From assembly GCF_014204915.1 (NCBI RefSeq), contig NZ_JACHMH010000001.1, positions 1,364,001 through 1,428,000 on the forward strand: a stretch of DNA of 64,000 nucleotides. The letters run 5' to 3'. The stretch comes from Crossiella cryophila. Lineage in GTDB: Bacteria > Actinomycetota > Actinomycetes > Mycobacteriales > Pseudonocardiaceae. The position numbers and the translations under genes are program-made. The notes below the pieces were generated by a model, which was not told the origin of the DNA, made no database searches, and saw only the letters and a list, made by a program, of their open reading frames with translations. This document shows, in pieces, positions 1-64,000 of the stretch. Position 1 is the first letter of the stretch; the number at the start of each line of letters is the position of its first letter.

Positions 1-1089
1 GCCCTGCACGCGGATCTGGGCCCGGGTGATCGCTTCCTGTGGTTCACCACCACCGGCTGGATGATGTGGAACTACCTCGTCTCCGGCCTGCTGGTGGGCT
101 GCACCGTGGTGCTCTTCGACGGCAGCCCCGCCTATCCCGACCTGGGCGCGCTGTGGCGGGTGGTGGAGCGGCTCAAGGTCACCTACTTCGGCACCTCCGC
201 GCCGTACGTGCAGTCCTGCCTCAAGCGCGGCCTGCGCCCGGCCGAGCAGTACGACCTGTCCGCGCTGCGGGTGATCGGCTCCACCGGCGCCCCGCTGAGC
301 CCGGAGGGCTTCGGCTGGCTGGCCGAGCACGTTGGCGAGCACATCCAGATCGCCAGCGTCTCCGGCGGCACCGACCTGTGCACCGCCTTCGTCGGCGCGG
401 CCCCTGACGTGCCGGTGTGGCTGGGCGAGATCTCCTGCCGGATGCTCGGCGCGGCGGTGGCCGCCTACGACGAGGCAGGCAACCCGGTGGCCGACGAGGT
501 CGGCGAACTGGTGATCACCGCACCGATGCCGTCCATGCCGGTGTTCTTCTGGCGGGACGCCGACGGCAGCAGGCTGCGGGAGGCATATTTCGAGACCTAC
601 CCGGGTATCTGGCGGCACGGCGACTGGATCCGGATCACCCCGCGCGGGTCCTGCGTGATCTACGGCCGGAGTGATTCCACTCTCAATCGCGGTGGCGTGC
701 GGATGGGCACCAGCGAGTTCTACCGGGTGGTGGAGGGCTTCGAGGAGGTGCTGGACTCGCTGGTCATCGACACCTCGGGGGCCGGCCAGAGCGACGGTGA
801 GCTGCTCTGTTTCCTGGTGCTGGCGCCGGGGATCGAGCTGGCCGAGGTGGAGCCGCGGCTGCGCACCGAGCTGCGCGGGGCGCTCTCGCCGCGGCACGTG
901 CCGAACCGGTTCCTGGCCATCACCGACGTGCCGCGCACGCTCAACGGGAAGAAGTGCGAGGTGCCGGTGAAGAAGATCCTGGCCGGCATGCCGCCGGAGC
1001 GGGCGGTCAGCCGGGACGCGCTGACCAACCCGGAGGCCCTGCGGCCGTTCGAGGAGCTGGCCGCGAGGGCCGCCGGAACCAGGCCGTGA
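1..1089 (+). CDS. Acetoacetyl-CoA synthetase, C-terminal part (gene begins upstream of the window)
   Basis: An ANL-superfamily acyl-CoA ligase that would activate acetoacetate to acetoacetyl-CoA at the expense of ATP. The frame is open from base 1, so the N-terminus is outside the window; 362 residues are visible. Seen directly: the GSTGAPLSPEGF stretch, the SGGTDL adenylate-binding motif, the acetoacetyl-CoA-synthetase-like block FFWRDADGSRLREAYFETYP, the hinge-region GRSDSTLNRGGVRMG and a C-terminal catalytic Lys context (LNGKKCEVPVKK). These match acetoacetate-CoA ligase better than acetyl-CoA synthetase. A hairpin without a T-run lies just downstream (1104-1124). The family is confident; the exact substrate is inferred from these family-specific blocks. 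Confidence 0.88.
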   Translation, partial: ALHADLGPGDRFLWFTTTGWMMWNYLVSGLLVGCTVVLFDGSPAYPDLGALWRVVERLKVTYFGTSAPYVQSCLKRGLRPAEQYDLSALRVIGSTGAPLSPEGFGWLAEHVGEHIQIASVSGGTDLCTAFVGAAPDVPVWLGEISCRMLGAAVAAYDEAGNPVADEVGELVITAPMPSMPVFFWRDADGSRLREAYFETYPGIWRHGDWIRITPRGSCVIYGRSDSTLNRGGVRMGTSEFYRVVEGFEEVLDSLVIDTSGAGQSDGELLCFLVLAPGIELAEVEPRLRTELRGALSPRHVPNRFLAITDVPRTLNGKKCEVPVKKILAGMPPERAVSRDALTNPEALRPFEELAARAAGTRP

Positions 1090-1103
1090 CGTGCGGAGAC
1101 GTT

Positions 1104-1124
1104 TTCGGTAAGGGAATTACCGAA
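1104..1124. terminator. Hairpin after the acetoacetyl-CoA synthetase gene
   Basis: An 8-bp perfect inverted repeat (TTCGGTAA / TTACCGAA) with a 5-nt loop sits 15 bases after the stop codon. There is no T-run, so termination is possible but not assured. A second hairpin (1271-1291, GCAGGGCG / CGCCCTGC) follows before the tRNA promoter. The rest of 1090-1315 shows no gene. Confidence 0.4.
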
Positions 1125-1315
1125 GTGTCATCCGATCGAGTGTTGCCAAGCTTGTGCGACGGGTGAAACCGTCTGCCCGTGTCCACCGGACGTGGGACTG
1201 AGTGGACGCAGGGGATGATCCGGACGGACGGGTCGTTCGCGATCATGGGAAACCGTGATGGACAGTCGGGGCAGGGCGGTAAACGCCCTGCTCCGGCCCC
1301 TGATGACCCCCCGTT

Positions 1316-1344
1316 TTGGCGGATCCTCCGGGGATGTGTAAAGT
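1316..1344 (+). promoter_or_regulatory. Probable promoter of the tRNA-Ser(GCT)/tRNA-Arg(ACG) pair
   Basis: A -35-like TTGGCG (1316-1321) is followed after exactly 17 bp by a -10-like TAAAGT (1339-1344), placing transcription start about 20 nt before the first tRNA. This fits a housekeeping sigma-70-type promoter for a stable-RNA gene. Confidence 0.55.
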
Positions 1345-1372
1345 ACTGATCCGGCGGCCCCACAAGGCCCCG

Positions 1373-1463
1373 GGAGGCTTCGCCTAGTCTGGTCTATGGC
1401 GCCGCACTGCTAATGCGGTTGGGGGCTTCAACCCCCTCCCGGGTTCAAATCCCGGAGCCTCCG
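1373..1463 (+). tRNA. tRNA-Ser (anticodon GCT)
   Basis: The acceptor stem GGAGGCT pairs with AGCCTCC, the anticodon loop CTGCTAA gives GCT, a long variable arm typical of class II serine tRNAs is present, and the T-arm carries GGTTCAAATCC. The discriminator base is G; no CCA is encoded. It reads AGC/AGU codons. Confidence 0.95.
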
Positions 1464-1501
1464 CAGTGTCTGGCCTCGGCCAGGCCACAACTGAAGATGA
1501 T

Positions 1502-1574
1502 GCGCTCGTAGCTCAACGGATAGAGCACTTGACTACGGATCAAGAGGTTGCAGGTTCGAATCCTGCCGAGCGCG
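1502..1574 (+). tRNA. tRNA-Arg (anticodon ACG)
   Basis: Acceptor GCGCTCG pairs with CGAGCGC; the anticodon stem CTTGA/TCAAG encloses CTACGGA, giving anticodon ACG. The T-arm is GCAGG-TTCGAAT-CCTGC and CCA is encoded (1575-1577). The A34 of this tRNA is the substrate of TadA, whose gene lies at 13387-13863 in this same window. Confidence 0.96.
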
Positions 1575-1580
1575 CCACCC

Positions 1581-1609
1581 AAAGAACTGCCGCTTGTCGG
1601 CAGTTCTTT
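1581..1609 (+). terminator. Intrinsic terminator of the tRNA pair
   Basis: A perfect 12-bp stem AAAGAACTGCCG / CGGCAGTTCTTT with a 5-nt loop directly follows the CCA of tRNA-Arg. The 3' arm itself ends in T-rich sequence continuing as GCTTTCT. Confidence 0.8.
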
Positions 1610-1803
1610 GCTTTCTGTGCTAGACTGGTCCCATCAGTTGGATGCAGTCATCTTTTCCTCGAACGTTGTGAAGCGCCCGCAGGAATTTTGACCGGCGGGC
1701 TCGCGCGTTCGGGAGGACATCTCCCTTCATCGCACCGGCCTGCCTGCGGCAGCTGGTGGCCTGCGAGGTGCAGGTCGCGAAGAGTGCAACCAGGGAGAAT
1801 CAG

Positions 1804-2007
1804 ATGGCTAAGGGCACTGTGAAGTGGTTCAACGGCGAGAAGGGCTTCGGCTTCATCGCCCAGGCTGACGGCGGTCCGGACGTCTTCGTCCACTTCAGTG
1901 CTATCCAGGGCAACGGTTACCGCACCCTGGAAGAGAACCAGCCGGTCGAGTTCGAGATCAGCCAGGGCCCCAAGGGCCCGCAGGCGGAGCAGGTGCGCGC
2001 CGTCTGA
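1804..2007 (+). CDS. cspA: Cold-shock protein of the CspA family
   Basis: A 67-residue single-domain OB-fold RNA/DNA chaperone. It carries both nucleic-acid-binding motifs, RNP1-like KGFGFI and RNP2-like VFVHFS, and the canonical start [10 protein letters not shown]. The ATG is chosen because it gives the family-length protein and is preceded by a GGGAGA ribosome site; an in-frame upstream GTG at 1756 would add 16 non-conserved residues. About 190 bases separate the tRNA terminator from the ATG, compatible with the long structured 5' leader common in csp genes. A strong terminator follows at 2031-2063. Confidence 0.96.
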
Positions 2008-2030
2008 GGCGTACCACCACACGGCTCTAC

Positions 2031-2063
2031 CGAAGCCCACACCGCTCGCCGGTGTGGGCTTCG
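2031..2063 (+). terminator. Terminator of cspA
   Basis: A 14-bp perfect stem CGAAGCCCACACCG / CGGTGTGGGCTTCG with a 5-nt loop sits 24 bases after the cspA stop codon. The T-run is only two bases long. Confidence 0.75.
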
Positions 2064-2485
2064 TTGCATTCCCGGTAGGTAACGGCCGGGTTTGCTAACG
2101 GATTGATATCGGGGAGATCCCGAAATGACAACTACCCTCGCGGCAGAGTTTTGCGCATGACTGCCACATTAGTTTCGCAGTGTAGCCGACTTTCTTCTGT
2201 TCAGAAGTAACGCCACCTCATAATGCGAGGTCAAAAGGGTGTGCTACCGCCACCGGCAAGACGAATGAATTAGGCCGAACGGCCTAGTGATCGATAGCTC
2301 TCGGTAAGGGATTGTGTACCCACCCCTGGGGGCAGCCCATTGGACCCCGGCGGTACTGTCCGTCGCGTTCTCGCCCCGATCATGCCCCTTGATTTGGCCT
2401 CGTCCGGGTGAGTACCAGCGCTGACACCTCGTATCCCCACATGCCCGTTCTGGAAGTCCTCACACTTCCGGCGGGAAGGAGAGTT
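2064..2485. other. Long, relatively AT-rich intergenic region upstream of the TQXA surface-protein gene
   Basis: About 420 bases hold no convincing gene but are visibly richer in A/T than the rest of the window. They contain a near-palindrome TAGGCCG-AA-CGGCCTA (2271-2286), a short dyad CTTCTG-TT-CAGAAG (2193-2206) and an ACCTC/GAGGT dyad around 2215-2231. Two tiny ORFs overlap by ATGA: 2125-2160 (11 codons, preceded by GGGGAG) and 2157-2210 (17 codons, containing a rare TTA codon). This is probably a regulatory region for the downstream secreted protein. Confidence 0.4.
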
Positions 2486-3643
2486 ATGGCATCCCGGTTG
2501 CGCGCCGCGCGCCTAGGCGCGGTGCTCCTCACTGCGACCGCGATTTCGCTGGTTTCCGCCGCCCCGGCCATGGCCCAGACCAAGGCCAAGGTCGACAAGA
2601 CCGCCAACGAGGGGAACTTCCACGTTCGCCTCAACGACGGCAAGTCCGTCCCGACCCTGCTCATCGGCCTGCGTCTGCCCGACGGCACCGCGCTCAAGAC
2701 GTACTGCGTCGAGCTGACCGTCGGCGTGCGCGACAACGCGCAGATGATCGAGTCCCCGTGGAGCAAGTACCCGGGTGCCGACAGCAAGGGTCACGACAAC
2801 CAGTCCGACTTCAAGTCCAGCCCGGACAAGGTCAACTGGATCCTGCACCACTCCTACCCGACCATCGACGTTGCCGAGCTGGGCAAGACCGTTGGCGCCG
2901 ACCTCGACAACAACGAGGCCATCGCGGGCACCCAGGCCGCGATCTGGCACTACAGCAACAAGGTCTCCCTGCACGACAACAACACGCCGGACGTCAAGGC
3001 CGTCTACAAGTACCTGACCGGCGAGAAGAACGTGGGCATGAAGAACCAGCCCGCGCCCTCGCTGGAGCTGACGCCCGAGCAGCTGGCTGGCAACGCCGGC
3101 ACCAAGATCGGCCCGTTCACGGTCAAGTCCACCTCGGACAAGATCAAGCTCACCGCGGACGCGCCCAAGGGCGTGAAGGTGGTCGACAAGTCGGGCAAGG
3201 AGCTGACCGAGGCCACCAACGGCCAGGAGATCTTCGTCGACGTCCCCGCGGACGCCCCGGCAGGCAAGGCCGGCTTCAAACTGGAAGCCACCACCAAGAT
3301 CGACAAGGGTCGGTTGTTCGTCGCCAACGACGGCAAGCCCTCGCAGACCCTGATCCTGGCCCAGGCCACCAACGCCAAGCTGGCCGCACAGGCCAAGGTC
3401 GACTGGAAGGCGGCTCCGGTCACCACCAAGCCGACCACCAGCACCACCACCCCGGCGCCGACCACCACGACCTCCAAGACCGAGGTCCCGGCGACCACCA
3501 CCAGCCCGGTTCCCCCGGTGAAGAACACCGGCGGCCTGGCCAACACCGGCGCCTCGGTGATCACCCTGTCGCTGGTCGGCGTGGTGCTCCTCGGCGGCGG
3601 TGCGCTCGCCCTGGTGCTCCAGCGTCGCCGCAAGCGCGCCTGA
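2486..3643 (+). CDS. Cys-Gln thioester (TQXA) surface protein with LPXTG-type sortase signal
   Basis: A 385-residue exported, probably cell-wall-anchored adhesin-like protein. A signal peptide ends about residue 30 (APAMA). A thioester domain follows: Cys74 in TYCVEL and Gln150 in the TQXA-type motif AIAGTQAAIWHY should form an internal thioester able to bond covalently to surface ligands. After a mixed middle domain comes a Thr/Pro-rich stalk (about 310-345), then LANTG (351-355), a hydrophobic segment and an RRRKR tail, the arrangement recognised by sortase. The ATG at 2486 is chosen for its AAGGAG ribosome site; an upstream in-frame start at 2408 would disrupt the signal peptide. Expression as a single gene is implied by the strong terminator at 3670. 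No sortase gene is in this window. Confidence 0.9.
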   Translation: MASRLRAARLGAVLLTATAISLVSAAPAMAQTKAKVDKTANEGNFHVRLNDGKSVPTLLIGLRLPDGTALKTYCVELTVGVRDNAQMIESPWSKYPGADSKGHDNQSDFKSSPDKVNWILHHSYPTIDVAELGKTVGADLDNNEAIAGTQAAIWHYSNKVSLHDNNTPDVKAVYKYLTGEKNVGMKNQPAPSLELTPEQLAGNAGTKIGPFTVKSTSDKIKLTADAPKGVKVVDKSGKELTEATNGQEIFVDVPADAPAGKAGFKLEATTKIDKGRLFVANDGKPSQTLILAQATNAKLAAQAKVDWKAAPVTTKPTTSTTTPAPTTTTSKTEVPATTTSPVPPVKNTGGLANTGASVITLSLVGVVLLGGGALALVLQRRRKRA

Positions 3644-3669
3644 GCTGCTTCGGCTAGCTGACTAGACCG

Positions 3670-3712
3670 GCTGCGCCGGGCTCCCAACGGGGGAGCCCGG
3701 CGCAGCTTTTTT
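3670..3712. terminator. Strong terminator between convergent genes
   Basis: A 16-bp perfect stem (3670-3685 with 3691-3706), 5-nt loop and TTTTTT (3707-3712) form a textbook intrinsic terminator for the TQXA gene on the + strand; the stem could also stop the converging - strand gene. Confidence 0.93.
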
Positions 3713-3730
3713 CATTGCTGGGCAAAGGGA

Positions 3731-5134
3731 TCAGAACAGGCAACCGATGATCGGCAGCTCCAGGCGGCAGCGCGCCTGGGGCAGGCCGGCCACGTAGATG
3801 TCGCCGTCGGCCACCTTCACATCGCGGTCGCTGGAGGAGCCGGTGGCGATGATCCGGGCCGGATCGCGGAACCCGATCACCACCTCGACCCGCTGCACCG
3901 GCTTCGGCGTGCTGATCACCGTCTCCGGGCTCCACTGCTTTCCGCCGCGCAGCAGGAAGGTCTCGATGTTCGGCTTGCCGTCCTTGGTGGCGTAGACCCG
4001 CCAGGTGTTGCCGTCCAGGCGTTCCACCTCCCTGGTGCGGTAGCCGGTGGCCACCTCGGTCACCGTCCACTTGCCGTTCTCGAACACCGCGGCCTTGTTG
4101 TGCCACAGCCCCGCGTTGTCGGTCTCGAACCACAGCGTGAACGGTTTCCCGTTGGCCACGCCGACCTGCTGGATGTAGTCCGGCGACTTGATCCCACCGG
4201 GCAGCGCCACCGGCGTCTCCACGATCTTGAGCCGCTGCTCCTGGTCCGCGTCGTCGATCTGGGTGCCCAGATCACGTCCGGCCGCGGAGTAGAAGTGCCG
4301 GTTCGCCGGGTCGAACCAGGCGTAGTAGATGTTGCGGTGGTAGCGATCGTGCTTGTTGCCCTCGGGACCGCCGCCTGCCAGCGTGTAGACGATGTGCACC
4401 CGCTCGCGGCTGGTGAGCGAGGCAGGCTCGTAGCGCATCTGGCCGATGTAGATCTCGTCCATGTTGTCCGCGCGATCGGTGGAGCCGATCGCGAAGCGCT
4501 GCCCGGTGAGCTGCTCGGAGTTGCGCCAGCTGCGGCCGTTGTCGGTGGAGACGACGTAGCGCATCGGGCGGAAGTCGGTCGGCTTGCTCGGGTCCAGTTC
4601 CTGCGAGGTCTCGCGGAAGAAGACGTAGATCGTGCCGTTCGCGGTCTTGAACGGCATCGGGTAGCTGGCCGCCGCGCCCTCGGCGATGGTGGCCTGGGTC
4701 CAGGCGCCCTCGACCGAGCGCGGCTTGGGGGAGCGGGTCACCCGCAGGGACTTGTTGTGCATGCCCTGGAAGACCAGCAGGTACCCGTCGTCGGCCTGCA
4801 CGATGGTCGGGTAGTTGTGCGGGTCGGACTCGCCGTCGGCGATCTGCCGGGGCGCGGTCCAGGTCTTCTTCCGGTGGTCGTAGGCCTGCACGTAGTTGTG
4901 CGCGTGCTGGCCGGACCAGGTGGCGATGGTCTGGTCGCTGACCTTGTCATAGACCGCGCCCGCCATCGGGCGGCGGTCGGTCCGTGATGCCACCGTGCTC
5001 GCCGGTGTCATCACGCTGAACTGCGGCGCGGCCTTGCTCGGTGTTGCCTCCGGGGCGGCGGATGCCACGGGGGCGGTGGCCAGCACCGCTGCGACCAGCG
5101 GCAATGGCAACAGGGCGCGAAGTGTTCGCGTCAT
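3731..5134 (-). CDS. Secreted BNR/Asp-box repeat protein (BNR_4-like)
   Basis: A 467-residue exported beta-propeller-type protein. The signal peptide is MTRTLRALLPLPLVAAVLAT with cleavage near ASA (about 27). An Asp-box STDNGRSW is visible near residue 200, and strands such as YPTIVQADDGYLLVFQGMH and SPDYIQQV recur, as in BNR-repeat proteins acting on or binding polysaccharides (sialidase-like and polysaccharide-lyase-associated folds). No catalytic triad can be assigned with certainty. The ATG is preceded by CCAGGAGGTCC. The last residues include two Cys (CRLELPIIGC) that may form a disulfide. Substrate unknown. Confidence 0.72.
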   Translation of the reverse strand: MTRTLRALLPLPLVAAVLATAPVASAAPEATPSKAAPQFSVMTPASTVASRTDRRPMAGAVYDKVSDQTIATWSGQHAHNYVQAYDHRKKTWTAPRQIADGESDPHNYPTIVQADDGYLLVFQGMHNKSLRVTRSPKPRSVEGAWTQATIAEGAAASYPMPFKTANGTIYVFFRETSQELDPSKPTDFRPMRYVVSTDNGRSWRNSEQLTGQRFAIGSTDRADNMDEIYIGQMRYEPASLTSRERVHIVYTLAGGGPEGNKHDRYHRNIYYAWFDPANRHFYSAAGRDLGTQIDDADQEQRLKIVETPVALPGGIKSPDYIQQVGVANGKPFTLWFETDNAGLWHNKAAVFENGKWTVTEVATGYRTREVERLDGNTWRVYATKDGKPNIETFLLRGGKQWSPETVISTPKPVQRVEVVIGFRDPARIIATGSSSDRDVKVADGDIYVAGLPQARCRLELPIIGCLF

Positions 5135-5215
5135 TGGCGGGGACCTCCTGGTTACCAGCGGTATCCAGGCGGCGGCAGCGACTACTTAACCATAGGAGGG
5201 GCGTTCAAGGTCGAG

Positions 5216-5231
5216 TACGCTCGGTCGGGTG
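5216..5231 (+). promoter_or_regulatory. Leaderless-type -10 box for the DUF1089-like gene
   Basis: TACGCT (5216-5221) lies 7 nt before the GTG at 5229, leaving no room for a ribosome-binding site. This is the spacing expected if transcription starts at the start codon. Confidence 0.45.
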
Positions 5232-5840
5232 CAGGAACAGGTGAACTCCACAGCTACCGCCCGGCGGCAGAAGATGGTCACCTGGCGGGGTCATGACCTG
5301 CCGAGCCTGGAGTCCGCGAGGCTGGTGCTGGCCGAAGGCCTGCGCTTCCGCGGCCTCGGCCGTCTGGTCGTCGCCGCCAACGCCGAGACCGAGGCGTTCA
5401 GCGCCTCCTACGAGGTCGGCGTGAACGAGTCCGGCGAGGTGAAGCGGCTACTCGTGCGCAGCACCACCGCCGAGCACGAGCGGCAGATCTCCTTCAGCCG
5501 CTCGCACGACGGCTTCTGGCTCTACGACCGCGGCCAGGGCCCGCAGCGGGATGAGTTCCAGGGCGCGGCAGAGGTCGACGTGCAGTTCTGCGTGCTGTTC
5601 AACACCCTGCCGATCCGCCGCCACCAGCTGCACCGGGAGGCGGGCGAGGCCACCATGCCGGTGCTCTGGGTGTCCCTGCCCGAGCTGGAGCTGAACGTGG
5701 TGCACCAGACCTACCGCACGGTGAGCACGGGCGAGCGCGAGTCGGTGGTCAACTTCTCCTGGCCCGGTTTCACCGCGGACATCACCGTGTGCGAGGACGC
5801 CGTGGTGCTGGACTACCCGGGCATCTCCGCCCGCATCTAG
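5229..5840 (+). CDS. Putative glycolipid-binding family protein
   Basis: A 203-residue protein resembling the putative glycolipid-binding family (DUF1089). Recognisable features are an N-terminal segment ESARLVLAEGLRFRGLGRLV, the central SHDGFWLYD region and the D-VQFCVLFNTLPIRR segment typical of the family, followed by the VHQTYRTV block. No signal peptide or membrane segment is present, so it is cytoplasmic. The GTG start is supported by the leaderless -10 box 7 nt upstream. It stands alone, with a divergent secreted protein upstream and a convergent thiolase downstream. Biochemical role is not established for the family. Confidence 0.72.
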   Translation: MQEQVNSTATARRQKMVTWRGHDLPSLESARLVLAEGLRFRGLGRLVVAANAETEAFSASYEVGVNESGEVKRLLVRSTTAEHERQISFSRSHDGFWLYDRGQGPQRDEFQGAAEVDVQFCVLFNTLPIRRHQLHREAGEATMPVLWVSLPELELNVVHQTYRTVSTGERESVVNFSWPGFTADITVCEDAVVLDYPGISARI

Positions 5841-5847
5841 CCGGCAG

Positions 5848-7065
5848 CTAGACCCGGACCGCGATCGCCACCCCCTGGCCGACGCCGACGCAGGCCGCCG
5901 CGATCCCCAGACCGCCGCCGCGCTGCCGCAGGTGCCGGCACAGGTCGATGATCACCCGGGGCATCGAGGCGCCCAGCGGGTGGCCGTAGGCGATCGCGCC
6001 ACCGTGCACGTTGACCCGGTCCCGGTCCACCTCGGGCAGGTGGTGCAGCACGGACAGCGCCATCGCGGCGAATGCCTCGTTGATCTCCCACAGGTCCACG
6101 TTCTCCGCGCGCACCCCCAGCCGCAGCAGCAGCCGCCGGATCGCGGGCACCGGGGCCAGGGTGAACTGGTGCGGCTCGTCCGCGGCCACCGTGCCGGCCA
6201 CGATCTCGCCCAGCGGCTGCACACCCAGTTCGGTGGCGGCGGCCTCGGTGCCGATCAGCGCGGCCACCGCGCCGTCGCTCAACGGCGAGGAGTTGCCCGC
6301 GGTCACCGGGCCGTCGGCGGAGAAGGCCGACTTGAGCTGGGCGAGCTTCTTGTCCGAGGTGTCCGAGCGGACCGACTCGTCCCGGCGCACGATCTGGGTG
6401 GAGCGCGGGCCGTCCGGGGCCAGCACCGGGAAGACGAACCCGTCGTGCACACCGGCGTCCCAGGCGGCCGCGGCGCGCCGGTGCGAACGCAGCGCGAACA
6501 GGTCCATCTCCGCGCGGGTGATCCCCAGCCCGGTGGCCACCTGCTCGGCGGCCAGGCCGAGCGGCACCGTCCACTCCGGGCGCATCCGCGGGTTGACCAG
6601 CCGCCAGCCCAGCGCGGTGGAGACGACCTCCATCTTGTCCGGCAGGCCCTTGTCCGGCCGCGGCATGACGAACGGGGCGCGGCTCATGCCCTCGACCCCG
6701 CCGACCACCACCAGATCCGCGTCCCCGGCCACGATGGCCCGCCTGGCCTGCACGAAGGTCTCGCCACCCGAGGCGCACAGCCGGTTGAGGGTCACCCCCG
6801 GCACGGTCACCGGCAGCCCGGCCAGCAGCGCGGCCATCCTGGCCACGTTCCGGTTGTCCTCGCCGGCGCCGTTGGCGTCGCCGTAGATCACGTCGTCGAT
6901 GCGCGCCGGATCGAGCTGCCCGCTGCCGTCGGGTCCGTGCCGCCGGAGCAGCTCGGTGATCGGCAACGTCGCCAGGTCGTCCACCCGGACCTCGGACAGG
7001 CCACCGCGGTAGCGGCCGAACGGGGTGCGAGCGGCATCCAGGATCAGTGCGGGCATACCGACCAT
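5848..7065 (-). CDS. Thiolase / acetyl-CoA C-acyltransferase
   Basis: A 405-residue thiolase of the degradative/biosynthetic type, exchanging acyl groups between CoA and 3-ketoacyl-CoA. The acyl-accepting Cys98 sits in NRLCASG, the catalytic His in YGHPLGAS, and the second active-site Cys in ACVGVGQG. Length is typical. An ATG three codons later (7056) gives the canonical MPALILDAARTPFG start and may be the true one; neither ATG has a clear ribosome site. The YxxANxxGEDNRNVAR region resembles PcaF/FadA-like enzymes, so it may serve fatty-acid or aromatic-acid breakdown; the context does not decide. It is monocistronic. Confidence 0.9.
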   Translation of the reverse strand: MVGMPALILDAARTPFGRYRGGLSEVRVDDLATLPITELLRRHGPDGSGQLDPARIDDVIYGDANGAGEDNRNVARMAALLAGLPVTVPGVTLNRLCASGGETFVQARRAIVAGDADLVVVGGVEGMSRAPFVMPRPDKGLPDKMEVVSTALGWRLVNPRMRPEWTVPLGLAAEQVATGLGITRAEMDLFALRSHRRAAAAWDAGVHDGFVFPVLAPDGPRSTQIVRRDESVRSDTSDKKLAQLKSAFSADGPVTAGNSSPLSDGAVAALIGTEAAATELGVQPLGEIVAGTVAADEPHQFTLAPVPAIRRLLLRLGVRAENVDLWEINEAFAAMALSVLHHLPEVDRDRVNVHGGAIAYGHPLGASMPRVIIDLCRHLRQRGGGLGIAAACVGVGQGVAIAVRV

Positions 7066-7122
7066 GCTGGACCATGCGACCGGTTCGCGCGTCGCCGCTG
7101 TGAGATCAGTGACGAGTAGATG

Positions 7123-8922
7123 TCACTGGCGGGCCACCATGATCGGCAGGAAGGCGTAGGCGGTCGGGGTGTCCCAGCTGGTGCCAACCGCACGCACCTC
7201 CACGGTGTGCGGACCGGCCGAGGTGCTGCTCAGGTTCAGCGCGATCCGCCAGCTGCCAGCCGCGCCGGGGCCGTCCTTGGCGGTGGGCAGCACCGCCAGC
7301 CGGTCCCCGTCCAGCCGCACCTCCAGCCCGGCGAGCCCGGCCAGTTCGCCTGCCGCGAGCTGCCCGGCCCTGCCGTCCAGCCGGATCTCGATCACCGCCC
7401 GCCCCTTGGCCACCGGCTCCCCGCCGGGCACCGGCCGCCCGGCCGCGTCCAGCAGCGTCGCACCCGGCTCGGCCAGCGCGGGCCCCGGCCGGGGCAGCCT
7501 GCGGTCGGCCCGGTTGGCAGGCGGCTCGTCCGCGGCCTGGCCGGGGGCCGGGCGCAGGTCCAGCGAGGCAGGGCCGTAGTCCAGCTGGACCATCGGGTTC
7601 TCCTGCCGGAGCTGCACATCCAGCAGGTAGCGCTGGGTGTCCACCGCGAGCGCGGCCGCGGGCAGCTCCGCGACCACCGGGAACCAGCTGCCCGCGGTCA
7701 GCCCCAGGCCGGGGAACACCGGCCGCACCGGGTACCCGACGCCGTTGACGAACGCGGTGAGCTTCGGCTCCCGCGCGTCCAGCGGCGAGCGCACCGCCAT
7801 CCGCAACAACGCGCCCTCGGCCCCGCGCAGCATCCGGGTGTCCTCCGGCGCCTTGGGCGCGGCCGAACGGGGGAGGTCCACCAGCACCCGTGGCGTCACC
7901 CGCAGCGGCGGCGCCGGCACCGGCTCGCTGTCGAAGGCGACCAGGTCCAGCAGCACATCGGTGACCCCGCTGCCCCGCCCGCCGAAGCCGAGTAACACGG
8001 TGGCCTGCCGCCAGGTCCGCGCCACCGGCGTCGCGCCCAGCACCTGGCCGTCCCGCGACACCCGCAACTCACCACCGGCGAAGACGATCTCCCACCGCTG
8101 CGAACGCCCCACCGGCGGCGCGGCCAGCCCCGGCAGCCGCGCCTCCCCGCCGGGGTGGCGCACCAGCACGCCCTCGGTGCTCAGGTCCACCCGGATCGTC
8201 CCCGGCGGCAGTGCCCGATCACCGACGATATCCACCGGCCCCGGCACGAAGTCCACGGTCAGCCGGTCCCGGTGCTCCGGCGCGTCGGTCTCCAGCACCA
8301 GCCGCCCGCCGTTGTCGTGCAACCGGAACGGCGTGCGCGCCCGCAACCCGGTCGGCCGGTCCCCGCAGTTCGCGCTGACCACCAGCCGCCCACCGGCCAC
8401 CCCGGTCCAGGCACACCCCGGCCGCTGCACCAGCTGCCAGCGCGAGCCCACCTCGTCCTCGGTGCCGTCGAAGAGATCGAGGAAACCCCAGTCCCCGTCC
8501 GGTGTGCGCGGCGTGCCCGACCCGCCGAGCGGATCGGAACGCTGCCCGAAGGCATCCACCGCCCGCACCTCGACCGGATAGGCCAGCCCGTCGGTGAGCC
8601 CGTCCAGCTGCGCGCTGCGCTCGGCCACCAACCGGGTCCGCCGGTCATTGCCCCAGGTCACCTCATACCCGGCGGCCTCGCCCAACCAGCTCAGCACCAA
8701 CCGCCGCGACCCTGGCCGGACGTCCAGTCCGGTGGGCGCGGCAGGTTTGGCGCCGGGCACCGGCAGCAGCACGCCATCGGCCCGGAACTCGGTCATGGTC
8801 CGGTACGGCGGCAACTCGGGCTGCGCGGGTTGCTCCTCACCGGACCCGCGCAGCACCACCACCGTCCCGACCAGCAGCACCGCGGCGCCCAACACCGCCG
8901 CCAGCCGCAGCCGAGGTTCCAT
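7123..8922 (-). CDS. Membrane-anchored extracellular protein with fibronectin type III-like domain
   Basis: A 599-residue protein with an N-terminal hydrophobic anchor (about residues 6-25, LAAVLGAAVLLVGTVVVL) and an extracytoplasmic body. Residues about 60-140 look like a fibronectin type III domain (APTGLDVRPGSRRLVLSW ... YPVEVRAVDAFGQRSDP). Residues about 150-320 look like a concanavalin/LamG-type sandwich (FLDLFDGTEDEVGSRW ... QRWEIVFAGGELRVSRDGQ). The C-terminal third is rich in beta-strand-like sequence with two Pro-rich linkers. No catalytic motif is apparent, so carbohydrate or surface binding is inferred. The ATG is preceded by TAACGT at 6 nt, a leaderless-type promoter. Confidence 0.62.
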   Translation of the reverse strand: MEPRLRLAAVLGAAVLLVGTVVVLRGSGEEQPAQPELPPYRTMTEFRADGVLLPVPGAKPAAPTGLDVRPGSRRLVLSWLGEAAGYEVTWGNDRRTRLVAERSAQLDGLTDGLAYPVEVRAVDAFGQRSDPLGGSGTPRTPDGDWGFLDLFDGTEDEVGSRWQLVQRPGCAWTGVAGGRLVVSANCGDRPTGLRARTPFRLHDNGGRLVLETDAPEHRDRLTVDFVPGPVDIVGDRALPPGTIRVDLSTEGVLVRHPGGEARLPGLAAPPVGRSQRWEIVFAGGELRVSRDGQVLGATPVARTWRQATVLLGFGGRGSGVTDVLLDLVAFDSEPVPAPPLRVTPRVLVDLPRSAAPKAPEDTRMLRGAEGALLRMAVRSPLDAREPKLTAFVNGVGYPVRPVFPGLGLTAGSWFPVVAELPAAALAVDTQRYLLDVQLRQENPMVQLDYGPASLDLRPAPGQAADEPPANRADRRLPRPGPALAEPGATLLDAAGRPVPGGEPVAKGRAVIEIRLDGRAGQLAAGELAGLAGLEVRLDGDRLAVLPTAKDGPGAAGSWRIALNLSSTSAGPHTVEVRAVGTSWDTPTAYAFLPIMVARQ

Positions 8923-8949
8923 CCGCCCACGTTAGGCGGGCGAGCAGAC

Positions 8950-10071
8950 TCAGTACAGGCGTTGCACCACAGCGGTGTAACTACCCCACTCCGGACCGCC
9001 CAGCTCATCCTCGACCAAGTGGAGCACCCGGCAACCCACGTGCTCCAGCAACGAGCGGAACAGCGCTGGTGGCAGCGGGAACATCTCGATGCCGCCCGCG
9101 TCCTCGGTCACCGGCGCCTCCTCCGCCTCGGCCGAGGGTTCCGTGGCCACCACAACGGGCTCGGCCACCGGTGCGGCCACCGAGTGCGGGGTGATCTCGA
9201 CCGGGATCCGGGTGGTCGCCGAGCCGACGCCCTGGAACCAGGTGACCCCCTCCAGCACCATGTCCAGCTCCAGCTCGTACCGGCCGGGCTCGACGGGCGC
9301 GTTGATCTCCAGCACCAGGGTGGCCGAGGCGCCGGCGGCCAGGCCGCTCAACGGCAGCTGGGCCCGGCCGTCGTCGCCGATGACCACCGCGCCCTCGCGC
9401 AGCCAGTGGTTGCCGAGCTGGAGGAAGGGGGAGAAGTGCCAGTGGTGCTCGCTCAGGTTGGTCACCTGCACCCGCACCGCGCTCTGCTGGCCTGGCGTCA
9501 GGCTCGCCGGCGCGGCCACCACCTCCACCGCGGCCCGGCATCCCGCGGGCACCGGCATCGGGTTCTTGCGGTGGCTGGGCAGCTGGAGCACCAGCAACCC
9601 GCCCGGCCGGACCACCCGGACAAGTTCCAGCAGGCTGGCCACCTTGGGCAGCGGCGGGATGTGCTGGAGCACGATCAGGCTCAGCGCCCCGTCGAAACTG
9701 GCGTCCTCGAAGGGCAGCGCGCGACCGTCGTAGGCGACGAACTCGGTGCGTTCGGGGAACCGCGCCATCGTCCTGGCCTGCTCGACCATGGAGGGCGCGA
9801 TGTCCACCCCCACCACGTCCAGCCCGGTCTCGGCCAGCGCGTTGCTCAGCCTGCCGAGCCCGCAGCCGAAGTCGAGCACCCGGCCGGTGAACTTGAGATC
9901 CAGTTCGGCCAGCCTGCCCGCGACGTGCTGGACGTGCCGGTGGCCGGTGGCCATGAACTCGTCGTGGTCCCACCGGTTGTGCCTGCGGTCCGGATCGGAC
10001 AGCACCGCCCAGTACGGATCCTGTTTGCCCAGGTTGTCCCAGGTGGCCTGCAGGCCGCGCACATCGTTCAC
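8950..10071 (-). CDS. SAM-dependent methyltransferase with an inserted Ig-like domain
   Basis: A 373-residue class I methyltransferase. The SAM-binding motif I is VLDFGCGLGRLS (about residues 65-76), followed by VVGVDIAPSM (motif II acid) and the FDGALSLIVLQHIP motif, then VVRPGGLLVLQLP. After this core, about 110 residues look like an all-beta Ig/CARDB-type domain (VRVQVTNLSEHHWHF ... PGRYELELDMVLEG). A Pro/Ala/Glu-rich linker then returns to a final methyltransferase-like element (LFRSLLEHVGCRVLHLVED). The GTG start overlaps the tyrA stop codon by 4 bases (GTGA), so the two are translationally coupled; a longer open frame upstream merely runs through tyrA. Substrate unknown; the beta domain suggests a large or glycan-like acceptor. 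Confidence 0.8.
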   Translation of the reverse strand: MNDVRGLQATWDNLGKQDPYWAVLSDPDRRHNRWDHDEFMATGHRHVQHVAGRLAELDLKFTGRVLDFGCGLGRLSNALAETGLDVVGVDIAPSMVEQARTMARFPERTEFVAYDGRALPFEDASFDGALSLIVLQHIPPLPKVASLLELVRVVRPGGLLVLQLPSHRKNPMPVPAGCRAAVEVVAAPASLTPGQQSAVRVQVTNLSEHHWHFSPFLQLGNHWLREGAVVIGDDGRAQLPLSGLAAGASATLVLEINAPVEPGRYELELDMVLEGVTWFQGVGSATTRIPVEITPHSVAAPVAEPVVVATEPSAEAEEAPVTEDAGGIEMFPLPPALFRSLLEHVGCRVLHLVEDELGGPEWGSYTAVVQRLY

Positions 10072-11045
10072 GGGTTGCCCAGTTCCTCTCCGACGGCCAG
10101 ATCGTCCTCGATCGAGGTGATCCGCCCACCCAGTGTGCCCAGGTCGAGCAGTTCGTCCAGGGCGTTGGGGTCCTTCAGGTCGATCCGGATCTCGGCCGGG
10201 CCTGCCTGCGGGGTGGCGGTGAAGCCACGGCGGGCCTCGTGCCCGGCGTCCACGGTGACCGCCAGGCCGCCGGTGGAGGCCAGTGAGCCGCGGGCCGCGC
10301 CCAGCCGGCCCAGGGCCTCGTCCAGCGCCTCCAGCAGTGCCGACCGGTTGCCCTCGCACATGGCCCTGACCAGTTCCGGGCGGGTGCCCGCGACCCTGGT
10401 GCCGTCGGTGAAGGAGCCGGCGGCCAGCGACCAGGCCAGTGGGCCGCCCTCGGCGCCGACCGCGGCCAGCACCGCGGCGAACAGGTGCGGCAGGTGCGAG
10501 ATGCGGGCGACGGTGGCGTCGTGCTGTTCCGGCGTGGCCGGGATGACGTGCGCGCCGCAGGCGATGGCCAGCCGGGCGACCTGGGCCCAGCGGGTCAGGT
10601 CGGTCTCCTCCTCGGCGGTGACCACCCAGGGCGCGCCGCGGAACAGCTCGGCCGAACCAGCGGCCCAGCCGGACTCGGTGGAGCCCGCCATCGGGTGGCC
10701 GCCCACGTAGCGGACCGAGGGCAGGATGCGGCCCACCGCCTCGGCCACCGGGCCCTTCACGCTGACCACGTCGGTCAGCGGGCAGGACGGGGCCAGCGCG
10801 CGGATCTGCCGGAGCACCTCCTCCAGCGCGGTCAGCGGCACGGCCAGGACGATCAGCGCGTCCTCGTCCGCGGCCCGGCGCAGCGCGTCCTCCACGCTCG
10901 CCTCGACGTCATAGCCGTCGGCCAGCGCCGCGTCTCGATCTCCCTCGGACTTGGTCGCGCCCCACGCCGGATATCCGGCCGACCGGACCGCCCGTAGCAC
11001 CGAGCCGCCGATCAGCCCGAGCCCGAGCACACACACCGAATGCAT
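10068..11045 (-). CDS. tyrA: Prephenate dehydrogenase
   Basis: A 325-residue NAD(P)-dependent enzyme converting prephenate to 4-hydroxyphenylpyruvate (or arogenate to tyrosine) in tyrosine synthesis. The Rossmann motif GLGLIGGS opens the protein, and the TyrA signature GGHPMAGSTESGW lies near the middle with DVVSVKGPV before it. The start ATG is preceded by GGAAGGATGG. Its stop overlaps the GTG of the downstream methyltransferase, and the gene probably heads that two-gene operon. There is no fused ACT or chorismate mutase domain of clear identity at the C-terminus, though the last 60 residues (EIRIDLKDPNALDELLDLGT) could be a regulatory tail. Confidence 0.92.
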   Translation of the reverse strand: MHSVCVLGLGLIGGSVLRAVRSAGYPAWGATKSEGDRDAALADGYDVEASVEDALRRAADEDALIVLAVPLTALEEVLRQIRALAPSCPLTDVVSVKGPVAEAVGRILPSVRYVGGHPMAGSTESGWAAGSAELFRGAPWVVTAEEETDLTRWAQVARLAIACGAHVIPATPEQHDATVARISHLPHLFAAVLAAVGAEGGPLAWSLAAGSFTDGTRVAGTRPELVRAMCEGNRSALLEALDEALGRLGAARGSLASTGGLAVTVDAGHEARRGFTATPQAGPAEIRIDLKDPNALDELLDLGTLGGRITSIEDDLAVGEELGNP

Positions 11046-11083
11046 TCATCCATCCTTCCGCTGCCCTCACCCCGCAGGGTTTG

Positions 11084-11572
11084 CTACCCCGTGTTCCCGG
11101 CGTTGTCTGCCTGGTTCGCGGGAGAAGCGGTTATCCGGAGTTCTTCCTCGGTCAGCGCCCACACCGGTTCACTGCCCAGCGGCGGACCAGCGGTGACCTG
11201 GATCCCGTTGATCCGGTACTCGTCCCGGCTCGGTGCCACGGTGTACCCGGCGTTGCGCAGGATGGCGGTCATCGCCGTGGCCATCGCCTCGCCGATCTTG
11301 TACGCGTAGCCGACCACCGGATCGTCCAGCCTGCCGCTGGTGACCGCCCGTCGGCCGACGTGGGCCAGCCGTGGACTGACCGTCCACTCCACGTGCACCC
11401 CGCCTGCCGCGTCCTGCCCCGGGTCGACGCTGACCTCCGCGCCCGGGTGCAGGTCGCTGGCCAGCGTCTTGGGCACCACCGGCAGTCCGGCCGCGGCCAG
11501 TTCGTCCCGCACGCAGACGGCCAGGAACTCCCGCCTGCCCAGCTCCTCCGGATCGGCCTTCTCGAAGCTCAC
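11084..11572 (-). CDS. Conserved actinobacterial protein of unknown function, coupled to the M20 amidohydrolase
   Basis: A 162-residue protein not matched to a named family. It has no signal peptide or membrane segment. Visible features are an acidic N-terminus (FEKADPEELGRREFLAVCV), a repeated VEWTVSPRLAHVGRRAV region and a YRINGIQVTAGPP strand near the C-terminus. The GTG start overlaps the stop codon of the upstream amidohydrolase by 4 bases (GTGA), so the two are almost certainly co-translated and functionally linked. A longer frame begins inside the amidohydrolase gene but that segment lacks protein-like composition. Confidence 0.7.
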   Translation of the reverse strand: MSFEKADPEELGRREFLAVCVRDELAAAGLPVVPKTLASDLHPGAEVSVDPGQDAAGGVHVEWTVSPRLAHVGRRAVTSGRLDDPVVGYAYKIGEAMATAMTAILRNAGYTVAPSRDEYRINGIQVTAGPPLGSEPVWALTEEELRITASPANQADNAGNTG

Positions 11573-12789
11573 CGCAGCGCGTCCAGTGCGAAACCGGCGT
11601 ACATGGCCACCCCGTGCGCCATCGCGGCCTCGTCGAAGATCACCCGGTTGGAGTGGTTGGCCGCGGCCTCGTGCACCGGGGTGCCCGGCGGGCAGGCGCC
11701 GAGGAAGGCCATCGCGCCCGGCACCTCCTGCAGCACGTAGGACCAGTCCTCGGCGCCCATCAGCGGATCCTGCATGGGTGCGGCGTGTGCCGGGCCGAGC
11801 ACCGCGGCGGCCAGGTCGACCACGCCGGGGCCGACCACCTCGTCGTTGACGGTGACCCCGTAACCCAGGATCACCTCGACCTCGGCGGTGCAGCCGTGCG
11901 CGGCGGCCACGTGCTCGCACACCCGGCGGGCCTCCTCGTGCACCAGCACGCGGGTGCTCTCCGAGAGTGCCCGGATGGTGCCCTGCAGGTGTGCCACCTC
12001 GGGGATGATGTTGCTGGTGGTGCCCGCCTTGATGTGCGCGATGGTGACCACGGCCGGGTCGAACACGCTGATCCGGCGGGTGATCATGGTTTGCAGCGCG
12101 CCGACCATGGCCGCGGCGGCAGGCACCGGGTCCAGCGCGTCGTGCGGGGCCGAGGCGTGCCCGCCGCGGCCGGTGACGGTCACGTTCAGGATGTCCGAGG
12201 AGGCCATGATCGGCCCCGGCCGGGACTGGAACATGCCGCTGGCCAGGGTCGAGGTGATGTGGATGGCCAGCGCCCGGTCCGGCCGGGCGCCCGCGATGTC
12301 CAGCAGCCCCTCGTCCAGCATGAACTTGGCCCCGTGGTGCCCCTCCTCGCCGGGCTGGAACATGAACACCACCTTCCCGGCCAGGTCCTCCCGCCGCGCG
12401 CTGAGCAGCCGGGCGGCCGAGGCGAGCATCGCCACGTGCGTGTCGTGCCCGCAGGCGTGCATGGTGCCGGGGGTGGCCGAGGCGAACTCCAGTCCGGTGT
12501 CCTCGGTCAGCGGCAGCGCGTCCATGTCCGCGCGCAGCAGCACCGTCCGGCCCGGCTTCGCACCCTCCAGCACACCGACCACCGAGGTGGTGGACTCGCC
12601 GGTGTGCGTGCTCAGCGGCAGGTCGGCCAGCTCGCCGAGCACCGCGGCCTGGGTGGTCGGCAGCCGCAGTCCCTGCTCGGGGTGGCGGTGGATCCGGCGG
12701 CGTAGCGCGACCGTTCGCGGCTGGAGGTCACGAGCCTGGTCCAGGACGCCGGCGAGCCGGGCGTCCGCGGGGTGCACGGGAGCGCTCAT
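11569..12789 (-). CDS. M20-family amidohydrolase (N-acyl amino acid / hippurate hydrolase type)
   Basis: A 406-residue di-metal hydrolase of the AmiA/HipO/IAA-amino-acid hydrolase group, removing acyl groups from N-acyl amino acids. Metal-site motifs are HACGHDTHVAML (His, Asp), FMFQPGEEGHHGAKFM (catalytic Glu and metal Glu) and the His-containing C-terminal AANHSNRVIFDE. The dimerisation-domain motif GRGGHASAPHDALDP is also present. Cytoplasmic, no signal peptide. It heads a coupled pair with the 162-aa unknown protein. Substrate cannot be specified from sequence; other members also deacylate N-acetyl-diaminopimelate-like compounds. Confidence 0.9.
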   Translation of the reverse strand: MSAPVHPADARLAGVLDQARDLQPRTVALRRRIHRHPEQGLRLPTTQAAVLGELADLPLSTHTGESTTSVVGVLEGAKPGRTVLLRADMDALPLTEDTGLEFASATPGTMHACGHDTHVAMLASAARLLSARREDLAGKVVFMFQPGEEGHHGAKFMLDEGLLDIAGARPDRALAIHITSTLASGMFQSRPGPIMASSDILNVTVTGRGGHASAPHDALDPVPAAAAMVGALQTMITRRISVFDPAVVTIAHIKAGTTSNIIPEVAHLQGTIRALSESTRVLVHEEARRVCEHVAAAHGCTAEVEVILGYGVTVNDEVVGPGVVDLAAAVLGPAHAAPMQDPLMGAEDWSYVLQEVPGAMAFLGACPPGTPVHEAAANHSNRVIFDEAAMAHGVAMYAGFALDALR

Positions 12790-12877
12790 GGGGACAGTGT
12801 CGCCTGTGGGCCGGACCCGGGGACACCTTCCGTTGGCACGCCACGCCGCGTACGCGGGATAGTGCTTTCGGGTTAAG

Positions 12878-12894
12878 CGTTATGCGCATAACGT
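12878..12894 (+). promoter_or_regulatory. Perfect 16-bp palindrome overlapping a leaderless-type -10 box before the tadA module
   Basis: CGTTATGC|GCATAACG (12878-12893) is an exact palindrome ending 8 bases before the ATG at 12902. The downstream half overlaps TAACGT (12889-12894), which is 7 nt from the ATG and would serve as -10 for a leaderless transcript. A repressor bound here would occlude the promoter. Confidence 0.5.
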
Positions 12895-12901
12895 GTGCCC
12901 C

Positions 12902-13390
12902 ATGTCGGTGCAGGAGCCGGTAATCGGCTTCGCGGTTGCGGTGGTTCGTGAGGAAGGCCGTTGGCGGTGTGCGCCGATGGACAGTTCGGCGCTGGCCGAC
13001 CTGGACGCGGCGATCACCGAACTGCGCAAGGCAAGGTCCACGGGCGCGGTGTTCGGCATGCTGGCCGTCGACGACGAGTTCTTCGTGCTCATCCGGCCGG
13101 CCCCCACCGGGGTGGCGCTGCTGCTCTCGGACGCGGGCGCCGGACTGGACTACGACGTGGCCGCCGACGTGCTGGACCAGCTCAGGGTCGAGCCGCCGGA
13201 CCCCGACGACGAGGACATCTGGCCTGCCGGTGACTTCACCATGCTGGCCGACCTCGGCCTGCCGGAACCCGAGTTGCAGCTCATCGTGGACGACATCGAC
13301 CTGTACCCGGACGAGCAGCTGATGATGATCGCCCAGCGCTGCGGGTTCGCCGAGGAGCTGAGCAAGGTCACCGAGCGGCTGCAGCAGTGA
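12902..13390 (+). CDS. tRNA adenosine deaminase-associated protein
   Basis: A 162-residue actinobacterial protein always found next to tadA (TIGR03941-type). The sequence begins QEPVIGFAVAVVREEGRW, has the family-like LRKARSTGAVFGMLAVDDEF segment, an acidic PPDPDDEDIWPAGD stretch and the C-terminal VDDIDLYPDEQLMMIAQRCG. No catalytic motif is apparent; it probably assists or regulates tRNA wobble deamination. The ATG at 12902 is preferred over an in-frame GTG at 12893 because it lies 7 nt from a -10-like box. Its stop overlaps the GTG start of tadA by 4 bases. Confidence 0.9.
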   Translation: MSVQEPVIGFAVAVVREEGRWRCAPMDSSALADLDAAITELRKARSTGAVFGMLAVDDEFFVLIRPAPTGVALLLSDAGAGLDYDVAADVLDQLRVEPPDPDDEDIWPAGDFTMLADLGLPEPELQLIVDDIDLYPDEQLMMIAQRCGFAEELSKVTERLQQ

Positions 13391-13863
13391 CCGCACCGCC
13401 CTCGGCGGCGGACCTCGCGGCCATGCGCACCGCGCTGGAGGTGGCGCGCGGTGCGCTGGCCACCGGAGACGTGCCGATCGGCGCGGTGGTGCTGGCCCCT
13501 GACGGCCGGGAACTGGCCAGCGCGCACAACGCCCGCGAGGCGGCGGCCGACCCCACCGCGCACGCCGAGGTGCTGGCCCTGCGCGCCGCGGCCAGGGCCA
13601 ACGGCGACGGCTGGCGCCTGGACGGCTGCACCCTGGTGGTGACCCTGGAGCCGTGCACGATGTGCGCGGGCGCGATCGTGCTGGCCAGGGTGGCCAGGGT
13701 GGTCTTCGGCGCCTGGGAGCCCAAGACCGGCGCGGCCGGTTCGCTGTGGGACGTGCTGCGCGATCGCAGGCTCAACCACCGCCCCGAGGTGCGCGGCGAC
13801 GTGCTGGCCGCGGAGTCCGCCGCGCTGCTCGCGGAGTTCTTCCGGGACCACCGGGACGGGTGA
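13387..13863 (+). CDS. tadA: tRNA-specific adenosine deaminase
   Basis: A 158-residue zinc deaminase converting A34 to inosine in tRNA-Arg(ACG), the tRNA encoded at 1502-1574. The zinc/catalytic motifs HAEVLAL (HAE) and PCTMCAGA (PCxxC) are intact, and the family's NAREAAADPTAHAE and VVFGAWEPKTGAAGS blocks are present. The GTG start overlaps the preceding gene's TGA (GTGA), giving a translationally coupled pair. Essential in most bacteria because it allows CGN decoding. Confidence 0.95.
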   Translation: MTAPPSAADLAAMRTALEVARGALATGDVPIGAVVLAPDGRELASAHNAREAAADPTAHAEVLALRAAARANGDGWRLDGCTLVVTLEPCTMCAGAIVLARVARVVFGAWEPKTGAAGSLWDVLRDRRLNHRPEVRGDVLAAESAALLAEFFRDHRDG

Positions 13864-13964
13864 GTCGGCTCACAAGGGCGTGATACCGGCGGAGAACGGG
13901 CACTCCGTACTGGGTGAGCGACCGGCTCGGAGCCGGTATCCGCCGAAGCTCGAAGGGAGCCCCC

Positions 13965-14171
13965 ATGAGCGTGTTCGACAAGGCCAAGGACAAGGCTGAG
14001 CAGTTGGTCGGCCAGGCCAAGGAGAAGATCGGCCAGCTCACCGGCAACGAGGAGCTGGAGGCCGCTGGCAAGCGCGACCAGCTCACCGGTGAGGTCAAGG
14101 AGACCGCGCACGACGTGCGGGACAAGGCCGCCGAGGCAGTCCAGGATGTCAAGGACAAGTTCCAGAAGTAG
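13965..14171 (+). CDS. CsbD-family stress-associated protein
   Basis: A 68-residue, highly charged, predicted helical protein with the family pattern: MSVFDKAKDKAEQLVGQAKE at the N-terminus, then KIGQLTGNEELEAAGKRDQL. CsbD proteins are abundant general-stress proteins of unknown biochemical role. The ATG follows a GAAGGGAG ribosome site. It stands alone between tadA and tRNA-Ser(CGA). Confidence 0.92.
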   Translation: MSVFDKAKDKAEQLVGQAKEKIGQLTGNEELEAAGKRDQLTGEVKETAHDVRDKAAEAVQDVKDKFQK

Positions 14172-14234
14172 CAGGTCAGCGCCTTGAAGAACCCGATTTC
14201 GGGTTCGTGGTGAACCTTCGGTATTGTTCTCGGC

Positions 14235-14321
14235 GGTGGCGTGTCCGAGCGGCCGAAGGAGCACGCCTCGAAAGCGTGTGAGGGTGCAAGCCCTCCGTGG
14301 GTTCAAATCCCACCGCCACCG
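14235..14321 (+). tRNA. tRNA-Ser (anticodon CGA)
   Basis: Acceptor GGTGGCG pairs with CGCCACC; the anticodon stem CACGC/GCGTG encloses CTCGAAA, giving CGA; a long variable arm and the T-loop GGTTCAAATCC are present. Reads UCG. CCA is not encoded. Confidence 0.95.
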
Positions 14322-14325
14322 CTCC

Positions 14326-14363
14326 GCGAGGGCCGGTTCCCATGAGGGACCGGCCCTCGCTTT
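14326..14363 (+). terminator. Terminator of tRNA-Ser(CGA)
   Basis: A 15-bp stem (14326-14340 with 14346-14360, one G-T pair) and a 5-nt loop are followed by TTT, five bases after the tRNA 3' end. Confidence 0.82.
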
Positions 14364-14483
14364 ATGTCCGGGCTGCCTCATGGGGATGACCTGCGGCAAT
14401 CGTTAGGCGAACGCCTACCAAAGTTCACCCGATCAGGGAAAGATTCCTCCTCCCGACCCCGACCGGGAGGACAAGAGCTTCGG

Positions 14484-16958
14484 ATGAGCTACCGCCGCCG
14501 AGTCTTATTTCCGCTGCTGGCCGCCTCGTGCGTGGCCGCGGCGCTGCCCGTGGGCGCCCTTGCCGCCCCGTCACCCGATGTGCTGATCGCCGAGGTCTAC
14601 GGCGGGGGTGGCAACACCGGGGCCGTCCTCACCCATGACTTCATCGAGCTGGCCAACCCCGCCGCCGCACCGGTCGAGCTGACCGGCTGGAGCGTGCAGT
14701 ACCTGACCGCCACCCCCTCGCCCACCTCCCGCTGGCAGGCGACCCCGCTGACCGGGTCGATCGCCGCCGGCAAGCGGTACCTGGTGGCCCAGGCCAAGGG
14801 CGCGGGCGGGACCACCGCGCTGCCCACCGCCGATGCCACCGGCACCCTGGCGCTGGGCGGGGCCGCGGGCACGGTCGCGCTGGTGCGCGGCACCGAGGCG
14901 CTGACCTGCCTGAGCGCGGCCGACTGCGCCGCGGACGCCCGGATCCGGGACCTCGTCGGCTACGGCAACGCCGTGGTCAGGGAGAACAGCCCGACCTCGG
15001 CCACCGCGAACGCCACCTCGGCCGCCAGGACCGCGCTGACCGACACCGACGACAACGCCGCGGACTTCGCCGTCGGCGAGCCGACGCCGGTCAACAGCAA
15101 GGGCGAGGGCCCCGGCGGTGGTGAGCCCGGTCCGCAGCCGCAGGCCGCGCGCATCCACCAGGTGCAGGGCAACACCAGGGTGTCCCCGTTGCGGGACAAG
15201 CTGGTCCAGGTGCCGGGTGTGGTCACCGCGGTGCGCTCGTTCGGTTCCGCGCGCGGGTTCTGGGTGCAGGACCCGAGCCCGGACAGTGATCCGCGCACCA
15301 GCGAGGGCCTGTTCGTGCACAACGGCTCGATCACCCCGGTGGTCGCCGTTGGCGATGACGTGCTGGTCACCGGCACGGTCACCGAGTTCTACCCGACCGC
15401 CAGCGGCGAGGACCCCCGGACCACGCCGAACCAGTCGGTCACCCAGCTCACCAAGGCGACCTGGACCGTGCGCGGCAGCGGGAACCCGTTGCCCGCGGCG
15501 GAGATCCTCCGGCCGGACACCGTGCCTGCCGCGCTGACCGCCACCCCCGGCGGCAGCATCGAGGCCCTGCCGCTGGAGCCTGCCAGGTACGCGCTGGACT
15601 TCCTGGAATCCCGCGAGGGCATGCGGCTGCGGGTCGAGGACGCGCGGGTGGTCGGCGCCACCGACGGCTTCAACGCGTTGTGGATCACCAGCAAGCCCGC
15701 GCAGAACACCACCGTGCGCGGCGGCACCGTGTACCCCTCCTACACCGACGCCAACAGCGGCCGGATCAAGGTCGAGTCGCTGCTGCCCTTCGCCCAGCGG
15801 CCCTTCCCCAAGGCCAACGTGGGCGATCAGCTCAAGGGCGTCACCGAGGGACCGCTGGACTACAGCCGGTTCGGCGGTTACGTGCTGCAGGCCAGCGCGC
15901 TCGGCGAGCACCTCGCCGGGAATCTGGCCCGCGAGGTCACCCGCAAGCAGCGTGACCACGAGCTGGCGGTGGCCACCTACAACGTGGAGAACCTCTCGCC
16001 GGTCGACCCGCAGGCCAAGTTCGAGGCACTGGCCAACGGCATCGTCCGGCACCTGGCCAGCCCGGATGTCGTTGTGCTGGAAGAGATCCAGGACGACAAC
16101 GGCCCGGCCAACGACGCCGTGGTCACCGCCGATGCCACGCTGAAGAAGTTCACCGAGGTGATCGCCGCGGCCGGTGGGCCCAGGTACGAGTGGCGGCAGA
16201 TCAACCCCAACGACGACCAGGACGGCGGCCAGCCCGGCGGCAACATCCGGGTCGGCTTCCTGTTCAACCCGGCCCGGGTGTCCTTTGTGGACCGTCCGGG
16301 TGGGGACTCGAACACCCCGGTCAAGGTGGTCAGGCAGCACGGCAGGGCGGCGCTGTCGGTCTCGCCCGGCCGGATCGAACCGGCCAACGAGGCGTGGGCG
16401 AACAGCCGCAAGCCGCTGGTCGGCGAGTTCCGCTTCCCGGCCCGCGGACCGTTGGCGCGCACCGTGTTCGTGGTGGCCAACCACTTCGCCTCCAAGGGCG
16501 GGGACCAGCCGCTGCACGGCCGGATCCAGGAGCCGAACCGGACCTCGGAGGTCCAGCGGGTCAAGCAGGCGGTGCTGCTGCGTGGTTTCGTCGACTCGCT
16601 GCGCGCGGTGGAGAAGGACGCCAACCTGGTCGTCGCCGGCGACCTCAACGACTTCCTGTTCTCCCCGACGCTGACCACCCTGCTCAACGGCCCCGCCCTG
16701 CACGCGCCCATGAACGACCTGCCGCCCGGCGAGCGCTACAGCTACGTCTTCGACGGCAACTCGCAGACGCTGGACCACATCCTGGTCAACCGCAAGCTGG
16801 ACCGGCGGGTGGACTACGACGTGGTGCACATCAACGCCGAGTTCCACGAGCAGGCCAGCGACCACGATCCGCAGCTGGTCCGCTTCCGCCCGCGCACCGG
16901 CCTGCCACTGGTCGACGCGCTGGAGGACCTGATCGATTGTCTGCAACCGAAGAAGTGA
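14484..16958 (+). CDS. Secreted nuclease with lamin-tail domain and endonuclease/exonuclease/phosphatase domain
   Basis: An 824-residue exported DNase of the ExeM/NucH type. Signal peptide at residues 1-28 (ALAA). A lamin-tail-like domain follows (VLIAEVYGGGGNTG ... DFIELANPAAAPVELTGWSV). A middle OB-type segment (VVTAVRSFGSARGFWVQDPS ... GDDVLVTGTVTEFYP) comes next. The C-terminal EEP domain has the catalytic landmarks LAVATYNVENLS (Asn), VVLEEIQDD (metal Glu), VVAGDLNDF (Asp, Asn), LDHILVN and ASDHDPQLVRF (Asp-His). The ATG has a GGGAGGA ribosome site. It probably degrades extracellular DNA for nutrients or biofilm turnover. Confidence 0.9.
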   Translation: MSYRRRVLFPLLAASCVAAALPVGALAAPSPDVLIAEVYGGGGNTGAVLTHDFIELANPAAAPVELTGWSVQYLTATPSPTSRWQATPLTGSIAAGKRYLVAQAKGAGGTTALPTADATGTLALGGAAGTVALVRGTEALTCLSAADCAADARIRDLVGYGNAVVRENSPTSATANATSAARTALTDTDDNAADFAVGEPTPVNSKGEGPGGGEPGPQPQAARIHQVQGNTRVSPLRDKLVQVPGVVTAVRSFGSARGFWVQDPSPDSDPRTSEGLFVHNGSITPVVAVGDDVLVTGTVTEFYPTASGEDPRTTPNQSVTQLTKATWTVRGSGNPLPAAEILRPDTVPAALTATPGGSIEALPLEPARYALDFLESREGMRLRVEDARVVGATDGFNALWITSKPAQNTTVRGGTVYPSYTDANSGRIKVESLLPFAQRPFPKANVGDQLKGVTEGPLDYSRFGGYVLQASALGEHLAGNLAREVTRKQRDHELAVATYNVENLSPVDPQAKFEALANGIVRHLASPDVVVLEEIQDDNGPANDAVVTADATLKKFTEVIAAAGGPRYEWRQINPNDDQDGGQPGGNIRVGFLFNPARVSFVDRPGGDSNTPVKVVRQHGRAALSVSPGRIEPANEAWANSRKPLVGEFRFPARGPLARTVFVVANHFASKGGDQPLHGRIQEPNRTSEVQRVKQAVLLRGFVDSLRAVEKDANLVVAGDLNDFLFSPTLTTLLNGPALHAPMNDLPPGERYSYVFDGNSQTLDHILVNRKLDRRVDYDVVHINAEFHEQASDHDPQLVRFRPRTGLPLVDALEDLIDCLQPKK

Positions 16959-16974
16959 GCGGGGAGGGAATCGG

Positions 16975-17376
16975 ATGCGGGTGCGGGCTCAGCTCGGCGT
17001 CGCCGGGCTGCTGGTCCTGCTCGGGGTGCTGCTCATCGCGGCCCCGCTGGACGGACCCATGGTGGTCGAGGGCACGCTGATCGAGTTCGGCCCGCACCGC
17101 CCCATCCCGACCACGATCGACCTGGCCGGGCTCGCGGTGTGCGCCGCGGGCCTGGTCTGGTTGCTGGTGCTGCTGATCCGCTACCTGCCCGCGATCCGCC
17201 GCTGCCTCGGCGAACGCACCGTGTTCAGCGCAGGCCTGGTCGCGGGCTTCGGCTTCGGCCTGCTGCTGTGCGCCACCGCGGCCGGCCTGCCCGGCTGGTG
17301 GATCGTGGGCGGCGCCCTGGTCGGCACCGTGCTGGTGGTGCTCTCGATCAGCCTTGCGCTGCGGGCCCCGGACTGA
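16975..17376 (+). CDS. Small integral membrane protein of unknown function
   Basis: 133 residues with four hydrophobic segments (about 6-24, 44-66, 82-103, 106-126). No family is recognised. It follows the nuclease gene by 16 bases with a strong GGGGAGGG ribosome site, so the two may be co-transcribed. Its 3' end overlaps the converging MazG-like gene by 29 bases. Confidence 0.65.
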   Translation: MRVRAQLGVAGLLVLLGVLLIAAPLDGPMVVEGTLIEFGPHRPIPTTIDLAGLAVCAAGLVWLLVLLIRYLPAIRRCLGERTVFSAGLVAGFGFGLLLCATAAGLPGWWIVGGALVGTVLVVLSISLALRAPD

Positions 17377-17737
17377 CCCCGGGCAACCGGGTGTACTTGG
17401 TCAGCTCAGTACGCCCCTTGACCAGCTCCACCGGGTACCGGGCCGCGTTCACCGCGCCCTTCTCCTGCATCGCCGCCACCAGGTCCACCTCCAGCACGGT
17501 GGCCAGCCGCAGCAGGTAGGCCAGCACATCGGCCATCTCATGCCGGACCCGCTCGGCCTGCTCCGGCCGGCTCATCACCTGCCACGCCTCGTCATCGGTG
17601 AGCCACTGGAAGATCTCCGCCAGCTCCCCCACCTCGCCGACCAGCGCCATGGCCAGGTTCTTCGGCGTGTGGAACCGATCCCAGTTCCGCTCGGCCACAA
17701 ACCGGCCCACCATCGCCTGCAACTCGCTGATCTCCAC
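17348..17737 (-). CDS. MazG-like nucleotide pyrophosphohydrolase (dCTPase type)
   Basis: A 129-residue all-alpha NTP pyrophosphatase of the RS21-C6/MazG-like group, which hydrolyses non-canonical or surplus dNTPs. The metal-binding pattern is present: LVGEVGELAEIFQWLTDDEA (E..E) and RHEMADVLAYLLRLATVLEV (E..D). The N-terminus has the FVAERNWDRFHTPKNLAMAL block typical of this small class. The GTG start lies 6 nt after TAGACT, a leaderless-type promoter. Its C-terminus overlaps the converging membrane-protein gene. Confidence 0.85.
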   Translation of the reverse strand: MEISELQAMVGRFVAERNWDRFHTPKNLAMALVGEVGELAEIFQWLTDDEAWQVMSRPEQAERVRHEMADVLAYLLRLATVLEVDLVAAMQEKGAVNAARYPVELVKGRTELTKYTRLPGVSPGPAAQG

Positions 17738-17821
17738 CGCCGAAGTCTAGAACCGGCCCGCCCGCGACCCGCTGACCTGCCGTTTTGGCTGGTCAAACCT
17801 GACTCCGGTAAGGTTCGCGAC

Positions 17822-17906
17822 GGAGGATTCGCATAGTGGCCTAGTGCGCACGATTGGAAATCGTGTTGGGATAAAACCCTCGGGGGTTCAAATCCCCCAT
17901 CCTCCG
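17822..17906 (+). tRNA. tRNA-Ser (anticodon GGA)
   Basis: Acceptor GGAGGAT pairs with ATCCTCC; the anticodon stem CACGA/TCGTG encloses TTGGAAA, giving GGA; a long variable arm and GGTTCAAATCC T-loop are present. Reads UCC/UCU. It is the third serine tRNA in this window. CCA is not encoded. Confidence 0.95.
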
Positions 17907-17916
17907 CTCAGGCCAG

Positions 17917-17947
17917 CGGCCCCGGACGTCACGAACGTCCGGGGCCG
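17917..17947 (+). terminator. Terminator of tRNA-Ser(GGA)
   Basis: A 13-bp perfect stem CGGCCCCGGACGT / ACGTCCGGGGCCG with a 5-nt loop follows the tRNA by ten bases; the T-run is weak. Confidence 0.75.
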
Positions 17948-18080
17948 TTGCCGTTGGCCGGTACGGGCAGGACAGTGGCCACTCGCAGACATGGGGAGAA
18001 CACCCCATTGCCCCTACGCCCGATGGGGTGATCGACTGCACCCGTCCGGATGACTGGGGTCAGGCAGGAGGAGTGCCCGG

Positions 18081-18722
18081 TTGCGCACCGAACAGGTTGA
18101 GGACTGGTTGTCCCGGCTGGCTTCGGCCGGTCCCGCGCCCGGAGGGGGTGCGGCGGCCGCGATGCACGCGGCGATGGCGGCGGCGCTGGTGGAGATGGTC
18201 TGCAACTTCACCGTGGGGCGGCCGAACTACGCCGAGCACGAGTCGCTGGTCCGGCGGGTCTGCGAGGAGGCGACGGAGCTGCGGCGGCAGGCGGTGGAGC
18301 TGGCCGACGCGGACGCGCGGGCCTTCACCGCGGTGACCGAGGCGTACAAGCTGTCCAAGGACTCCGAGCACGACCGGATGGCGCGGGCCGCGGCCATCCA
18401 GGGCGCGCTGGTGATGGCCGCGGCGGTGCCGGTGCGTACCGCGGAGGTGGCCTCCAGGGTGCTGGAGCTGGTCGAGCGGATCATCGGGCGGTCCAACGCC
18501 TCGGTGCTCTCCGACCTGGCCGTGTCCGCCTCCTCGGCGGGGGCGGCGCTGGCCTCGGCCTCGGTGCACGTTGAGGTCAACCGGGCCTCGATCAACTCAC
18601 CCGAGGTGGCCGACCGGCTCGGGGACGCGGTGGCCAGGATCGAGAAGGCCATCGAGTCCGCGCACCGGATCTCCACCGACGTGCGGGTGCGGATCAGCCG
18701 GGCAACCCCAGCGGCTCGGTGA
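18081..18722 (+). CDS. Cyclodeaminase/cyclohydrolase family protein (FTCD cyclodeaminase-like)
   Basis: A 213-residue all-helical protein of the formiminotransferase-cyclodeaminase C-domain family, which acts on folate one-carbon adducts. The family hallmark APGGGAAAAMHAAMAAALVEMVCNFT lies near the N-terminus (shown here as APGGGAAAAMHAAM), followed by helical blocks with the substrate-region NASVLSDLAVSASSAGAAL. The TTG start is supported by AGGAGGAG eight bases upstream. It stands alone; with no formiminotransferase nearby, the substrate could be 5-formimino- or 5,10-methenyl-tetrahydrofolate. Confidence 0.82.
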   Translation: MRTEQVEDWLSRLASAGPAPGGGAAAAMHAAMAAALVEMVCNFTVGRPNYAEHESLVRRVCEEATELRRQAVELADADARAFTAVTEAYKLSKDSEHDRMARAAAIQGALVMAAAVPVRTAEVASRVLELVERIIGRSNASVLSDLAVSASSAGAALASASVHVEVNRASINSPEVADRLGDAVARIEKAIESAHRISTDVRVRISRATPAAR

Positions 18723-19227
18723 TCCGCAGCTCCCGGTCCAGCAACCGGACCACTTCCTCGGCCCGCTCCGGCGGCGTCCAGTTCGGCACCAGGCCGAGGA
18801 AGTCGGTCAGGTCGCGTTGCACCGCCAGCAGCAGGGCGGGCAGTTCCGCGGCCGGCAGGTCGATGCGGACCGGGGCGGGGTCGCTGTCCACGTGCACCTG
18901 GACCACGCCCTCGCGCAGTTCGGCCCAGGAATCGGGGGAGTGGCCCAGGTTGGCCTTGTGGCCGGTGAGCACGGCGGCCCACTCCGTCCACGCCTCCAGT
19001 CCGCAGCAGCAGCTCGGCTCGATCACCGCGCCGGTGGCCGGGTCGCTGACCAGCAGGCCGCCGGCGACCACGATCCCGTCGGAGTCCAGCAGCGCGGTCA
19101 GCGGGTCGGCCTCGTCGTCGAGGTAACCGGCCATCCGGGTCATCACCTGGTCCAGCTCGGCCGGGGTCAGCCTGCCGGAGAGCGGCAGGAAGCTGAGGTC
19201 GTCGAGTTCGATCACCGGTCGCAGCAC
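18694..19227 (-). CDS. Conserved hypothetical protein
   Basis: A 177-residue cytoplasmic protein with no recognised family. The start VLRPVIELDDLSFLPLSGRL and the central segment EPSCCCGLEAWTEW are notable; the CCCG cluster could bind metal or be redox-active. The C-terminus is helical and charged. The GTG at 19227 is inferred because the open frame upstream loses protein-like character. The 3' end overlaps the converging cyclodeaminase-like gene by 29 bases. Function unknown. Confidence 0.6.
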   Translation of the reverse strand: MLRPVIELDDLSFLPLSGRLTPAELDQVMTRMAGYLDDEADPLTALLDSDGIVVAGGLLVSDPATGAVIEPSCCCGLEAWTEWAAVLTGHKANLGHSPDSWAELREGVVQVHVDSDPAPVRIDLPAAELPALLLAVQRDLTDFLGLVPNWTPPERAEEVVRLLDRELRITEPLGLPG

Positions 19228-19302
19228 GCCGCCAGTCTGCGCGCGTTCACTCCTTCGGGCACTCCAATTGCCGGTGCCCGGCCCCGGGGGGAAGCTGCGC
19301 GC

Positions 19303-19563
19303 ATGGCGACCTGTGACGTGTGTGGCAACGACTACTGGATGTCCTTCGAGGTCCGCACGGTCGGCGGCGGCGTGCACACCTTCGACTCGTTCGAGTGCGC
19401 CATCCAGCGCCTGGCCCCCAGCTGCGAGCACTGCGGCTGCCGGGTGATCGGGCACGGGGTGGAGGTCGAGGGCCGGTTCTTCTGCTGCGCGCACTGCGCC
19501 CGAAGTGGGGCTTCGGGCCTTGGCGAACAGATTCGGGACACCGTGGGCGCGCACCCGGGATGA
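19303..19563 (+). CDS. Small cysteine-rich (zinc-ribbon/treble-clef-like) protein
   Basis: An 86-residue protein with nine Cys, arranged as MATCDVCGNDYW (CxxC), an isolated Cys at FDSFECAI, CEHCGC and FFCCAHC. This can build two zinc sites like a treble-clef finger. No DNA-binding or enzymatic motif beyond that is seen. The ATG follows GGGGGGAA. It sits just before the SRP RNA gene. Related short Zn-finger proteins occur across actinobacteria without an assigned role. Confidence 0.72.
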   Translation: MATCDVCGNDYWMSFEVRTVGGGVHTFDSFECAIQRLAPSCEHCGCRVIGHGVEVEGRFFCCAHCARSGASGLGEQIRDTVGAHPG

Positions 19564-19580
19564 CCCGCTACACTGACCGT

Positions 19581-19666
19581 GGACCTCATGCGGCGTCCAT
19601 CCTGTGAACCTCCCCAGGGCCGGAAGGCAGCAAGGATAAGCGGGCTCTGACGGGTGCGTGAGGTCC
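19581..19666 (+). ncRNA. ffs: Signal recognition particle RNA (small, 4.5S type)
   Basis: The 5' and 3' ends GGACCTCA / TGAGGTCC pair to form the closing helix. The conserved Ffh-binding domain is seen as CAGGGCCGGAAGGCAGCAAG (19615-19634), containing the tetraloop GGAA and the asymmetric loop. The T-run at 19669-19675 terminates transcription. Placement directly before dnaX is common in actinobacteria. It is the RNA scaffold for Ffh in co-translational membrane targeting. Confidence 0.95.
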
Positions 19667-19668
19667 CC

Positions 19669-19675
19669 TTTTTTT
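19669..19675 (+). terminator. T-run terminating the SRP RNA
   Basis: Seven T residues directly follow the closing helix of ffs, which itself serves as the terminator stem. Confidence 0.7.
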
Positions 19676-19719
19676 GCCCAAAACCGGGCTGTCGGTGGGG
19701 GCCGGTAAGGTCTCGATCC

Positions 19720-21858
19720 GTGGCACTCGCCCTTTACCGCAAGTACCGTCCGGCGACCTTCGCCGAGGTTGTCGGGCAGGAGCATGTCACCGAGCCGCTG
19801 CGCACCGCGCTGGCCGCCGGCCGGATCAACCACGCGTACCTGTTCTCCGGCCCGCGTGGCTGTGGCAAGACCTCCTCCGCCCGGATCATGGCCCGCTCGC
19901 TGAACTGCGAGCGCGGGCCGACACCTGATCCGTGCGGGGTGTGCAACTCCTGCGTGAACCTCGCGCCGGAGGGCGCAGGCAGCGTGGACGTGGTCGAGCT
20001 GGACGCGGCCAGTCACGGTGGGGTGGACGACACCCGTGAACTGCGCGACCGGGCCTTCTACGCGCCCGCCGAATCGCGCTACCGGGTGTTCATCATCGAT
20101 GAGGCGCACATGGTCACCACGCAGGGCTTCAACGCCCTGCTGAAGATCGTGGAGGAGCCGCCGGAACACCTGATCTTCATCTTCGCCACCACCGAGCCGG
20201 AGAAGGTGCTCGGCACCATCCGCTCCCGCACGCACCACTACCCGTTCCGGCTGATCCCGCCGGGGGCGATGCGCGCGCTGATCGAGCGCAACTGCGTCGA
20301 CGAGGGCGTCGCGGTGGAGCCCGCGGTGTTCCCGCTGGTCATCCGGGCCGGTGGCGGATCCGCGCGGGACACCCAGTCGGTGCTGGACCAGCTGCTGGCC
20401 GGGGCAGGGCCGGGTGGGGTCACCTACGACCGGGCGATCTCGCTGCTCGGGGTCACCGACGTGGCGTTGATCGACGACGCGGTGGACGCGCTGGCCGCCG
20501 GGGACGGGGCCGAGGTGTTCGGCGTGGTCGACCGGCTGGTCGAGGCCGGGCACGATCCGCGTCGCTTCGCCGCCGACCTGCTGGACCGGCTGCGGGACCT
20601 GGTGCTGCTGGCCGCGGTGCCCGAGGCCATTCAGCGCGGGCTGATCGACGTGCCAGAAGAACAACTCACCCGGATGTCGGCGCAGGTCGAGCGGCTCGGG
20701 CCGGGCACGTTGACCCGGTTCGCCGAGATCGTGCACACCGGGCTGACCGAGATGCGTGGGGCCACCGCGCCCCGGCTGGTGCTGGAACTGCTGTGCGCGC
20801 GGATGCTGCTGCCCTCGGTCTCCGACGCCGAATCCGCCCTGCTGCAACGACTTGAGCGGCTGGAACGCCGGGCCACGGTCGCCGCGCCGGTCTCGGCGGC
20901 TGAGGCCGGACTGCAGGCCGCGGTCGCCCAGGCGCCGGCCGCGCAGGCTCCCGCGGCCCAGGCTCCGGCTGTGCAGGCGCCGGTGGCGCAGGCTTCAGGG
21001 GCGCAGGCTCCCGCTGGGGACCGGCCGACCTTCCAGCGGCGTTCGCAGCAGCCGGAGGCCCCGGCCGCCGCGCCGCCAGCCCCGGCTCCGGCCGCCCCGC
21101 AGCGTCCGGCTCAGCCGCCGGCCGCCGCACCGCAGCCCGCCGAGGCGCCCGCGCAGCGGCCTGCCGAACCGCCCGCCGCCGCTTGGCCCGCAACGCATTC
21201 CGCGGAAGCGCAGGCCAGCGCCCCGCCCGCGGCCCAGCCCGGTCCGGCCGCCCAGCCCGCGGTGCCGGCCGCGGCGCCCACGGTGGCCGCTGGTGGGCTG
21301 GACGCCGCCGCGCTCCGGCGGGTCTGGTCCGAGCTGCTGGCCGCCGTGCGCGGCAAGAGCCGCAGCACCGAGGCGATGCTGACCAACGCCATCGTGCAGT
21401 CGGTGGACGGTGAGACCGTGGTGCTCACCCACACCGCCGAACCGCTGGCCCGCAGGCTCTCCGACAGCCGCAACGCCGAGGTCATCGCCGAGGCGCTGAC
21501 CAGCGTGGTCGGCGGCCGCTGGCGGGTCACCTGCGTGCACGGCGACGCCGCGCCGGCCGCGCCCAGCGGGGGCAACGGCGGGGCCCGCCCGGCCCAGGCC
21601 AAGCAGCCGCTGACCCGGCCCAGCCAGGGCAACCGGCCGGTGGCCGAACCCGCACCGGCGCCCGCGCCGACGCCTGCCCCGTTGCCGGAGCCGGACATCC
21701 CGCTGCCGCCGGAGCCCGACGAGCCGGAGGACACCGAGGCGATGATCGCCGAGTCCACCGCGCTGGACGAGTCCGTGGTGATCCGCAACAACCACGAGGA
21801 GAGCACCATCGCGCTGGTCACCCAGCACCTCGGGGCCCGGCGGATCGAGAAGGGCTAG
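19720..21858 (+). CDS. dnaX: DNA polymerase III subunits gamma and tau
   Basis: A 712-residue clamp-loader ATPase. The AAA+ core has Walker [11 protein letters not shown], a four-Cys zinc module ([16 protein letters not shown]), Walker B DEAHM and the sensor-1 FATTEPEKV, with GGSARDTQS following. After about residue 385 comes an Ala/Pro/Gln linker including six 15-bp tandem units (20926-21015), then a C-terminal tau-type domain ([20 protein letters not shown]...). The GTG at 19720 gives the canonical ALYRKYRP start and lies 8 nt from TAAGGT; earlier in-frame starts fall in the SRP RNA terminator. Its stop overlaps the converging amidase gene by 4 bases. Confidence 0.96.
20926..21015 (+). repeat. 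Six tandem 15-bp units in the dnaX linker
   Basis: Six consecutive, imperfect 15-base units with consensus GCGCAGGCTCCGGCN encode (A/V)QAP(A/V)-type pentapeptides in the flexible linker of DnaX. Unit-number change by slippage would stay in frame. Confidence 0.85.
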
Positions 21859-22739
21859 GCCAGGTACCGCAAGAGGCCCTCGGCGATGGCGCTGGCGTAC
21901 TTCTGCCTGCCCTCGGGGCTGGCGGCCAGTGCGGCCTCGGTGGCATCGCGCATGTTCGCGCACTCGACCATGATCGCCGGGCGGGTGGACAGGTTCAGGC
22001 CCGCGATGTCGTCGCGGCCGTTGAGCCCGGCCTTGCCGGTGTAGTTGGACAGCGGGATGCCGCCGTCCCGCATGGCGTCCCGGACCGCGGCGGCCAGCTT
22101 GTTCGACGGCGCGCCCTGGGCCGGGTTCAGCGGCGGGTTCGAGTAGATGATGTGGAAGCCGTGGTGGCCCGCGGTGGTGGAGCCGTCGGAGTGGATGGAG
22201 ACCACCGCGTCCGCGTTCGCCCGGTTGCCGATCTCGGCCCGCTCGTTCACGCACGGGCCGACGCCGGTGTCGTTGGGGCGGGTCAGTTCCACCCGCACGC
22301 CCTTGGCGGTCAGCGCGGCCTTGACCCGGTTGGCCACGTCCCAGGTGAAGGCGTGTTCGGTGTAGCCGGCGTTGGTCTGGGTGCCGGTGGTGTTGCACGG
22401 CTTTCCCTTGCCCCGCCCGGCCGGCACCGGCTTGTTGATCACGGCCGGGTTCTTGCCGTTGCCGCCGTTGTGACCGGGGTCGAGCACCACGACCTTGCCC
22501 TTGGCCGGGGGCGGCGGCTGCCCGGCGGAGGAACTCGGCGGTGGCGGCGCGCTGCTCGGCTGGGTGGCCGGGGTGCTGGATTCCGGTGGGGTGGTGGCCT
22601 CCGTGCTCGTGGTCGGAGTGGCGCCGGAGGTGGCGGCTGGTTCGCCGTTGCCGCAGGCGACCAGGGCGGTCACGGCCAGCGCCAGGGCCAGCGGAGTCAT
22701 CAGGGAGGCACGGTGCACGCCCCCCAAGGTGCCAGACAC
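21855..22739 (-). CDS. Lipoprotein N-acetylmuramoyl-L-alanine amidase (Amidase_3)
   Basis: A 294-residue zinc amidase cleaving the lactyl-peptide bond of peptidoglycan. The N-terminus ends in a lipobox (VTALVAC), so it is membrane-tethered outside the cell; a Thr/Pro/Ser linker follows to about residue 75. Catalytic zinc ligands are in [11 protein letters not shown] (His), [10 protein letters not shown] (Glu), VSIHSDG (His), and the general-base Glu in AIMVECANM. This resembles mycobacterial Rv3717, found at the same dnaX-recR locus. The GTG at 22739 is the longest start; GTG 22718 or ATG 22700 would suit the signal peptide equally well. Confidence 0.9.
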
Positions 22740-22808
22740 CGCGCGGCTACCCTGGTCACCACGCCAGAAAGGGCGCGGACGACGGTCCGCGCAGCGAGAG
22801 GAGCCACC

Positions 22809-23159
22809 GTGCTACCCGGCCAGCCGAACATGCAGCAGATCATGGAGCAGGCGCAGCGCATGCAGGAGCAGCTCATGACTGCCCAGCAGGAGCTTGCCGA
22901 GGCCGAGGTGACCGGCACCGCCGGCGGCGGCCTGGTGGTCGCCACCGTCGCGGGCACCGGCGAGCTGAAGGCGCTGGAGATCGACCCGAAGGTGGTCGAC
23001 CCCGAGGACACCGAGACCCTGGCCGACCTGGTGGTGGCCGCGGTGCGCGATGCCAACCGCGCGGTGGCCGAGCTGACCGCGCAGAAGATGGGCCCGCTGG
23101 CCGGTGGCCTCGGCGGCGGACTGGACCTGGGCGGCCTCGGCCTGCCCGGCGGTCTGTAG
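22809..23159 (+). CDS. ybaB: YbaB/EbfC nucleoid-associated protein
   Basis: A 116-residue DNA-binding dimeric protein of the YbaB/EbfC family. The N-terminal helix ([20 protein letters not shown]), the central strand region [20 protein letters not shown] and the helix [15 protein letters not shown] are canonical, with a Gly-rich tail. The GTG is chosen for GAGAGGAG five bases upstream. The order dnaX-ybaB-recR is conserved in bacteria; here the amidase gene sits between on the other strand. recR follows after 16 bases. Confidence 0.94.
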
Positions 23160-23175
23160 CCGGAACAGGACGGCT

Positions 23176-23784
23176 GTGTACGAAGGACCGGTACAGGACC
23201 TGATCGACGAACTCGGGCGGCTGCCAGGGGTCGGGCCCAAGAGCGCCCAGCGGATCGCCTTCCACCTGCTCGCCGCCGAGCCCGCGGACATCTCGCGGCT
23301 GCAGGAGGTGCTGCAGAAGGTCAAGGAGGGCGTGCAGTTCTGCGAGATCTGCGGCAACGTCTCCGAAGAGGCGACCTGCCGCATCTGCAAGGACACCCGG
23401 CGCGACATCAGTCTGGTGTGCGTGGTCGAGGAGCCCAAGGACGTGCTCGCGGTGGAGCGCACCCGGGAGTTCAAGGGCCGCTACCACGTGCTCGGCGGCG
23501 CGCTGGACCCGTTGTCCGGCATCGGCCCTGACCAGCTGCGCATCCGCGAGCTGCTGCGCCGGATCGGCGGCGACGAGGGCGGGGTGCAGGTCGCCGAGGT
23601 GATCATCGCGACCGACCCGAACACCGAGGGCGAGGCCACCGCCACCTACCTGGTGCGGATGTTGCGTGATTTCCCCGGCCTCACCGTCACCCGGCTCGCC
23701 TCCGGGTTGCCGATGGGCGGTGACCTGGAGTTCGCCGACGAGCTGACCCTGGGCCGCGCGCTCTCCGGCCGCCGCGCGATGTAG
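23176..23784 (+). CDS. recR: Recombination mediator RecR
   Basis: A 202-residue ring-forming protein that works with RecO/RecF to load RecA on gaps. The N-terminal HhH ([17 protein letters not shown]), the Cys4 zinc finger [16 protein letters not shown], the Toprim domain ([12 protein letters not shown] ... [14 protein letters not shown]) and the Walker-like C-terminal [16 protein letters not shown] are all intact. GTG start close behind ybaB implies one transcript. Its last base is the first base of the next gene's GTG. Confidence 0.96.
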
Positions 23785-24368
23785 TGCACGGGGCAGAGAT
23801 CGAGCAGGCAGCCGGGCTGCTGCTGGCCGCGCCACCGCGGCTGGGGGCGGTCCGGCTGCTCGCCGTCGACGGTCCCTCCGGCTCCGGCAAGTCCACCCTG
23901 GCCGACGCGCTGGCCACCGAGTTGCGCGGCCGCGGCCACCACACCGCGCTGGTCCGCTCCGATGAATTCGCCACCTGGGACGATCCGGTCTCCTGGTGGC
24001 CAAGGCTGACCGAGGGCGTGCTGGAACCGTTGCGCCGCGCCGAATCCGGCCGCTACCAGCGCACCGCGTGGACCGGCGGCCTGCCGCACCCCGGCGACTG
24101 GATCACCCTGCCGGTGCCGGAGATCCTGCTGCTGGAGGGCGTCTCCACCGGCCGCCGCAGCCTCACCCCGCTGCTGTCCGCGCTGGTGTGGGTCGAGCTG
24201 GCCGATCCCGGCCGCCGACTGGAACGCGCGGTGACCAGAGATGGCGACATGTGCCGTAACCCACTGCTCCGCTGGCAGCGCTTCGAACGGGGGTGGTTCG
24301 GTGTGGACGACACGCGCGAACGCGCGGATCTCCGGGTGAACGCGGACGGTCACCGCAAGATCGGGTGA
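23784..24368 (+). CDS. P-loop kinase-like protein (uridine kinase-like)
   Basis: A 194-residue ATPase/kinase. Walker A is VDGPSGSGKSTLADAL; a DEFATWDDPVSWW segment matches the nucleoside-kinase acceptor region; ILLLEGVSTGR is Walker-B-like, with RDGDMCRNPLLRW in the LID position. The GTG overlaps the recR stop codon by one base (TAGTG), so translation is coupled. Substrate is uncertain: nucleoside kinase or another small-molecule phosphotransferase. A TCGGGTGAA/TTCACCCGA dyad spans its stop codon (24361-24400). Confidence 0.75.
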   Translation: MHGAEIEQAAGLLLAAPPRLGAVRLLAVDGPSGSGKSTLADALATELRGRGHHTALVRSDEFATWDDPVSWWPRLTEGVLEPLRRAESGRYQRTAWTGGLPHPGDWITLPVPEILLLEGVSTGRRSLTPLLSALVWVELADPGRRLERAVTRDGDMCRNPLLRWQRFERGWFGVDDTRERADLRVNADGHRKIG

Positions 24369-24400
24369 AACCCTCGTAAAACTCCGTAGAATTCACCCGA
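24361..24400 (+). other. Inverted repeat spanning the kinase stop codon
   Basis: A 9-bp perfect dyad TCGGGTGAA (24361-24369) / TTCACCCGA (24392-24400) with a 22-nt AT-richer loop. It could weaken read-through into the ABC operon or act as an RNA structure; a T-run is missing. Confidence 0.4.
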
Positions 24401-24514
24401 CCTGATGACGGCTGACGTGGCCGTATCGTGACCTTCGCATCGTCGGTAGGGCCACATGGACGGGTTAGTGTCGGCGACCACACCATGTGACATCGGACCC
24501 ATGAGGTGCGCGAG

Positions 24515-26203
24515 ATGCCCAAGATTGACATGACACGGGGGTCGACGCTGCGCAAGCTGACCATTGTCGGCGTCGCCAGTATCACCGCCCTGTCCCTGGC
24601 TGCGTGCGCGCAGTCGCAGCGCGACCCGGGCAACCAGGGGGGCAAGACCGGCGGGACACTGACTTTCGGCGCCGAGGGCAAGCCGAAGCTGTTCGACCCG
24701 TTCTACGCCACCGACGGTGCCACTTTCCGTATTTCCCGCCAGGTCTTCGAAGGCCTGGTCGGCTTCAAGCCGGGCTCGGCCGAGGCCGGACCCGAGCTGG
24801 CCACCAAGTGGGAGTCCAGCACGGACGGCAAGTCCTGGACCTTCACCCTCAAGCAGGGCGTGAAGTTCCACGACGGCACCGACTTCAACGCCGAGGCTGC
24901 CTGCTTCAACTTCAACCGCTGGTACAACCAGAAGGGCGCCGGGCAGTCCAGCTCGGTCTCCGAGTACTGGGTGGACAACTTCGGCGGCTTCGCCGACGGC
25001 GCCAAGCCCTCGCTGTTCAAGTCCTGCACCGTCAAGGACGCCCAGAACATCGTGGTGGAGCTGACCGGCGCGTCCTCGAAGTTCCCCGACGTGCTCGGCC
25101 TGCCCTCCTTCTCCATGCAGAGCCCGACCGCGATGCAGAAGTACAACGCGGACAACGTGGTCGCGCAGGGGGAGAGCTTCATCTTCCCCGAGTACGCGAT
25201 GAAGCAGCCGACCGGCACCGGCCCGTTCAAGTTCGTCAACTACGACACGACGAACAACCTCATCGAGCTGGGCCGCTTCGACGGCTACCACGGTGACAAG
25301 GCCAAGCTGGACAAGCTGAACTTCAAGGTCATCGCCGACGAGACCGCGCGCAAGCAGGCACTGCAGAGCGGCGACATCGACGGCTACGACTACCCGGCGC
25401 CCGCTGACTGGGCCAAGCTGAAGACCGACGGCTTCCAGGTCGTGCCGCGGGACGCGTTCAACGTCATGTACCTGGGCATCACGCAGAAGAACAACGCGAA
25501 GCTGCAGGACTTCCGGGTGCGCAAGGCCATCTCGATGGCCATCAACCGGGAGCAGCTGGTCAAGTCGCAGCTGCCGGAGACCGCCACGGTCGCCACCCAG
25601 TTCATGCCCAAGATCGTGCAGGGCTACAACCCGAACGTGAAGCCGATCGAGTACAGCCCGGAGAAGGCCAAGGCCCTGCTGGCCGAGGCAGGCGCGAGCA
25701 ACCTCGAGGTCAACTTCTGGTGGCCCAGCGAGGTCACCCGGCCGTACATGCCGAACCCGCAGGACATCTTCGGCGCGATCGCGGCTGACCTGCGCAACGT
25801 CGGCATCAAGCTGAACGTGGTCACCAAGCCGTGGAACGGCGGCTACCTGACCGAGATCGACCAGGCCAAGGCCGACCTGTTCCTGCTCGGCTGGACCGGC
25901 GACCAGAGCGCCGCGGCGAACTGGATCGGCACCTTCTTCGGCAACGCGGAGAACCGCTTCTACACCAAGTCCTCCCCCTGGGGCGAGGACCTGGCCAAGC
26001 GGCTGGACGCGGCGGACGTGACCGCGGACAAGGCACAGCGCGAGAAGCTCTACCAGGAGCTGAACCGCCAGATCGTGGAGGAGTACCTGCCCGCGGTCCC
26101 GCTCTCGCACTCCCCGCCCGCGTTCGTGCTCAAGAAGGACGTCAAGAACCTGACGCCCAGCCCGCTGACCGCCGAGGAGTTCAGCCCCGTTACCAAGGGC
26201 TGA
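24515..26203 (+). CDS. Dipeptide/oligopeptide ABC transporter, substrate-binding lipoprotein (family 5)
   Basis: A 562-residue solute-binding protein (SBP_bac_5). The N-terminus has a signal and lipobox (ALSLAACAQS), giving a membrane-anchored lipoprotein facing outward. Family landmarks are GGTLTFGAEG, FEGLVGF, WTFTLKQGVKFHDGTDF and the central YLGITQKNNAKLQDFRVRKA, with RQIVEEYLPAVPL near the end. The ATG at 24515 is chosen because GAGGTG lies six bases before it; an in-frame GTG at 24506 has no ribosome site. It heads a five-gene ABC operon. Substrate (peptide, nickel or sugar-like) cannot be read from the sequence; no nickel-specific features were noted. Confidence 0.9.
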   Translation: MPKIDMTRGSTLRKLTIVGVASITALSLAACAQSQRDPGNQGGKTGGTLTFGAEGKPKLFDPFYATDGATFRISRQVFEGLVGFKPGSAEAGPELATKWESSTDGKSWTFTLKQGVKFHDGTDFNAEAACFNFNRWYNQKGAGQSSSVSEYWVDNFGGFADGAKPSLFKSCTVKDAQNIVVELTGASSKFPDVLGLPSFSMQSPTAMQKYNADNVVAQGESFIFPEYAMKQPTGTGPFKFVNYDTTNNLIELGRFDGYHGDKAKLDKLNFKVIADETARKQALQSGDIDGYDYPAPADWAKLKTDGFQVVPRDAFNVMYLGITQKNNAKLQDFRVRKAISMAINREQLVKSQLPETATVATQFMPKIVQGYNPNVKPIEYSPEKAKALLAEAGASNLEVNFWWPSEVTRPYMPNPQDIFGAIAADLRNVGIKLNVVTKPWNGGYLTEIDQAKADLFLLGWTGDQSAAANWIGTFFGNAENRFYTKSSPWGEDLAKRLDAADVTADKAQREKLYQELNRQIVEEYLPAVPLSHSPPAFVLKKDVKNLTPSPLTAEEFSPVTKG

Positions 26204-26237
26204 GCTGCTACTCCCACCACGAAACAGGATCTGACAG

Positions 26238-27245
26238 GTGCTCCGCTACACCGTGCGGCGGCTCCTCCAGCTCGTCCTCGTCGTCGGTGTGCTCTCGCTG
26301 CTGCTCTTCGCCTGGCTGCGTTCACTTCCAGGAGGGCCGGTCTCGGCCCTCCTGGGGGAGCGCGGCACCGAGGAGTCGCGGCGGGAGCTCACCGCGTTGC
26401 TGGGGCTGGACCAGCCGATCTACGTGCAGTACTTCAAGTTCCTCGGTCGCGCCCTCTCGGGTGACTTCGGCACCTCGCTCGGCGTGCAGCCGGGCACCAC
26501 GGCCGTCGATCTCTTCCTGGAACGCTTCCCGGCCACGCTGGAGCTGAGCTTCTGCGCGATCGTGCTCGCGATCGCGGCAGGCATCCCGCTCGGTTACCTG
26601 GCCGCCCGCAGGCGCGGCCGCTGGTTCGACAACGCAGGCGTCATCGGCTCGCTCATCGGTGTGGCCGTGCCGGTCTTCTTCCTCGCGTTCGTGCTCAAGC
26701 ACATCTTCGCGGTCGAGCTGCAGTGGCTGCCCTCTGCCGGACGGCAGGACGACATCAGTGCCACCCGCGTCACCGGGTTCTACGTCTTCGACGGGATCAT
26801 CACCGGTGAGTGGGACGCGGTCTGGAACTCCCTCGAGCACCTCATCCTGCCCTCGATCGCGCTGGCCACCATCCCGTTCGCGGTGATCTTCCGGATCACC
26901 AGGGCCGCGGTGCTGGACGTGCTGGACGAGGACTACGTGCGGACCGCCGAGTCCAAGGGCCTGACCGCGCAGGTGGTGCGGCGCAGGCACGTGCTGCGCA
27001 ACGCGATGCTGCCGGTGGTCACCACGATCGGCCTGCAGACCGGCGCGTTGCTGGCGGGGGCGGTGCTGACCGAGAAGGTCTTCTCCTTCCCCGGCCTCGG
27101 CGAGGCGCTGGCGCTGGGCTTCGAGCGCAGGGACTACCCGGTGCTCCAGGTGCTGATCATCGTGGCCGCCATGGTCTACGTGTTCGTCAACCTGCTCGTC
27201 GACCTCTCGTACGCGCTGATCGACCCGCGCGTGCGGACCCGCTGA
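26238..27245 (+). CDS. ABC transporter permease (DppB/OppB type)
   Basis: A 335-residue inner-membrane permease. It begins LRYTVRRLLQLVLVVGVLSL, has the RSLPGGPVSALLG loop, six membrane segments and the EAA coupling motif as RTAESKGLTAQVVRRRHVLR, then the terminal ALIDPRVRT. It partners the DppC-like permease next door to form the channel. The GTG lies 34 bases after the binding-protein gene. Confidence 0.92.
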   Translation: MLRYTVRRLLQLVLVVGVLSLLLFAWLRSLPGGPVSALLGERGTEESRRELTALLGLDQPIYVQYFKFLGRALSGDFGTSLGVQPGTTAVDLFLERFPATLELSFCAIVLAIAAGIPLGYLAARRRGRWFDNAGVIGSLIGVAVPVFFLAFVLKHIFAVELQWLPSAGRQDDISATRVTGFYVFDGIITGEWDAVWNSLEHLILPSIALATIPFAVIFRITRAAVLDVLDEDYVRTAESKGLTAQVVRRRHVLRNAMLPVVTTIGLQTGALLAGAVLTEKVFSFPGLGEALALGFERRDYPVLQVLIIVAAMVYVFVNLLVDLSYALIDPRVRTR

Positions 27246-27256
27246 GAGGAGGGGAC

Positions 27257-28189
27257 ATGCCAAGCAAGACCAAGATCGACGATCTGGCGTCCTCCACCGC
27301 GGAGACGCAGGTGGACACCGGGGTCAGTCTGGCCGCCAGCGCCTGGCGCAGGCTGCGCCGCAATCCGGTCTTCCTGACCGGCGCGGTGATCATCCTGCTG
27401 TTCGTGCTGATCGCGCTGCTGGCCCCGCTGCTCGCCCCGCACGACCCGGCCGCGCGGCTGCTGGCCGACCAGGTCATCAAGGCGCGCAACGAGATCCCGG
27501 CGGTCCAGCCCGGACACATCCTGGGCGGTGACCTGCAGGGCCGGGACTTCTTCTCCCGGTTGCTGGTCGGATCCCAGCAGACGCTGCTGGTCGGCGTGCT
27601 GGCCACGCTGATCGGCCTGATCGGCGGCCTGATCATGGGCACGCTGGCCGGTGCGCTCGGCGGCTGGGTGGACTCGCTGGTGATGCGCGCGGTGGACGTC
27701 ATGCTGTCCATCCCCAGCCTGCTGCTGGCGGTCTCCATCGGCCTGTTGTTCACCCAGGCCAACCAGTTCACCGTGATCCTCGCGGTGGCGATCGTGCAGA
27801 TCCCCATCTTCGCCCGGCTGCTGCGCGGCTCGATGCTGGCCCAACGGCACAGCGACCACGTGCTGGCCGCGCGGGCGCTGGGCGTGAAACCGGCCGCGAT
27901 CGTGTTCCGGCACATGCTGCCCAACTCGCTCGGCCCGGTGATCGTGCAGTCCACCCTGGTGCTGGCGGTGGCCATCATCGACGCGGCGGCGCTGTCCTTC
28001 CTCGGCCTCGGCAACCCCGATGACAACATCCCGGAGTGGGGCCAGATGCTCGGCGGCTCCCAGACGGTGATCGACAGTCACCCGGGGCTGGCGTTCTGGC
28101 CTGCAGGCTGCATCGTCGTGGTCGCCCTCGGCTTCACCCTGATGGGCGAGTCGCTGCGCGATGCCCTCGATCCCAAGAACAGGCGGTGA
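27257..28189 (+). CDS. ABC transporter permease (DppC/OppC type)
   Basis: A 310-residue permease with an N-terminal cytoplasmic tail, first membrane helix FLTGAVIILLFVLIALLAPL, the conserved GGDLQGRDFFSRLL loop, five further segments, the EAA motif AARALGVKPAAIVFRHMLPN and the ALSFLGLGNPDDNIPEWGQM signature of the OppC group. The ATG has a GAGAGGAGGGG ribosome site 12 bases after the dppB-like stop; earlier open frame sequence belongs to the upstream gene. Confidence 0.93.
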   Translation: MPSKTKIDDLASSTAETQVDTGVSLAASAWRRLRRNPVFLTGAVIILLFVLIALLAPLLAPHDPAARLLADQVIKARNEIPAVQPGHILGGDLQGRDFFSRLLVGSQQTLLVGVLATLIGLIGGLIMGTLAGALGGWVDSLVMRAVDVMLSIPSLLLAVSIGLLFTQANQFTVILAVAIVQIPIFARLLRGSMLAQRHSDHVLAARALGVKPAAIVFRHMLPNSLGPVIVQSTLVLAVAIIDAAALSFLGLGNPDDNIPEWGQMLGGSQTVIDSHPGLAFWPAGCIVVVALGFTLMGESLRDALDPKNRR

Positions 28190-28195
28190 ATCCCC

Positions 28196-29176
28196 ATGGC
28201 GCTGCTTGAGGTTCGTGACCTCAGCGTGGTCTTCCAGCGACACGGCGAGGAGCCGTTCGCCGCGGTCGACGGGGTCAGTTTCGACGTGGCTCCCGGCCAG
28301 ACGGTCGGGCTGGTCGGTGAGTCCGGCTGCGGCAAGTCGGTGACCTCGCTGGCCATCATGGGCCTGCTGCCCAAGCGCGGGGCCAAGGTCGGCGGTTCGG
28401 TGAAGTTCGAGGACACCGAGCTGTTGTCGTTGTCGGACAAGCAGATGCGTGACCGGCGCGGCCGGGACCTGGGCATGGTCTTCCAGGACCCGCTGTCCTC
28501 GCTGAACCCGGTGATCCCGATCGGCATCCAGGTCACCGAGGTGCTGGAGCGGCACCGCGGCATGCCGCGCAAGCAGGCCATGGGCGAGGCCAAGGACCTG
28601 CTGGACAAGGTCGGCATCCCGGACCCGACCCGGCGGCTGACCGAGTACCCGCACCAGCTCTCCGGCGGCATGCGGCAGCGCGCGCTGATCGCGATGGCGC
28701 TGGCCTGCCGTCCCCGGCTGCTGATCGCGGACGAGCCGACCACCGCGCTGGATGTCACCATCCAGGCGCAGATCCTGGCCCTGCTCAAGGAACTCGTGCA
28801 GGACACCGAGACCGCGCTGATCATGATCACGCACGACCTCGGCGTGGTGGCCGGGCTGTGCGATGAGGTCAACGTGCTCTACGGCGGCCGGGTGGTCGAG
28901 CGCGGGCGGCGGCACGAGCTGTTCGCCACGCCCAAACACCCTTACACGCACGGGCTGCTGGCCTCGATCCCGCGACTGGACGCCCCGCGCGGGGAGAAGC
29001 TGGTGCCGATCCGCGGTTCGGTGGCCGACAACATCCCGTGGACGCACGCGTGCGCCTTCGCGCCGCGCTGCCCGAACGCGCTGGACACCTGCGTCGAGGT
29101 GACCCCGGCGATGGAGTCCGAGGCGGATCGGTTGCTGCGCTGCCACAACCCGGTCCAGCAGGAGGTATCGGCATGA
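28196..29176 (+). CDS. ABC transporter ATP-binding protein (DppD/OppD type)
   Basis: A 326-residue ATPase. Walker [13 protein letters not shown]-loop [14 protein letters not shown], signature [13 protein letters not shown], Walker [13 protein letters not shown] and switch His ITHDLGVV are intact. The C-terminal oligopeptide/dipeptide domain carries a Cys cluster ([14 protein letters not shown]) that in this subfamily can hold an iron-sulfur centre. Its stop overlaps the start of the next ATPase (ATGA), as for heterodimer partners. Confidence 0.94.
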
Positions 29177-30318
29177 CCGCCCCGGCCGAGACTGCCACCG
29201 GAGTGTCCACTGTGGACGATGCTCTGGTCACGGTGGAGGGACTCAAGGTCCACTTCCCGATCAAGCGCGGGGTCATCCTGGACCGCACGGTCGGCTACGT
29301 CTACGCGGTGGACGGCATCGACCTGTCGGTGCGCCGCGGCGAGACCTACGGCCTGGTCGGCGAATCCGGCTGCGGCAAGTCCACCTTCGGGCGGGCGCTG
29401 CTCAAGCTCACCCCGCCCACCGCGGGCAAGGTGGTCTTCGACGGCGTGGACCTGTCCTCGCTCAAGGGCGAGCCGCTGCGGAAGATGCGCCGCCGGATCC
29501 AGATGATCTTCCAGGACCCGCTGTCCTCGCTGGACCCGCGCCAGTCGGTGGAGTCCATCCTGGTGGAGGGCCTGCGCGCGCACGATCTGGACAAGGGCAA
29601 GGCGGAGACCAGCAAGCGCCTGCGGGAGCTGCTGACCTCGGTCGGCCTGCCCAGCACGGCACTGCGCAAGTACCCGCACGAGTTCTCCGGCGGCCAGCGG
29701 CAGCGCATCGGCATCGCCCGCGCGCTGACCGTGGAGCCGGACCTGATCGTGGCCGACGAGCCGGTGTCCGCACTGGACGTCTCGGTGCAGGCCCAGGTGG
29801 TCAACCTGCTGGAGGACCTGCAGGAACAGCTCGGCCTGACCTACCTGGTGATCGCGCACGACCTGGCCGTGGTCCGGCACATCTCCGACCGGGTCGGCGT
29901 GATGTACCTGGGCGGACTGGTCGAGGAAGCCGGTTCGGACACCCTCTACGCGGATCCGCTGCACCCCTACACCCGGGCGCTGCTGTCCGCGGTGCCGGTG
30001 CCGGACCCGCTGCTGGAGGACCGTCGCGAGCGCATCCTGCTGGCGGGCGACCTGCCCTCACCGGCCAACCCGCCCACCGGCTGCCGGTTCCACACCCGGT
30101 GCCCGTGGCGGCAGGCCAAGCGCTGCGACACCGAACGGCCGGTCCTGCGCGAGATCGCGCCGGGACACAAGGTGGCCTGCCACTACGCCGAGGACATCAA
30201 GGCGGGGCGGATCCGGGCGCACGAGGTCGAGCCGATCCTGGTGCAGGCCGATGACGGCATCTCGCCGGACACCGCGCTGACCGGGCCCGCCTCGGTCACC
30301 GAAGTGCTCGGGCCCTAG
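29173..30318 (+). CDS. ABC transporter ATP-binding protein (DppF/OppF type)
   Basis: A 381-residue ATPase partner of the DppD-like subunit. Walker [17 protein letters not shown]-loop [15 protein letters not shown], signature [15 protein letters not shown], Walker [15 protein letters not shown] and switch His IAHDLAVV are present, and the C-terminal Cys cluster is [18 protein letters not shown]. The ATG overlaps the dppD-like TGA by 4 bases and has AGGAGG upstream. Its N-terminus holds a copy of the GTCCACTGTGGAC palindrome (29205-29217). Confidence 0.94.
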
Positions 30319-30345
30319 CCGCCGAGCTTCTGTCACCCTGGTTCC

Positions 30346-30996
30346 GTGCGATATCAGGCGCAGCGCGAGGCAGTCGTGACGACGTGCCGGCGACTGGTCG
30401 AACAGCGACTGGTCGTCGGCACGGCAGGCAACGTCAGCCTGCGCGTGGACGATCTTCTCCTGGTGACCCCCAGCGGGGTCGACTACGACCAGCTCACCCC
30501 TGAACAGGTCGGCCTGCACCGGCTGGACGGCAGGGCGGTCGAGGCGGAACTTGCCCCGACCAGCGAACTCCCCATGCACCAGGCCATCTACGCGGCCAAT
30601 GCCGCGCGGGCGATCGTGCACACCCACTCGGTGGCCGCGACCGCGCTGAGCTGCCTGGTCGAGGAGATCCCGCCGATCCACTACTACCTGGGCATCTTCG
30701 GCGGCGCGGTGCGGGTGGCGCCGTACGCGCCCTACGGCAGCCCGGAACTGGCCGCGGCCACGGTGACCGCGCTCGGTGATTCCTCGGCCTGCCTGCTGGG
30801 CAACCACGGCGCGGTGACGGTGGCAGGCACCCTGGCGCACGCCTTCCGCCGGGCCGCCTACCTGGAGTGGCTGTGCGAGGTCGCGCTGCGGGTGCTGGGC
30901 ACCGGGGTCACCGCGCGCACCCTCTTCGCCGCCGAGCTGGCCGAGGTCACCCCGCGGATCCAGCAGTACGGGCAGCACCCCGGCGATGAGATCTGA
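30346..30996 (+). CDS. Class II aldolase/adducin-family protein
   Basis: A 216-residue zinc aldolase resembling L-fuculose-phosphate aldolase. Metal and catalytic landmarks are GTAGNVSLRVDDLLLVTPSG, TSELPMHQAIYAA (catalytic Glu) and the HTHS zinc motif (AIVHTHSVAATAL), with CLLGNHGAVTVAGT completing the site. It follows the ABC operon by 27 bases and may be its last gene, suggesting import and cleavage of a sugar-phosphate precursor; the exact substrate is unknown. Confidence 0.88.
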   Translation: MRYQAQREAVVTTCRRLVEQRLVVGTAGNVSLRVDDLLLVTPSGVDYDQLTPEQVGLHRLDGRAVEAELAPTSELPMHQAIYAANAARAIVHTHSVAATALSCLVEEIPPIHYYLGIFGGAVRVAPYAPYGSPELAAATVTALGDSSACLLGNHGAVTVAGTLAHAFRRAAYLEWLCEVALRVLGTGVTARTLFAAELAEVTPRIQQYGQHPGDEI

Positions 30997-31020
30997 GTCT
31001 TTCGGGCCAGGCTGAAAAGC

Positions 31021-31059
31021 ATGTCCGGGCGGTGCGAGCCGCTCCCACACTCCGGACAT
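31021..31059 (+). promoter_or_regulatory. Hairpin that occludes the start codon of the GH25 gene
   Basis: ATGTCCGG (31021-31028) is exactly complementary to CCGGACAT (31052-31059), which includes the ATG at 31058. An inner GCGG/CCGC stem strengthens the fold. No ribosome site is visible outside it. Confidence 0.4.
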
Positions 31060-31855
31060 GACCAAACCCCTGCGCACCACCTTGGTCGCCCTGCTCGCGA
31101 CCGCCGCCGCCCTGGCCTCCGGCCTGCCAGCGCACGCCGAACCCGGCAACCACGCCATGGGTTCGCAGATCGCCAAACACGAGGGCCGCTCCGCCCGGCC
31201 CGCCACCTTCGACGCCGCGGCCTCGGTGCCCGGCATGGACGTCAGCAGCTGGCAGGGCAACGTGGACTGGGCGAGGGCCTGGGCCAACGGCGCCCGCTTC
31301 GCCTACGTCAAGGCCACCGAGAGCACCACCTACCGCAACCCGTACTTCAACCAGCAGTACGGCGGCTCGTACAACGTGGGCATGATCCGCGGCGCGTACC
31401 ACTTCGCCGCGCCCAACCTGACCAGCGGCGCCACCCAGGCGAACTACTTCGTGGACAACGGCGGCGGCTGGTCGCCGGATGGCAAGACCCTGCCCGGCCT
31501 GCTGGACATCGAGTACAACCCCTACGGCGGGGACACCTGCTACGGCATCGGCCAGCGCGCGATGGTCACCTGGATCAGCGATTTCGTGAATACCTACCGG
31601 TCGCGGACCGGGCGCTGGCCGGTGATCTACACGGCCACCAACTGGTGGAACCAGTGCACCGGCAACCTGGCCGACTACAGCCAGGTCAGCCCGCTGTTCA
31701 TCGCCAACTACAGCGGCTCACCCGGCCCGTTGCCGCAGCGCTGGCTCTACCACACGATCTGGCAGCACGCCGATTCCGGCGTCTTCCCCGGCGACCAGGA
31801 CCTGTTCAACGGCACCTATGACCGGCTCAAGGTGCTGGCGACCAACCGCGACTAG
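31058..31855 (+). CDS. Secreted GH25 muramidase (lysozyme)
   Basis: A 265-residue 1,4-beta-N-acetylmuramidase exported by a signal peptide (MTKPLRTTLVALLATAAALA, cleavage near AHA). The catalytic-domain landmarks are GMDVSSWQGNVDW (Asp), FAYVKATESTTYRN, IRGAYHFAAP and the acid pair in LLDIEYN (Asp, Glu). It would cleave cell-wall glycan, in self turnover or against other bacteria. The ATG lies inside a hairpin (31021-31059) and no ribosome site is visible. Its stop overlaps the converging DedA gene by 4 bases. Confidence 0.93.
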   Translation: MTKPLRTTLVALLATAAALASGLPAHAEPGNHAMGSQIAKHEGRSARPATFDAAASVPGMDVSSWQGNVDWARAWANGARFAYVKATESTTYRNPYFNQQYGGSYNVGMIRGAYHFAAPNLTSGATQANYFVDNGGGWSPDGKTLPGLLDIEYNPYGGDTCYGIGQRAMVTWISDFVNTYRSRTGRWPVIYTATNWWNQCTGNLADYSQVSPLFIANYSGSPGPLPQRWLYHTIWQHADSGVFPGDQDLFNGTYDRLKVLATNRD

Positions 31856-32466
31856 GAGGCGAGCAGGGCTTCCAGCGCCTCGCGTTCGAGCCGTTCGGTC
31901 TCGTCCGCGCGGCGCTGGGCCCGGCGGACCAGCAGCGCCACCATCAGGCTGAGCATGGCGGCCAGCGCGATGGACAACAGCAGCCCGAGCACCGGGTCGG
32001 CGGTCAGCTTGCCGCCGGTGTAGCCCAGCAGCGAGGCGTAGGTGGCCCACAGCGTGGAGCCGATCACCGCGGCCACGGTGAACCGGCGCGGACCCATCCG
32101 GAAGGTGCCGGCCAGCATGGCGCCCGCGATGCCGCCGCCGGGCACGAACCTGGCCGCGACCAGCACCGGCTCGCCGTGCTGCTCCAGCCGGGCGCGTACC
32201 CAGCGCACCGCCAGCGGCGTGCCGCCCTTGCGCCGCTCGAAGCGGTCCAGCGCTGGCGGGCCGAACCGGTAGCCGATCCGGAAGTTGATCAGGTCCGAGA
32301 TGAGACAGCCGACCGCGGTGACCAGGATGACCACCGGCAGCGAGAGCTGACCGTTTGCGGCGAGCAGTCCGGCGCTGATGACGAACGCCTCGGTGGGCGC
32401 CAGCGGAACGACCGCGACCAGGAAGGTCGCCAGCAGCAGCAGCTCAGGCACAGCGGTGAGGTTCAC
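31852..32466 (-). CDS. DedA-family membrane protein
   Basis: A 204-residue inner-membrane protein of the DedA/SNARE-associated family, candidates for lipid scramblase or flippase activity. It has the hydrophobic N-terminus LLLATFLVAVVPLAPTEAFV, the family region GDLINFR-like (ISDLINFRIGYRFGPPALDR) and the conserved FVPGGGIAGAMLAGTFRM loop. An alternative GTG start is used. Its stop overlaps the GH25 gene's stop region. Confidence 0.85.
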   Translation of the reverse strand: MNLTAVPELLLLATFLVAVVPLAPTEAFVISAGLLAANGQLSLPVVILVTAVGCLISDLINFRIGYRFGPPALDRFERRKGGTPLAVRWVRARLEQHGEPVLVAARFVPGGGIAGAMLAGTFRMGPRRFTVAAVIGSTLWATYASLLGYTGGKLTADPVLGLLLSIALAAMLSLMVALLVRRAQRRADETERLEREALEALLAS

Positions 32467-32672
32467 ATCTCGCCCAACGTAGGGAACACGGTCGTGGCTC
32501 CGGCCGCGGCCGGTCCTTCAGTGACTCTTCAGCTGGCACCAGCCGTGGCACTGAGCGTTCGATGGTGTCGCGCCCCGCCCCGCCGGGTCAAATCGGTGAG
32601 ACCCTGGCCACCCGCGCGCAACCGCCGGGCACCCCGGTGAACAGGGGGTACCCGGCGGCGGTGGCGTGCGGG

Positions 32673-34484
<1,812 letters not shown>

Positions 34485-34497
34485 CTAACCGGGGGAG

Positions 34498-34590
34498 AGA
34501 CCGGCGCGAACAACGCAGCCAGAACTCCGCGACGAGGTGCCGGTCTGGTCAGACCCCGTCGCGGCAGCGAAGGAGCAGACCGCGTGCCAC
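34498..34590 (-). promoter_or_regulatory. leuA attenuation leader with mutually exclusive helices
   Basis: On the - strand, helix A pairs CCGCGACG (34557-34564) with CGTCGCGG (34527-34534), enclosing GGTCT/AGACC (34542-34555). Helix B pairs AGACCGGC (34539-34546) with GCCGGTCT (34498-34505). The two share 34542-34546 and cannot coexist fully. The arrangement follows the Leu-rich leader peptide and ends shortly before the leuA ribosome site, as expected for ribosome-mediated attenuation. Confidence 0.7.
34549..34590 (-). CDS. leuL: leuA leader peptide MARGLLLRCRDGV
   Basis: A 13-codon ORF whose codons 5-7 are CTG CTC CTT, three consecutive leucines. It is initiated by GTG and ends in TGA 83 bases before leuA. 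A -10-like TAGGCT lies 6 nt before the GTG (with TTCTCA 18 bp further up), so the message starts at the start codon (leaderless). When charged tRNA-Leu is scarce, ribosomes would pause here and alter which helix of the leader forms. Leu-rich leuA leaders are known in actinobacteria; this case is inferred. Confidence 0.72.
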   Translation of the reverse strand: MARGLLLRCRDGV

Positions 34591-34625
34591 CGGAGGAGCC
34601 TAGCCCGCCATCAGGTCCGATGAGA
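34591..34625 (-). promoter_or_regulatory. Leaderless promoter of leuL-leuA
   Basis: Reading the - strand, TTCTCA is followed after 18 bp by TAGGCT, which ends 6 nt before the GTG of the leader peptide. Confidence 0.5.
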
Positions 34626-34705
34626 AAACTGTCCCGGATCGTGGGAGTGTCGGGCACCCTACTCGCGGGTAGCCCGACCCGGCGCGGCATGCGAGACTGC
34701 GGCGC

Positions 34706-35041
34706 ATGGCCGAACACTCCGAGCGTCGCCGCCACCGCGGGAACTCGGCCCTGACCAGGGCCAGGATCGTCACCGCGGTGGCGGCGACACTGCGCTGGAT
34801 CGGCACGATCGCCGCGGTGGTGCTGGTCGCGCACGTGGTGCTCACGGTGGGCGGCGCCAACCCGGCCAACGCCATCACCCGCTTCGTGGCGAGCTGGGCA
34901 GACCCACTGGCACTGGGCTTCCGCGACCTGTTCATGCCCGAGGACCCCAAGGCCCGGATCCTGGTGAACTACGGGCTGGCCGCGGTGTTCTGGCTGATCG
35001 TCACCTCACTGGTGGTCAAGATCATCCGTCGGCTCGGCTGA
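34706..35041 (+). CDS. Small membrane protein of unknown function
   Basis: A 111-residue protein with a basic N-terminus (HSERRRHRGN), two hydrophobic segments (about 24-46 and 86-104) and the linking loop WADPLALGFRDLFMPEDPKA. Resembles small actinobacterial membrane proteins without a named family. It diverges from leuA's leader and ends ten bases before the converging epoxide hydrolase gene. Confidence 0.65.
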   Translation: MAEHSERRRHRGNSALTRARIVTAVAATLRWIGTIAAVVLVAHVVLTVGGANPANAITRFVASWADPLALGFRDLFMPEDPKARILVNYGLAAVFWLIVTSLVVKIIRRLG

Positions 35042-35050
35042 CCCCAGGGA

Positions 35051-36325
35051 TCAGCGCAGCGAGCGGAAGGCCGCCCGGATCTCCCGGCTGAACAGCTCCG
35101 GCTGCTCCCAGGCGGCGAAGTGGCCGCCCTTGTCCACCTCGGCGAAGTGGATCAGCTTGCGGTAGGCGCGTTCGGCCCAGCTGCGCGGAGCCTGGTAGAT
35201 CTCGCCGGGGAAGACCGTGATCGCGGCCGGGATGGCGATGTCCACCGCGTTGAAGTTGTTCGCGTTGTTCTCCCAGTAGAGCTGGGCGGAGGAGATCGCG
35301 GTGTTGGTCAGCCAGTAGAGCGTGATGTCATCGAGCATCTCGTCCCTGGTCAGCGCGCGTTCGGGCACCCCGCCGCTGTGCGTCCACTGGGCGAACTTGT
35401 CATACATCCAGGCGGCCAGGCCGACCGGGGAGTCCGACAGCCCGAAGCCCACCGTCTGCGGCCGGGTGACCATCATCGCGGAGTAGCCGGTGTTCTTGCG
35501 GTAGAAGACATCCAGCTGATCGAAGGCCCGTCGTTCGGCTGGGGAGAGGCCGGCTGGCGCGGGTTCGCCGTTGTTGAGGACGCGGGCGATCTCCGGGGGC
35601 ACCGTGGCCGGCATGTTGACGTGGATGCCGAGCAGTCCGGGCGGGGCCTGCGCGGCGAGCTTGTCCGAGATCACCGCACCCCAGTCGCCGCCCTGGGAGA
35701 CGTAGCGCTGGTAGCCAAGGCGGCGCATCAGCACGTGCCAGGCCCTGGCGATCCGGTCGGGGCCCCAGCCGGTGCCGGTTGGCTGGGCGGAGAAGCCGTA
35801 ACCGGGCATCGAGGGCAGCACCAGGTGGAAGGCGTCCTCGGCCCGGCCGCCGTGCCTGGTCGGGTCGGTGAGCGGGCCGATGACCTTGAGCAGCTCCAGC
35901 ACCGAGCCGGGCCAGCCGTGCGTGATGATCAGCGGCAGCGCGTCCGGGTGGCGGGAGCGGATGTGCAGGAAGTGGATGTCCAGACCGTCGATCTCGGTCA
36001 GGAACTGCGGCAGCGCGTTCAGCCGCGCCTCGACCTTGCGCCAGTCGTAGCCGGTGCGCCAGTAGTCGACCAGCTTGCGCAGGGTCGCGGTCTGCACGCC
36101 CTGGGACTGGTCGGCGACGGTCTCCCTGGCTGGCCAGCGGGTGTCCTGCAGCCTGCGCCGCAGGTCGACGAGCTGGCGCTGTGGGATGCGCACCTGGAAC
36201 GGGCGGATCGCCCCGGCCGCCTCGGCGGCGGGGGCGGTGAGCAGGTTGAGCGGGCCTGCGGCGGCCGCGCCGACGGTCAGCGCGGCCGTGGTGCCGAGGA
36301 AGGTGCGTCGTGGCAGTGCGGACAT
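35051..36325 (-). CDS. Tat-exported epoxide hydrolase (EHN domain, alpha/beta hydrolase)
   Basis: A 424-residue protein with a twin-arginine signal (PRRTFLGTTAALTVG) and cleavage near AEA. The N-terminal EHN-type region (IRPFQVRIPQRQLVDLRRRL...RWPARE) precedes an alpha/beta-hydrolase core. The oxyanion HGWPGSVLE, the nucleophile elbow GGDWGAV (Asp) and the C-terminal GGHFAAWEQPEL (His) match microsomal-type epoxide hydrolases. Tat export implies an extracytoplasmic role, perhaps detoxification. The ATG follows GAAGGAG. Confidence 0.87.
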   Translation of the reverse strand: MSALPRRTFLGTTAALTVGAAAAGPLNLLTAPAAEAAGAIRPFQVRIPQRQLVDLRRRLQDTRWPARETVADQSQGVQTATLRKLVDYWRTGYDWRKVEARLNALPQFLTEIDGLDIHFLHIRSRHPDALPLIITHGWPGSVLELLKVIGPLTDPTRHGGRAEDAFHLVLPSMPGYGFSAQPTGTGWGPDRIARAWHVLMRRLGYQRYVSQGGDWGAVISDKLAAQAPPGLLGIHVNMPATVPPEIARVLNNGEPAPAGLSPAERRAFDQLDVFYRKNTGYSAMMVTRPQTVGFGLSDSPVGLAAWMYDKFAQWTHSGGVPERALTRDEMLDDITLYWLTNTAISSAQLYWENNANNFNAVDIAIPAAITVFPGEIYQAPRSWAERAYRKLIHFAEVDKGGHFAAWEQPELFSREIRAAFRSLR

Positions 36326-36409
36326 GGGGGTGGCTCCTTCGCCTGCGAAGAACTCCGTGTCCCCAACGAATCACCGGCCTGCGAACAACTCGTGCACGTC
36401 CGGTCTACG

Positions 36410-36835
36410 TCAGACCTCGACCACGGTGACCATGTCGTCCAACCCGGCGAAGTCGGCCACGTTGCGGGTGTAGAGCGGCAGGTCCCTGGCGGAGGCGATG
36501 GCGGCGATCATCAGGTCCAGCCTGCGCGGCCTGGGGCTCCGGTTGGCCTCCAGGGTCAGCGCGACCAGCGTGCCGTAGCGGGCGGCCGCCTCGCGGTCGA
36601 AGGGCAGCGGCTCGAATTCCACGATGGCGGCGCCGAGCTTCTCGGCCCGTGCCGCCCTGGTGGCCGCGTTCTTGGCCATGGCCACGCCCTGGTGCAACTC
36701 CGCCAGGGTGATCGAGGTGATCTCCGGGAACGAGGGCAGCACGGCCAGGTCGAGTTGATCGAGGTCGATGAACGCGCAGGTGTCCAGGACCCCTGCCTCG
36801 GGACGGTCAGCCACCGGCACGCGTCCACGGGTCAT
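36410..36835 (-). CDS. vapC: VapC-type PIN-domain toxin
   Basis: A 141-residue PIN-domain ribonuclease. Acidic active-site residues are in [16 protein letters not shown] (Asp), [13 protein letters not shown] (Glu), [15 protein letters not shown] (Asp) and the terminal [11 protein letters not shown] (Asp). It overlaps the antitoxin gene by 29 bases, the usual arrangement. Expected to cut tRNA or rRNA when the antitoxin is degraded. Confidence 0.9.
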
Positions 36836-37085
36836 CGTCGTCGATCCGGCCCTCGGTGCCGAAGAACTCGTCGGCCTCCTGCCGCAGTTGCCGGGAGTCC
36901 ACCCTGGGCAGCTTCCGGTGCCGCTCCACCAGTTCCTCGGCGCTGAGCCTGCGCCGACGGGACAGCGGGCGCAGTTCCGCCACCGGCACGCCGTTGCGGG
37001 TGATGTGGTAGGTCTCGCCCGCCTCCACCGCGTCCATGACGGAGGCGGAGTTGTTGCGGAATTCCCGCTGGGTGAGGACCTTCAT
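36807..37085 (-). CDS. vapB: Phd/YefM-type antitoxin
   Basis: A 92-residue antitoxin with the Phd-fold N-terminus ([20 protein letters not shown]) and the [23 protein letters not shown]-binding/dimer region, followed by an acidic C-terminus ([10 protein letters not shown]) that would sit on the toxin. The ATG is 7 nt from TACACT (37093-37098 region, - strand), a leaderless promoter. A TGTAGC/GCTACA dyad (37095-37123) could be its autorepression operator. Confidence 0.9.
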
Positions 37086-37092
37086 GAGGGCC

Positions 37093-37123
37093 AGTGTAGC
37101 AACGCGTAGCGCACGGGGCTACA
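37093..37123 (-). promoter_or_regulatory. Promoter and possible operator of vapBC
   Basis: On the - strand TACACT ends 7 nt before the vapB ATG. A dyad TGTAGC (37095-37100) / GCTACA (37118-37123) overlaps this box and suggests autoregulation by the VapBC complex. Confidence 0.45.
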
Positions 37124-37126
37124 TGG

Positions 37127-37729
37127 TCAGAACGCGGGCTCGCCCCACTCGGTGAACACCAGCTCGTCCAGTGCCTTGCGGGTCCGCGGCCGGGCATCCC
37201 GCTCCAGCAGCCCCGGGTCTGCGGCGGCCGGGTCGGCCAGCCTGCCCACCGAGATCACCACCACCGGATCCAGCGTCTCCGGCAGCGAGAACACCGCCTT
37301 CGCGCCAGGGCGGCTGAACCCGGCCATCTGGTGCGCGACCAGGCCCTCCGACACCGCCTGCAGCACCAGGTTCTGCGCGGCCAGACCGAGTCCGTACTCC
37401 GCGTACGGCATTGGCTTGCCCTCCTCCAGTTCGGTCACCGCGATGCCCAGGATCAGCGCGGCCGACGCACTGGCCCAGCGCTTGTTGCCCTCGGTCAGGG
37501 TGTCGGTGATCTTGGCGAAGGTCTCGTCGCCGCGGCGGCCGAGCAGGAACCGGGCGGGCTGGGTGTTGCCCCAGGAGGGGGCCCAGCGGGCGGCCTCGAA
37601 CAGGGCCCGCAGCTGGGCGTCGGTGACCTCGGCTGCCGGGTCAAGGGCACGGGGGCTCCACCGGGTGGAGATCAGCTCGTGCACCGGGACGCTGGTGGCG
37701 GCGTTGGGGTGGGCCGCGGTCTCGGTCAA
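37127..37729 (-). CDS. Nitroreductase-family flavoprotein
   Basis: A 200-residue FMN-dependent NAD(P)H oxidoreductase. Family landmarks are ISTRWSPRALDPAAEVT at the N-terminus, the EAARWAPSWGNTQPARFLL FMN region and the YGLGLAAQNLVLQAVSEGL helix. The C-terminus VFTEWGEPAF is short. No partner gene clarifies its substrate; nitroaromatic or quinone reduction is typical. A PIG-V-like gene lies upstream on the same strand. Confidence 0.87.
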   Translation of the reverse strand: MTETAAHPNAATSVPVHELISTRWSPRALDPAAEVTDAQLRALFEAARWAPSWGNTQPARFLLGRRGDETFAKITDTLTEGNKRWASASAALILGIAVTELEEGKPMPYAEYGLGLAAQNLVLQAVSEGLVAHQMAGFSRPGAKAVFSLPETLDPVVVISVGRLADPAAADPGLLERDARPRTRKALDELVFTEWGEPAF

Positions 37730-37747
37730 GGCAGGGACCTCCGGAGG

Positions 37748-39049
37748 TCAGATCGCGTACGGCCAGGCGGTGATCGAGTAGGCGCCGAACCAGGAGCCGA
37801 ACAACAGCAGCAGGCCCAGTGCGATGACCATGGTGCCCGGCCGCCTGCGGGCCAGCAGCACCGCGGCCGGGATCAGCAGGGCCACCGCCGGCACCAGCAG
37901 CCTGGCCTTGGAGTTCATCAGGCCGTTGGAGCCGATGCTGAGGAACATCACCCCGGCCGAGTACACCATCAGCGGCCAGGGCAGCCGCTGGTGGAAACCC
38001 AGTGCGAACAGCACCAGGGTGAGCAGCAGGATCCACACCGTGGCCACCTCCAGCACCGAACGGGCCGAGGAGAGCACGTCCAGGCTGAACCGCAGGGTGG
38101 CCAGGCCGCCGTCGAACTGCGAGTCCCAGCCACGCGCCTGCAACGCCAGCCAGCCGTCCCAGCGGCCGGTGCGGGCGCCCACCCAGGTCAGGTAGCCGAG
38201 CAGCCCGGCAGGGGCCAGCGCCAGGGTCACCCAGGGCCGCCAGCCGTCCCGGCGGCGGATCACCGCCACCAGCGCGGCCAGCATCACCGCGGCGACCAGC
38301 GCGGCACTGGTCGGGCGGACCAGCCCGGCGGTGGCGCAGCCCAGCGCGGCCAGCAGCCACTCCCGGTCCACCAGCCACAACAGCGTCCACACCGCCAGCG
38401 CGGAGAACAGCGCCTCGGAGTAGGTCATGGACAGCACCACCGACATCGGCGAGGCCGCGAACAGCACCAGCAGCACCAGGCCGCACCGCCAGCTGCCGCC
38501 GATCCGCTCACCCAGCCGGACCAGGCCGTAGGCGCACACCAGCCCGGCGACCACGTTCACCGCGAAGGCCGCCGCGACCAGGCCGACGCCCGGCAGCTCG
38601 CCCACCGCGCGGACCAGCATCGGGTAGCCGGGGAAGAAGGCCAGCGGGGTCTCCTCGCTGCGCCGCCCGAACGCGTCCACCAGCGAGAACGGCACCTTGT
38701 CGTAGCCGCTGGCGCTGATCGAGAGGTACCACTGCCCGTCCCAGGCGGTGAGCGCGCCGGTCACGCTGATCCGGTTGCGCCCGGCCATCCACTGCACCAC
38801 CAGCAGCCCGACCTCGCGGATGGCCAGGTAGAGCACGGCGGGCGCGAGCAGCCGGATCAGCCTGCTGCGCTCCCAGCGGGCGGGATCACGCCACAGCGGG
38901 CGGCGTACCCGGCCAGATGTGACCGATCCCACCGGAGACGCCTCCGGCTCGGTTCCCACCTGCGCAGCCGACACAGAATCCCTCCGCCCCAGCGGTTCCG
39001 GGCAACTTCCTGACGACATTTTTGCCCTTATCTGACTACCGGACCCCAT
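37748..39049 (-). CDS. Integral membrane glycosyltransferase (PIG-V/mannosyltransferase-like)
   Basis: A 433-residue protein with about ten membrane helices. The catalytic-loop landmark AWDGQWYLSISASGYDKVPF near residue 103 and the AFFPGYPMLVRAVGEL block are characteristic of PIG-V-like polyprenyl-phosphate-mannose transferases. A hydrophilic N-terminal 50 residues precede the first helix; ATG 39019 would shorten this. Likely role: adding mannose to a lipid or protein on the outer face. It diverges from lysC. Confidence 0.8.
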   Translation of the reverse strand: MGSGSQIRAKMSSGSCPEPLGRRDSVSAAQVGTEPEASPVGSVTSGRVRRPLWRDPARWERSRLIRLLAPAVLYLAIREVGLLVVQWMAGRNRISVTGALTAWDGQWYLSISASGYDKVPFSLVDAFGRRSEETPLAFFPGYPMLVRAVGELPGVGLVAAAFAVNVVAGLVCAYGLVRLGERIGGSWRCGLVLLVLFAASPMSVVLSMTYSEALFSALAVWTLLWLVDREWLLAALGCATAGLVRPTSAALVAAVMLAALVAVIRRRDGWRPWVTLALAPAGLLGYLTWVGARTGRWDGWLALQARGWDSQFDGGLATLRFSLDVLSSARSVLEVATVWILLLTLVLFALGFHQRLPWPLMVYSAGVMFLSIGSNGLMNSKARLLVPAVALLIPAAVLLARRRPGTMVIALGLLLLFGSWFGAYSITAWPYAI

Positions 39050-39138
39050 CCCGCGCGCGGGTAGGCTGCTCGCGAGTGTGGACCTGCGTCCTCGCAGGTT
39101 AGTGCCGGTGCGTGTGGCTTCGTGGGAGGTGCGGTTCG

Positions 39139-40404
39139 GTGGCGCTCGTCGTCCAGAAGTACGGCGGATCCTCGGTGGAGACTGCTGAGCGGATCAAACG
39201 GGTGGCCGAGCGCATCGTCGAGACCCGAAAAGCGGGCAACGACGTGGTCGTGGCCGTCTCCGCGATGGGAGACACCACCGACGACCTGCTCGACCTGGCC
39301 AGCCAGGTCGCGCCGGTGCCGCCGGCCCGCGAGATGGACATGCTGCTCACCTCGGGTGAGCGGATCTCGATGTCGCTGCTCGCGATGGCCATCCACGCCC
39401 TCGGCGCGGAGGCCCGCTCCTACACCGGTTCCCAGGCCGGGGTGATCACCACCTCGGCGCACGGCAAGGCGCGGATCATCGACGTCACGCCGGGCCGGAT
39501 CCGGGAGGCGCTGGACCAGGGCGCGATCGCGATCGTCGCCGGGTTCCAGGGCGTGAGCCAGGACAGCAAGGAGATCACCACCCTCGGCCGGGGCGGCACC
39601 GACACCACCGCGGTGGCGCTGGCCGCCGCGCTCAACGCCGATGTGTGCGAGATCTACACCGACGTCGACGGCGTGTTCAGCGCTGACCCGCGGATCGTGC
39701 CGGATGCCAAGCACCTCGAGCAGATCACCTACGAGGAGATGCTCGAGATGGCCGCCTGTGGCGCCAAGGTGCTGCACCTGCGCTCGGTGGAGTACGCGCG
39801 GCGCAACGGGATGCCGATCCGAGTTCGCTCTTCGTTCAACAACAAGCCCGGCACCCTGGTGACCGGGTCGATGGAGGATCTTGCCGTGGAGCAGGCGTTG
39901 ATCACCGGCGTCGCGCACGACCGGTCTGAAGCCAAGATCACCGTGACCGGTGTGCCCGACCACCCCGGCGTCGCCGCCCGGATCTTCCGGGTGGTCGCCG
40001 ACGCCGAGCTGGACATCGACATGGTGGTGCAGAACGTCTCCCGTGCGGTCAGCGGCCGCACCGACATCACCTTCACCCTGCCGCGCACCGGTGGCCCGGT
40101 CGCGGTCGCCGCGCTGGACAAGGCCAAGCCGGAGATCGGCTTCGAGTCGGTGGCCTACGACGAGCACGTCGGCAAGGTCAGCCTGATCGGCGCGGGCATG
40201 CGCTCGCACCCCGGCGTGACCGCCACCTTCTGCGAGGCGCTGGCCAAGGTCGGGGTCAACATCGAGATCATCTCCACCTCGGAGATCCGGATCTCGGTGA
40301 TCTGCCGGGACACCCAGCTCGATGACGCGGTCCGCGCGCTGCACGAGGCATTCGACCTCGGTGGCGACGAGGAGGCCGTGGTCTACGCCGGAACGGGGCG
40401 CTGA
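39139..40404 (+). CDS. lysC: Aspartate kinase, alpha subunit
   Basis: A 421-residue aspartokinase phosphorylating L-aspartate, first step to lysine, methionine, threonine and diaminopimelate. The N-terminal [20 protein letters not shown] carries the kinase signature [19 protein letters not shown] and [20 protein letters not shown] complete the catalytic lobe, and two ACT domains follow (from about 265). The GTG with GGAGG 10 bases upstream gives the canonical start. The 421-residue length matches mycobacterial/corynebacterial Ask, whose gene also yields an internal beta subunit (see 39886). Confidence 0.96.
39886..40404 (+). CDS. Aspartate kinase, beta subunit from an internal in-frame start
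   Basis: An internal GTG (codon 250 of lysC) is preceded by GGAGG (39873-39877) at 8-nt spacing and would yield a 172-residue product containing both ACT domains. The same residue and length are known for the beta subunit of Corynebacterium aspartokinase. The beta chain joins alpha in an alpha2beta2 enzyme inhibited by lysine plus threonine. Confidence 0.7.
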
Positions 40405-40406
40405 AC

Positions 40407-41477
40407 ATGGCAGACAACGGACCTGTGCTCGCCCTGGTCGGCGCGACCGGCGCGGTCGGCACCGTCATGATCGACATCATCAACGGCCGGGAATCCGTGC
40501 CGTGGGGCGAGATCCGGCTGATCGCCTCGGCCCGCTCGGCGGGCAAGAAGATCACCGTGCGGGGCGAAGACCTCACCGTCATCGCGCTGTCCCCGGAAGC
40601 CTTCGACGGCGTGGACGTCGCCATGTTCGACGTGCCGGACGAGGTCTCCGCGGAGTGGGCGCCGATCGCGGCCGAGCGCGGCGCGGTCGCGGTGGACAAC
40701 TCCGGCGCGTTCCGGATGGACCCCGAGGTGCCGCTGGTGGTGCCCGAGGTCAACGCCGAGGCCGTGCACAACCGGCCGCGCGGCATCATCTCCAACCCGA
40801 ACTGCACCACCCTGTCCATGATGGCCGGACTGGGTGCGCTGCACCGGGAGTACCAGCTCACCGAACTGGTGGTGGCCAGCTACCAGGCCGTCTCCGGCGC
40901 GGGCCAGTCCGGTGTTGACCGGCTCTACGCCGAGATCGCCGCGGTGGCCGGCAAGGCGGTCGGGGAGAAGGCGGGCGACGTGCGCGCCGCGCTGGAAGCG
41001 GCCGGGCTGGTGCAGTCCGAATCGCCGTTCCCGGCGCCGATGGCCTTCAACGTGGTGCCGTGGGCTGGTTCGCTCAAGGAGGACGGCTGGTCCTCGGAGG
41101 AGCTGAAGGTCCGCAACGAGTCCCGCAAGATCCTGGGCATCCCGGACCTCAAGGTCTCCGCGACCTGCGTGCGGGTCCCGGTGGTCACCACGCACTCGAT
41201 GGCCGTGCACGCCACCTTCGCCCGCGAGGTCACCGTGGAGCAGGCGCGCAAGCTGCTCGGCGCGCAGCCCTCGATCGTGCTGGTGGACGACCCGGCCAAC
41301 GGCGAGTACCCCACCCCGGCCGAGGTGGTGGGCGGCGACCCGACCTACATCGGCCGGATCCGCCAGGCGCTGGACTTCCCGAACACGCTGGAGCTGTTCG
41401 TGTGCGGGGACAACCTGCGCAAGGGCGCGGCGCTGAACACCTACGAGATCGCCGAGGTCATCGTCACCCAGGCGTGA
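40407..41477 (+). CDS. asd: Aspartate-semialdehyde dehydrogenase
   Basis: A 356-residue enzyme reducing aspartyl phosphate to aspartate semialdehyde with NADPH. The NADP-binding GATGAVG, the catalytic Cys133 in SNPNCTT, and the [13 protein letters not shown] active-site loop are intact, with the later THSMAVHA catalytic His. It starts two bases after the lysC stop and is clearly in the same operon; the pair makes diaminopimelate for the wall. Confidence 0.96.
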
Positions 41478-41507
41478 GCCCTTTCGCCGCCCGGGTAGTT
41501 TCGGAAT

Positions 41508-42971
41508 ATGACCATGGGCGACGGCGTGGTGCTCGGCATCGATCTCGGCACCACCGCGACCAAGGTGGTGGCCGCGGACCGGCGAGGGCGGGTTGCCGCC
41601 CTCGCCGAACGCGGCTACCCCATGCGCACCGATCAACCCGGCCTGGCCGTGCACGACCCGGACCGGGTGCTGCAGGCGGCGCTGGACGCGGTGCGTGAAT
41701 GCGCGCAGACCTGTGCCGCCCCGGTGCAGGCGCTGGTCTTCACCGGGGCCATGCACACCCTGATCGGCCTGGACGCCGGGTACCGCCCGATCACCCCGTC
41801 GCTGAGCTGGGCGGACAACCGGGCCATCGACCAGGCCGCCCGGCTGCGCCGCGATCCGGCCGCCACCGAGCTGCACCGCGCCACCGGCACCCCGGTGCAC
41901 CCGTTCGCGCCACTGGCAAAGCTCATCTGGTTCGCCGAGCAGGACCCGGACACCCAGCCCGCGTTCTGGTGCTCGCTCAAGGACTTCGTGCTGCACCACT
42001 TCACCGGCAGGCTGGCCACCGAGCACTCCTACGCCTCCGGCAGCGGCCTGATGAACATCCATCGGCTGGCCTGGCACCAGCCCTCGCTCGACCTCGCCGG
42101 CATCACCGCGGACCGGCTGCCCGAACTGCTCGCGCCGACCGACACCCTGCCGCTGCGCGCCCAGATCGCCGAGGCCACCGGCCTGCCGCCGGGCCTGCCG
42201 GTGGTCGCCGGTGGCGGTGACGGACCGCTGGCCAACCTGGGTGTCGGCGCGGTCCGCCCCGGCATGGCCGCGCTGTCCCTGGGCACCAGCGGCGCGCTGC
42301 GGGTGGTGCGCACCGAACCCGGTGTGGACGAACGCGGCCGCACCTTCTGCTACGGCATCGCCGAGGGCTACTGGGTGCTCGGCGGCGCGGTCAGCAACGG
42401 CGGCGTGGTCAGCCAGTGGGCCGCCGACCTGGTCGGTGAGGAGGACATGGGCGACCTGCTGGCCGAGGCCGCCACGGTGCCACCCGGCGCGAATGGCCTC
42501 TTCGCGCTGCCCTACCTGCTCGGTGAACGCGCGCCCTGGTGGGACCCGGACCCGCGTGGCCTGCTGCTCGGCCTGCGCCGCGACCACGGCCGGGCCGAGC
42601 TGACCAGGGCCCTGGTCGAGGGCGTTGCCCAGCAGCTGGCCCTGGTCAGGGACGCGGTGCGGGACACCGGGGCCGCGGTCAACCCGGTGCGCGCCACCGG
42701 CGGCGCGTTCCGCTCGCCGCTGTGGGGCCAGCTGATCGCGGCCGCACTGGACACCGACCTGGAGATCACCGAGGACAGCGAGGGCTCCGGCCTCGGCGCC
42801 TGCCTGCTCGGCTGGCGGGCGCTGGACGTGCTGCCGTCCCTGGAGGCCGCCGCCGAGCTGATCACGCCCAGCGAGACCGTGCACCCGGACCCGGAGCTGG
42901 CCGAGCACTTCGCCACCGCCCGGCCCCGGGTAGAGCGGACCTACCTGGCGTTGCGCGAACTCATGAGTTGA
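41508..42971 (+). CDS. gntK: FGGY-family carbohydrate kinase, gluconokinase type
   Basis: A 487-residue sugar kinase. FGGY/ASKHA landmarks are the phosphate-1 loop GIDLGTTATKVVAAD, the gluconokinase-like TGTPVHPFAPLAKLIWFAEQ, the GGGDGPLANLG loop and the LSLGTSGALRV adenosine-site region. Its start ATG lies 6 nt after TAGTTT, a leaderless-type promoter. Expected product: 6-phosphogluconate. Without gnt transporters nearby, xylulose or another polyol is possible. Confidence 0.82.
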   Translation: MTMGDGVVLGIDLGTTATKVVAADRRGRVAALAERGYPMRTDQPGLAVHDPDRVLQAALDAVRECAQTCAAPVQALVFTGAMHTLIGLDAGYRPITPSLSWADNRAIDQAARLRRDPAATELHRATGTPVHPFAPLAKLIWFAEQDPDTQPAFWCSLKDFVLHHFTGRLATEHSYASGSGLMNIHRLAWHQPSLDLAGITADRLPELLAPTDTLPLRAQIAEATGLPPGLPVVAGGGDGPLANLGVGAVRPGMAALSLGTSGALRVVRTEPGVDERGRTFCYGIAEGYWVLGGAVSNGGVVSQWAADLVGEEDMGDLLAEAATVPPGANGLFALPYLLGERAPWWDPDPRGLLLGLRRDHGRAELTRALVEGVAQQLALVRDAVRDTGAAVNPVRATGGAFRSPLWGQLIAAALDTDLEITEDSEGSGLGACLLGWRALDVLPSLEAAAELITPSETVHPDPELAEHFATARPRVERTYLALRELMS

Positions 42972-43875
42972 GCAGCGCGACCGAGACGTCCCAGAGGCGC
43001 TTGGCGGCCTCGGTGTCCAGGGCGTACGGGGCCACGCCGGCCCGCAGCTCACCCGAGATGTTCGGCACCGCCTCGTTGACGTCCTCGAAGTAGCGGCCGC
43101 TGAGCCCGGCCACCAGCGGCGAGGCGGCCAGCAGCACCGAGGTCGCCGCGCCCTGCTCGGTGGTCTTCCACTGCATGCCCGAGCTGGCCACCATCTGCTG
43201 GAAGCCCGGGTCGCTCTCGACGTGCCGCTGCAGTCCGGTGCGGATGCCGCCCGGCATCAGCGCGTTGACCTCGATGCCGTCCGCGGCCCAGCGCTGCGCG
43301 GCCTCGACGGCGAACAGGATGTTGGCCGTCTTGCTCTGGCCGTAGGCCACCCACGGGTCGTACGGGCGGCGCTCGAAGTGCAGGTCCTCGAAGTCCACCT
43401 CGCCCATCAGGTGCGCGGAGGAGCTGACCGAGACCACCCTGGCGCCACCGGCCGCGGCCAGCGCGCGGTGCAGGCCGAGGGTGAGGCCGAAGTGGCCGAG
43501 GTGGTTGGTGCCGAACTGGAGTTCCCAGCCCTCCGGGGTGCGGGTCAGCGGCGAGGCCATCACCCCGGCGTTGTTGACCAGGATGTGCAGCGGGCCCTGC
43601 CAGTCGGCGGCGAACCTCGCCACCGAGGCCCGGTCGGCCAGGTCAAGGTGTGCGGCCCGCGCGCCGACCTCGGCGCCGACCTTCTCGGCCGCCTCCAGGT
43701 TGCGCGCGGCGATGGTGACCTCGGCGCCTGCCTTCGCCAGTGCGCGGGCGGTCTCCACGCCGATGCCGGAGGCGCCGCCGGTGACGATGGCGCGCTTACC
43801 GGTCAGGTCCACCCCGGAGATGACCTCGGCGGCGGTGGACTCCCGGTTGAACGGGGTGGTGAAGCGAGTGGCCAT
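42961..43875 (-). CDS. Short-chain dehydrogenase/reductase
   Basis: A 304-residue SDR of the retinol-dehydrogenase-like class. The cofactor motif TGGASGIGVE, the NNAGVM motif, and the catalytic YGQSKTANIL (Tyr, Lys) with an earlier SVSSSAHLMG Ser are intact. It diverges from a TetR gene across a shared 114-bp region with tandem palindromes, so the regulator probably controls it. Substrate unknown. Its last 11 bases overlap the converging kinase gene. Confidence 0.9.
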   Translation of the reverse strand: MATRFTTPFNRESTAAEVISGVDLTGKRAIVTGGASGIGVETARALAKAGAEVTIAARNLEAAEKVGAEVGARAAHLDLADRASVARFAADWQGPLHILVNNAGVMASPLTRTPEGWELQFGTNHLGHFGLTLGLHRALAAAGGARVVSVSSSAHLMGEVDFEDLHFERRPYDPWVAYGQSKTANILFAVEAAQRWAADGIEVNALMPGGIRTGLQRHVESDPGFQQMVASSGMQWKTTEQGAATSVLLAASPLVAGLSGRYFEDVNEAVPNISGELRAGVAPYALDTEAAKRLWDVSVALLNS

Positions 43876-43905
43876 GACAGCGTCCTGTTCTGCGTCTAAG
43901 CTCTA

Positions 43906-43953
43906 ACCGGAGGACCCTCCGGTGACTCCAAGCTAACCGGAGTATCCTCCGTT
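43906..43953. promoter_or_regulatory. Tandem TetR-type operators between the SDR and TetR genes
   Basis: ACCGGAGG-AC-CCTCCGGT (43906-43923) is an exact 18-bp palindrome. A second, related element ACCGGAGTA/TCCTCCGTT (43936-43953) has two mismatched pairs. Their centres are 30 bp apart, close to three helical turns, on one face of the DNA. Confidence 0.75.
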
Positions 43954-43989
43954 TAACAGGTGATCTGGGTCACAGGAGTGGAGAAAGGC

Positions 43990-44538
43990 ATGCGCGCGGA
44001 CGCCCAGCGCAACCGGGAGAAGCTGCTGAAGTGCGCGGTCCGGCTGTTCTCCGAACGCGGACCCGAGGTGGCCCTGGACGCCGTGGCCAAGGAGGCCGGG
44101 GTCGGCATCGGCACGCTCTACCGGCACTTCCCGACCCGCGAGGCGTTGATCGAGGCGGCCTACCGCAACGAGCTGGCCGAGGTGTGCGAGGCGGCGCAGG
44201 AGCTGCTCGCCGAGCTGCCGGCTGATCAGGCCCTGCGTGCCTGGATGGACCGCTTCCTGGCGTACTGGACCACCAAGTCGGGCATGTCCGCCGCGCTCAA
44301 CGCGGTGATCGCCACCGGCGCCAACCCGTACGAGCAGAGCCGGGACCTGCTGGACTCGGCCATCCGGCTGCTGCTGACCCCGGCCGCCGAATCGGGCGCG
44401 CTGCGCACCGACGTGACCTCCGAGGAGGTGCTGGTGGCCATCAGCGGGGTGGCACTGGTCGCGGCCGCGATGGGCGGTCGAGAGCTGGCCGGCCGCCAGC
44501 TCGACCTGATCATGGACGGCCTGCGCTACCGGCCTTAG
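43990..44538 (+). CDS. TetR-family transcriptional regulator
   Basis: A 182-residue repressor. The HTH spans about residues 12-50 (LKCAVRLFSERGPEVALDAV ... VGIGTLYRHFPTREALIEAAYR), followed by a ligand/dimer domain of TetR_C type. The ATG at 43990 has GGAGAAAGG upstream. Divergent to the SDR gene and next to two ACCGGAGG-type operators, it likely represses itself and the SDR. Its stop overlaps the converging MFS gene. Confidence 0.92.
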   Translation: MRADAQRNREKLLKCAVRLFSERGPEVALDAVAKEAGVGIGTLYRHFPTREALIEAAYRNELAEVCEAAQELLAELPADQALRAWMDRFLAYWTTKSGMSAALNAVIATGANPYEQSRDLLDSAIRLLLTPAAESGALRTDVTSEEVLVAISGVALVAAAMGGRELAGRQLDLIMDGLRYRP

Positions 44539-45818
44539 GCCGCCGCTGCCTCTGCCTTGGCCGCCGCCCGGTTGGCCGAGGCCCGGAACAACGTCCAGGC
44601 CACGATCGCCGACAGCAGCCCGGCCCCGCCCACCGCGACGAAGCCCCAGGGCGGCCCGGCCAGGTCGATGGCCAGTCCGGCCAGCGGCGCGCCCAGCGCG
44701 CTGCCCGCGGTCAGCGCGGAACCGTGCAGGCCCAGTGCCTCGCCACGCACCGACTCCGGGGTCAGTTTGCTGACCTCCTCGGAGGTGGCCGCGATGGTCG
44801 GCGCGCAGAGCAGGCCAGCCGGGATCAGCATCAGCGCGAGCAGCCACCACTGGCTGGCGAAGGCCACCGGGATGGTGCACAGGCCGAGCAGGCCCATCAG
44901 CACCAGCGAGGGGTAGGAGCGGCGCATCGCGCCGTAGAGGAAACCGCCGACCAGCGAGGCCAGGCACCAGATCGGGATCACCGCGCTGGTCCAGGGCAGC
45001 TGACCGGCCTCGCGCAGCACGCCCACGATGGCCAGGTCGCTGCCGGAGAGCACCAGCACCGCGCCGCTGGAGGCGGCCAGCACCGCCACCATCCGGGTGG
45101 TCAGCCAGCTCGACCGCGGCGGACGCGGGCCGGTGGCCACCTCGCTGGTTTTGCTCCGGATGGCCGGGTTGAGCAGGTACAACCCGATGCCCGCGAGCAC
45201 GATGCAGCTACCGACGCCGATCATCGCCACGTGTCCGGACAGGCTGGTCACCACCACCACGCCCAGTGCGGGCCCGACCATGAACGCGGCCTCGACCACC
45301 ATCGAGTCCAGCGAGAACGCGGTCCGCCGCTGCGCCTCGGGCACCAGCGCGGCCATCGCCTGCCGGGAGATCGAGTGCACCGGCAGCGCGAACAGCCCGC
45401 CGAAGACCGCGGTGGCCAACAGCCCGGTCAGGCCGAGCCAGGGGCTGGTGAACCAGAACACGCCCTCGATCACCGTGGTCACCAGGATCACCGGGCGCAG
45501 GCCGACCGAGTCCACCAGCCTGCCCAGCAGCGGCGAGCCGACCGCGAGCCCGATGGTCACCGCCACCGAGACCACCGCCGCCCAGGTGTAGCTCTGCCCA
45601 AGGTCCTGCAGCACGTGCAGGTTCAACACCATTGGCCCTGCCGCGATCGGGGTCCTGGCCAGCAGGGTGACAACGACCAGGGGACGGACGCCGGGCAGCG
45701 CGAACAGGCGGCGGTAGGGCTCGATCGGCACCTGTGCATGGTGGCTGTTGGCACCGACAGCCGTCCAAGAGGTTTCCCACCCCTCGGCCGACCTGCCCCG
45801 GGCCTTTTCTCGACTCAT
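44535..45818 (-). CDS. Major facilitator superfamily transporter
   Basis: A 427-residue 12-helix transporter. It has MFS loop features (GRLVDSVGLRPVILVTT) and the repeated half-structure. Resembles drug/metabolite exporters of actinobacteria; the substrate is unknown. It diverges from a Fur-type gene with only about 30 bases between the start codons, so the promoters must overlap. The ends of the MFS and TetR genes overlap by 4 bases. Confidence 0.88.
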   Translation of the reverse strand: MSREKARGRSAEGWETSWTAVGANSHHAQVPIEPYRRLFALPGVRPLVVVTLLARTPIAAGPMVLNLHVLQDLGQSYTWAAVVSVAVTIGLAVGSPLLGRLVDSVGLRPVILVTTVIEGVFWFTSPWLGLTGLLATAVFGGLFALPVHSISRQAMAALVPEAQRRTAFSLDSMVVEAAFMVGPALGVVVVTSLSGHVAMIGVGSCIVLAGIGLYLLNPAIRSKTSEVATGPRPPRSSWLTTRMVAVLAASSGAVLVLSGSDLAIVGVLREAGQLPWTSAVIPIWCLASLVGGFLYGAMRRSYPSLVLMGLLGLCTIPVAFASQWWLLALMLIPAGLLCAPTIAATSEEVSKLTPESVRGEALGLHGSALTAGSALGAPLAGLAIDLAGPPWGFVAVGGAGLLSAIVAWTLFRASANRAAAKAEAAAA

Positions 45819-45847
45819 TCCAGAACAAGTGGTGGAGTGATGCCGTC

Positions 45848-46306
45848 ATGAACACCGAGACCACCCCGCGCGCACCCGATGCCCGTGACCAGCTCAGGTC
45901 GGCGGGACTGCGGGTCACCCAGCCGAGGATCGCGGTGCTCGAGTGGCTCTCCGGCCACCCGCATTCGACCGCCGACCAGGTCGCCACGGCCACCCGCGCC
46001 CGGCTGGGCACGGTGTCCACCCAGGCCGTCTACGACGTGCTGGCCGCCTGCACCTCGGCCGGGTTGCTGCGCCGGATCGAACCGGCAGGCCACCCGGCCC
46101 GGTTCGAGACCCGGACCGGGGACAACCACCACCACCTGGTGTGCCGGATCTGCGGGCACACCCAGGACGTCGACTGCGTCCGCGGCCAGCGGCCCTGTCT
46201 GGACCCCGCCGACACCGCGGGCTTCGCGGTGGACGAGGCCGAGGTCGTGTTCTGGGGCCGGTGCCCGGACTGCCTGGCCGCGAGCGCCGGACAGTTCACC
46301 GGCTGA
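45848..46306 (+). CDS. Fur-family transcriptional regulator
   Basis: A 152-residue metal- or peroxide-sensing repressor. The winged-helix part is RDQLRSAGLRVTQPRIAVLE ... VSTQAVYDVLAACTSAGLLR; the dimer/metal part has DNHHHLVCRICG (HHH and Cys pair) and GRCPDCLAA (Cys pair, structural zinc). The catalase gene usual next to FurA is absent here; its divergent neighbour is an MFS gene. Fur/Zur/PerR subtype cannot be set without the metal site's full geometry. Confidence 0.88.
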   Translation: MNTETTPRAPDARDQLRSAGLRVTQPRIAVLEWLSGHPHSTADQVATATRARLGTVSTQAVYDVLAACTSAGLLRRIEPAGHPARFETRTGDNHHHLVCRICGHTQDVDCVRGQRPCLDPADTAGFAVDEAEVVFWGRCPDCLAASAGQFTG

Positions 46307-46351
46307 GCAATCCGGCCTCACCGGATCGGGGGTTCTACTACCCTCGGTCCG

Positions 46352-46939
46352 GTGACACTGCCAGGGCAGGACCCGTTGGAGGACACCAAACGCGCGACCC
46401 AGACCGCGCTGGAACGCGCGGTCGGCGAGGGCAGGCTCACCCTGGAGGAGTTCACCGCCCGCGCCGACACGGTGTGGCGGGCCCAGGACCCGGCCGAGAT
46501 CGCCCGCGCGGTGCAGGACCTGCCTGCACCGGTGGTGCCACCCGCGCCCGCGGCAGCCGTGGCCAGGGTCAGCACCAAATCGATCTTCGACGACGTCCGC
46601 CGCAGTGGTCGGTTCACCCTGCGTTCGGGCACCACCATCAGCGCGATCTTCGGCGATGCCAAGGTGGACCTGCGGCAGGCGGTGATCAGCGAGCCGGTGG
46701 TGGAGCTGACCGTGTTCAGCTGCTTCGGCGATGTGGTGATCACCCTGCCCAAGGGGGTCAACGCCGAGGTCAACGGGTCGGTGGTGTTCGGCTCGGAGCG
46801 GGTGGAGCTGTCCGGGGACCCGGCGCTGCCGGGCAGTCCGCTGCTCCGGATCAACGCGCGCTCGATCTTCGGCGACGTCAAGGTGCGCGACCGGAGTCTG
46901 AGCGAGCGGGTCAGGAACTGGCTGGACCGGCTGTCCTAA
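46352..46939 (+). CDS. DUF1707/LiaF-like domain protein (copy 1)
   Basis: A 195-residue cytoplasmic protein. The N-terminal DUF1707-type module has TLERAVGEGRLTLEEFTARA. The C-terminal repeats FGDAKVDLRQAVI ... FGDVVITLPKGV ... FGDVKVRD resemble the beta-helical LiaF C-terminal domain linked to cell-envelope-stress sensing. The GTG is 7 nt from TACCCT, a leaderless-type box. It is a paralogue of the 47644 gene, with 40 identical bases shared. Confidence 0.82.
   Translation: MTLPGQDPLEDTKRATQTALERAVGEGRLTLEEFTARADTVWRAQDPAEIARAVQDLPAPVVPPAPAAAVARVSTKSIFDDVRRSGRFTLRSGTTISAIFGDAKVDLRQAVISEPVVELTVFSCFGDVVITLPKGVNAEVNGSVVFGSERVELSGDPALPGSPLLRINARSIFGDVKVRDRSLSERVRNWLDRLS
46407..46446 (+). repeat. 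40-bp direct repeat, copy 1 (paralogous gene segment)
   Basis: Exactly identical to 47702-47741. It encodes the DUF1707 core TLERAVGEGRLTL; both copies are in the two paralogous genes. Identity including third positions suggests recent duplication or gene conversion. Confidence 0.9.
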
Positions 46940-46946
46940 AGGCCAG

Positions 46947-46977
46947 TTGACCTCCAGCTGGCTGGAGGTCGTACCGT
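46947..46977 (+). promoter_or_regulatory. MerR/SoxR-type promoter with 19-bp spacer and central dyad
   Basis: -35 TTGACC (46947-46952) and -10 TACCGT (46972-46977) are separated by 19 bp, the over-long spacing of MerR-family-controlled promoters. The spacer holds a perfect inverted repeat GACCTCCAG-CTGG-CTGGAGGTC (46949-46970). It precedes an NADPH-dependent FMN reductase gene, a known SoxR-type target in streptomycetes. No merR/soxR gene is in the window. Confidence 0.8.
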
Positions 46978-47012
46978 GCTGGACGGGTCGGCCGAAGGAA
47001 GGAACTACTCGA

Positions 47013-47618
47013 ATGACGGTCACCGTGGTGGGCATCGGCGGATCGCTGCGCGCGGACTCCCAGTCCCAGCGCGCGCTCGACCTGGTGCTGGCCGGGGCCC
47101 GCGAGGCGGGCGCCAAGACGGTCGCCTTCACCGGGCCCGACCTGGTGCTGCCCTTCTACGACCCGGCCGTGCCGGACCGTCCGGAGAACGCGATCCGGAT
47201 GGTCGAGGCGCTGCGCACCGCCGACGGCGTGGTGCTGGTCTCGCCCGGCTACCACGGCACGGTCTCCGGCCTGGTCAAGAACACCCTGGACTACATCGAG
47301 GACCTGCGCACCGACGAGCGCCCGTACCTGGACGGCCGCGCGGTCGGCTGCGTGGCCACCGCGATGGGCTGGCAGGCCGCGGTCACCACGCTCACCGCGC
47401 TGCGCTCCATCGTGCACGCCCTGCGCGGCTGGCCGACCCCGCTGGGCGCGGCGCTCAACTCCCGCGAGGTCAGCTTCGACCTCGGCGGCGGCTGCACGGA
47501 CACCCAGGTCAGCGCGACCCTGCGGACCATCGGCCAGCAGGTGGCCGAGTTCGCGCTGCGCGGGCGGCATCAGCCTGAAGGCCGACCAGGGGTGCTACTT
47601 CGCGACGACGAACGCTGA
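47013..47618 (+). CDS. NADPH-dependent FMN reductase
   Basis: A 201-residue flavodoxin-fold quinone/FMN reductase. The first strand-loop GIGGSLRADSQSQRALDLVL holds the flavin phosphate; SPGYHGTVSGLVKNTLDYIE is the second conserved block. It probably reduces quinones or FMN using NADPH during redox stress. A MerR/SoxR-type promoter lies 36 bases upstream, and the ATG has AAGGAAGGA. It is placed between two DUF1707 paralogues. Confidence 0.9.
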   Translation: MTVTVVGIGGSLRADSQSQRALDLVLAGAREAGAKTVAFTGPDLVLPFYDPAVPDRPENAIRMVEALRTADGVVLVSPGYHGTVSGLVKNTLDYIEDLRTDERPYLDGRAVGCVATAMGWQAAVTTLTALRSIVHALRGWPTPLGAALNSREVSFDLGGGCTDTQVSATLRTIGQQVAEFALRGRHQPEGRPGVLLRDDER

Positions 47619-47643
47619 CGAAACCGGTGGCTACCGTGGCCTG

Positions 47644-48180
47644 GTGACGCAGCCACCCTTGGAGTCGGCCCTCGACCTGGTCAAGACCCGGGCGCAGACC
47701 ACGCTGGAACGCGCGGTCGGCGAGGGCAGGCTCACCCTGGACGAGTTCACCGCAAAGGTCGACCTGGTCTTCCAGGCGCCCGACGAGGCCGGGGTGCGCG
47801 CGGTGGTGGACACCCTGCCCGCCCCGCTCACCCCGGTCAGCACCGTGGTCAGCCGACAGTCGATCTTCGATGACGTGGCCAGGAGCGGCCGCTTCGCGCT
47901 GCCCACCGGCGCCACCGTGTCCTCCTTCTTCGGCGACGTCGAACTCGACCTGCGCCAGGCCGTGATCACCGACCCACTGGTCGAGGTGCACACCTGGACC
48001 TGGTTCGGCGACATCGAGGTCACCGTGCCGGAAGGGGTCGAGGTCGAGGTGAAGAGCGGCCTGGTCTTCGGCGACGAGGTGGTCGAACTGGCCGACGTGC
48101 CACCGGTGCCCGGCGCACCCAAGATCCGGATCAAGGCCTGGACCACCTTCGGCGACGTCCGAGTGGTGTCCGCGGCCTGA
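47644..48180 (+). CDS. DUF1707/LiaF-like domain protein (copy 2)
   Basis: A 178-residue paralogue of the 46352 gene, with the same N-terminal TLERAVGEGRLTLDEFTAKV and the C-terminal FFGDVELDLRQAVI, WFGDIEVTVPEGV, TFGDVRVVS repeats. The GTG is 6 nt after TACCGT, a leaderless-type promoter like that of copy 1, so the two are probably independent transcripts. No signal peptide or membrane helix. Role inferred only from the LiaF similarity. Confidence 0.82.
   Translation: MTQPPLESALDLVKTRAQTTLERAVGEGRLTLDEFTAKVDLVFQAPDEAGVRAVVDTLPAPLTPVSTVVSRQSIFDDVARSGRFALPTGATVSSFFGDVELDLRQAVITDPLVEVHTWTWFGDIEVTVPEGVEVEVKSGLVFGDEVVELADVPPVPGAPKIRIKAWTTFGDVRVVSAA
47702..47741 (+). repeat. 40-bp direct repeat, copy 2 (paralogous gene segment)
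   Basis: Identical to 46407-46446, 1,295 bases away. Recombination between copies would delete the FMN reductase and fuse the two DUF1707 genes. Confidence 0.9.
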
Positions 48181-48185
48181 TCGGG

Positions 48186-48232
48186 GCAGGCCTGCCCGGG
48201 TCTCGTGGGACCGGTGACCCGAGCAGGCCTGC
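48186..48232. terminator. Bidirectional hairpin between convergent genes
   Basis: GCAGGCCTGC occurs at 48186-48195 and 48223-48232; as this decamer is self-complementary, the two copies pair, continued by CGGGTC/GACCCG after one mismatch. It separates the DUF1707 gene from the converging S9 peptidase gene. Confidence 0.65.
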
Positions 48233-48250
48233 TGATGACTCAGATCAGCT

Positions 48251-50077
48251 TCACCCGGTGGCGAGGATCCGCCGGGCGAAATCGATCTCGGCCGCGGTCT
48301 GGCGCATCGTCTCGGCCACCACCAGCGAGCCGTGGCCCGCGTTGTACCGGTAGACCTCGTACGCGGCGCCGCGCTCGGCCAGCCGGTCCAGGTAGTTCTC
48401 GATCTGCCGGATCGGGCAGCGCGGGTCGTTCTCGCCTGCCAGCACCAGCACCGGCGTGGTCACCTTGTCCACGTAGGTGATCGGCGAGGACGCCTCGTAG
48501 CGCTCCGGCAGCTCCTCCGGCGACCCGCCGAACAGCGCCCGGTCGTAGGCCCGCAGCGGCTCCATCTCGTCCTCGTAGGCCGCCACGTAGTCGGCCACCG
48601 GCACGCTGGCCACCCCGGCCGCCCACAGCTCGGGCTGGGTGCCCACGGCCAGCAGGGTCAGGAACCCACCCCAGGAACCGCCCGCGACCACGCACTTGGC
48701 CGGGTCGGCCAGGCCCGAGCCGACCGCCCAGGCGTGCACCGCGGCCACGTCCTCCAGCTCGATCAGGCCGGGACGGCCCTCGATGGCATCCCGCCACACC
48801 GAGCCGTAGCCGGTGGAACCGCGGTAGTTGACGTGCACCACCGCGAACCCGGCGTCCACCCAGGCCGCGCGGTAGGCGGAGAAGCGGTCCTCATCGGCCG
48901 AGTGCGGTCCGCCGTGCAGCTCGAACACGGTCGGGAACGGGCCCTCGCCGGCGGGCCGGGTGACCAGCGCGTGCACCGGGCCGCCGGGGCCGGTCACGAA
49001 CGCGTCCTCCAGTGGCACGCTCTCCGGGGCCCGCTCGCCCTGCGGCTCCAGCAGCACCCGGTCCACCCCGTCCGGGCCGATCGCGCGCACCGCGGGCGGC
49101 TGGCCGGAGTAGGACCAGGAGTACTCCACGGTGCCGTCCGGGCGGACCTCGGCCGAGCTGACCACGCCCCGCGCGGTGTCCACAGTGGACAGTTCGCCGG
49201 TGGCGAGGTCGTAGCGGTGCAGGGTGTTGCGGGCCTGGTGGGTGTGCGAGATCAGCAGCGCGCTGCCGTCGGGGTACCAGTCGCCGACGATCTCACCCGG
49301 CAGGTCAACGGTCAGCTCGACCTCGGTGTCGGCCGCCACGTCCCAGAGCAGCAGCTCCTCCTTGCCACGGCGCTCGTGCAGGATCAGCACCCGCTGATCG
49401 CCGGGCACCGGGCTGAAGGCCAGCGCGTCCAGGCCCTTGCCCTTGCCGTCCCACTTCTCCGCCACCGCGCTGCCGTCGTCGGCACGCAGCACCCGCAGTG
49501 CCGGGTGCCGGGAGTCGCCGTGCTCGGAGTGCGAGATGACCAGGAACGTCTCGTCCTTGGCCAGCGAGCCCACCCCGCCGTCGTGCTCGCTCTGGTAGAC
49601 GATCTCCGAGGGCGCGCCGTCCCTGGCGATCCAGATCGTGGTGCCGTCGTCGGTGGCGGTGCCCAGCACGACCACCTTGCTGCCAAGGGCCAGCCCGGCC
49701 GGGTAGGCGTCCGGCGTGCCCGGCAGTGCGGGCACCGGGTCGGCGCCGCCCGCGTAGGGCTCGCTGACCCAGTGCCCGAACTCGTCGCCGTCGGTGTCGG
49801 CGAACCACCAGATGTGCTCGCCGTCGGGGGTGAGCGTGGCGTGCGTGGTGCCGTTCTTGCGATCGGTCACCTGCCGGTGCGCGTCGGTCTCCCGGTCCCA
49901 GGTGTAGACCTCCCAGACCCCGCCGAGGTTGGAGATGTAGAGGCTGCGCTGCGGCGCGTCCTCGGCCCAGCCCGGTCGCGACACCCTGGGTGCCGCGAAC
50001 CGGGCCCGCCACCTCGCCTCGGCGGCCGGATCGGCGAAGAGCTGGTCGGGAACCTGTGCGGTCGGATGCTGGCTCAC
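48251..50077 (-). CDS. S9-family serine peptidase (prolyl oligopeptidase/acylaminoacyl-peptidase type)
   Basis: A 608-residue cytoplasmic peptidase. The N-terminal beta-propeller (about 40-330) precedes an alpha/beta-hydrolase domain with the catalytic Ser in GGSWGGFLTL, Asp in AGENDPRCPIRQ and His in NAGHGSLVV. Substrate: short peptides, possibly with blocked N-termini. GTG start lies 6 nt after TAGGAT on the - strand (leaderless-type). A GTCCACAGTGGAC palindrome falls in the coding region (49178-49190). Confidence 0.92.
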   Translation of the reverse strand: MSQHPTAQVPDQLFADPAAEARWRARFAAPRVSRPGWAEDAPQRSLYISNLGGVWEVYTWDRETDAHRQVTDRKNGTTHATLTPDGEHIWWFADTDGDEFGHWVSEPYAGGADPVPALPGTPDAYPAGLALGSKVVVLGTATDDGTTIWIARDGAPSEIVYQSEHDGGVGSLAKDETFLVISHSEHGDSRHPALRVLRADDGSAVAEKWDGKGKGLDALAFSPVPGDQRVLILHERRGKEELLLWDVAADTEVELTVDLPGEIVGDWYPDGSALLISHTHQARNTLHRYDLATGELSTVDTARGVVSSAEVRPDGTVEYSWSYSGQPPAVRAIGPDGVDRVLLEPQGERAPESVPLEDAFVTGPGGPVHALVTRPAGEGPFPTVFELHGGPHSADEDRFSAYRAAWVDAGFAVVHVNYRGSTGYGSVWRDAIEGRPGLIELEDVAAVHAWAVGSGLADPAKCVVAGGSWGGFLTLLAVGTQPELWAAGVASVPVADYVAAYEDEMEPLRAYDRALFGGSPEELPERYEASSPITYVDKVTTPVLVLAGENDPRCPIRQIENYLDRLAERGAAYEVYRYNAGHGSLVVAETMRQTAAEIDFARRILATG

Positions 50078-50096
50078 ACCCCGATCCTAGAGTCCG

Positions 50097-52448
50097 CTAC
50101 TCGGAGACGACCTCCGTCGTCAGCCCGGGGGCCTTGAGGATCTCCATCTGCGTGTACCGGCCCGGCACCCAGCCCTTGCGCACGTACAGCTCGGTCTGGT
50201 CGTAGTGGTGCGGGGAGGCCGGGTTGGCCGACTGCGAGTAGGTCAGCACGGACTGCGAGCGCGGCCCGTTGCCGGTGAGCTGGGCGGCCATGATGAAGCT
50301 GGAGCCCATCTCGACCTTGCCGTAGCTGCCGTCCGCCTGGATCTTGGTCGTGCTCGGCTCGGTCACGTTGAAACAGCCCTCACCGCCGGTGCAGCCCTGG
50401 ATCGGCAGCAGCTTGCGGGAGGGGACGTCCCGCTGGGCCTTGCCGAGTTCCAGCTCCAGCGGCAGGTTGTTGCGCAGCAGCCGCTGCACCCCGTCCGCGA
50501 TGGCCGTCTTGACCTTGGGCTCGGCGGTGTTGAGCGTGTGCGGGGTGCGCACCGGGTCCTTCGGGTCGAAGGGCACCACGAACTTGTTCGGCAGCGGCCG
50601 GATCCCGCCGTAGACCTCACGCCACAGCACCGCGCCGGGGCTGTCGGTGTCCATCCGACCGTCCCACTTGGTCAGCACCGCGCCCGCGGCACGCACATCG
50701 ATCTTGGCGCCGTCGGTGGCGGTCATCGTCGGGTTGGCCTCGATCAGGCCGGTCACCGCGTCCCGGAACAGCTCACCGGTCAGCGTGCGGTTGCCCAGCA
50801 TGGCCTGCTGCAGGTTCGGCAGGTCGAAGCCGGGCGCGCCCAGCCCGTCGCTGCCCGCGCGGCGCTGGTCCACCATCAGGTGGGACAGCCGGTCCCGCGG
50901 CGAGCGGGTGTCGGCCTGCGGGCCGTACATCCGCGGGTAGCCGGTCAGCGGGGCGAAGGCGTTGGTCAGCCAGGCCGACTCGTTGGCGTTCTGCACGTAG
51001 TCCGCGCGCTGCTGGGCCGGCTGGCTCTTCGGCCCGAAGATCCCGGCCACCACCGCGTCCGGATCGCTGCCCCAGCCGCATTCCTGCCGCGAGCCGTTGA
51101 GGATCACCCTGGCCGGGTAGGAGGCCCGGCCGGCCGGGGTGTCCACGCAGCGCTGCGCGTGCGCGTCGGTCACGTGCGGCACCACCGAGGCGTCGGCGTA
51201 GAAGCTCTGCCCCTTGGCGTCGGCGGCCACGGTGTTGGTGAAGGCCGAGCCCTGCACCCGGTTGAGCGCCTCCTTGACCTCGGTGACGTCCTTGGCCTTG
51301 GCCAGCGCCAGTTCCTGGTCGATCGCCCGCAGGCTGTCCTCATTGGACCCACGGACGGCGAAGGCCATCGTGCTGGTCCAGCCATCGGCCAGCACCGGCC
51401 CGTAGCGGGACCGGTACAGCACACGCTCCATAGTGGACAGTGCGCCGTCCGCGCCGCGCACCTGGACCCGCACGGTCTGCTTGCTCATCGGCTCGGTTTT
51501 CCCGTCCACCACATAGGAGGTCGGGTCACCGGGGGCCAGCTTCAGCTCGAACATGGTGAACCGGCTCGCGCTGGAGACGGTGTGCGTCCAGGCCATCGAC
51601 TCGTTGTGCCCGATCGCGATCGTCGGCAGCCCGGCCAGCGCGGCGCCCAGCACGTTGAGCTTGCCCGGCACGGTCAGCTGCGCCTGGTAGAGCCGATTCG
51701 GCCCAGCCCACGGGAAGTGCGGGTTGCCCAGCACCATGCCGCTGCCGTCCCTGGTCGCCTCCTTGCCCAGCCCCCAGGCGTTGCTGCCCACCGACATCAT
51801 CTCCGCCGCCGCCGGGATCGCCGGCGTGCCCTTGCCTGCCGGCGGTTTCGCGTTGGCGATCAGCGAGGTGAACGAGGACAGCCCGGTGAGCTGGCTGGAG
51901 TCGTGCAGGTTGCGCCACAGGTCCAGCTCGGTCAGCGGCCGCACCCACGCCCTGCCCCGGCAGGTCGGATCCGGCAGCCGGTCCACCCCGGTGGTCCGCA
52001 GGTACCGGTTGAACCCGGCCACGTACCCGCGCATGGTCTCCCTGACCTCCAGCGAGGGCCCCGACTTGTCCGCCAGCAGGTTCTCCAGCCGCCCGGAGTC
52101 GTTGAACGCCCGGAAGTACAGGTCGCTCTCCAGGTTGGTGAAGGTGCCCGGCCCGTTGTTGAACCGCCCCTCCGGCCCGAAATGCGCGGATCGCTGCCCG
52201 GCCAGCGTGGTCACGTGCTCGGCCATCTGGCACAGGTTGTCCTGCGCGTAGGCGTACCCGAACCCATACCCGGCCGAGCCCATGGTCGCCCCGGTGATGT
52301 GCGGCACCCCGTACTCGGTCCGCTGGATCACCGCCGAATAGGTCTTCCCGTCCGCCAGCGCCACCCCCGGCGCCGCCGACGCGGGCGCCGCCAGCACACT
52401 CCCGGCCAACGCGGTCACCACCGCGCCCACCACAAGACTTCGCACCAT
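50097..52448 (-). CDS. Secreted penicillin acylase-family (Ntn hydrolase) protein
   Basis: A 783-residue S45-family amidase. The ATG at 52448 gives a signal peptide (MVRSLVVGAVVTALAGSVLA, cleavage near ASA); the open frame extends further up but without protein-like features. The alpha-chain has QRTEYGVPHI and the YGFGYAYAQDNLCQM block. The autocatalytic beta-chain start is Ser222 in VGSNAWGLG, followed by GNPHFPW. Relatives include acyl-homoserine-lactone, aculeacin and penicillin acylases. GGGGGA precedes the ATG. Substrate not certain. Confidence 0.9.
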   Translation of the reverse strand: MVRSLVVGAVVTALAGSVLAAPASAAPGVALADGKTYSAVIQRTEYGVPHITGATMGSAGYGFGYAYAQDNLCQMAEHVTTLAGQRSAHFGPEGRFNNGPGTFTNLESDLYFRAFNDSGRLENLLADKSGPSLEVRETMRGYVAGFNRYLRTTGVDRLPDPTCRGRAWVRPLTELDLWRNLHDSSQLTGLSSFTSLIANAKPPAGKGTPAIPAAAEMMSVGSNAWGLGKEATRDGSGMVLGNPHFPWAGPNRLYQAQLTVPGKLNVLGAALAGLPTIAIGHNESMAWTHTVSSASRFTMFELKLAPGDPTSYVVDGKTEPMSKQTVRVQVRGADGALSTMERVLYRSRYGPVLADGWTSTMAFAVRGSNEDSLRAIDQELALAKAKDVTEVKEALNRVQGSAFTNTVAADAKGQSFYADASVVPHVTDAHAQRCVDTPAGRASYPARVILNGSRQECGWGSDPDAVVAGIFGPKSQPAQQRADYVQNANESAWLTNAFAPLTGYPRMYGPQADTRSPRDRLSHLMVDQRRAGSDGLGAPGFDLPNLQQAMLGNRTLTGELFRDAVTGLIEANPTMTATDGAKIDVRAAGAVLTKWDGRMDTDSPGAVLWREVYGGIRPLPNKFVVPFDPKDPVRTPHTLNTAEPKVKTAIADGVQRLLRNNLPLELELGKAQRDVPSRKLLPIQGCTGGEGCFNVTEPSTTKIQADGSYGKVEMGSSFIMAAQLTGNGPRSQSVLTYSQSANPASPHHYDQTELYVRKGWVPGRYTQMEILKAPGLTTEVVSE

Positions 52449-52595
52449 CTGGTGAATTCCCCCACGCCTAGAAGAGTCGGAACATCGAGTAGTCAAACCG
52501 ACCCGATCCTGCGACACCTCCGGAGAAACCCGGACAAGATGTGCCCTTTGGGCACCGACAACCACCTAAGTGGGCCCACGGGTACCCCGGGAATG

Positions 52596-52633
52596 ACTCA
52601 GGGCCTGCCCGCACAAGCGGACAGGCCCTGAGT
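52596..52633 (-). terminator. Terminator of tRNA-Pro(CGG)
   Basis: ACTCAGGGCCTG (52596-52607) pairs exactly with CAGGCCCTGAGT (52622-52633), with inner CCGC/GCGG pairing. It lies four bases beyond the tRNA 3' end on the - strand. Confidence 0.75.
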
Positions 52634-52635
52634 TT

Positions 52636-52710
<75 letters not shown>

Positions 52711-52732
52711 GTTAAGCGGAACGAGACAAATA

Positions 52733-53695
52733 CTAGCGGACGTTCGCCTGGACACCGAATCGGGGGTTGCCACCAGCCCTGAGCAGGCTCGGGTCGAGTT
52801 CGGCCGAGCGTGGGACCAGGGTCAACAGGCTCGCCTCCGGCGGGCAGGCGAAGCGCACCGGCGCGTACGGCGAGGTGCCAAGGCCTGCCGAGACGTGCAG
52901 CCAGGTGTGCCTGCCCCAGCGGGAGGCGCCCTTGACCCTGGAACGGTCCAGGCCGCAGTTGGTGACCAGGGCGCCGTAGCCGGGCACGCACAGCTGCCCG
53001 CCGTGCGTGTGACCGGCCAGGACCAGGTCGTAGCCGTCCTCGGCGAAGGCGTCCAGCACGTGTGGTTCGGGCGAGTGGGTCAGGCCCAGGCGCAGGTCGG
53101 TGTGGTGGTCCGGCCTGCCGGCGATGTCGCTGTACTGGTCGCGGTGCAGGTGCGGGTCGTCCACGCCTGCGGCCTGGATGGTCAGGCCGGCGATGGTCAG
53201 GTTGCGGCGCACGTGGGTGAGGTCCTGCCAGCCGCGCTCGGTCAGCGCGGCACGCAGGTCGCGCCAGGGCAGCGGGGCGCCGTGCACGCGCTTGGTCTTG
53301 CTGGAGGGCAGCAGGTAGCGGGCCGGGTTCTTCGGCTTCGGCCCGTAGTAGTCGTTGCTGCCCCAGACGAACAGGCCGGGCAGGTCCAGCAGCGGGCCCA
53401 GCGCGCGCAGCACCGCGGGCACCGCCTTGGGATGCGCCAGGTTGTCCCCGGTGTTGATCACCAGGTCCGGCTCCAGCTCCGCCAGCGCGGCCACCCAGCG
53501 CTGCTTGGACTGCTGGCCGGGCAGCATGTGCAGGTCGGAGACGTGCAGCAGGCGCAGCGGGCGGGCGTTGTCGGAGAGCACCGGCAGTGTCGCGTGCCGT
53601 AGCGTCCACATCCGTCGTTCGATCGCGGTGGCGTAGCCGAGCGCCGCGCCGCCGAGTGCCGCCGTGCCGAGCAGGATCCGACCCAGGTTGTTCAC
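52733..53695 (-). CDS. Metallophosphoesterase (membrane-anchored)
   Basis: A 320-residue calcineurin-like phosphoesterase. One N-terminal helix (about 5-25) anchors it. Di-metal motifs are LLHVSDLHMLPGQ (DxH), LVINTGDNLAH (GDN), WGSNDYYG (GNHD-type, here GSND), LTHSPEP (His) and LAGHTHGGQL (GHTH). Its substrate could be UDP-diacylglucosamine- or phospholipid-like. GTG start 7 nt after TACCCT on the - strand; it shares this short region with the divergent YqeY gene. Confidence 0.9.
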   Translation of the reverse strand: MNNLGRILLGTAALGGAALGYATAIERRMWTLRHATLPVLSDNARPLRLLHVSDLHMLPGQQSKQRWVAALAELEPDLVINTGDNLAHPKAVPAVLRALGPLLDLPGLFVWGSNDYYGPKPKNPARYLLPSSKTKRVHGAPLPWRDLRAALTERGWQDLTHVRRNLTIAGLTIQAAGVDDPHLHRDQYSDIAGRPDHHTDLRLGLTHSPEPHVLDAFAEDGYDLVLAGHTHGGQLCVPGYGALVTNCGLDRSRVKGASRWGRHTWLHVSAGLGTSPYAPVRFACPPEASLLTLVPRSAELDPSLLRAGGNPRFGVQANVR

Positions 53696-53754
53696 CCTTA
53701 CCAGGGTACGTAATGCGCCGTGGTGCCTTTTTCGCAGGAGTAACCTGCCTGGTC

Positions 53755-54225
53755 ATGGCGGAGTTGAAGGCGAAACTGCAGGCCGATCTGGCCGCGGCGA
53801 TGAAGCAGAAGGAGACCGTGACGGTGGCCTCGTTGCGGATGGCGCTCGCGGCGATCAGCACCGAGGAGGTGGCGGGCAAGACCGCCAAGGAGCTGACCGA
53901 CGACGAGGTGCGACGGGTGCTCGCCCGCGAGCTGAAGAAGCGCAAGGAGGCCGCCGAGGCATTCGCCGGCGCCGGCCGGGCCGAGCAGGCCGCCGCGGAG
54001 CTGGCCGAGGGCGAGGTGCTCTCCGCCTACCTGCCCGCGCAGCTCGCCGATGCGGAGCTGGCCGATCTGGTCGGCCAGGCGGTGGCCGAACTGACCACGC
54101 AGCTCGGCGAGAAGCCCGGCCCGAAGCAGCTGGGCCAGGTCATGAAGGCGGCCAACGCGAAGGTGGCCGGACGCGCCGACGGTGGCCGGGTCGCCGCGCT
54201 GGTGAAGGCCACCCTGCTCGGCTGA
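53755..54225 (+). CDS. GatB/YqeY domain-containing protein
   Basis: A 156-residue helical protein of the YqeY family, related to the tail domain of the amidotransferase GatB. It contains LKAKLQADLAAAMKQKET and the conserved ELAEGEVLSAYLPAQLAD and GQVMKAANAKVAGRADGGRV motifs. The ATG is 8 nt after TAACCT. It may bind tRNA; its exact role is not established. A strong terminator follows. Confidence 0.9.
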   Translation: MAELKAKLQADLAAAMKQKETVTVASLRMALAAISTEEVAGKTAKELTDDEVRRVLARELKKRKEAAEAFAGAGRAEQAAAELAEGEVLSAYLPAQLADAELADLVGQAVAELTTQLGEKPGPKQLGQVMKAANAKVAGRADGGRVAALVKATLLG

Positions 54226-54239
54226 GTCCCATCTACGAG

Positions 54240-54272
54240 AACGGGGTCTGTCCACTGTGGACAGACCCCGTT
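54240..54272. terminator. Bidirectional terminator between yqeY and ponA2
   Basis: A 15-bp stem AACGGGGTCTGTCCA / TGGACAGACCCCGTT with a 3-nt loop and a short T-run separates the converging genes. The stem-loop tip is a perfect GTCCACTGTGGAC palindrome. Confidence 0.85.
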
Positions 54273-54289
54273 TCGCTTGTGCGCCTTGG

Positions 54290-56734
54290 TTAACCCGGTC
54301 CGCTGGTCGGTTCGATCGGGTCGATGGTGACGCCACCGGTCGGCGGGTTCACCTCGCCGGGCGGCGGTTCGGTGGTGCCGGTGGGCGGCGGCACGTAACC
54401 GGTGCTGACCCACAACGTGATCGTCTCGCCGGGCAGTGCCGCGCCGCGCGGGTTCTGCCCGACCACGGTGCCCTTGGGCTGGGCCGCGTTCCGGTTCTGC
54501 GTGCTGACCTTGTACCCGGCGGCCTGCAACTTCGAGGTGGCCTCGTTGACCATCATGCCGACCACGTTGGGCACCTTGGCCTCATCGCCGCCGTTGAGGT
54601 AGCGCCCGTCCGCACCCGGCAGCCCCTGCGCGGGCTGGTTGCCGTGGATCGCGCTCATCGCGTCGAACCAGGTCGGCGCGGACACCGAGGAGCCGTAGAT
54701 GCCGCCGCCGGTGTTGCCGCCGCACAGCCGGGGCGGGTTGCCCTTGCAGATCACCTGCGGCCGGTTGCCGTCGTTGAAGGTCAGCACCGCGCCCGCGTAC
54801 TGCGGGGTCGCGCCGACGAACCCGGCCGACTTGTGGTCCTGGGTGGTGCCGGTCTTGCCCAGCATCGGCCGGCTCCAGTCCTTCGGCCGCGCACCCGCCG
54901 CGGTGCCGCCGGGCAGGTCGTCCTTGCTCAGCCCCTGCGCCAGCCCGTTGGCCAGGCCCTCGGGCACCGCCTGCTCGCACGGGGCCTCGTTGAGCTGGAT
55001 CGGCTTGCCGTTGCGGTCCAGGATCTGCTCGATCGGGCTGGGCGGGCACCAGGTGCCGCCACTCATGATCGTCGCGGACACGTTGGCCAGTTCCAGCGTG
55101 CTCACCGCGGCCGGGCCGAGGGTGAACGCGCCCTTGTTGTTGCGCCAGTAGTCCGACTGCGACCGGTTCAGATCGTCCCTTTTGGACTTCGGATCCGGCT
55201 TCACCCCGGCCACGTTGAGCTGCATGGTCTCCCGCAGCCCCAGCCTGCTGGCCATGTCGACCACCGGGCCCATGCCGACCCGCTCCTCCAGGATGACGAA
55301 CCCGGTGTTCGGCGAGGTGGCCAGCGCGCTCTGCAGGGTCATCTGCTGCGGGTAGTTGTCGCCCGCGTTGCTCAGGCAGTACCAGCGTTCCCCGCCACCG
55401 GCCGGCGGGCAGCGGGTGGCGCCGCCCTTGAAGACCTTGGAGGTGTAGGAGGTCGGGGTGTCGATCACGTTGTTGATGCCCATGCCGCGTTCCAGCGCCG
55501 CGGCCGCGGTGAAGATCTTGAAGATCGAGCCCGCGCCGAACTTGTTCGCCGCCGCGCTGGGCAGCGCGTAGGTGGTCTGGCCCTTGTCCGAGTCCAGGCC
55601 GTAGTCCCGGTTGGCCACCAGCGCGAGCACCTTGTGCCGCTCCTTGCCCGGCTGCACCACGGCCATGGTGTTGGCCACCCCGTTGGCGTCCTTGGGCACC
55701 CGGCCCTGCGCCGCCTTCTTGGCCGCCTGGGTGATCCGAGGGTCCAGGGTGGTCTTGATGGTGAAACCACCGCGCTTCAACGTGTCCTCGGAGTACCCGA
55801 TCTTGCTCAGGTAGTCGATGACGTACTTGCAGAAGAACCCGTTGTCCGGCCCGGCGCCGATGCAGCCGTAGGGCGGGTTGCGGAAGTCCGGCGCGGTGCC
55901 CAGCGCCTCCTTCTTGGCCGCCTCGGCCACCTCCACCGGGATCCGGCCCTGCCTGCCCATCTCGCTGATCACCAGGTTGCGCCGGGTGAGCGCGGCTTCC
56001 GGGTTGCGCTTGGGGTTGAGCCCGCTGGGCTCGTTGACCATGCCGGCCAGCAGTGCGGCCTGGGCGATGGTGAGCTTGTCCGGGCTGGTGTCGAAGTAGG
56101 TCTTGGCCGCCGCGGCCACCCCGTAGGTGCTCGCGCCGAAGGGCACGATGTTGAGGTAGCGGGTGAGGATCTCGTCCTTGGTGAGCTTGCGCTCCAGCTG
56201 CAGCGCGATCCGCATCTCGCGCAGCTTGCGGGCCGGGGTCTGCTCCTGCGCCTTGGCCTGCTCGACCTTGTTCGTGGCCACCACGTGCATCAGGTAGTTC
56301 TTCACGTACTGCTGGGTCAGGGTGGATCCGCCCTGGGCGACCTTGCCCTCCACCGTGTTGGTCACCAGCGCGCGCATCGCGCCGCGCCAGTCCACGCCCT
56401 GGTGGTCGTAGAAGCGCTGGTCCTCAATGGACACGATGGCGGCCTTCATGGTGTCCGCGATCTTCTCCGGACCGGCCAGCACCCGGTACTGGTCGAAGAG
56501 GTAGGCGATCTGGCTGCCCTGCGCGTCCAGCACCGTGGTCAGCAACGGCGGGTCCTTCTGGACCAGATCCGAGGAGATGCTGTCGACTGTGTCACTAGCG
56601 CGGTTGGAGACCACCCCCAGCGCGCCAACCGCAGGAAACAACATGCCGGCGAGTAGCACTCCAGCCAGCACACATAGCCCCAACAACTTGATCAAAGCCG
56701 CCCGCACGCCCACGCGGGACAGCGTACGCTTCAC
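54290..56734 (-). CDS. ponA2: Bifunctional penicillin-binding protein with PASTA domain (PonA2-type)
   Basis: An 814-residue class A PBP that polymerises and cross-links peptidoglycan. N-terminal membrane anchor (residues 13-38). Glycosyltransferase 51 domain with catalytic Glu104 in SIEDQRFYDHQGVD and the QGGSTLTQQYVKN motif. Transpeptidase with SIFK (Ser403, Lys406), SPN (474-476) and KTG (627-629). One PASTA domain (about 720-783) follows, then a Pro/Thr tail. The divergent whiB-like neighbour and gene order equal those around mycobacterial ponA2. ATG is the only reasonable start. Confidence 0.94.
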   Translation of the reverse strand: MKRTLSRVGVRAALIKLLGLCVLAGVLLAGMLFPAVGALGVVSNRASDTVDSISSDLVQKDPPLLTTVLDAQGSQIAYLFDQYRVLAGPEKIADTMKAAIVSIEDQRFYDHQGVDWRGAMRALVTNTVEGKVAQGGSTLTQQYVKNYLMHVVATNKVEQAKAQEQTPARKLREMRIALQLERKLTKDEILTRYLNIVPFGASTYGVAAAAKTYFDTSPDKLTIAQAALLAGMVNEPSGLNPKRNPEAALTRRNLVISEMGRQGRIPVEVAEAAKKEALGTAPDFRNPPYGCIGAGPDNGFFCKYVIDYLSKIGYSEDTLKRGGFTIKTTLDPRITQAAKKAAQGRVPKDANGVANTMAVVQPGKERHKVLALVANRDYGLDSDKGQTTYALPSAAANKFGAGSIFKIFTAAAALERGMGINNVIDTPTSYTSKVFKGGATRCPPAGGGERWYCLSNAGDNYPQQMTLQSALATSPNTGFVILEERVGMGPVVDMASRLGLRETMQLNVAGVKPDPKSKRDDLNRSQSDYWRNNKGAFTLGPAAVSTLELANVSATIMSGGTWCPPSPIEQILDRNGKPIQLNEAPCEQAVPEGLANGLAQGLSKDDLPGGTAAGARPKDWSRPMLGKTGTTQDHKSAGFVGATPQYAGAVLTFNDGNRPQVICKGNPPRLCGGNTGGGIYGSSVSAPTWFDAMSAIHGNQPAQGLPGADGRYLNGGDEAKVPNVVGMMVNEATSKLQAAGYKVSTQNRNAAQPKGTVVGQNPRGAALPGETITLWVSTGYVPPPTGTTEPPPGEVNPPTGGVTIDPIEPTSGPG

Positions 56735-56798
56735 CCATTTTGGTGACGGGATTCACACACTTTCGGGTGCGGGGATGTAACGGGTAGGCAAACCCGTC

Positions 56799-56827
56799 TT
56801 GGACCTGGAACCAGAACCCTCTACAGT
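56799..56827 (+). promoter_or_regulatory. Promoter of the whiB-like gene
   Basis: TTGGAC (56799-56804) and TACAGT (56822-56827) are 17 bp apart, a textbook sigma-70-type promoter about 115 bases before the ATG. The resulting 5' UTR contains the hairpin GCACACC-GGCG-GGTGTGC (56847-56864). Confidence 0.7.
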
Positions 56828-56948
56828 CCGTCAACGTCGAACGACAGCACACCGGCGGGTGTGCCACTCCCCGTGGCGCACCTCATGCGGACCTCGGAGC
56901 TGGGGAGCACCGAGCGTAGTCGCGACGACGCGTAGGAGCTGGGGGAAC

Positions 56949-57275
56949 ATGGAGTTCAACCAGGGGGACTGGCGGGTAAGGGCCTCGTGCAGGGATGAGG
57001 ACCCGGACCAGCTATTCGTCCGAGGTGCAGAGCAGCGCAAGGCCAAGCTCGTCTGCATGGGGTGCCCCGTGCGGACGGAATGCCTGGCTGAGGCGCTGGA
57101 CAGTCGAATCGAGTTCGGTGTCTGGGGTGGCATGACCGAGCGGGAGCGTCGCGCTCTGCTCCGCCGCCGTCCGGACGTCGTGTCCTGGGCGGAACTGCTC
57201 GAGTCCGCCCGCCGCAAACACCTGGACTTCGATGAGGTCGAGGAAGCCGACTACCGCGTGGGCCTGCTGAGCTGA
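56949..57275 (+). CDS. WhiB-family iron-sulfur transcription regulator (WhiB4-like)
   Basis: A 108-residue Wbl protein. The four cluster-binding Cys are C14 (RASCRDEDP), C36, C39 (LVCMGCP) and C45 (RTECLAEAL); the GVWGG turn and an RRRP basic tail (RRALLRRRP) give the DNA-contact region. Location next to ponA2 and the ArsA pair equals mycobacterial whiB4, a redox-sensing member; assignment to WhiB4 rests on that synteny. Start ATG has GGGGGAA. Confidence 0.9.
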   Translation: MEFNQGDWRVRASCRDEDPDQLFVRGAEQRKAKLVCMGCPVRTECLAEALDSRIEFGVWGGMTERERRALLRRRPDVVSWAELLESARRKHLDFDEVEEADYRVGLLS

Positions 57276-57279
57276 CCGG

Positions 57280-58419
57280 TCACTGACCGGCCAGCCTGGC
57301 GCCGATCTCGCGCAGCCCGTCGATGTCGTGCACATCAGCGGGCAGCGCGGGCACGCCGATCATCGCCACGCCCGGGTGCGCCTTGGTGAACCGCGCGAGC
57401 AATCGTCGCTCACGCTCCGCCACGGCCACCCGGTCCGCGTGCAGTCGCAGCACGGCCGCGGCCAGTGGCGCCGATCCACCGCGTTCGAGGTCCTCGGCCG
57501 CGGCGAGCGCGCGTGCGCTTGGCAGGTCCGCGAACACCGGGTGGGTCCGATTGGCGACCAGCCCGGCCAGCGGCATGCCCTCACCGGCCAGCCGGTCCAC
57601 GAAGTAGGAGGCCTCGCGCAGCGCGTCCGGTTCGGCCGCGGCCACCACCAGGAACGCGGTGCCAGGTGAGCGCAACAGCTCGTAGGTGGCCTGCGCGCGC
57701 TGCCGGAACCCGCCGAACATGCTGTCGAATGCCTGCACGAAGGCCGAGGCGTCGTTGAGCAGCTGGCCGCCGACGATCGTCGAGATCACCTTGGTGAACA
57801 GGCCGAAACCCGCGCCGACCAGTCGCCGGATGCCCCGCCCGCCTGCCCGTGCCGGCGCGGACAGCATGCGGATGATCTTGCCGTCGAGCACCGTGGACAG
57901 CCGCTGCGGCGCGTCCAGGAAGTCCAGCGCGGACCGGCTCGGCGGGGTGTCCACCACCACCAGGTCCCACTCGCCGGAGTGCACCAGCTGCCCCAGCTTC
58001 TCCATCGCCATGTACTCCTGGGTGCCGGAGAAGGACGAGGAAATGGTCTGGTAGAAGGGATTCCGCAGGATCTGCTCGGCCCGGTCCGGTCCGGCGTGGG
58101 CGAGCACCATCTCATCGAAGGTGCGCCGCATGTCCAGCATCATCGCGTGCAGCGCGCCGTCCGTGCCTTCCGGCGCGTCCACCACGGTCACCTCGCGCGG
58201 GTGGTTGCCCAGCTCGGTCAGGCCGAGGGACTGGGCCAGCCTGCGCGCCGGGTCGATGGTGAGCACCACGGTGCGCCTGCCGCGTTCGGCCGCGCGCAAC
58301 GCCAGCGCCGCCGCGGTGGTGGTCTTGCCGACCCCGCCGGAGCCGCAGCACACCACCACCTTGGTCTGCGCGTCATCCAGCAGGTCGTCGATGTCCAGCA
58401 GCGGCGGGCGGGCGTTCAC
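57280..58419 (-). CDS. ArsA-like ATPase (second of a pair)
   Basis: A 379-residue soluble P-loop ATPase of the ArsA/GET3/MinD-type family. Walker [21 protein letters not shown] has the deviant KGGxGKT form, the [10 protein letters not shown] loop and [17 protein letters not shown] (switch II) are intact. No Cys-rich arsenic-binding site, so not an arsenic pump. The GTG overlaps the stop of the paired upstream ATPase by 4 bases. Matches mycobacterial Rv3680 by position; role probably membrane-protein or redox-linked. Confidence 0.9.
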
Positions 58420-59408
58420 CGGACCCCCTGCTCGATCAGCAGCTCGCTCAGCTCGTACAGCCCGGCGGTGTCCACCCCGTCGGTGAGATCGGGCAGCTCC
58501 ACCACGGGCAGGTCCACCTCGGCCAGCTGATCGCGCGCGGTCAGCTCGGCCTGCACCCGGATCGCGTGCTCCACCGTCTCGTCCACCAGTCCGTCCACAA
58601 TGGCCTCGTCCAGGTTCAGCCCGGCGGCCAGCAGCCCGGCCTTGATCCGGGCCGCGTCCACCCGGCCACCGGCCGCCGCGCCCACCGAGCGCGCCGGCAG
58701 CCGGGGCGGCCGCACCCGGTTCATGATCACCGCGCCGGGCCGCAGGTCGGCGGCGTCCAGCTCGCCCACGGCGTCCATGGTCTCCCGCACCGGCATCTCC
58801 TCCAGCAGGGTCACCAGGTGCACCGCGGTGTCCCCGGAGTGCAGCAGCCGGATCACGCCATCGCTCTGGTTGCGGATCGGCCCGACCTTGGCCAGATCGG
58901 CCATCGCCCTGGTCACGTCGAGGAACTTGACCACCCGGCCGGTCGGCGGCGCGTCCACCACCACCGCGTCATATTCGTGCCGACCGCCCTCGCCGGTGCG
59001 GCCGACGCACTCCTTGATCTTGCCGGTGAGCAGCACGTCCCGCAGGCCGGGCGCGAGCGTGGTGGCGAACTCCACCGCGCCCATCCGGCGCAGCGTGCGC
59101 CCGGCGAAGCCCAGGTTGTAGAACATCGACAGGTACTCCAGCAGCGCCGCCTCGGCGTCCACCGCCAGCGCGCGCACCTCGCCGCCGCCGGGCGCGGCCG
59201 CGATCCGCTCCTCGGAGTAGGGCAGCGGCGCGTGGTCGAAGACCTGGGCGATGCCCTGCCTGCCCTCGACCTCCACCAGCAGCACCCGCCGCCCGCCGGT
59301 GGCCAGCGCGAGCGCCAGCGCGGCGGCGATCGTGGTCTTGCCGGTGCCGCCCTTGCCGGTGACTATGTGCAACCGGGCGCGGCTCAGCTCCTCGGTCCAG
59401 GCCATCAC
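58416..59408 (-). CDS. ArsA-like ATPase (first of a pair)
   Basis: A 330-residue P-loop ATPase with Walker [21 protein letters not shown] and the switch [21 protein letters not shown]. It precedes and overlaps the second ATPase gene (GTGA). The first codons are GTG ATG; the GTG is 7 nt after TAGGCT (leaderless-type). Matches mycobacterial Rv3679 by position; the pair likely form a heterodimer. Confidence 0.9.
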
Positions 59409-59447
59409 AGTGATCAGCCTAGGTCGACTCGCCCGAGCGTGCGGCGC

Positions 59448-59699
59448 TTAGCCCGCCAGCATGAGGAAAAGCACTGCGATGGCCTCGGCGGCCACCAGCG
59501 CCCAGGCCCAGGTGGAGGGCAGCACGAAGGCCACCAGCAGCGCGAGTGCCGCCACCACGGCCACCGAGATCAGCCCGGCCTGCACCACGGCCGCGTGCGT
59601 GGTCCGCTTCCGGTCCCTGACCTGCGCCATGGCGACCAGGGTGAGGATCAGACCGCCCACGATGAACAGGACGGTCGCGGTGATGCGCCAAGTCTCCAC
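59448..59699 (-). CDS. Small membrane protein of unknown function
   Basis: An 83-residue protein with three hydrophobic segments (about 7-24, 42-60 and 63-82). The GTG is 6 nt after TACCGT on the - strand, a leaderless-type box. It is divergent from the DUF4177 gene; its downstream neighbours on the same strand are the ArsA pair. Confidence 0.65.
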   Translation of the reverse strand: METWRITATVLFIVGGLILTLVAMAQVRDRKRTTHAAVVQAGLISVAVVAALALLVAFVLPSTWAWALVAAEAIAVLFLMLAG

Positions 59700-59752
59700 G
59701 TGATCACGGTATCCCCTCCGGCAACCATTTCGGCCGCACTAGTCTCATGGGC

Positions 59753-59911
59753 ATGACGAAGTGGGAGTACGCCACGGTTCCGCTGCTGACCCACGCGACC
59801 AAGCAGATCCTCGACCAGTGGGGCGAGGATGGCTGGGAGCTGGTGTCGGTGCAGCCGGGACCCACCGGTGAGCAGCTGATCGCCTTCCTGAAGCGCCCGA
59901 AGGGCAACTGA
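59753..59911 (+). CDS. DUF4177-type small protein
   Basis: A 52-residue protein starting MTKWEYATVPLLTHATKQIL and containing DQWGEDGWELVSVQPGP, the DUF4177 pattern (WEYxxVP, GWELVSV). The ATG is 7 nt after TAGTCT, and RidA follows after two bases. The same two-gene order occurs in mycobacteria (Rv3678A-Rv3678c). Function unknown. Confidence 0.86.
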   Translation: MTKWEYATVPLLTHATKQILDQWGEDGWELVSVQPGPTGEQLIAFLKRPKGN

Positions 59912-59913
59912 GC

Positions 59914-60372
59914 ATGGGCGAGTGGAAGCAGCGCCTGGTCGAGCTGGGCATCGAACTGCCTGCGGTGGCCGCGCCGGTGGCCGCCTACGTGCCTGCCGTG
60001 CGCAGCGGCGCGCACGTCTACACCTCCGGCCAGCTGCCGATCGTGGCAGGCGCGCTGGCCGCGACCGGCAAGGTCGGCGCGGCGATCAGCCCGGAGGAGG
60101 CCAAGCAGCACGCGCGCACCTGCGTGCTGAACGGACTGGCCGCCATTGACGCGCTGGTCGGACTGGACTCGATCACCCAGGTGGTCAAGGTGGTCGGCTA
60201 CGTGGCCTCCGCGGACGGCTTCACCGGCCAGCCCGCGGTGATCAACGGGGCCTCCGAACTGCTCGGCGAGGTCTTCGGCGCGGCCGGGGTGCACGCCAGG
60301 GCCGCGGTCGGGGTGGCCGAGCTGCCGCTCGGGGCGCCGGTCGAGGTGGAACTGATCGTCGAGGTCGCCTGA
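59914..60372 (+). CDS. RidA-family protein
   Basis: A 152-residue YjgF/YER057c/RidA protein, expected to hydrolyse reactive enamine/imine intermediates. Family blocks PAVRSGAHVYTSGQLPIVAG, VLNGLAAIDALVGL and GVAELPLGAPVEVELIVEVA are present; the catalytic Arg position of classic RidA is not found in this subgroup, which may be an Rid-like variant. It follows the DUF4177 gene by 2 bases, and a strong terminator follows. Confidence 0.88.
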   Translation: MGEWKQRLVELGIELPAVAAPVAAYVPAVRSGAHVYTSGQLPIVAGALAATGKVGAAISPEEAKQHARTCVLNGLAAIDALVGLDSITQVVKVVGYVASADGFTGQPAVINGASELLGEVFGAAGVHARAAVGVAELPLGAPVEVELIVEVA

Positions 60373-60378
60373 GCCAGT

Positions 60379-60426
60379 GAACCGCCGCCACCCCGGGTGA
60401 CCCTGGGGCGGCGGCGGTTCTTTCTT
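60379..60426. terminator. Terminator after the RidA gene
   Basis: GAACCGCCGCC (60379-60389) pairs with GGCGGCGGTTC (60410-60420) with an inner CCCC/GGGG and GGG/CCC extension, followed by TTTCTT. It lies between the converging RidA and TPR-like genes. Confidence 0.85.
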
Positions 60427-60427
60427 G

Positions 60428-61672
60428 TCAGACGGGCAGGGCGGCGAGCGCGGCCACCAGGGCCGAGCGCTGTTCCCTTGCCAGCAGCCGGTACGGCCGG
60501 GCGGCCATCCGGTCGGTCTGCGTCTCCATCCGCTGCCGCAGCGGATCCTCGCTGCTCAGCGCGGTCGCCTCGGCCGGGGAGAGCCCTTCCGCGCCCGCCG
60601 CGGCGGTCTGGGTGTCCACCCGGTGGTAGCGCAGCGCGCACAGGCCGTCGACCAGCCGGGCAGGCGCGGTGCGGGCCGACCGGGCGCCCACCCAGGCGTC
60701 GAAGGCCGCGCCCTCGGAAGTGCCGACCGCGCCACCCACCGCCAGGTCCACGAAGGACAACGCGATCTCCGGCGCCGGCCACAGCTCGGCCGCGGTCTCA
60801 TCCACCACCGCCACCACCGCGCGCAGCATCGCCACGCACCGCGGCGTGGCCAGCACGGCCCGGCCCTGACGGCTCAGCCAGCCCGCCGCGGCCAGCTCGT
60901 CCAGCACCGCGTCCAGGTCCGGCGTCTGCGGGTGGATCGCGTGCACCACCGGCAGCAGCACCGGCCCGGACAGCAGCAGGGTGCGCAGTTCCAGCAACAG
61001 CTCGCCGCCCTCTGGCAGGCCGTGCTCGCCGGTCACCGCCGCCCCGCCGCGTTCGGCCGCGGCCTGGTAGATCGCGGTCAGCAGCCGGTTGAGCTGCTGC
61101 TGCACCGCCCGTGCGGTGAGCACCGCGTCGGTGGCCTCCCAGGCCCACAGCTGTGGATCACCCGGCTCGGCCCCGCCGCCGCGCATCCGCAGCGCGGTGG
61201 CGAAGCAGTGCCGGGCCGCGGCCCACTCGCCGGCGTCGTAGTAGCACTGGCCTGCGTGCTGGAAGATGAAGTGGAAGTGCGTGCCCAGCTCGGGCGTGCG
61301 GCTGCCGTCGACCAGGCAGCGGTCGAACTCGGCCATCGCCTCGGCGTAGCGGCCCTGCCACTGCAGCACGTGCGCCAGCCTGCTGCGGGCCAGCACCTCG
61401 GAGGCGGCCGGGCCGTGCTCCTCGGCCAGCCGCAACGCGGTGCACAGATGCCGCTGCGCCAGGTCCAGCCGCCGCAGGATGCGAGCGGCCACGCCGATCA
61501 TGGTGTGGTGCTGCCTGGCCACCGCCGGGTTGCCCGGCACCGGCTGCGCGGCGGCCCGGTCCAGCCAGGCGGTCAGCGTGGCCGGATCGTCCGAGCACTC
61601 CCACAGGGTTTCCGGGTCGATGTGGTAGGCGAACAGCGGACTCGCCATCGGGTCAGTCGGTTGTGCGGTCAC
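60428..61672 (-). CDS. TPR-like hypothetical protein
   Basis: A 414-residue protein of helical repeat character (AARILRRLDLAQRHLCTALR, LQWQGRYAEAMAEFDRCLVD, QHAGQCYYDAGEWAAARHCF), typical of tetratricopeptide repeats in residues about 50-190. The second half is a helical domain with no recognised signature. GTG at 61672 is 5 bases from the Gfo/Idh stop codon; ATG 61648 (MASPLFAYHID) is an alternative. No counterpart is known to me in the mycobacterial block, so it looks accessory. Confidence 0.65.
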   Translation of the reverse strand: MTAQPTDPMASPLFAYHIDPETLWECSDDPATLTAWLDRAAAQPVPGNPAVARQHHTMIGVAARILRRLDLAQRHLCTALRLAEEHGPAASEVLARSRLAHVLQWQGRYAEAMAEFDRCLVDGSRTPELGTHFHFIFQHAGQCYYDAGEWAAARHCFATALRMRGGGAEPGDPQLWAWEATDAVLTARAVQQQLNRLLTAIYQAAAERGGAAVTGEHGLPEGGELLLELRTLLLSGPVLLPVVHAIHPQTPDLDAVLDELAAAGWLSRQGRAVLATPRCVAMLRAVVAVVDETAAELWPAPEIALSFVDLAVGGAVGTSEGAAFDAWVGARSARTAPARLVDGLCALRYHRVDTQTAAAGAEGLSPAEATALSSEDPLRQRMETQTDRMAARPYRLLAREQRSALVAALAALPV

Positions 61673-61676
61673 GGTC

Positions 61677-62582
61677 TCAGGCGACCCACCCGGCGCGGTG
61701 GGTGATCTCGTCGAGCACCCGTTGCAGGTGCAGTCCGCGGCGCACATCGCAGGGATGCTCGGTGCGGCCGCAGTCGATCAGCGCCAGGAACTCGTCCAGC
61801 AACGCGGTGAAGCAGTCCTGCGCGCTGAACTCGCCGCTGCCCAGCGCCCGGTGCCCGTGCTGCCCGTACACCGCGATGTCCACCACGCTGGGCTGGATCG
61901 GCAACCGCAGGGACAGGGTGAGCGTGCTGCTGGCCCCGCCCTCGTGGCCGAGCACCAGGTGGCACAGGTCGTCCGGGCCGCGATGCGCGGCGATGACCTG
62001 TTCGACCGGGCCGAGTGCGGCGTCGAGCAGGTCGATGGCGTGCGGACCGATGTCCAGCACCGCGCCGTCGGTCTGCCGCCACGGCGAGGCCGAGTACGGG
62101 CCGCCGAGCACCGCGCCGGTCAGCCAGCGCACCGAACCGCCGGTCCAGCCGCCCAGTTTGTGCAGCCCGGCCAGCCAGTCGCGGACCTCGGGGGAGTAGC
62201 GCCGGGTGAGCAGCAGCAGCGAGGCCAGTCCGCGTTCGGTCACCTCCTCGACCAGCCGCTGGGCCTGTTCCACATTGGCGGCCAACGGCTTCTCCAGCAC
62301 CAGGTGCTTGCCTGCCCTGGCCGCCTGGAGCGCGAGATCGCCCTGGATCGCCGGTGGCACCGCGAACGCGACCGCGTCCACAGTGGACAGGAGTTCGTCG
62401 AAGGAGTCCGCGGTCAGCGCGCCGTGCGGCTCGGCGAGGTCCTTGGCCGCGTCCCGCCGCCGGGCCCACACCGCGGCCAGCCGGGTGCCGGGGTGATCCG
62501 CGATGCCGGGGGCGTGCACCGCCCTGGCCCATGGACCCGCACCGACCAAGCCGATCTTGAGCTGTTCGTCCACGGGGAACAT
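61677..62582 (-). CDS. Gfo/Idh/MocA-family oxidoreductase
   Basis: A 301-residue NAD(P)-dependent sugar/polyol oxidoreductase. The Rossmann LKIGLVGAGPWARAVHAPGI, the catalytic-lysine motif KHLVLEKPLAANVEQAQRLV and the DIGPHAIDLLDAALG block (His in the second motif) are intact. It sits just upstream of the TPR-like gene on the same strand and may be co-transcribed. A GTCCACAGTGGAC palindrome is internal (62376-62388). An alternative start GTG at 62573 has a weak AGGA. Confidence 0.82.
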   Translation of the reverse strand: MFPVDEQLKIGLVGAGPWARAVHAPGIADHPGTRLAAVWARRRDAAKDLAEPHGALTADSFDELLSTVDAVAFAVPPAIQGDLALQAARAGKHLVLEKPLAANVEQAQRLVEEVTERGLASLLLLTRRYSPEVRDWLAGLHKLGGWTGGSVRWLTGAVLGGPYSASPWRQTDGAVLDIGPHAIDLLDAALGPVEQVIAAHRGPDDLCHLVLGHEGGASSTLTLSLRLPIQPSVVDIAVYGQHGHRALGSGEFSAQDCFTALLDEFLALIDCGRTEHPCDVRRGLHLQRVLDEITHRAGWVA

Positions 62583-62593
62583 CCTGCCGGGTT

Positions 62594-63058
62594 TCAACGT
62601 GCGTCGCGGAACACCCGCACCGGAACTTCTATCCGGCCACCACCGGCGAAGTCCAGCCGCACGGTCTCCGGGCTCCAGCGCACGGTCAGCCCGTTGTCGG
62701 TACGCCAGCCCGTGGGCACCTGGAGCACGTGCCCACGCGAGACCTCGCCGCCGTCGTGGCGGCCCAGCCACACCTCGAAGGAGTTGCCGCTGGACATCAT
62801 GGTGCCGACGCGTTTCACCGCCAGCGCGTAGCCCTGGTAGTCCCCTGCGGTGGCCACCGCGGTCGGCGGGGACTGCACCTGCACCGTGCTGCGCACCGGC
62901 AGCAGCAGCGCGACGGTGATCGCCACGGTCAGCACGGTGCCCAGCACCGCACCCGCCAGCACCAGGCTCAGCTTCAGCAGACAGCCCGCGAACCGCGGCC
63001 GCGGCAGGCTGACGTCCGGCTGCTGGGATGGGACGTTCGGCACACTCACGCCGCACAT
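62594..63058 (-). CDS. Membrane protein of unknown function
   Basis: A 154-residue protein with a Pro-rich cytoplasmic N-terminus, one strong membrane segment (about 24-53, LKLSLVLAGAVLGTVLTVAI) and an outer domain (VQVQSPPTAVATAGDYQGYA...). No family recognised. ATG 63058 is the longest start; GTG 63049 is an alternative. Its end lies 11 bases before the Gfo/Idh gene, so the three - strand genes may form one transcript. Confidence 0.6.
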   Translation of the reverse strand: MCGVSVPNVPSQQPDVSLPRPRFAGCLLKLSLVLAGAVLGTVLTVAITVALLLPVRSTVQVQSPPTAVATAGDYQGYALAVKRVGTMMSSGNSFEVWLGRHDGGEVSRGHVLQVPTGWRTDNGLTVRWSPETVRLDFAGGGRIEVPVRVFRDAR

Positions 63059-63081
63059 CTTCCCGCCCTAGTCTGGATCGC

Positions 63082-63912
63082 ATGCCGCAGCTACCCGAGG
63101 AGATGGTCCTGCCCGAGGGATTCGTGCCTGCGCAGGCCCCGCAGCCGCCTGCCGAGCCCCGGGATTCGGCCACCGTGGCCCTGGTCAGGGACACCGCGAC
63201 CGGACCCGAGGTGTTCCTGCTGCGCCGGGTGACCGGCATGGCCTTCGCCGGCGGCATGACCGTCTTCCCCGGCGGCGGGGTGGACCGGCGGGACGCGGAC
63301 ACCTCGGTCGCCTGGGCCGGACCGACCCCGGCCTGGTGGGCCCAGCGGTTCGGCTGCCAACCGGAGCTGGCCAGGGCACTGGTGTGCGCGGCGGTCCGGG
63401 AGACCTTCGAGGAGGCCGGGGTGCTGCTGGCCGGGCCTGACGCGGACAGCATCGTGGCGGACACCGCGCCGTACGCCGACGCCCGGCAGGACCTGGTGGA
63501 CCGGAAGCTGTCGCTGGCGGAGTTCCTCACCGAGACCGGCCTGGTGCTGCGCGCGGACCTGCTGCGCCCGATGGCCAACTGGGTGACCCCGCCGGAGGAG
63601 CCGCGCCGCTACGACACCCGGTTCTTCCTGGCCGCACTGCCGGCCGGTCAGCGCGCCGACGGCACCACCACCGAGGCCGACCACGCCGCCTGGCAGCGTC
63701 CCGCGGACGCCCTCGCGGACTGGGCGGCCGGGCGCAGCGGCCTGATGCCGCCGACCTGGGTGACCCTGTCCCAGCTCGATCAGCACCGCACGGTGCGCGA
63801 ACTGCTGGCCGTGGACCGCCCGATCACCAAGATCACGCCGAGGGTGGTGCGCCGCAACGGCAACCTGCACGTGGCCCTGCCCGGCGACGCCGACTACCCG
63901 GAGGCATCGTGA
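63082..63912 (+). CDS. NUDIX hydrolase
   Basis: A 276-residue Nudix protein. The box is split by an insertion: GGGVDRRDADTSVAW, then VCAAVRETFEEAGVLLAG (RExxEExG part intact). This resembles the NUDT19/RNU-type subgroup that cleaves CoA derivatives. The ATG is 7 nt after TAGTCT, a leaderless-type box. Its TGA overlaps the GTG of the next gene by 4 bases, so the two are coupled. Confidence 0.88.
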   Translation: MPQLPEEMVLPEGFVPAQAPQPPAEPRDSATVALVRDTATGPEVFLLRRVTGMAFAGGMTVFPGGGVDRRDADTSVAWAGPTPAWWAQRFGCQPELARALVCAAVRETFEEAGVLLAGPDADSIVADTAPYADARQDLVDRKLSLAEFLTETGLVLRADLLRPMANWVTPPEEPRRYDTRFFLAALPAGQRADGTTTEADHAAWQRPADALADWAAGRSGLMPPTWVTLSQLDQHRTVRELLAVDRPITKITPRVVRRNGNLHVALPGDADYPEAS

Positions 63913-64000
63913 CCCACCCGGCCTACGGCACGCTCCGCCAGGTCACCGCCAACGCGGCGGTGCTGCTGGCGGACAACCCGAACATGATGACCCTGGACGG
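63909..64000 (+). CDS. MBL-fold metallo-hydrolase, N-terminus (gene continues beyond the window)
   Basis: Only the first 30 residues are visible: MTHPAYGTLRQVTANAAVLL then ADNPNMMTLDG. This N-terminus equals that of the actinobacterial metallo-beta-lactamase-fold protein (Rv3677c-like) next to RidA/NUDIX genes. The metal site lies outside the window, so the assignment rests on N-terminal match and order. GTG start overlaps the NUDIX stop (GTGA). Confidence 0.7.
   Translation, partial: MTHPAYGTLRQVTANAAVLLADNPNMMTLD

Follow-up and report, generated by a model that had tools for sequence, protein, structure and literature searches.

In enterobacteria, leuL is an attenuator that works through a choice between a terminator and an antiterminator. 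The closest described system to the locus reported here is the LEU element of Actinobacteria (Seliverstov, Putzer, Gelfand and Lyubetsky 2005; PMC1262725), comprising a leader ORF with a run of Leu codons, a pseudoknot, and a base stem in which the Leu codons pair with the Shine-Dalgarno (SD) sequence of leuA. Its authors found it upstream of leuA and within one transposase gene, and their text mentions neither a leaderless start, nor a codon bias, nor elements at leuB or leuC. They favoured a protein-binding role for the element, since mutants of the S. coelicolor leuA leader (Craster et al. 1999) had, in their account, shown effects inconsistent with classical attenuation; their candidate for the regulator was the DEAD-box-containing ML1624 family.

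Leaders of this kind have also been reported from individual species. The LeuL1 leader of S. lividans leuA is described as transcribed leaderless and as having no typical Rho-independent terminator, and the same report describes this for other Actinobacteria leuA leaders, citing Seliverstov 2005, Neshat 2014 and Wolf 2017 (PMC8079986). Leaders or upstream ORFs of leuA are also in print for C. glutamicum, C. diphtheriae (with the start site left unassigned there) and M. abscessus; the one in C. glutamicum was found by RNA-seq and carries four consecutive Leu codons (PMC4046766). Finally, the actinobacterial ilvB attenuators (PMC1262725; Mtb ilvB1, PMC13236596) place a leader with codons for branched-chain amino acids, among them GTA and CTT, behind a -10 motif, and end in a terminator hairpin with a U run.

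The locus studied here lies in a stretch of 64,000 nt from Crossiella cryophila, which we call the window. Its element is a further case of the LEU element: a Leu-codon ORF, a pseudoknot and a base stem between the Leu run and the SD all lie before leuA, so that gene, phylum, leader, pseudoknot and base stem are those of the published system. The first-pass annotation had described a 13-codon ORF with the codons CTG CTC CTT on the minus strand, and this ORF is present (Table 1). It had put the ORF 83 bases before leuA; we counted 82 nt between the leader stop and the leuA ATG. Behind the GTG start, the leader reads GCA CGC GGT, then the Leu run, and then CGC TGC CGC GAC GGG GTC before the TGA stop. 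The C-terminal part of the encoded LeuA (window 32682-33068; contig 1396682-1397068) matches the LeuA allosteric domain, PF08502, with 101.8 bits, over the cut-off. On the same strand as leuA, we also observed two adjacent short ORFs (36410-36835 and 36807-37085, minus strand), whose translations we take to resemble a VapC-type nuclease and its antitoxin.

Table 1. Leader and leuA features in the window.
Feature	Position	Strand	Remark
Leader ORF GTG...TGA, 13 codons, M/V-ARGLLLRCRDGV	34590-34549	-	read from sequence
Regulatory Leu codons CTG CTC CTT	34570-34578	-	read from sequence
-10-like hexamer TAGGCT	34602-34597	-	ends exactly 6 nt before leader GTG
leuA, 2-isopropylmalate synthase, 597 aa	32673-34466	-	ORF translation; ATG 34466-34464
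Pseudoknot helix A, 5' strand, 11 nt	34564-34554	-	pairs with 34537-34527
Pseudoknot helix A, 3' strand	34527-34537	-	pairs with 34564-34554
Pseudoknot helix B, 5' strand, in helix A loop, right after leader stop	34539-34546	-	pairs with 34505-34498
Pseudoknot helix B, 3' strand	34498-34505	-	pairs with 34546-34539
Base stem 5' strand GCTCCT, inside Leu codons	34571-34576	-	pairs with AGGAGC
Base stem 3' strand AGGAGC, leuA Shine-Dalgarno	34478-34483	-	pairs with GCTCCT

Two helices fill the space between leader and leuA. Helix A has a perfect 8-bp core, CCGCGACG/CGTCGCGG (34564-34557/34534-34527), that can be extended to 11 pairs, and helix B, AGACCGGC/GCCGGTCT, pairs perfectly as well. Both had been noticed in the first-pass annotation, which took them to share bases and to be mutually exclusive. 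The helices are real, but that relation between them is ruled out, as they have no base in common. Their strands follow the order 5'A-5'B-3'A-3'B, so that the two helices form an interleaved H-type pseudoknot, and the leader stop codon falls between their 5' strands. Folded in isolation, the leader reaches -58.2 kcal/mol (z -2.36; 4 of 200 shuffles were equally good), and the minimum free energy fold contains the stem between Leu codons and SD, helix A and a different nested hairpin where helix B would be.

The locus differs in these respects from classical attenuators of the leuL or trpL type. No intrinsic terminator-like site was found in 34300-34800, which includes the stretch from the leader to leuA, and helices A and B are not alternatives; where leuL has a terminator and an antiterminator, the window combines a pseudoknot with an SD stem and has no terminator, and the terminator hairpin with U run reported for the ilvB attenuators is likewise missing from its leader. 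A search with Rfam 15 gave six gathering-score matches in the window, none of them in the leader; within 34440-34640, an E-value limit of 10 let through three matches, all below gathering (the best at 20.4 against 38 bits). At 16 element loci, Rfam 15 gave no family match.

To place the element among its relatives, we gathered 238 leuA loci, of which one was a duplicate, leaving 237. They came from a family search (30 loci; 98 of 100 genomes matched), a class search (29 new loci, with matches in 191 of 197 genomes), a set of named loci (the 80 best of 592) and 99 further stretches from the class; distant leuA genes are under-sampled, because the loci are the best-scoring ones plus 99 of the further class places. 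Loci based on PF08502 begin too near the leuA start. An ORF with three consecutive Leu codons (LLL) lies upstream of leuA in 230 of the 237 distinct loci, and one of the remaining seven has the LLL frame behind a CTG start. The gap between leader and leuA, which depends on the chosen leader start, measures 50-112 nt in 208 of the 230. In loci L378-L382, all from one family, the leader ends in ..LLL(S/T)RP or ..LLLSCP, and its TAG stop falls inside the 5' strand of helix A.

The covariation search of leuA upstream regions that the first-pass annotation had proposed was performed on 150 of 156 non-redundant leaders, all but the six with the widest gaps. It confirmed that the helices are kept in relatives, and that the pseudoknot covaries. 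In helix A, 98.4% of alignment cells are paired and 8 of 11 pairs have changed on both sides; the corresponding values for helix B are 82.1% and 93.0% for its two parts, with 6 of its 8 pairs changed in this way. Of the three helices, the base stem is the weakest, with 76.3% of cells paired and 2 of 6 pairs changed on both sides when read in the window's register, and this register varies between species. Pseudoknot and base stem together contain 191 double-changed cells against 42.0 in shuffles that keep relatedness in, and none of 500 shuffles reached 191. Sliding the helix partners by 1-3 columns lowered pairing from 89.5% to 43-59%. The leader features are real and more than chance, with the comparative evidence being decisive.

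The -10-like hexamer had been noted 6 nt upstream of the leader GTG, and its position is exact. A scan of 34300-34800 with the sigma-70 consensus found no promoter, so the assignment rests on the match to TANNNT and on its conserved position. Among the 230 leuA leaders, 155 have a TANNNT motif that ends 6, 7 or 8 nt upstream of their start, and 16 more have it before another in-frame start; the other 59 have neither form, some of them with a TAAACT somewhat further away. An SD-like 5-mer before the leader start was found in none of the 230. The window leader is probably leaderless, with the ribosome loading on a bare 5' end as had been suggested. Whereas the leaderless start of S. lividans LeuL1 was seen by RNA-seq (PMC8079986), ours is read from the position of the -10 motif. 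Neither of the two details put forward as new in the first-pass annotation is so: a leaderless leuA leader is in print for S. lividans in that same report, and the complementarity between the codons and the ribosome site is part of the LEU element as described in 2005 (PMC1262725).

This complementarity, GCTCCT in the Leu codons against AGGAGC over the leuA ribosome site, is itself present as claimed, is conserved, and is co-adapted in relatives. Since species differ in the register of the base stem, we tested the pairing without an alignment, by computing the duplex between each Leu-run stretch and its own 24 nt before leuA and then permuting the partners 2000 times. The mean energy with the own partner was -14.19, compared with -12.75 +/- 0.18 for permuted partners (n=208, z -7.9), and no permutation was as low. 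When partners were exchanged only within clusters of like sequences, which were built from RNA-core similarity and not from a species tree, the observed value of -14.48 still lay below -13.73 +/- 0.14 (n=164), again with 0 of 2000 as low. The same tests gave no signal in two control windows: for the 24 nt that lie further upstream, z was 0.1 and -0.6, and for the 24 nt that directly follow the leuA start codon it was -1.2 and 1.1. As judged from these comparisons, the Leu run and the leuA ribosome site evolve together, since own-partner duplexes beat permuted ones while the control windows stay flat.

The Leu codons are also of an unusual kind. The last three Leu codons of the 156 leaders are CTT in 43.6%, CTC in 41.0% and CTG in 14.7%, compared with 0.6%, 14.6% and 80.7% in the leuA ORFs of the best 80 of 592 named loci; CTT and CTC together thus make up 85% of the former and 15% of the latter. 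By standard wobble rules, both are read by one tRNA with the anticodon GAG. The final Leu codon is CTT in 117 of 156 leaders and CTC in 38, and a T occupies the third base of 40.0% of codons in the Leu run (208 leaders), as against 17.1% of the preceding other leader codons. Pairing with the SD alone is insufficient to account for this choice, because resampling synonymous Leu codons at leuA usage weakened the SD duplex by only about 1.7 sd (mean -13.90 +/- 0.14 against -14.14 observed, n=156).

Leaders that precede other genes share the habit. The Leu run of leuS leaders from one genus ends in CTT in 30 of 30 loci, some of these leaders being identical to the reported LeuL2 peptide of S. lividans (PMC8079986), and leuS leaders of Streptomyces were listed in 2005 as candidate classical attenuators (PMC1262725). 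Similarly, the ilvB leaders of Pseudonocardiaceae, for which a candidate was found in 29 of 30 loci, use the rare codons GTA, CTT and ATT. With this shared preference and a resampling null near the observed value, we rejected the view that the codon bias merely follows from SD pairing. It is better explained by stalling, although a structural constraint on the last CTT or its T may still contribute. For E. coli, there is an established theory that leaders draw on the isoacceptor which responds most sharply to starvation (PMC1183508). The likeness to enterobacterial leuL would lie in ribosome stalling at rare Leu codons as the sensor, CUA there and CUU or CUC here.

To find the RNA core elsewhere, we built two covariance models, R1 from the leuA core of 85 sequences with Leu-run leaders, and R2 from mixed leaders. 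In its own 10-Mb genome, R1 gave one strong match at 68.4 bits, followed by two weak ones at 25.8 and 25.5 bits without a credible leader. It matched 111 of 118 genomes of the class, several of them at two or three places, and 12 of 119 genomes in a sample of the phylum, two of these outside the class; one of those two (33.1 bits) had no leader. The 69 loci behind the R1 and R2 matches were classed as 27 before leuB, 5 before leuC, 22 before leuA or leuA-like genes, 3 before LeuA-domain-like genes and 5 before ilvB, the remaining 7, among them the leaderless match outside the class, being dropped from the gene counts as having no leader with an assigned branched-chain gene.

The 27 elements upstream of leuB, which lie near base 300 of the oriented loci, retain the core and exchange the codons. 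Thirteen were found with R1 and then entered the training set of R2, while the other 14 were found with R2. Their leaders, for example MLWTVRILRCRDEAR, MRFVLILRCRDGA, MRSVFVLIDCRGEA and MRKQLVVIACRGGAS, carry Val and/or Ile in the run in all 27 loci and LLL in none. Rare synonyms are again preferred relative to the leuB ORFs behind: GTA for 25 of 42 Val codons (1.2% in the ORFs), ATT for 11 of 27 Ile codons (2.9%) and CTT for 18 of 39 Leu codons (1.7%). The gene ilvE follows leuB in 23 of the 27 fetched stretches. IlvE serves all three branched-chain amino acids.

In an alignment of mixed leaders (13 leuB loci and one locus before a LeuA-domain-like protein), 13-14 of 14 sequences are paired at every position of helix A. 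Helix B is better than in shuffles (p<=0.05) at 13 of the 27 leuB loci and at 2 of the 3 LeuA-domain loci, and is unsupported at leuC, where 0 of 5 loci reached this level. The leuB start lies about 225-743 nt behind the element, and a small ORF before leuB starts at about 100 nt in some loci and at 200-310 nt in others. Because these distances vary and are long, the step controlled at leuB may differ, and an SD stem is unlikely at leuB loci with long spacing. A conserved small ORF between the element and leuB, with an end like ..QEAMDRRDNGGETGH or ..LDLRDGGGQRPDDN, was seen in 23 of the 27 loci; four such peptides matched no Pfam or NCBIfam model.

All five leuC elements encode LLL, as do 19 of the 22 before leuA and leuA-like genes, where the others have TVL, LFL and FLL. 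In three Mycobacteriales genomes, elements with Leu/Val codons stand before a stand-alone protein resembling the LeuA allosteric domain; the PF08502 cut-off of 24.9 bits is passed by two of these proteins, with 26.3 and 27.9, and missed by the third, with 13.4. The stretch before ilvB in five Pseudonocardiaceae loci was matched weakly by R2, at about 28-35 bits. A distant kinship of the core with ilvB leaders is possible from this similarity, which is too weak for a claim of homology.

We consider it likely that the LEU element is an instance of a modular RNA device with a fixed core and exchangeable codons, in which Leu runs would serve leuA and leuC, and runs of Val, Ile and Leu codons would serve leuB-ilvE and, in a few genomes, stand-alone LeuA-domain proteins. 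The codon-swapped leuB elements look new: the literature matches listed contained no earlier report of them, and a 2010 comparative paper of Lyubetsky's group, outside that scope, may hold one.

For leuA itself, the reading we prefer, with fairly good though not full confidence, is that its translation is controlled by ribosome stalling on a leaderless LEU element. Transcription would begin close to the leader GTG or at it, leaving a bare 5' end for a ribosome to load on. When leucine is plentiful, this ribosome would pass CTG CTC CTT and leave at the stop codon, which lies after the 5' strand of helix A and before that of helix B. The Leu-codon strand, now free, would pair with the leuA SD while the A/B pseudoknot folds between and holds the strands together, turning leuA off. 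When leucine is scarce, the Leu codons would act as sensors of Leu-tRNA: a ribosome waiting on them would cover the base stem's 5' strand, so that the SD stays free and leuA is on. We infer the direction of control, translation initiation rather than transcription as the controlled step, and the start site in this strain. The leuB elements, which keep the RNA core but carry Val/Ile/Leu codons in 27 of 27 loci, agree with the codons as the sensor. Against stalling count the weak pairing of the base stem, the small effect of codon resampling on the SD duplex, the presence of a -10 motif at 6-8 nt in only 155 of 230 leaders, the long spacing between element and gene at leuB loci, and the S. coelicolor mutant work as told in PMC1262725.

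The same parts could act at the level of transcription, which we regard as unlikely. The ribosome on the leader would then decide whether RNA polymerase stops before or in leuA, through Rho acting on untranslated leuA or through an unrecognised structure, with the pseudoknot and SD stem acting through the loss of translation. In its favour, a small-RNA study recovered the leader of C. glutamicum leuA with the short transcripts (PMC4046766), another paper describes this leader as possibly involved in transcription attenuation (PMC3890552), and a transcription attenuator is reported for Mtb ilvB1 (PMC13236596). However, no terminator-like site lies in 34300-34800, S. lividans LeuL1 is reported as lacking a typical terminator (PMC8079986), and the codon run has the SD itself as its conserved target.

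Still less probable, in our estimate, is the role favoured by the authors of 2005, to which we prefer stalling. In such an element, the pseudoknot would bind a regulator and the Leu run would matter only as an RNA strand. Their argument drew on the mutants and on a shared distribution (PMC1262725), and the retention of the RNA core where the codons change agrees with it. Against it count the switch of the leuB elements to Val/Ile/Leu codons, matching the leuB-ilvE operon, and the preference for rare synonyms in the leuB leaders, as with GTA, and in the leuS leaders. A chance meeting of a short three-Leu ORF with GC-rich complementarity in a GC-rich intergenic region, for which the modest single-sequence z and the commonness of GC-rich helices might speak, is refuted by the comparative data, namely the LLL leader in 230 of 237 leuA loci, the covariation and the single strong match in the own genome (68.4 against 25.8 bits).

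The comparison makes the long-standing doubt about the LEU element, protein or codons, accessible to test, including by codon swap. The co-evolution of Leu run and SD, the rare synonyms and the leuB codon switch on the same core point to ribosome stalling. As a family for which Rfam 15 gave no match here, the elements would also be useful for annotating the control of branched-chain amino acid genes in Actinomycetes. If the modular reading is true, the swap of codons on a conserved core would be natural-experiment evidence that the signal is tRNA charging and not a bound ligand or protein.
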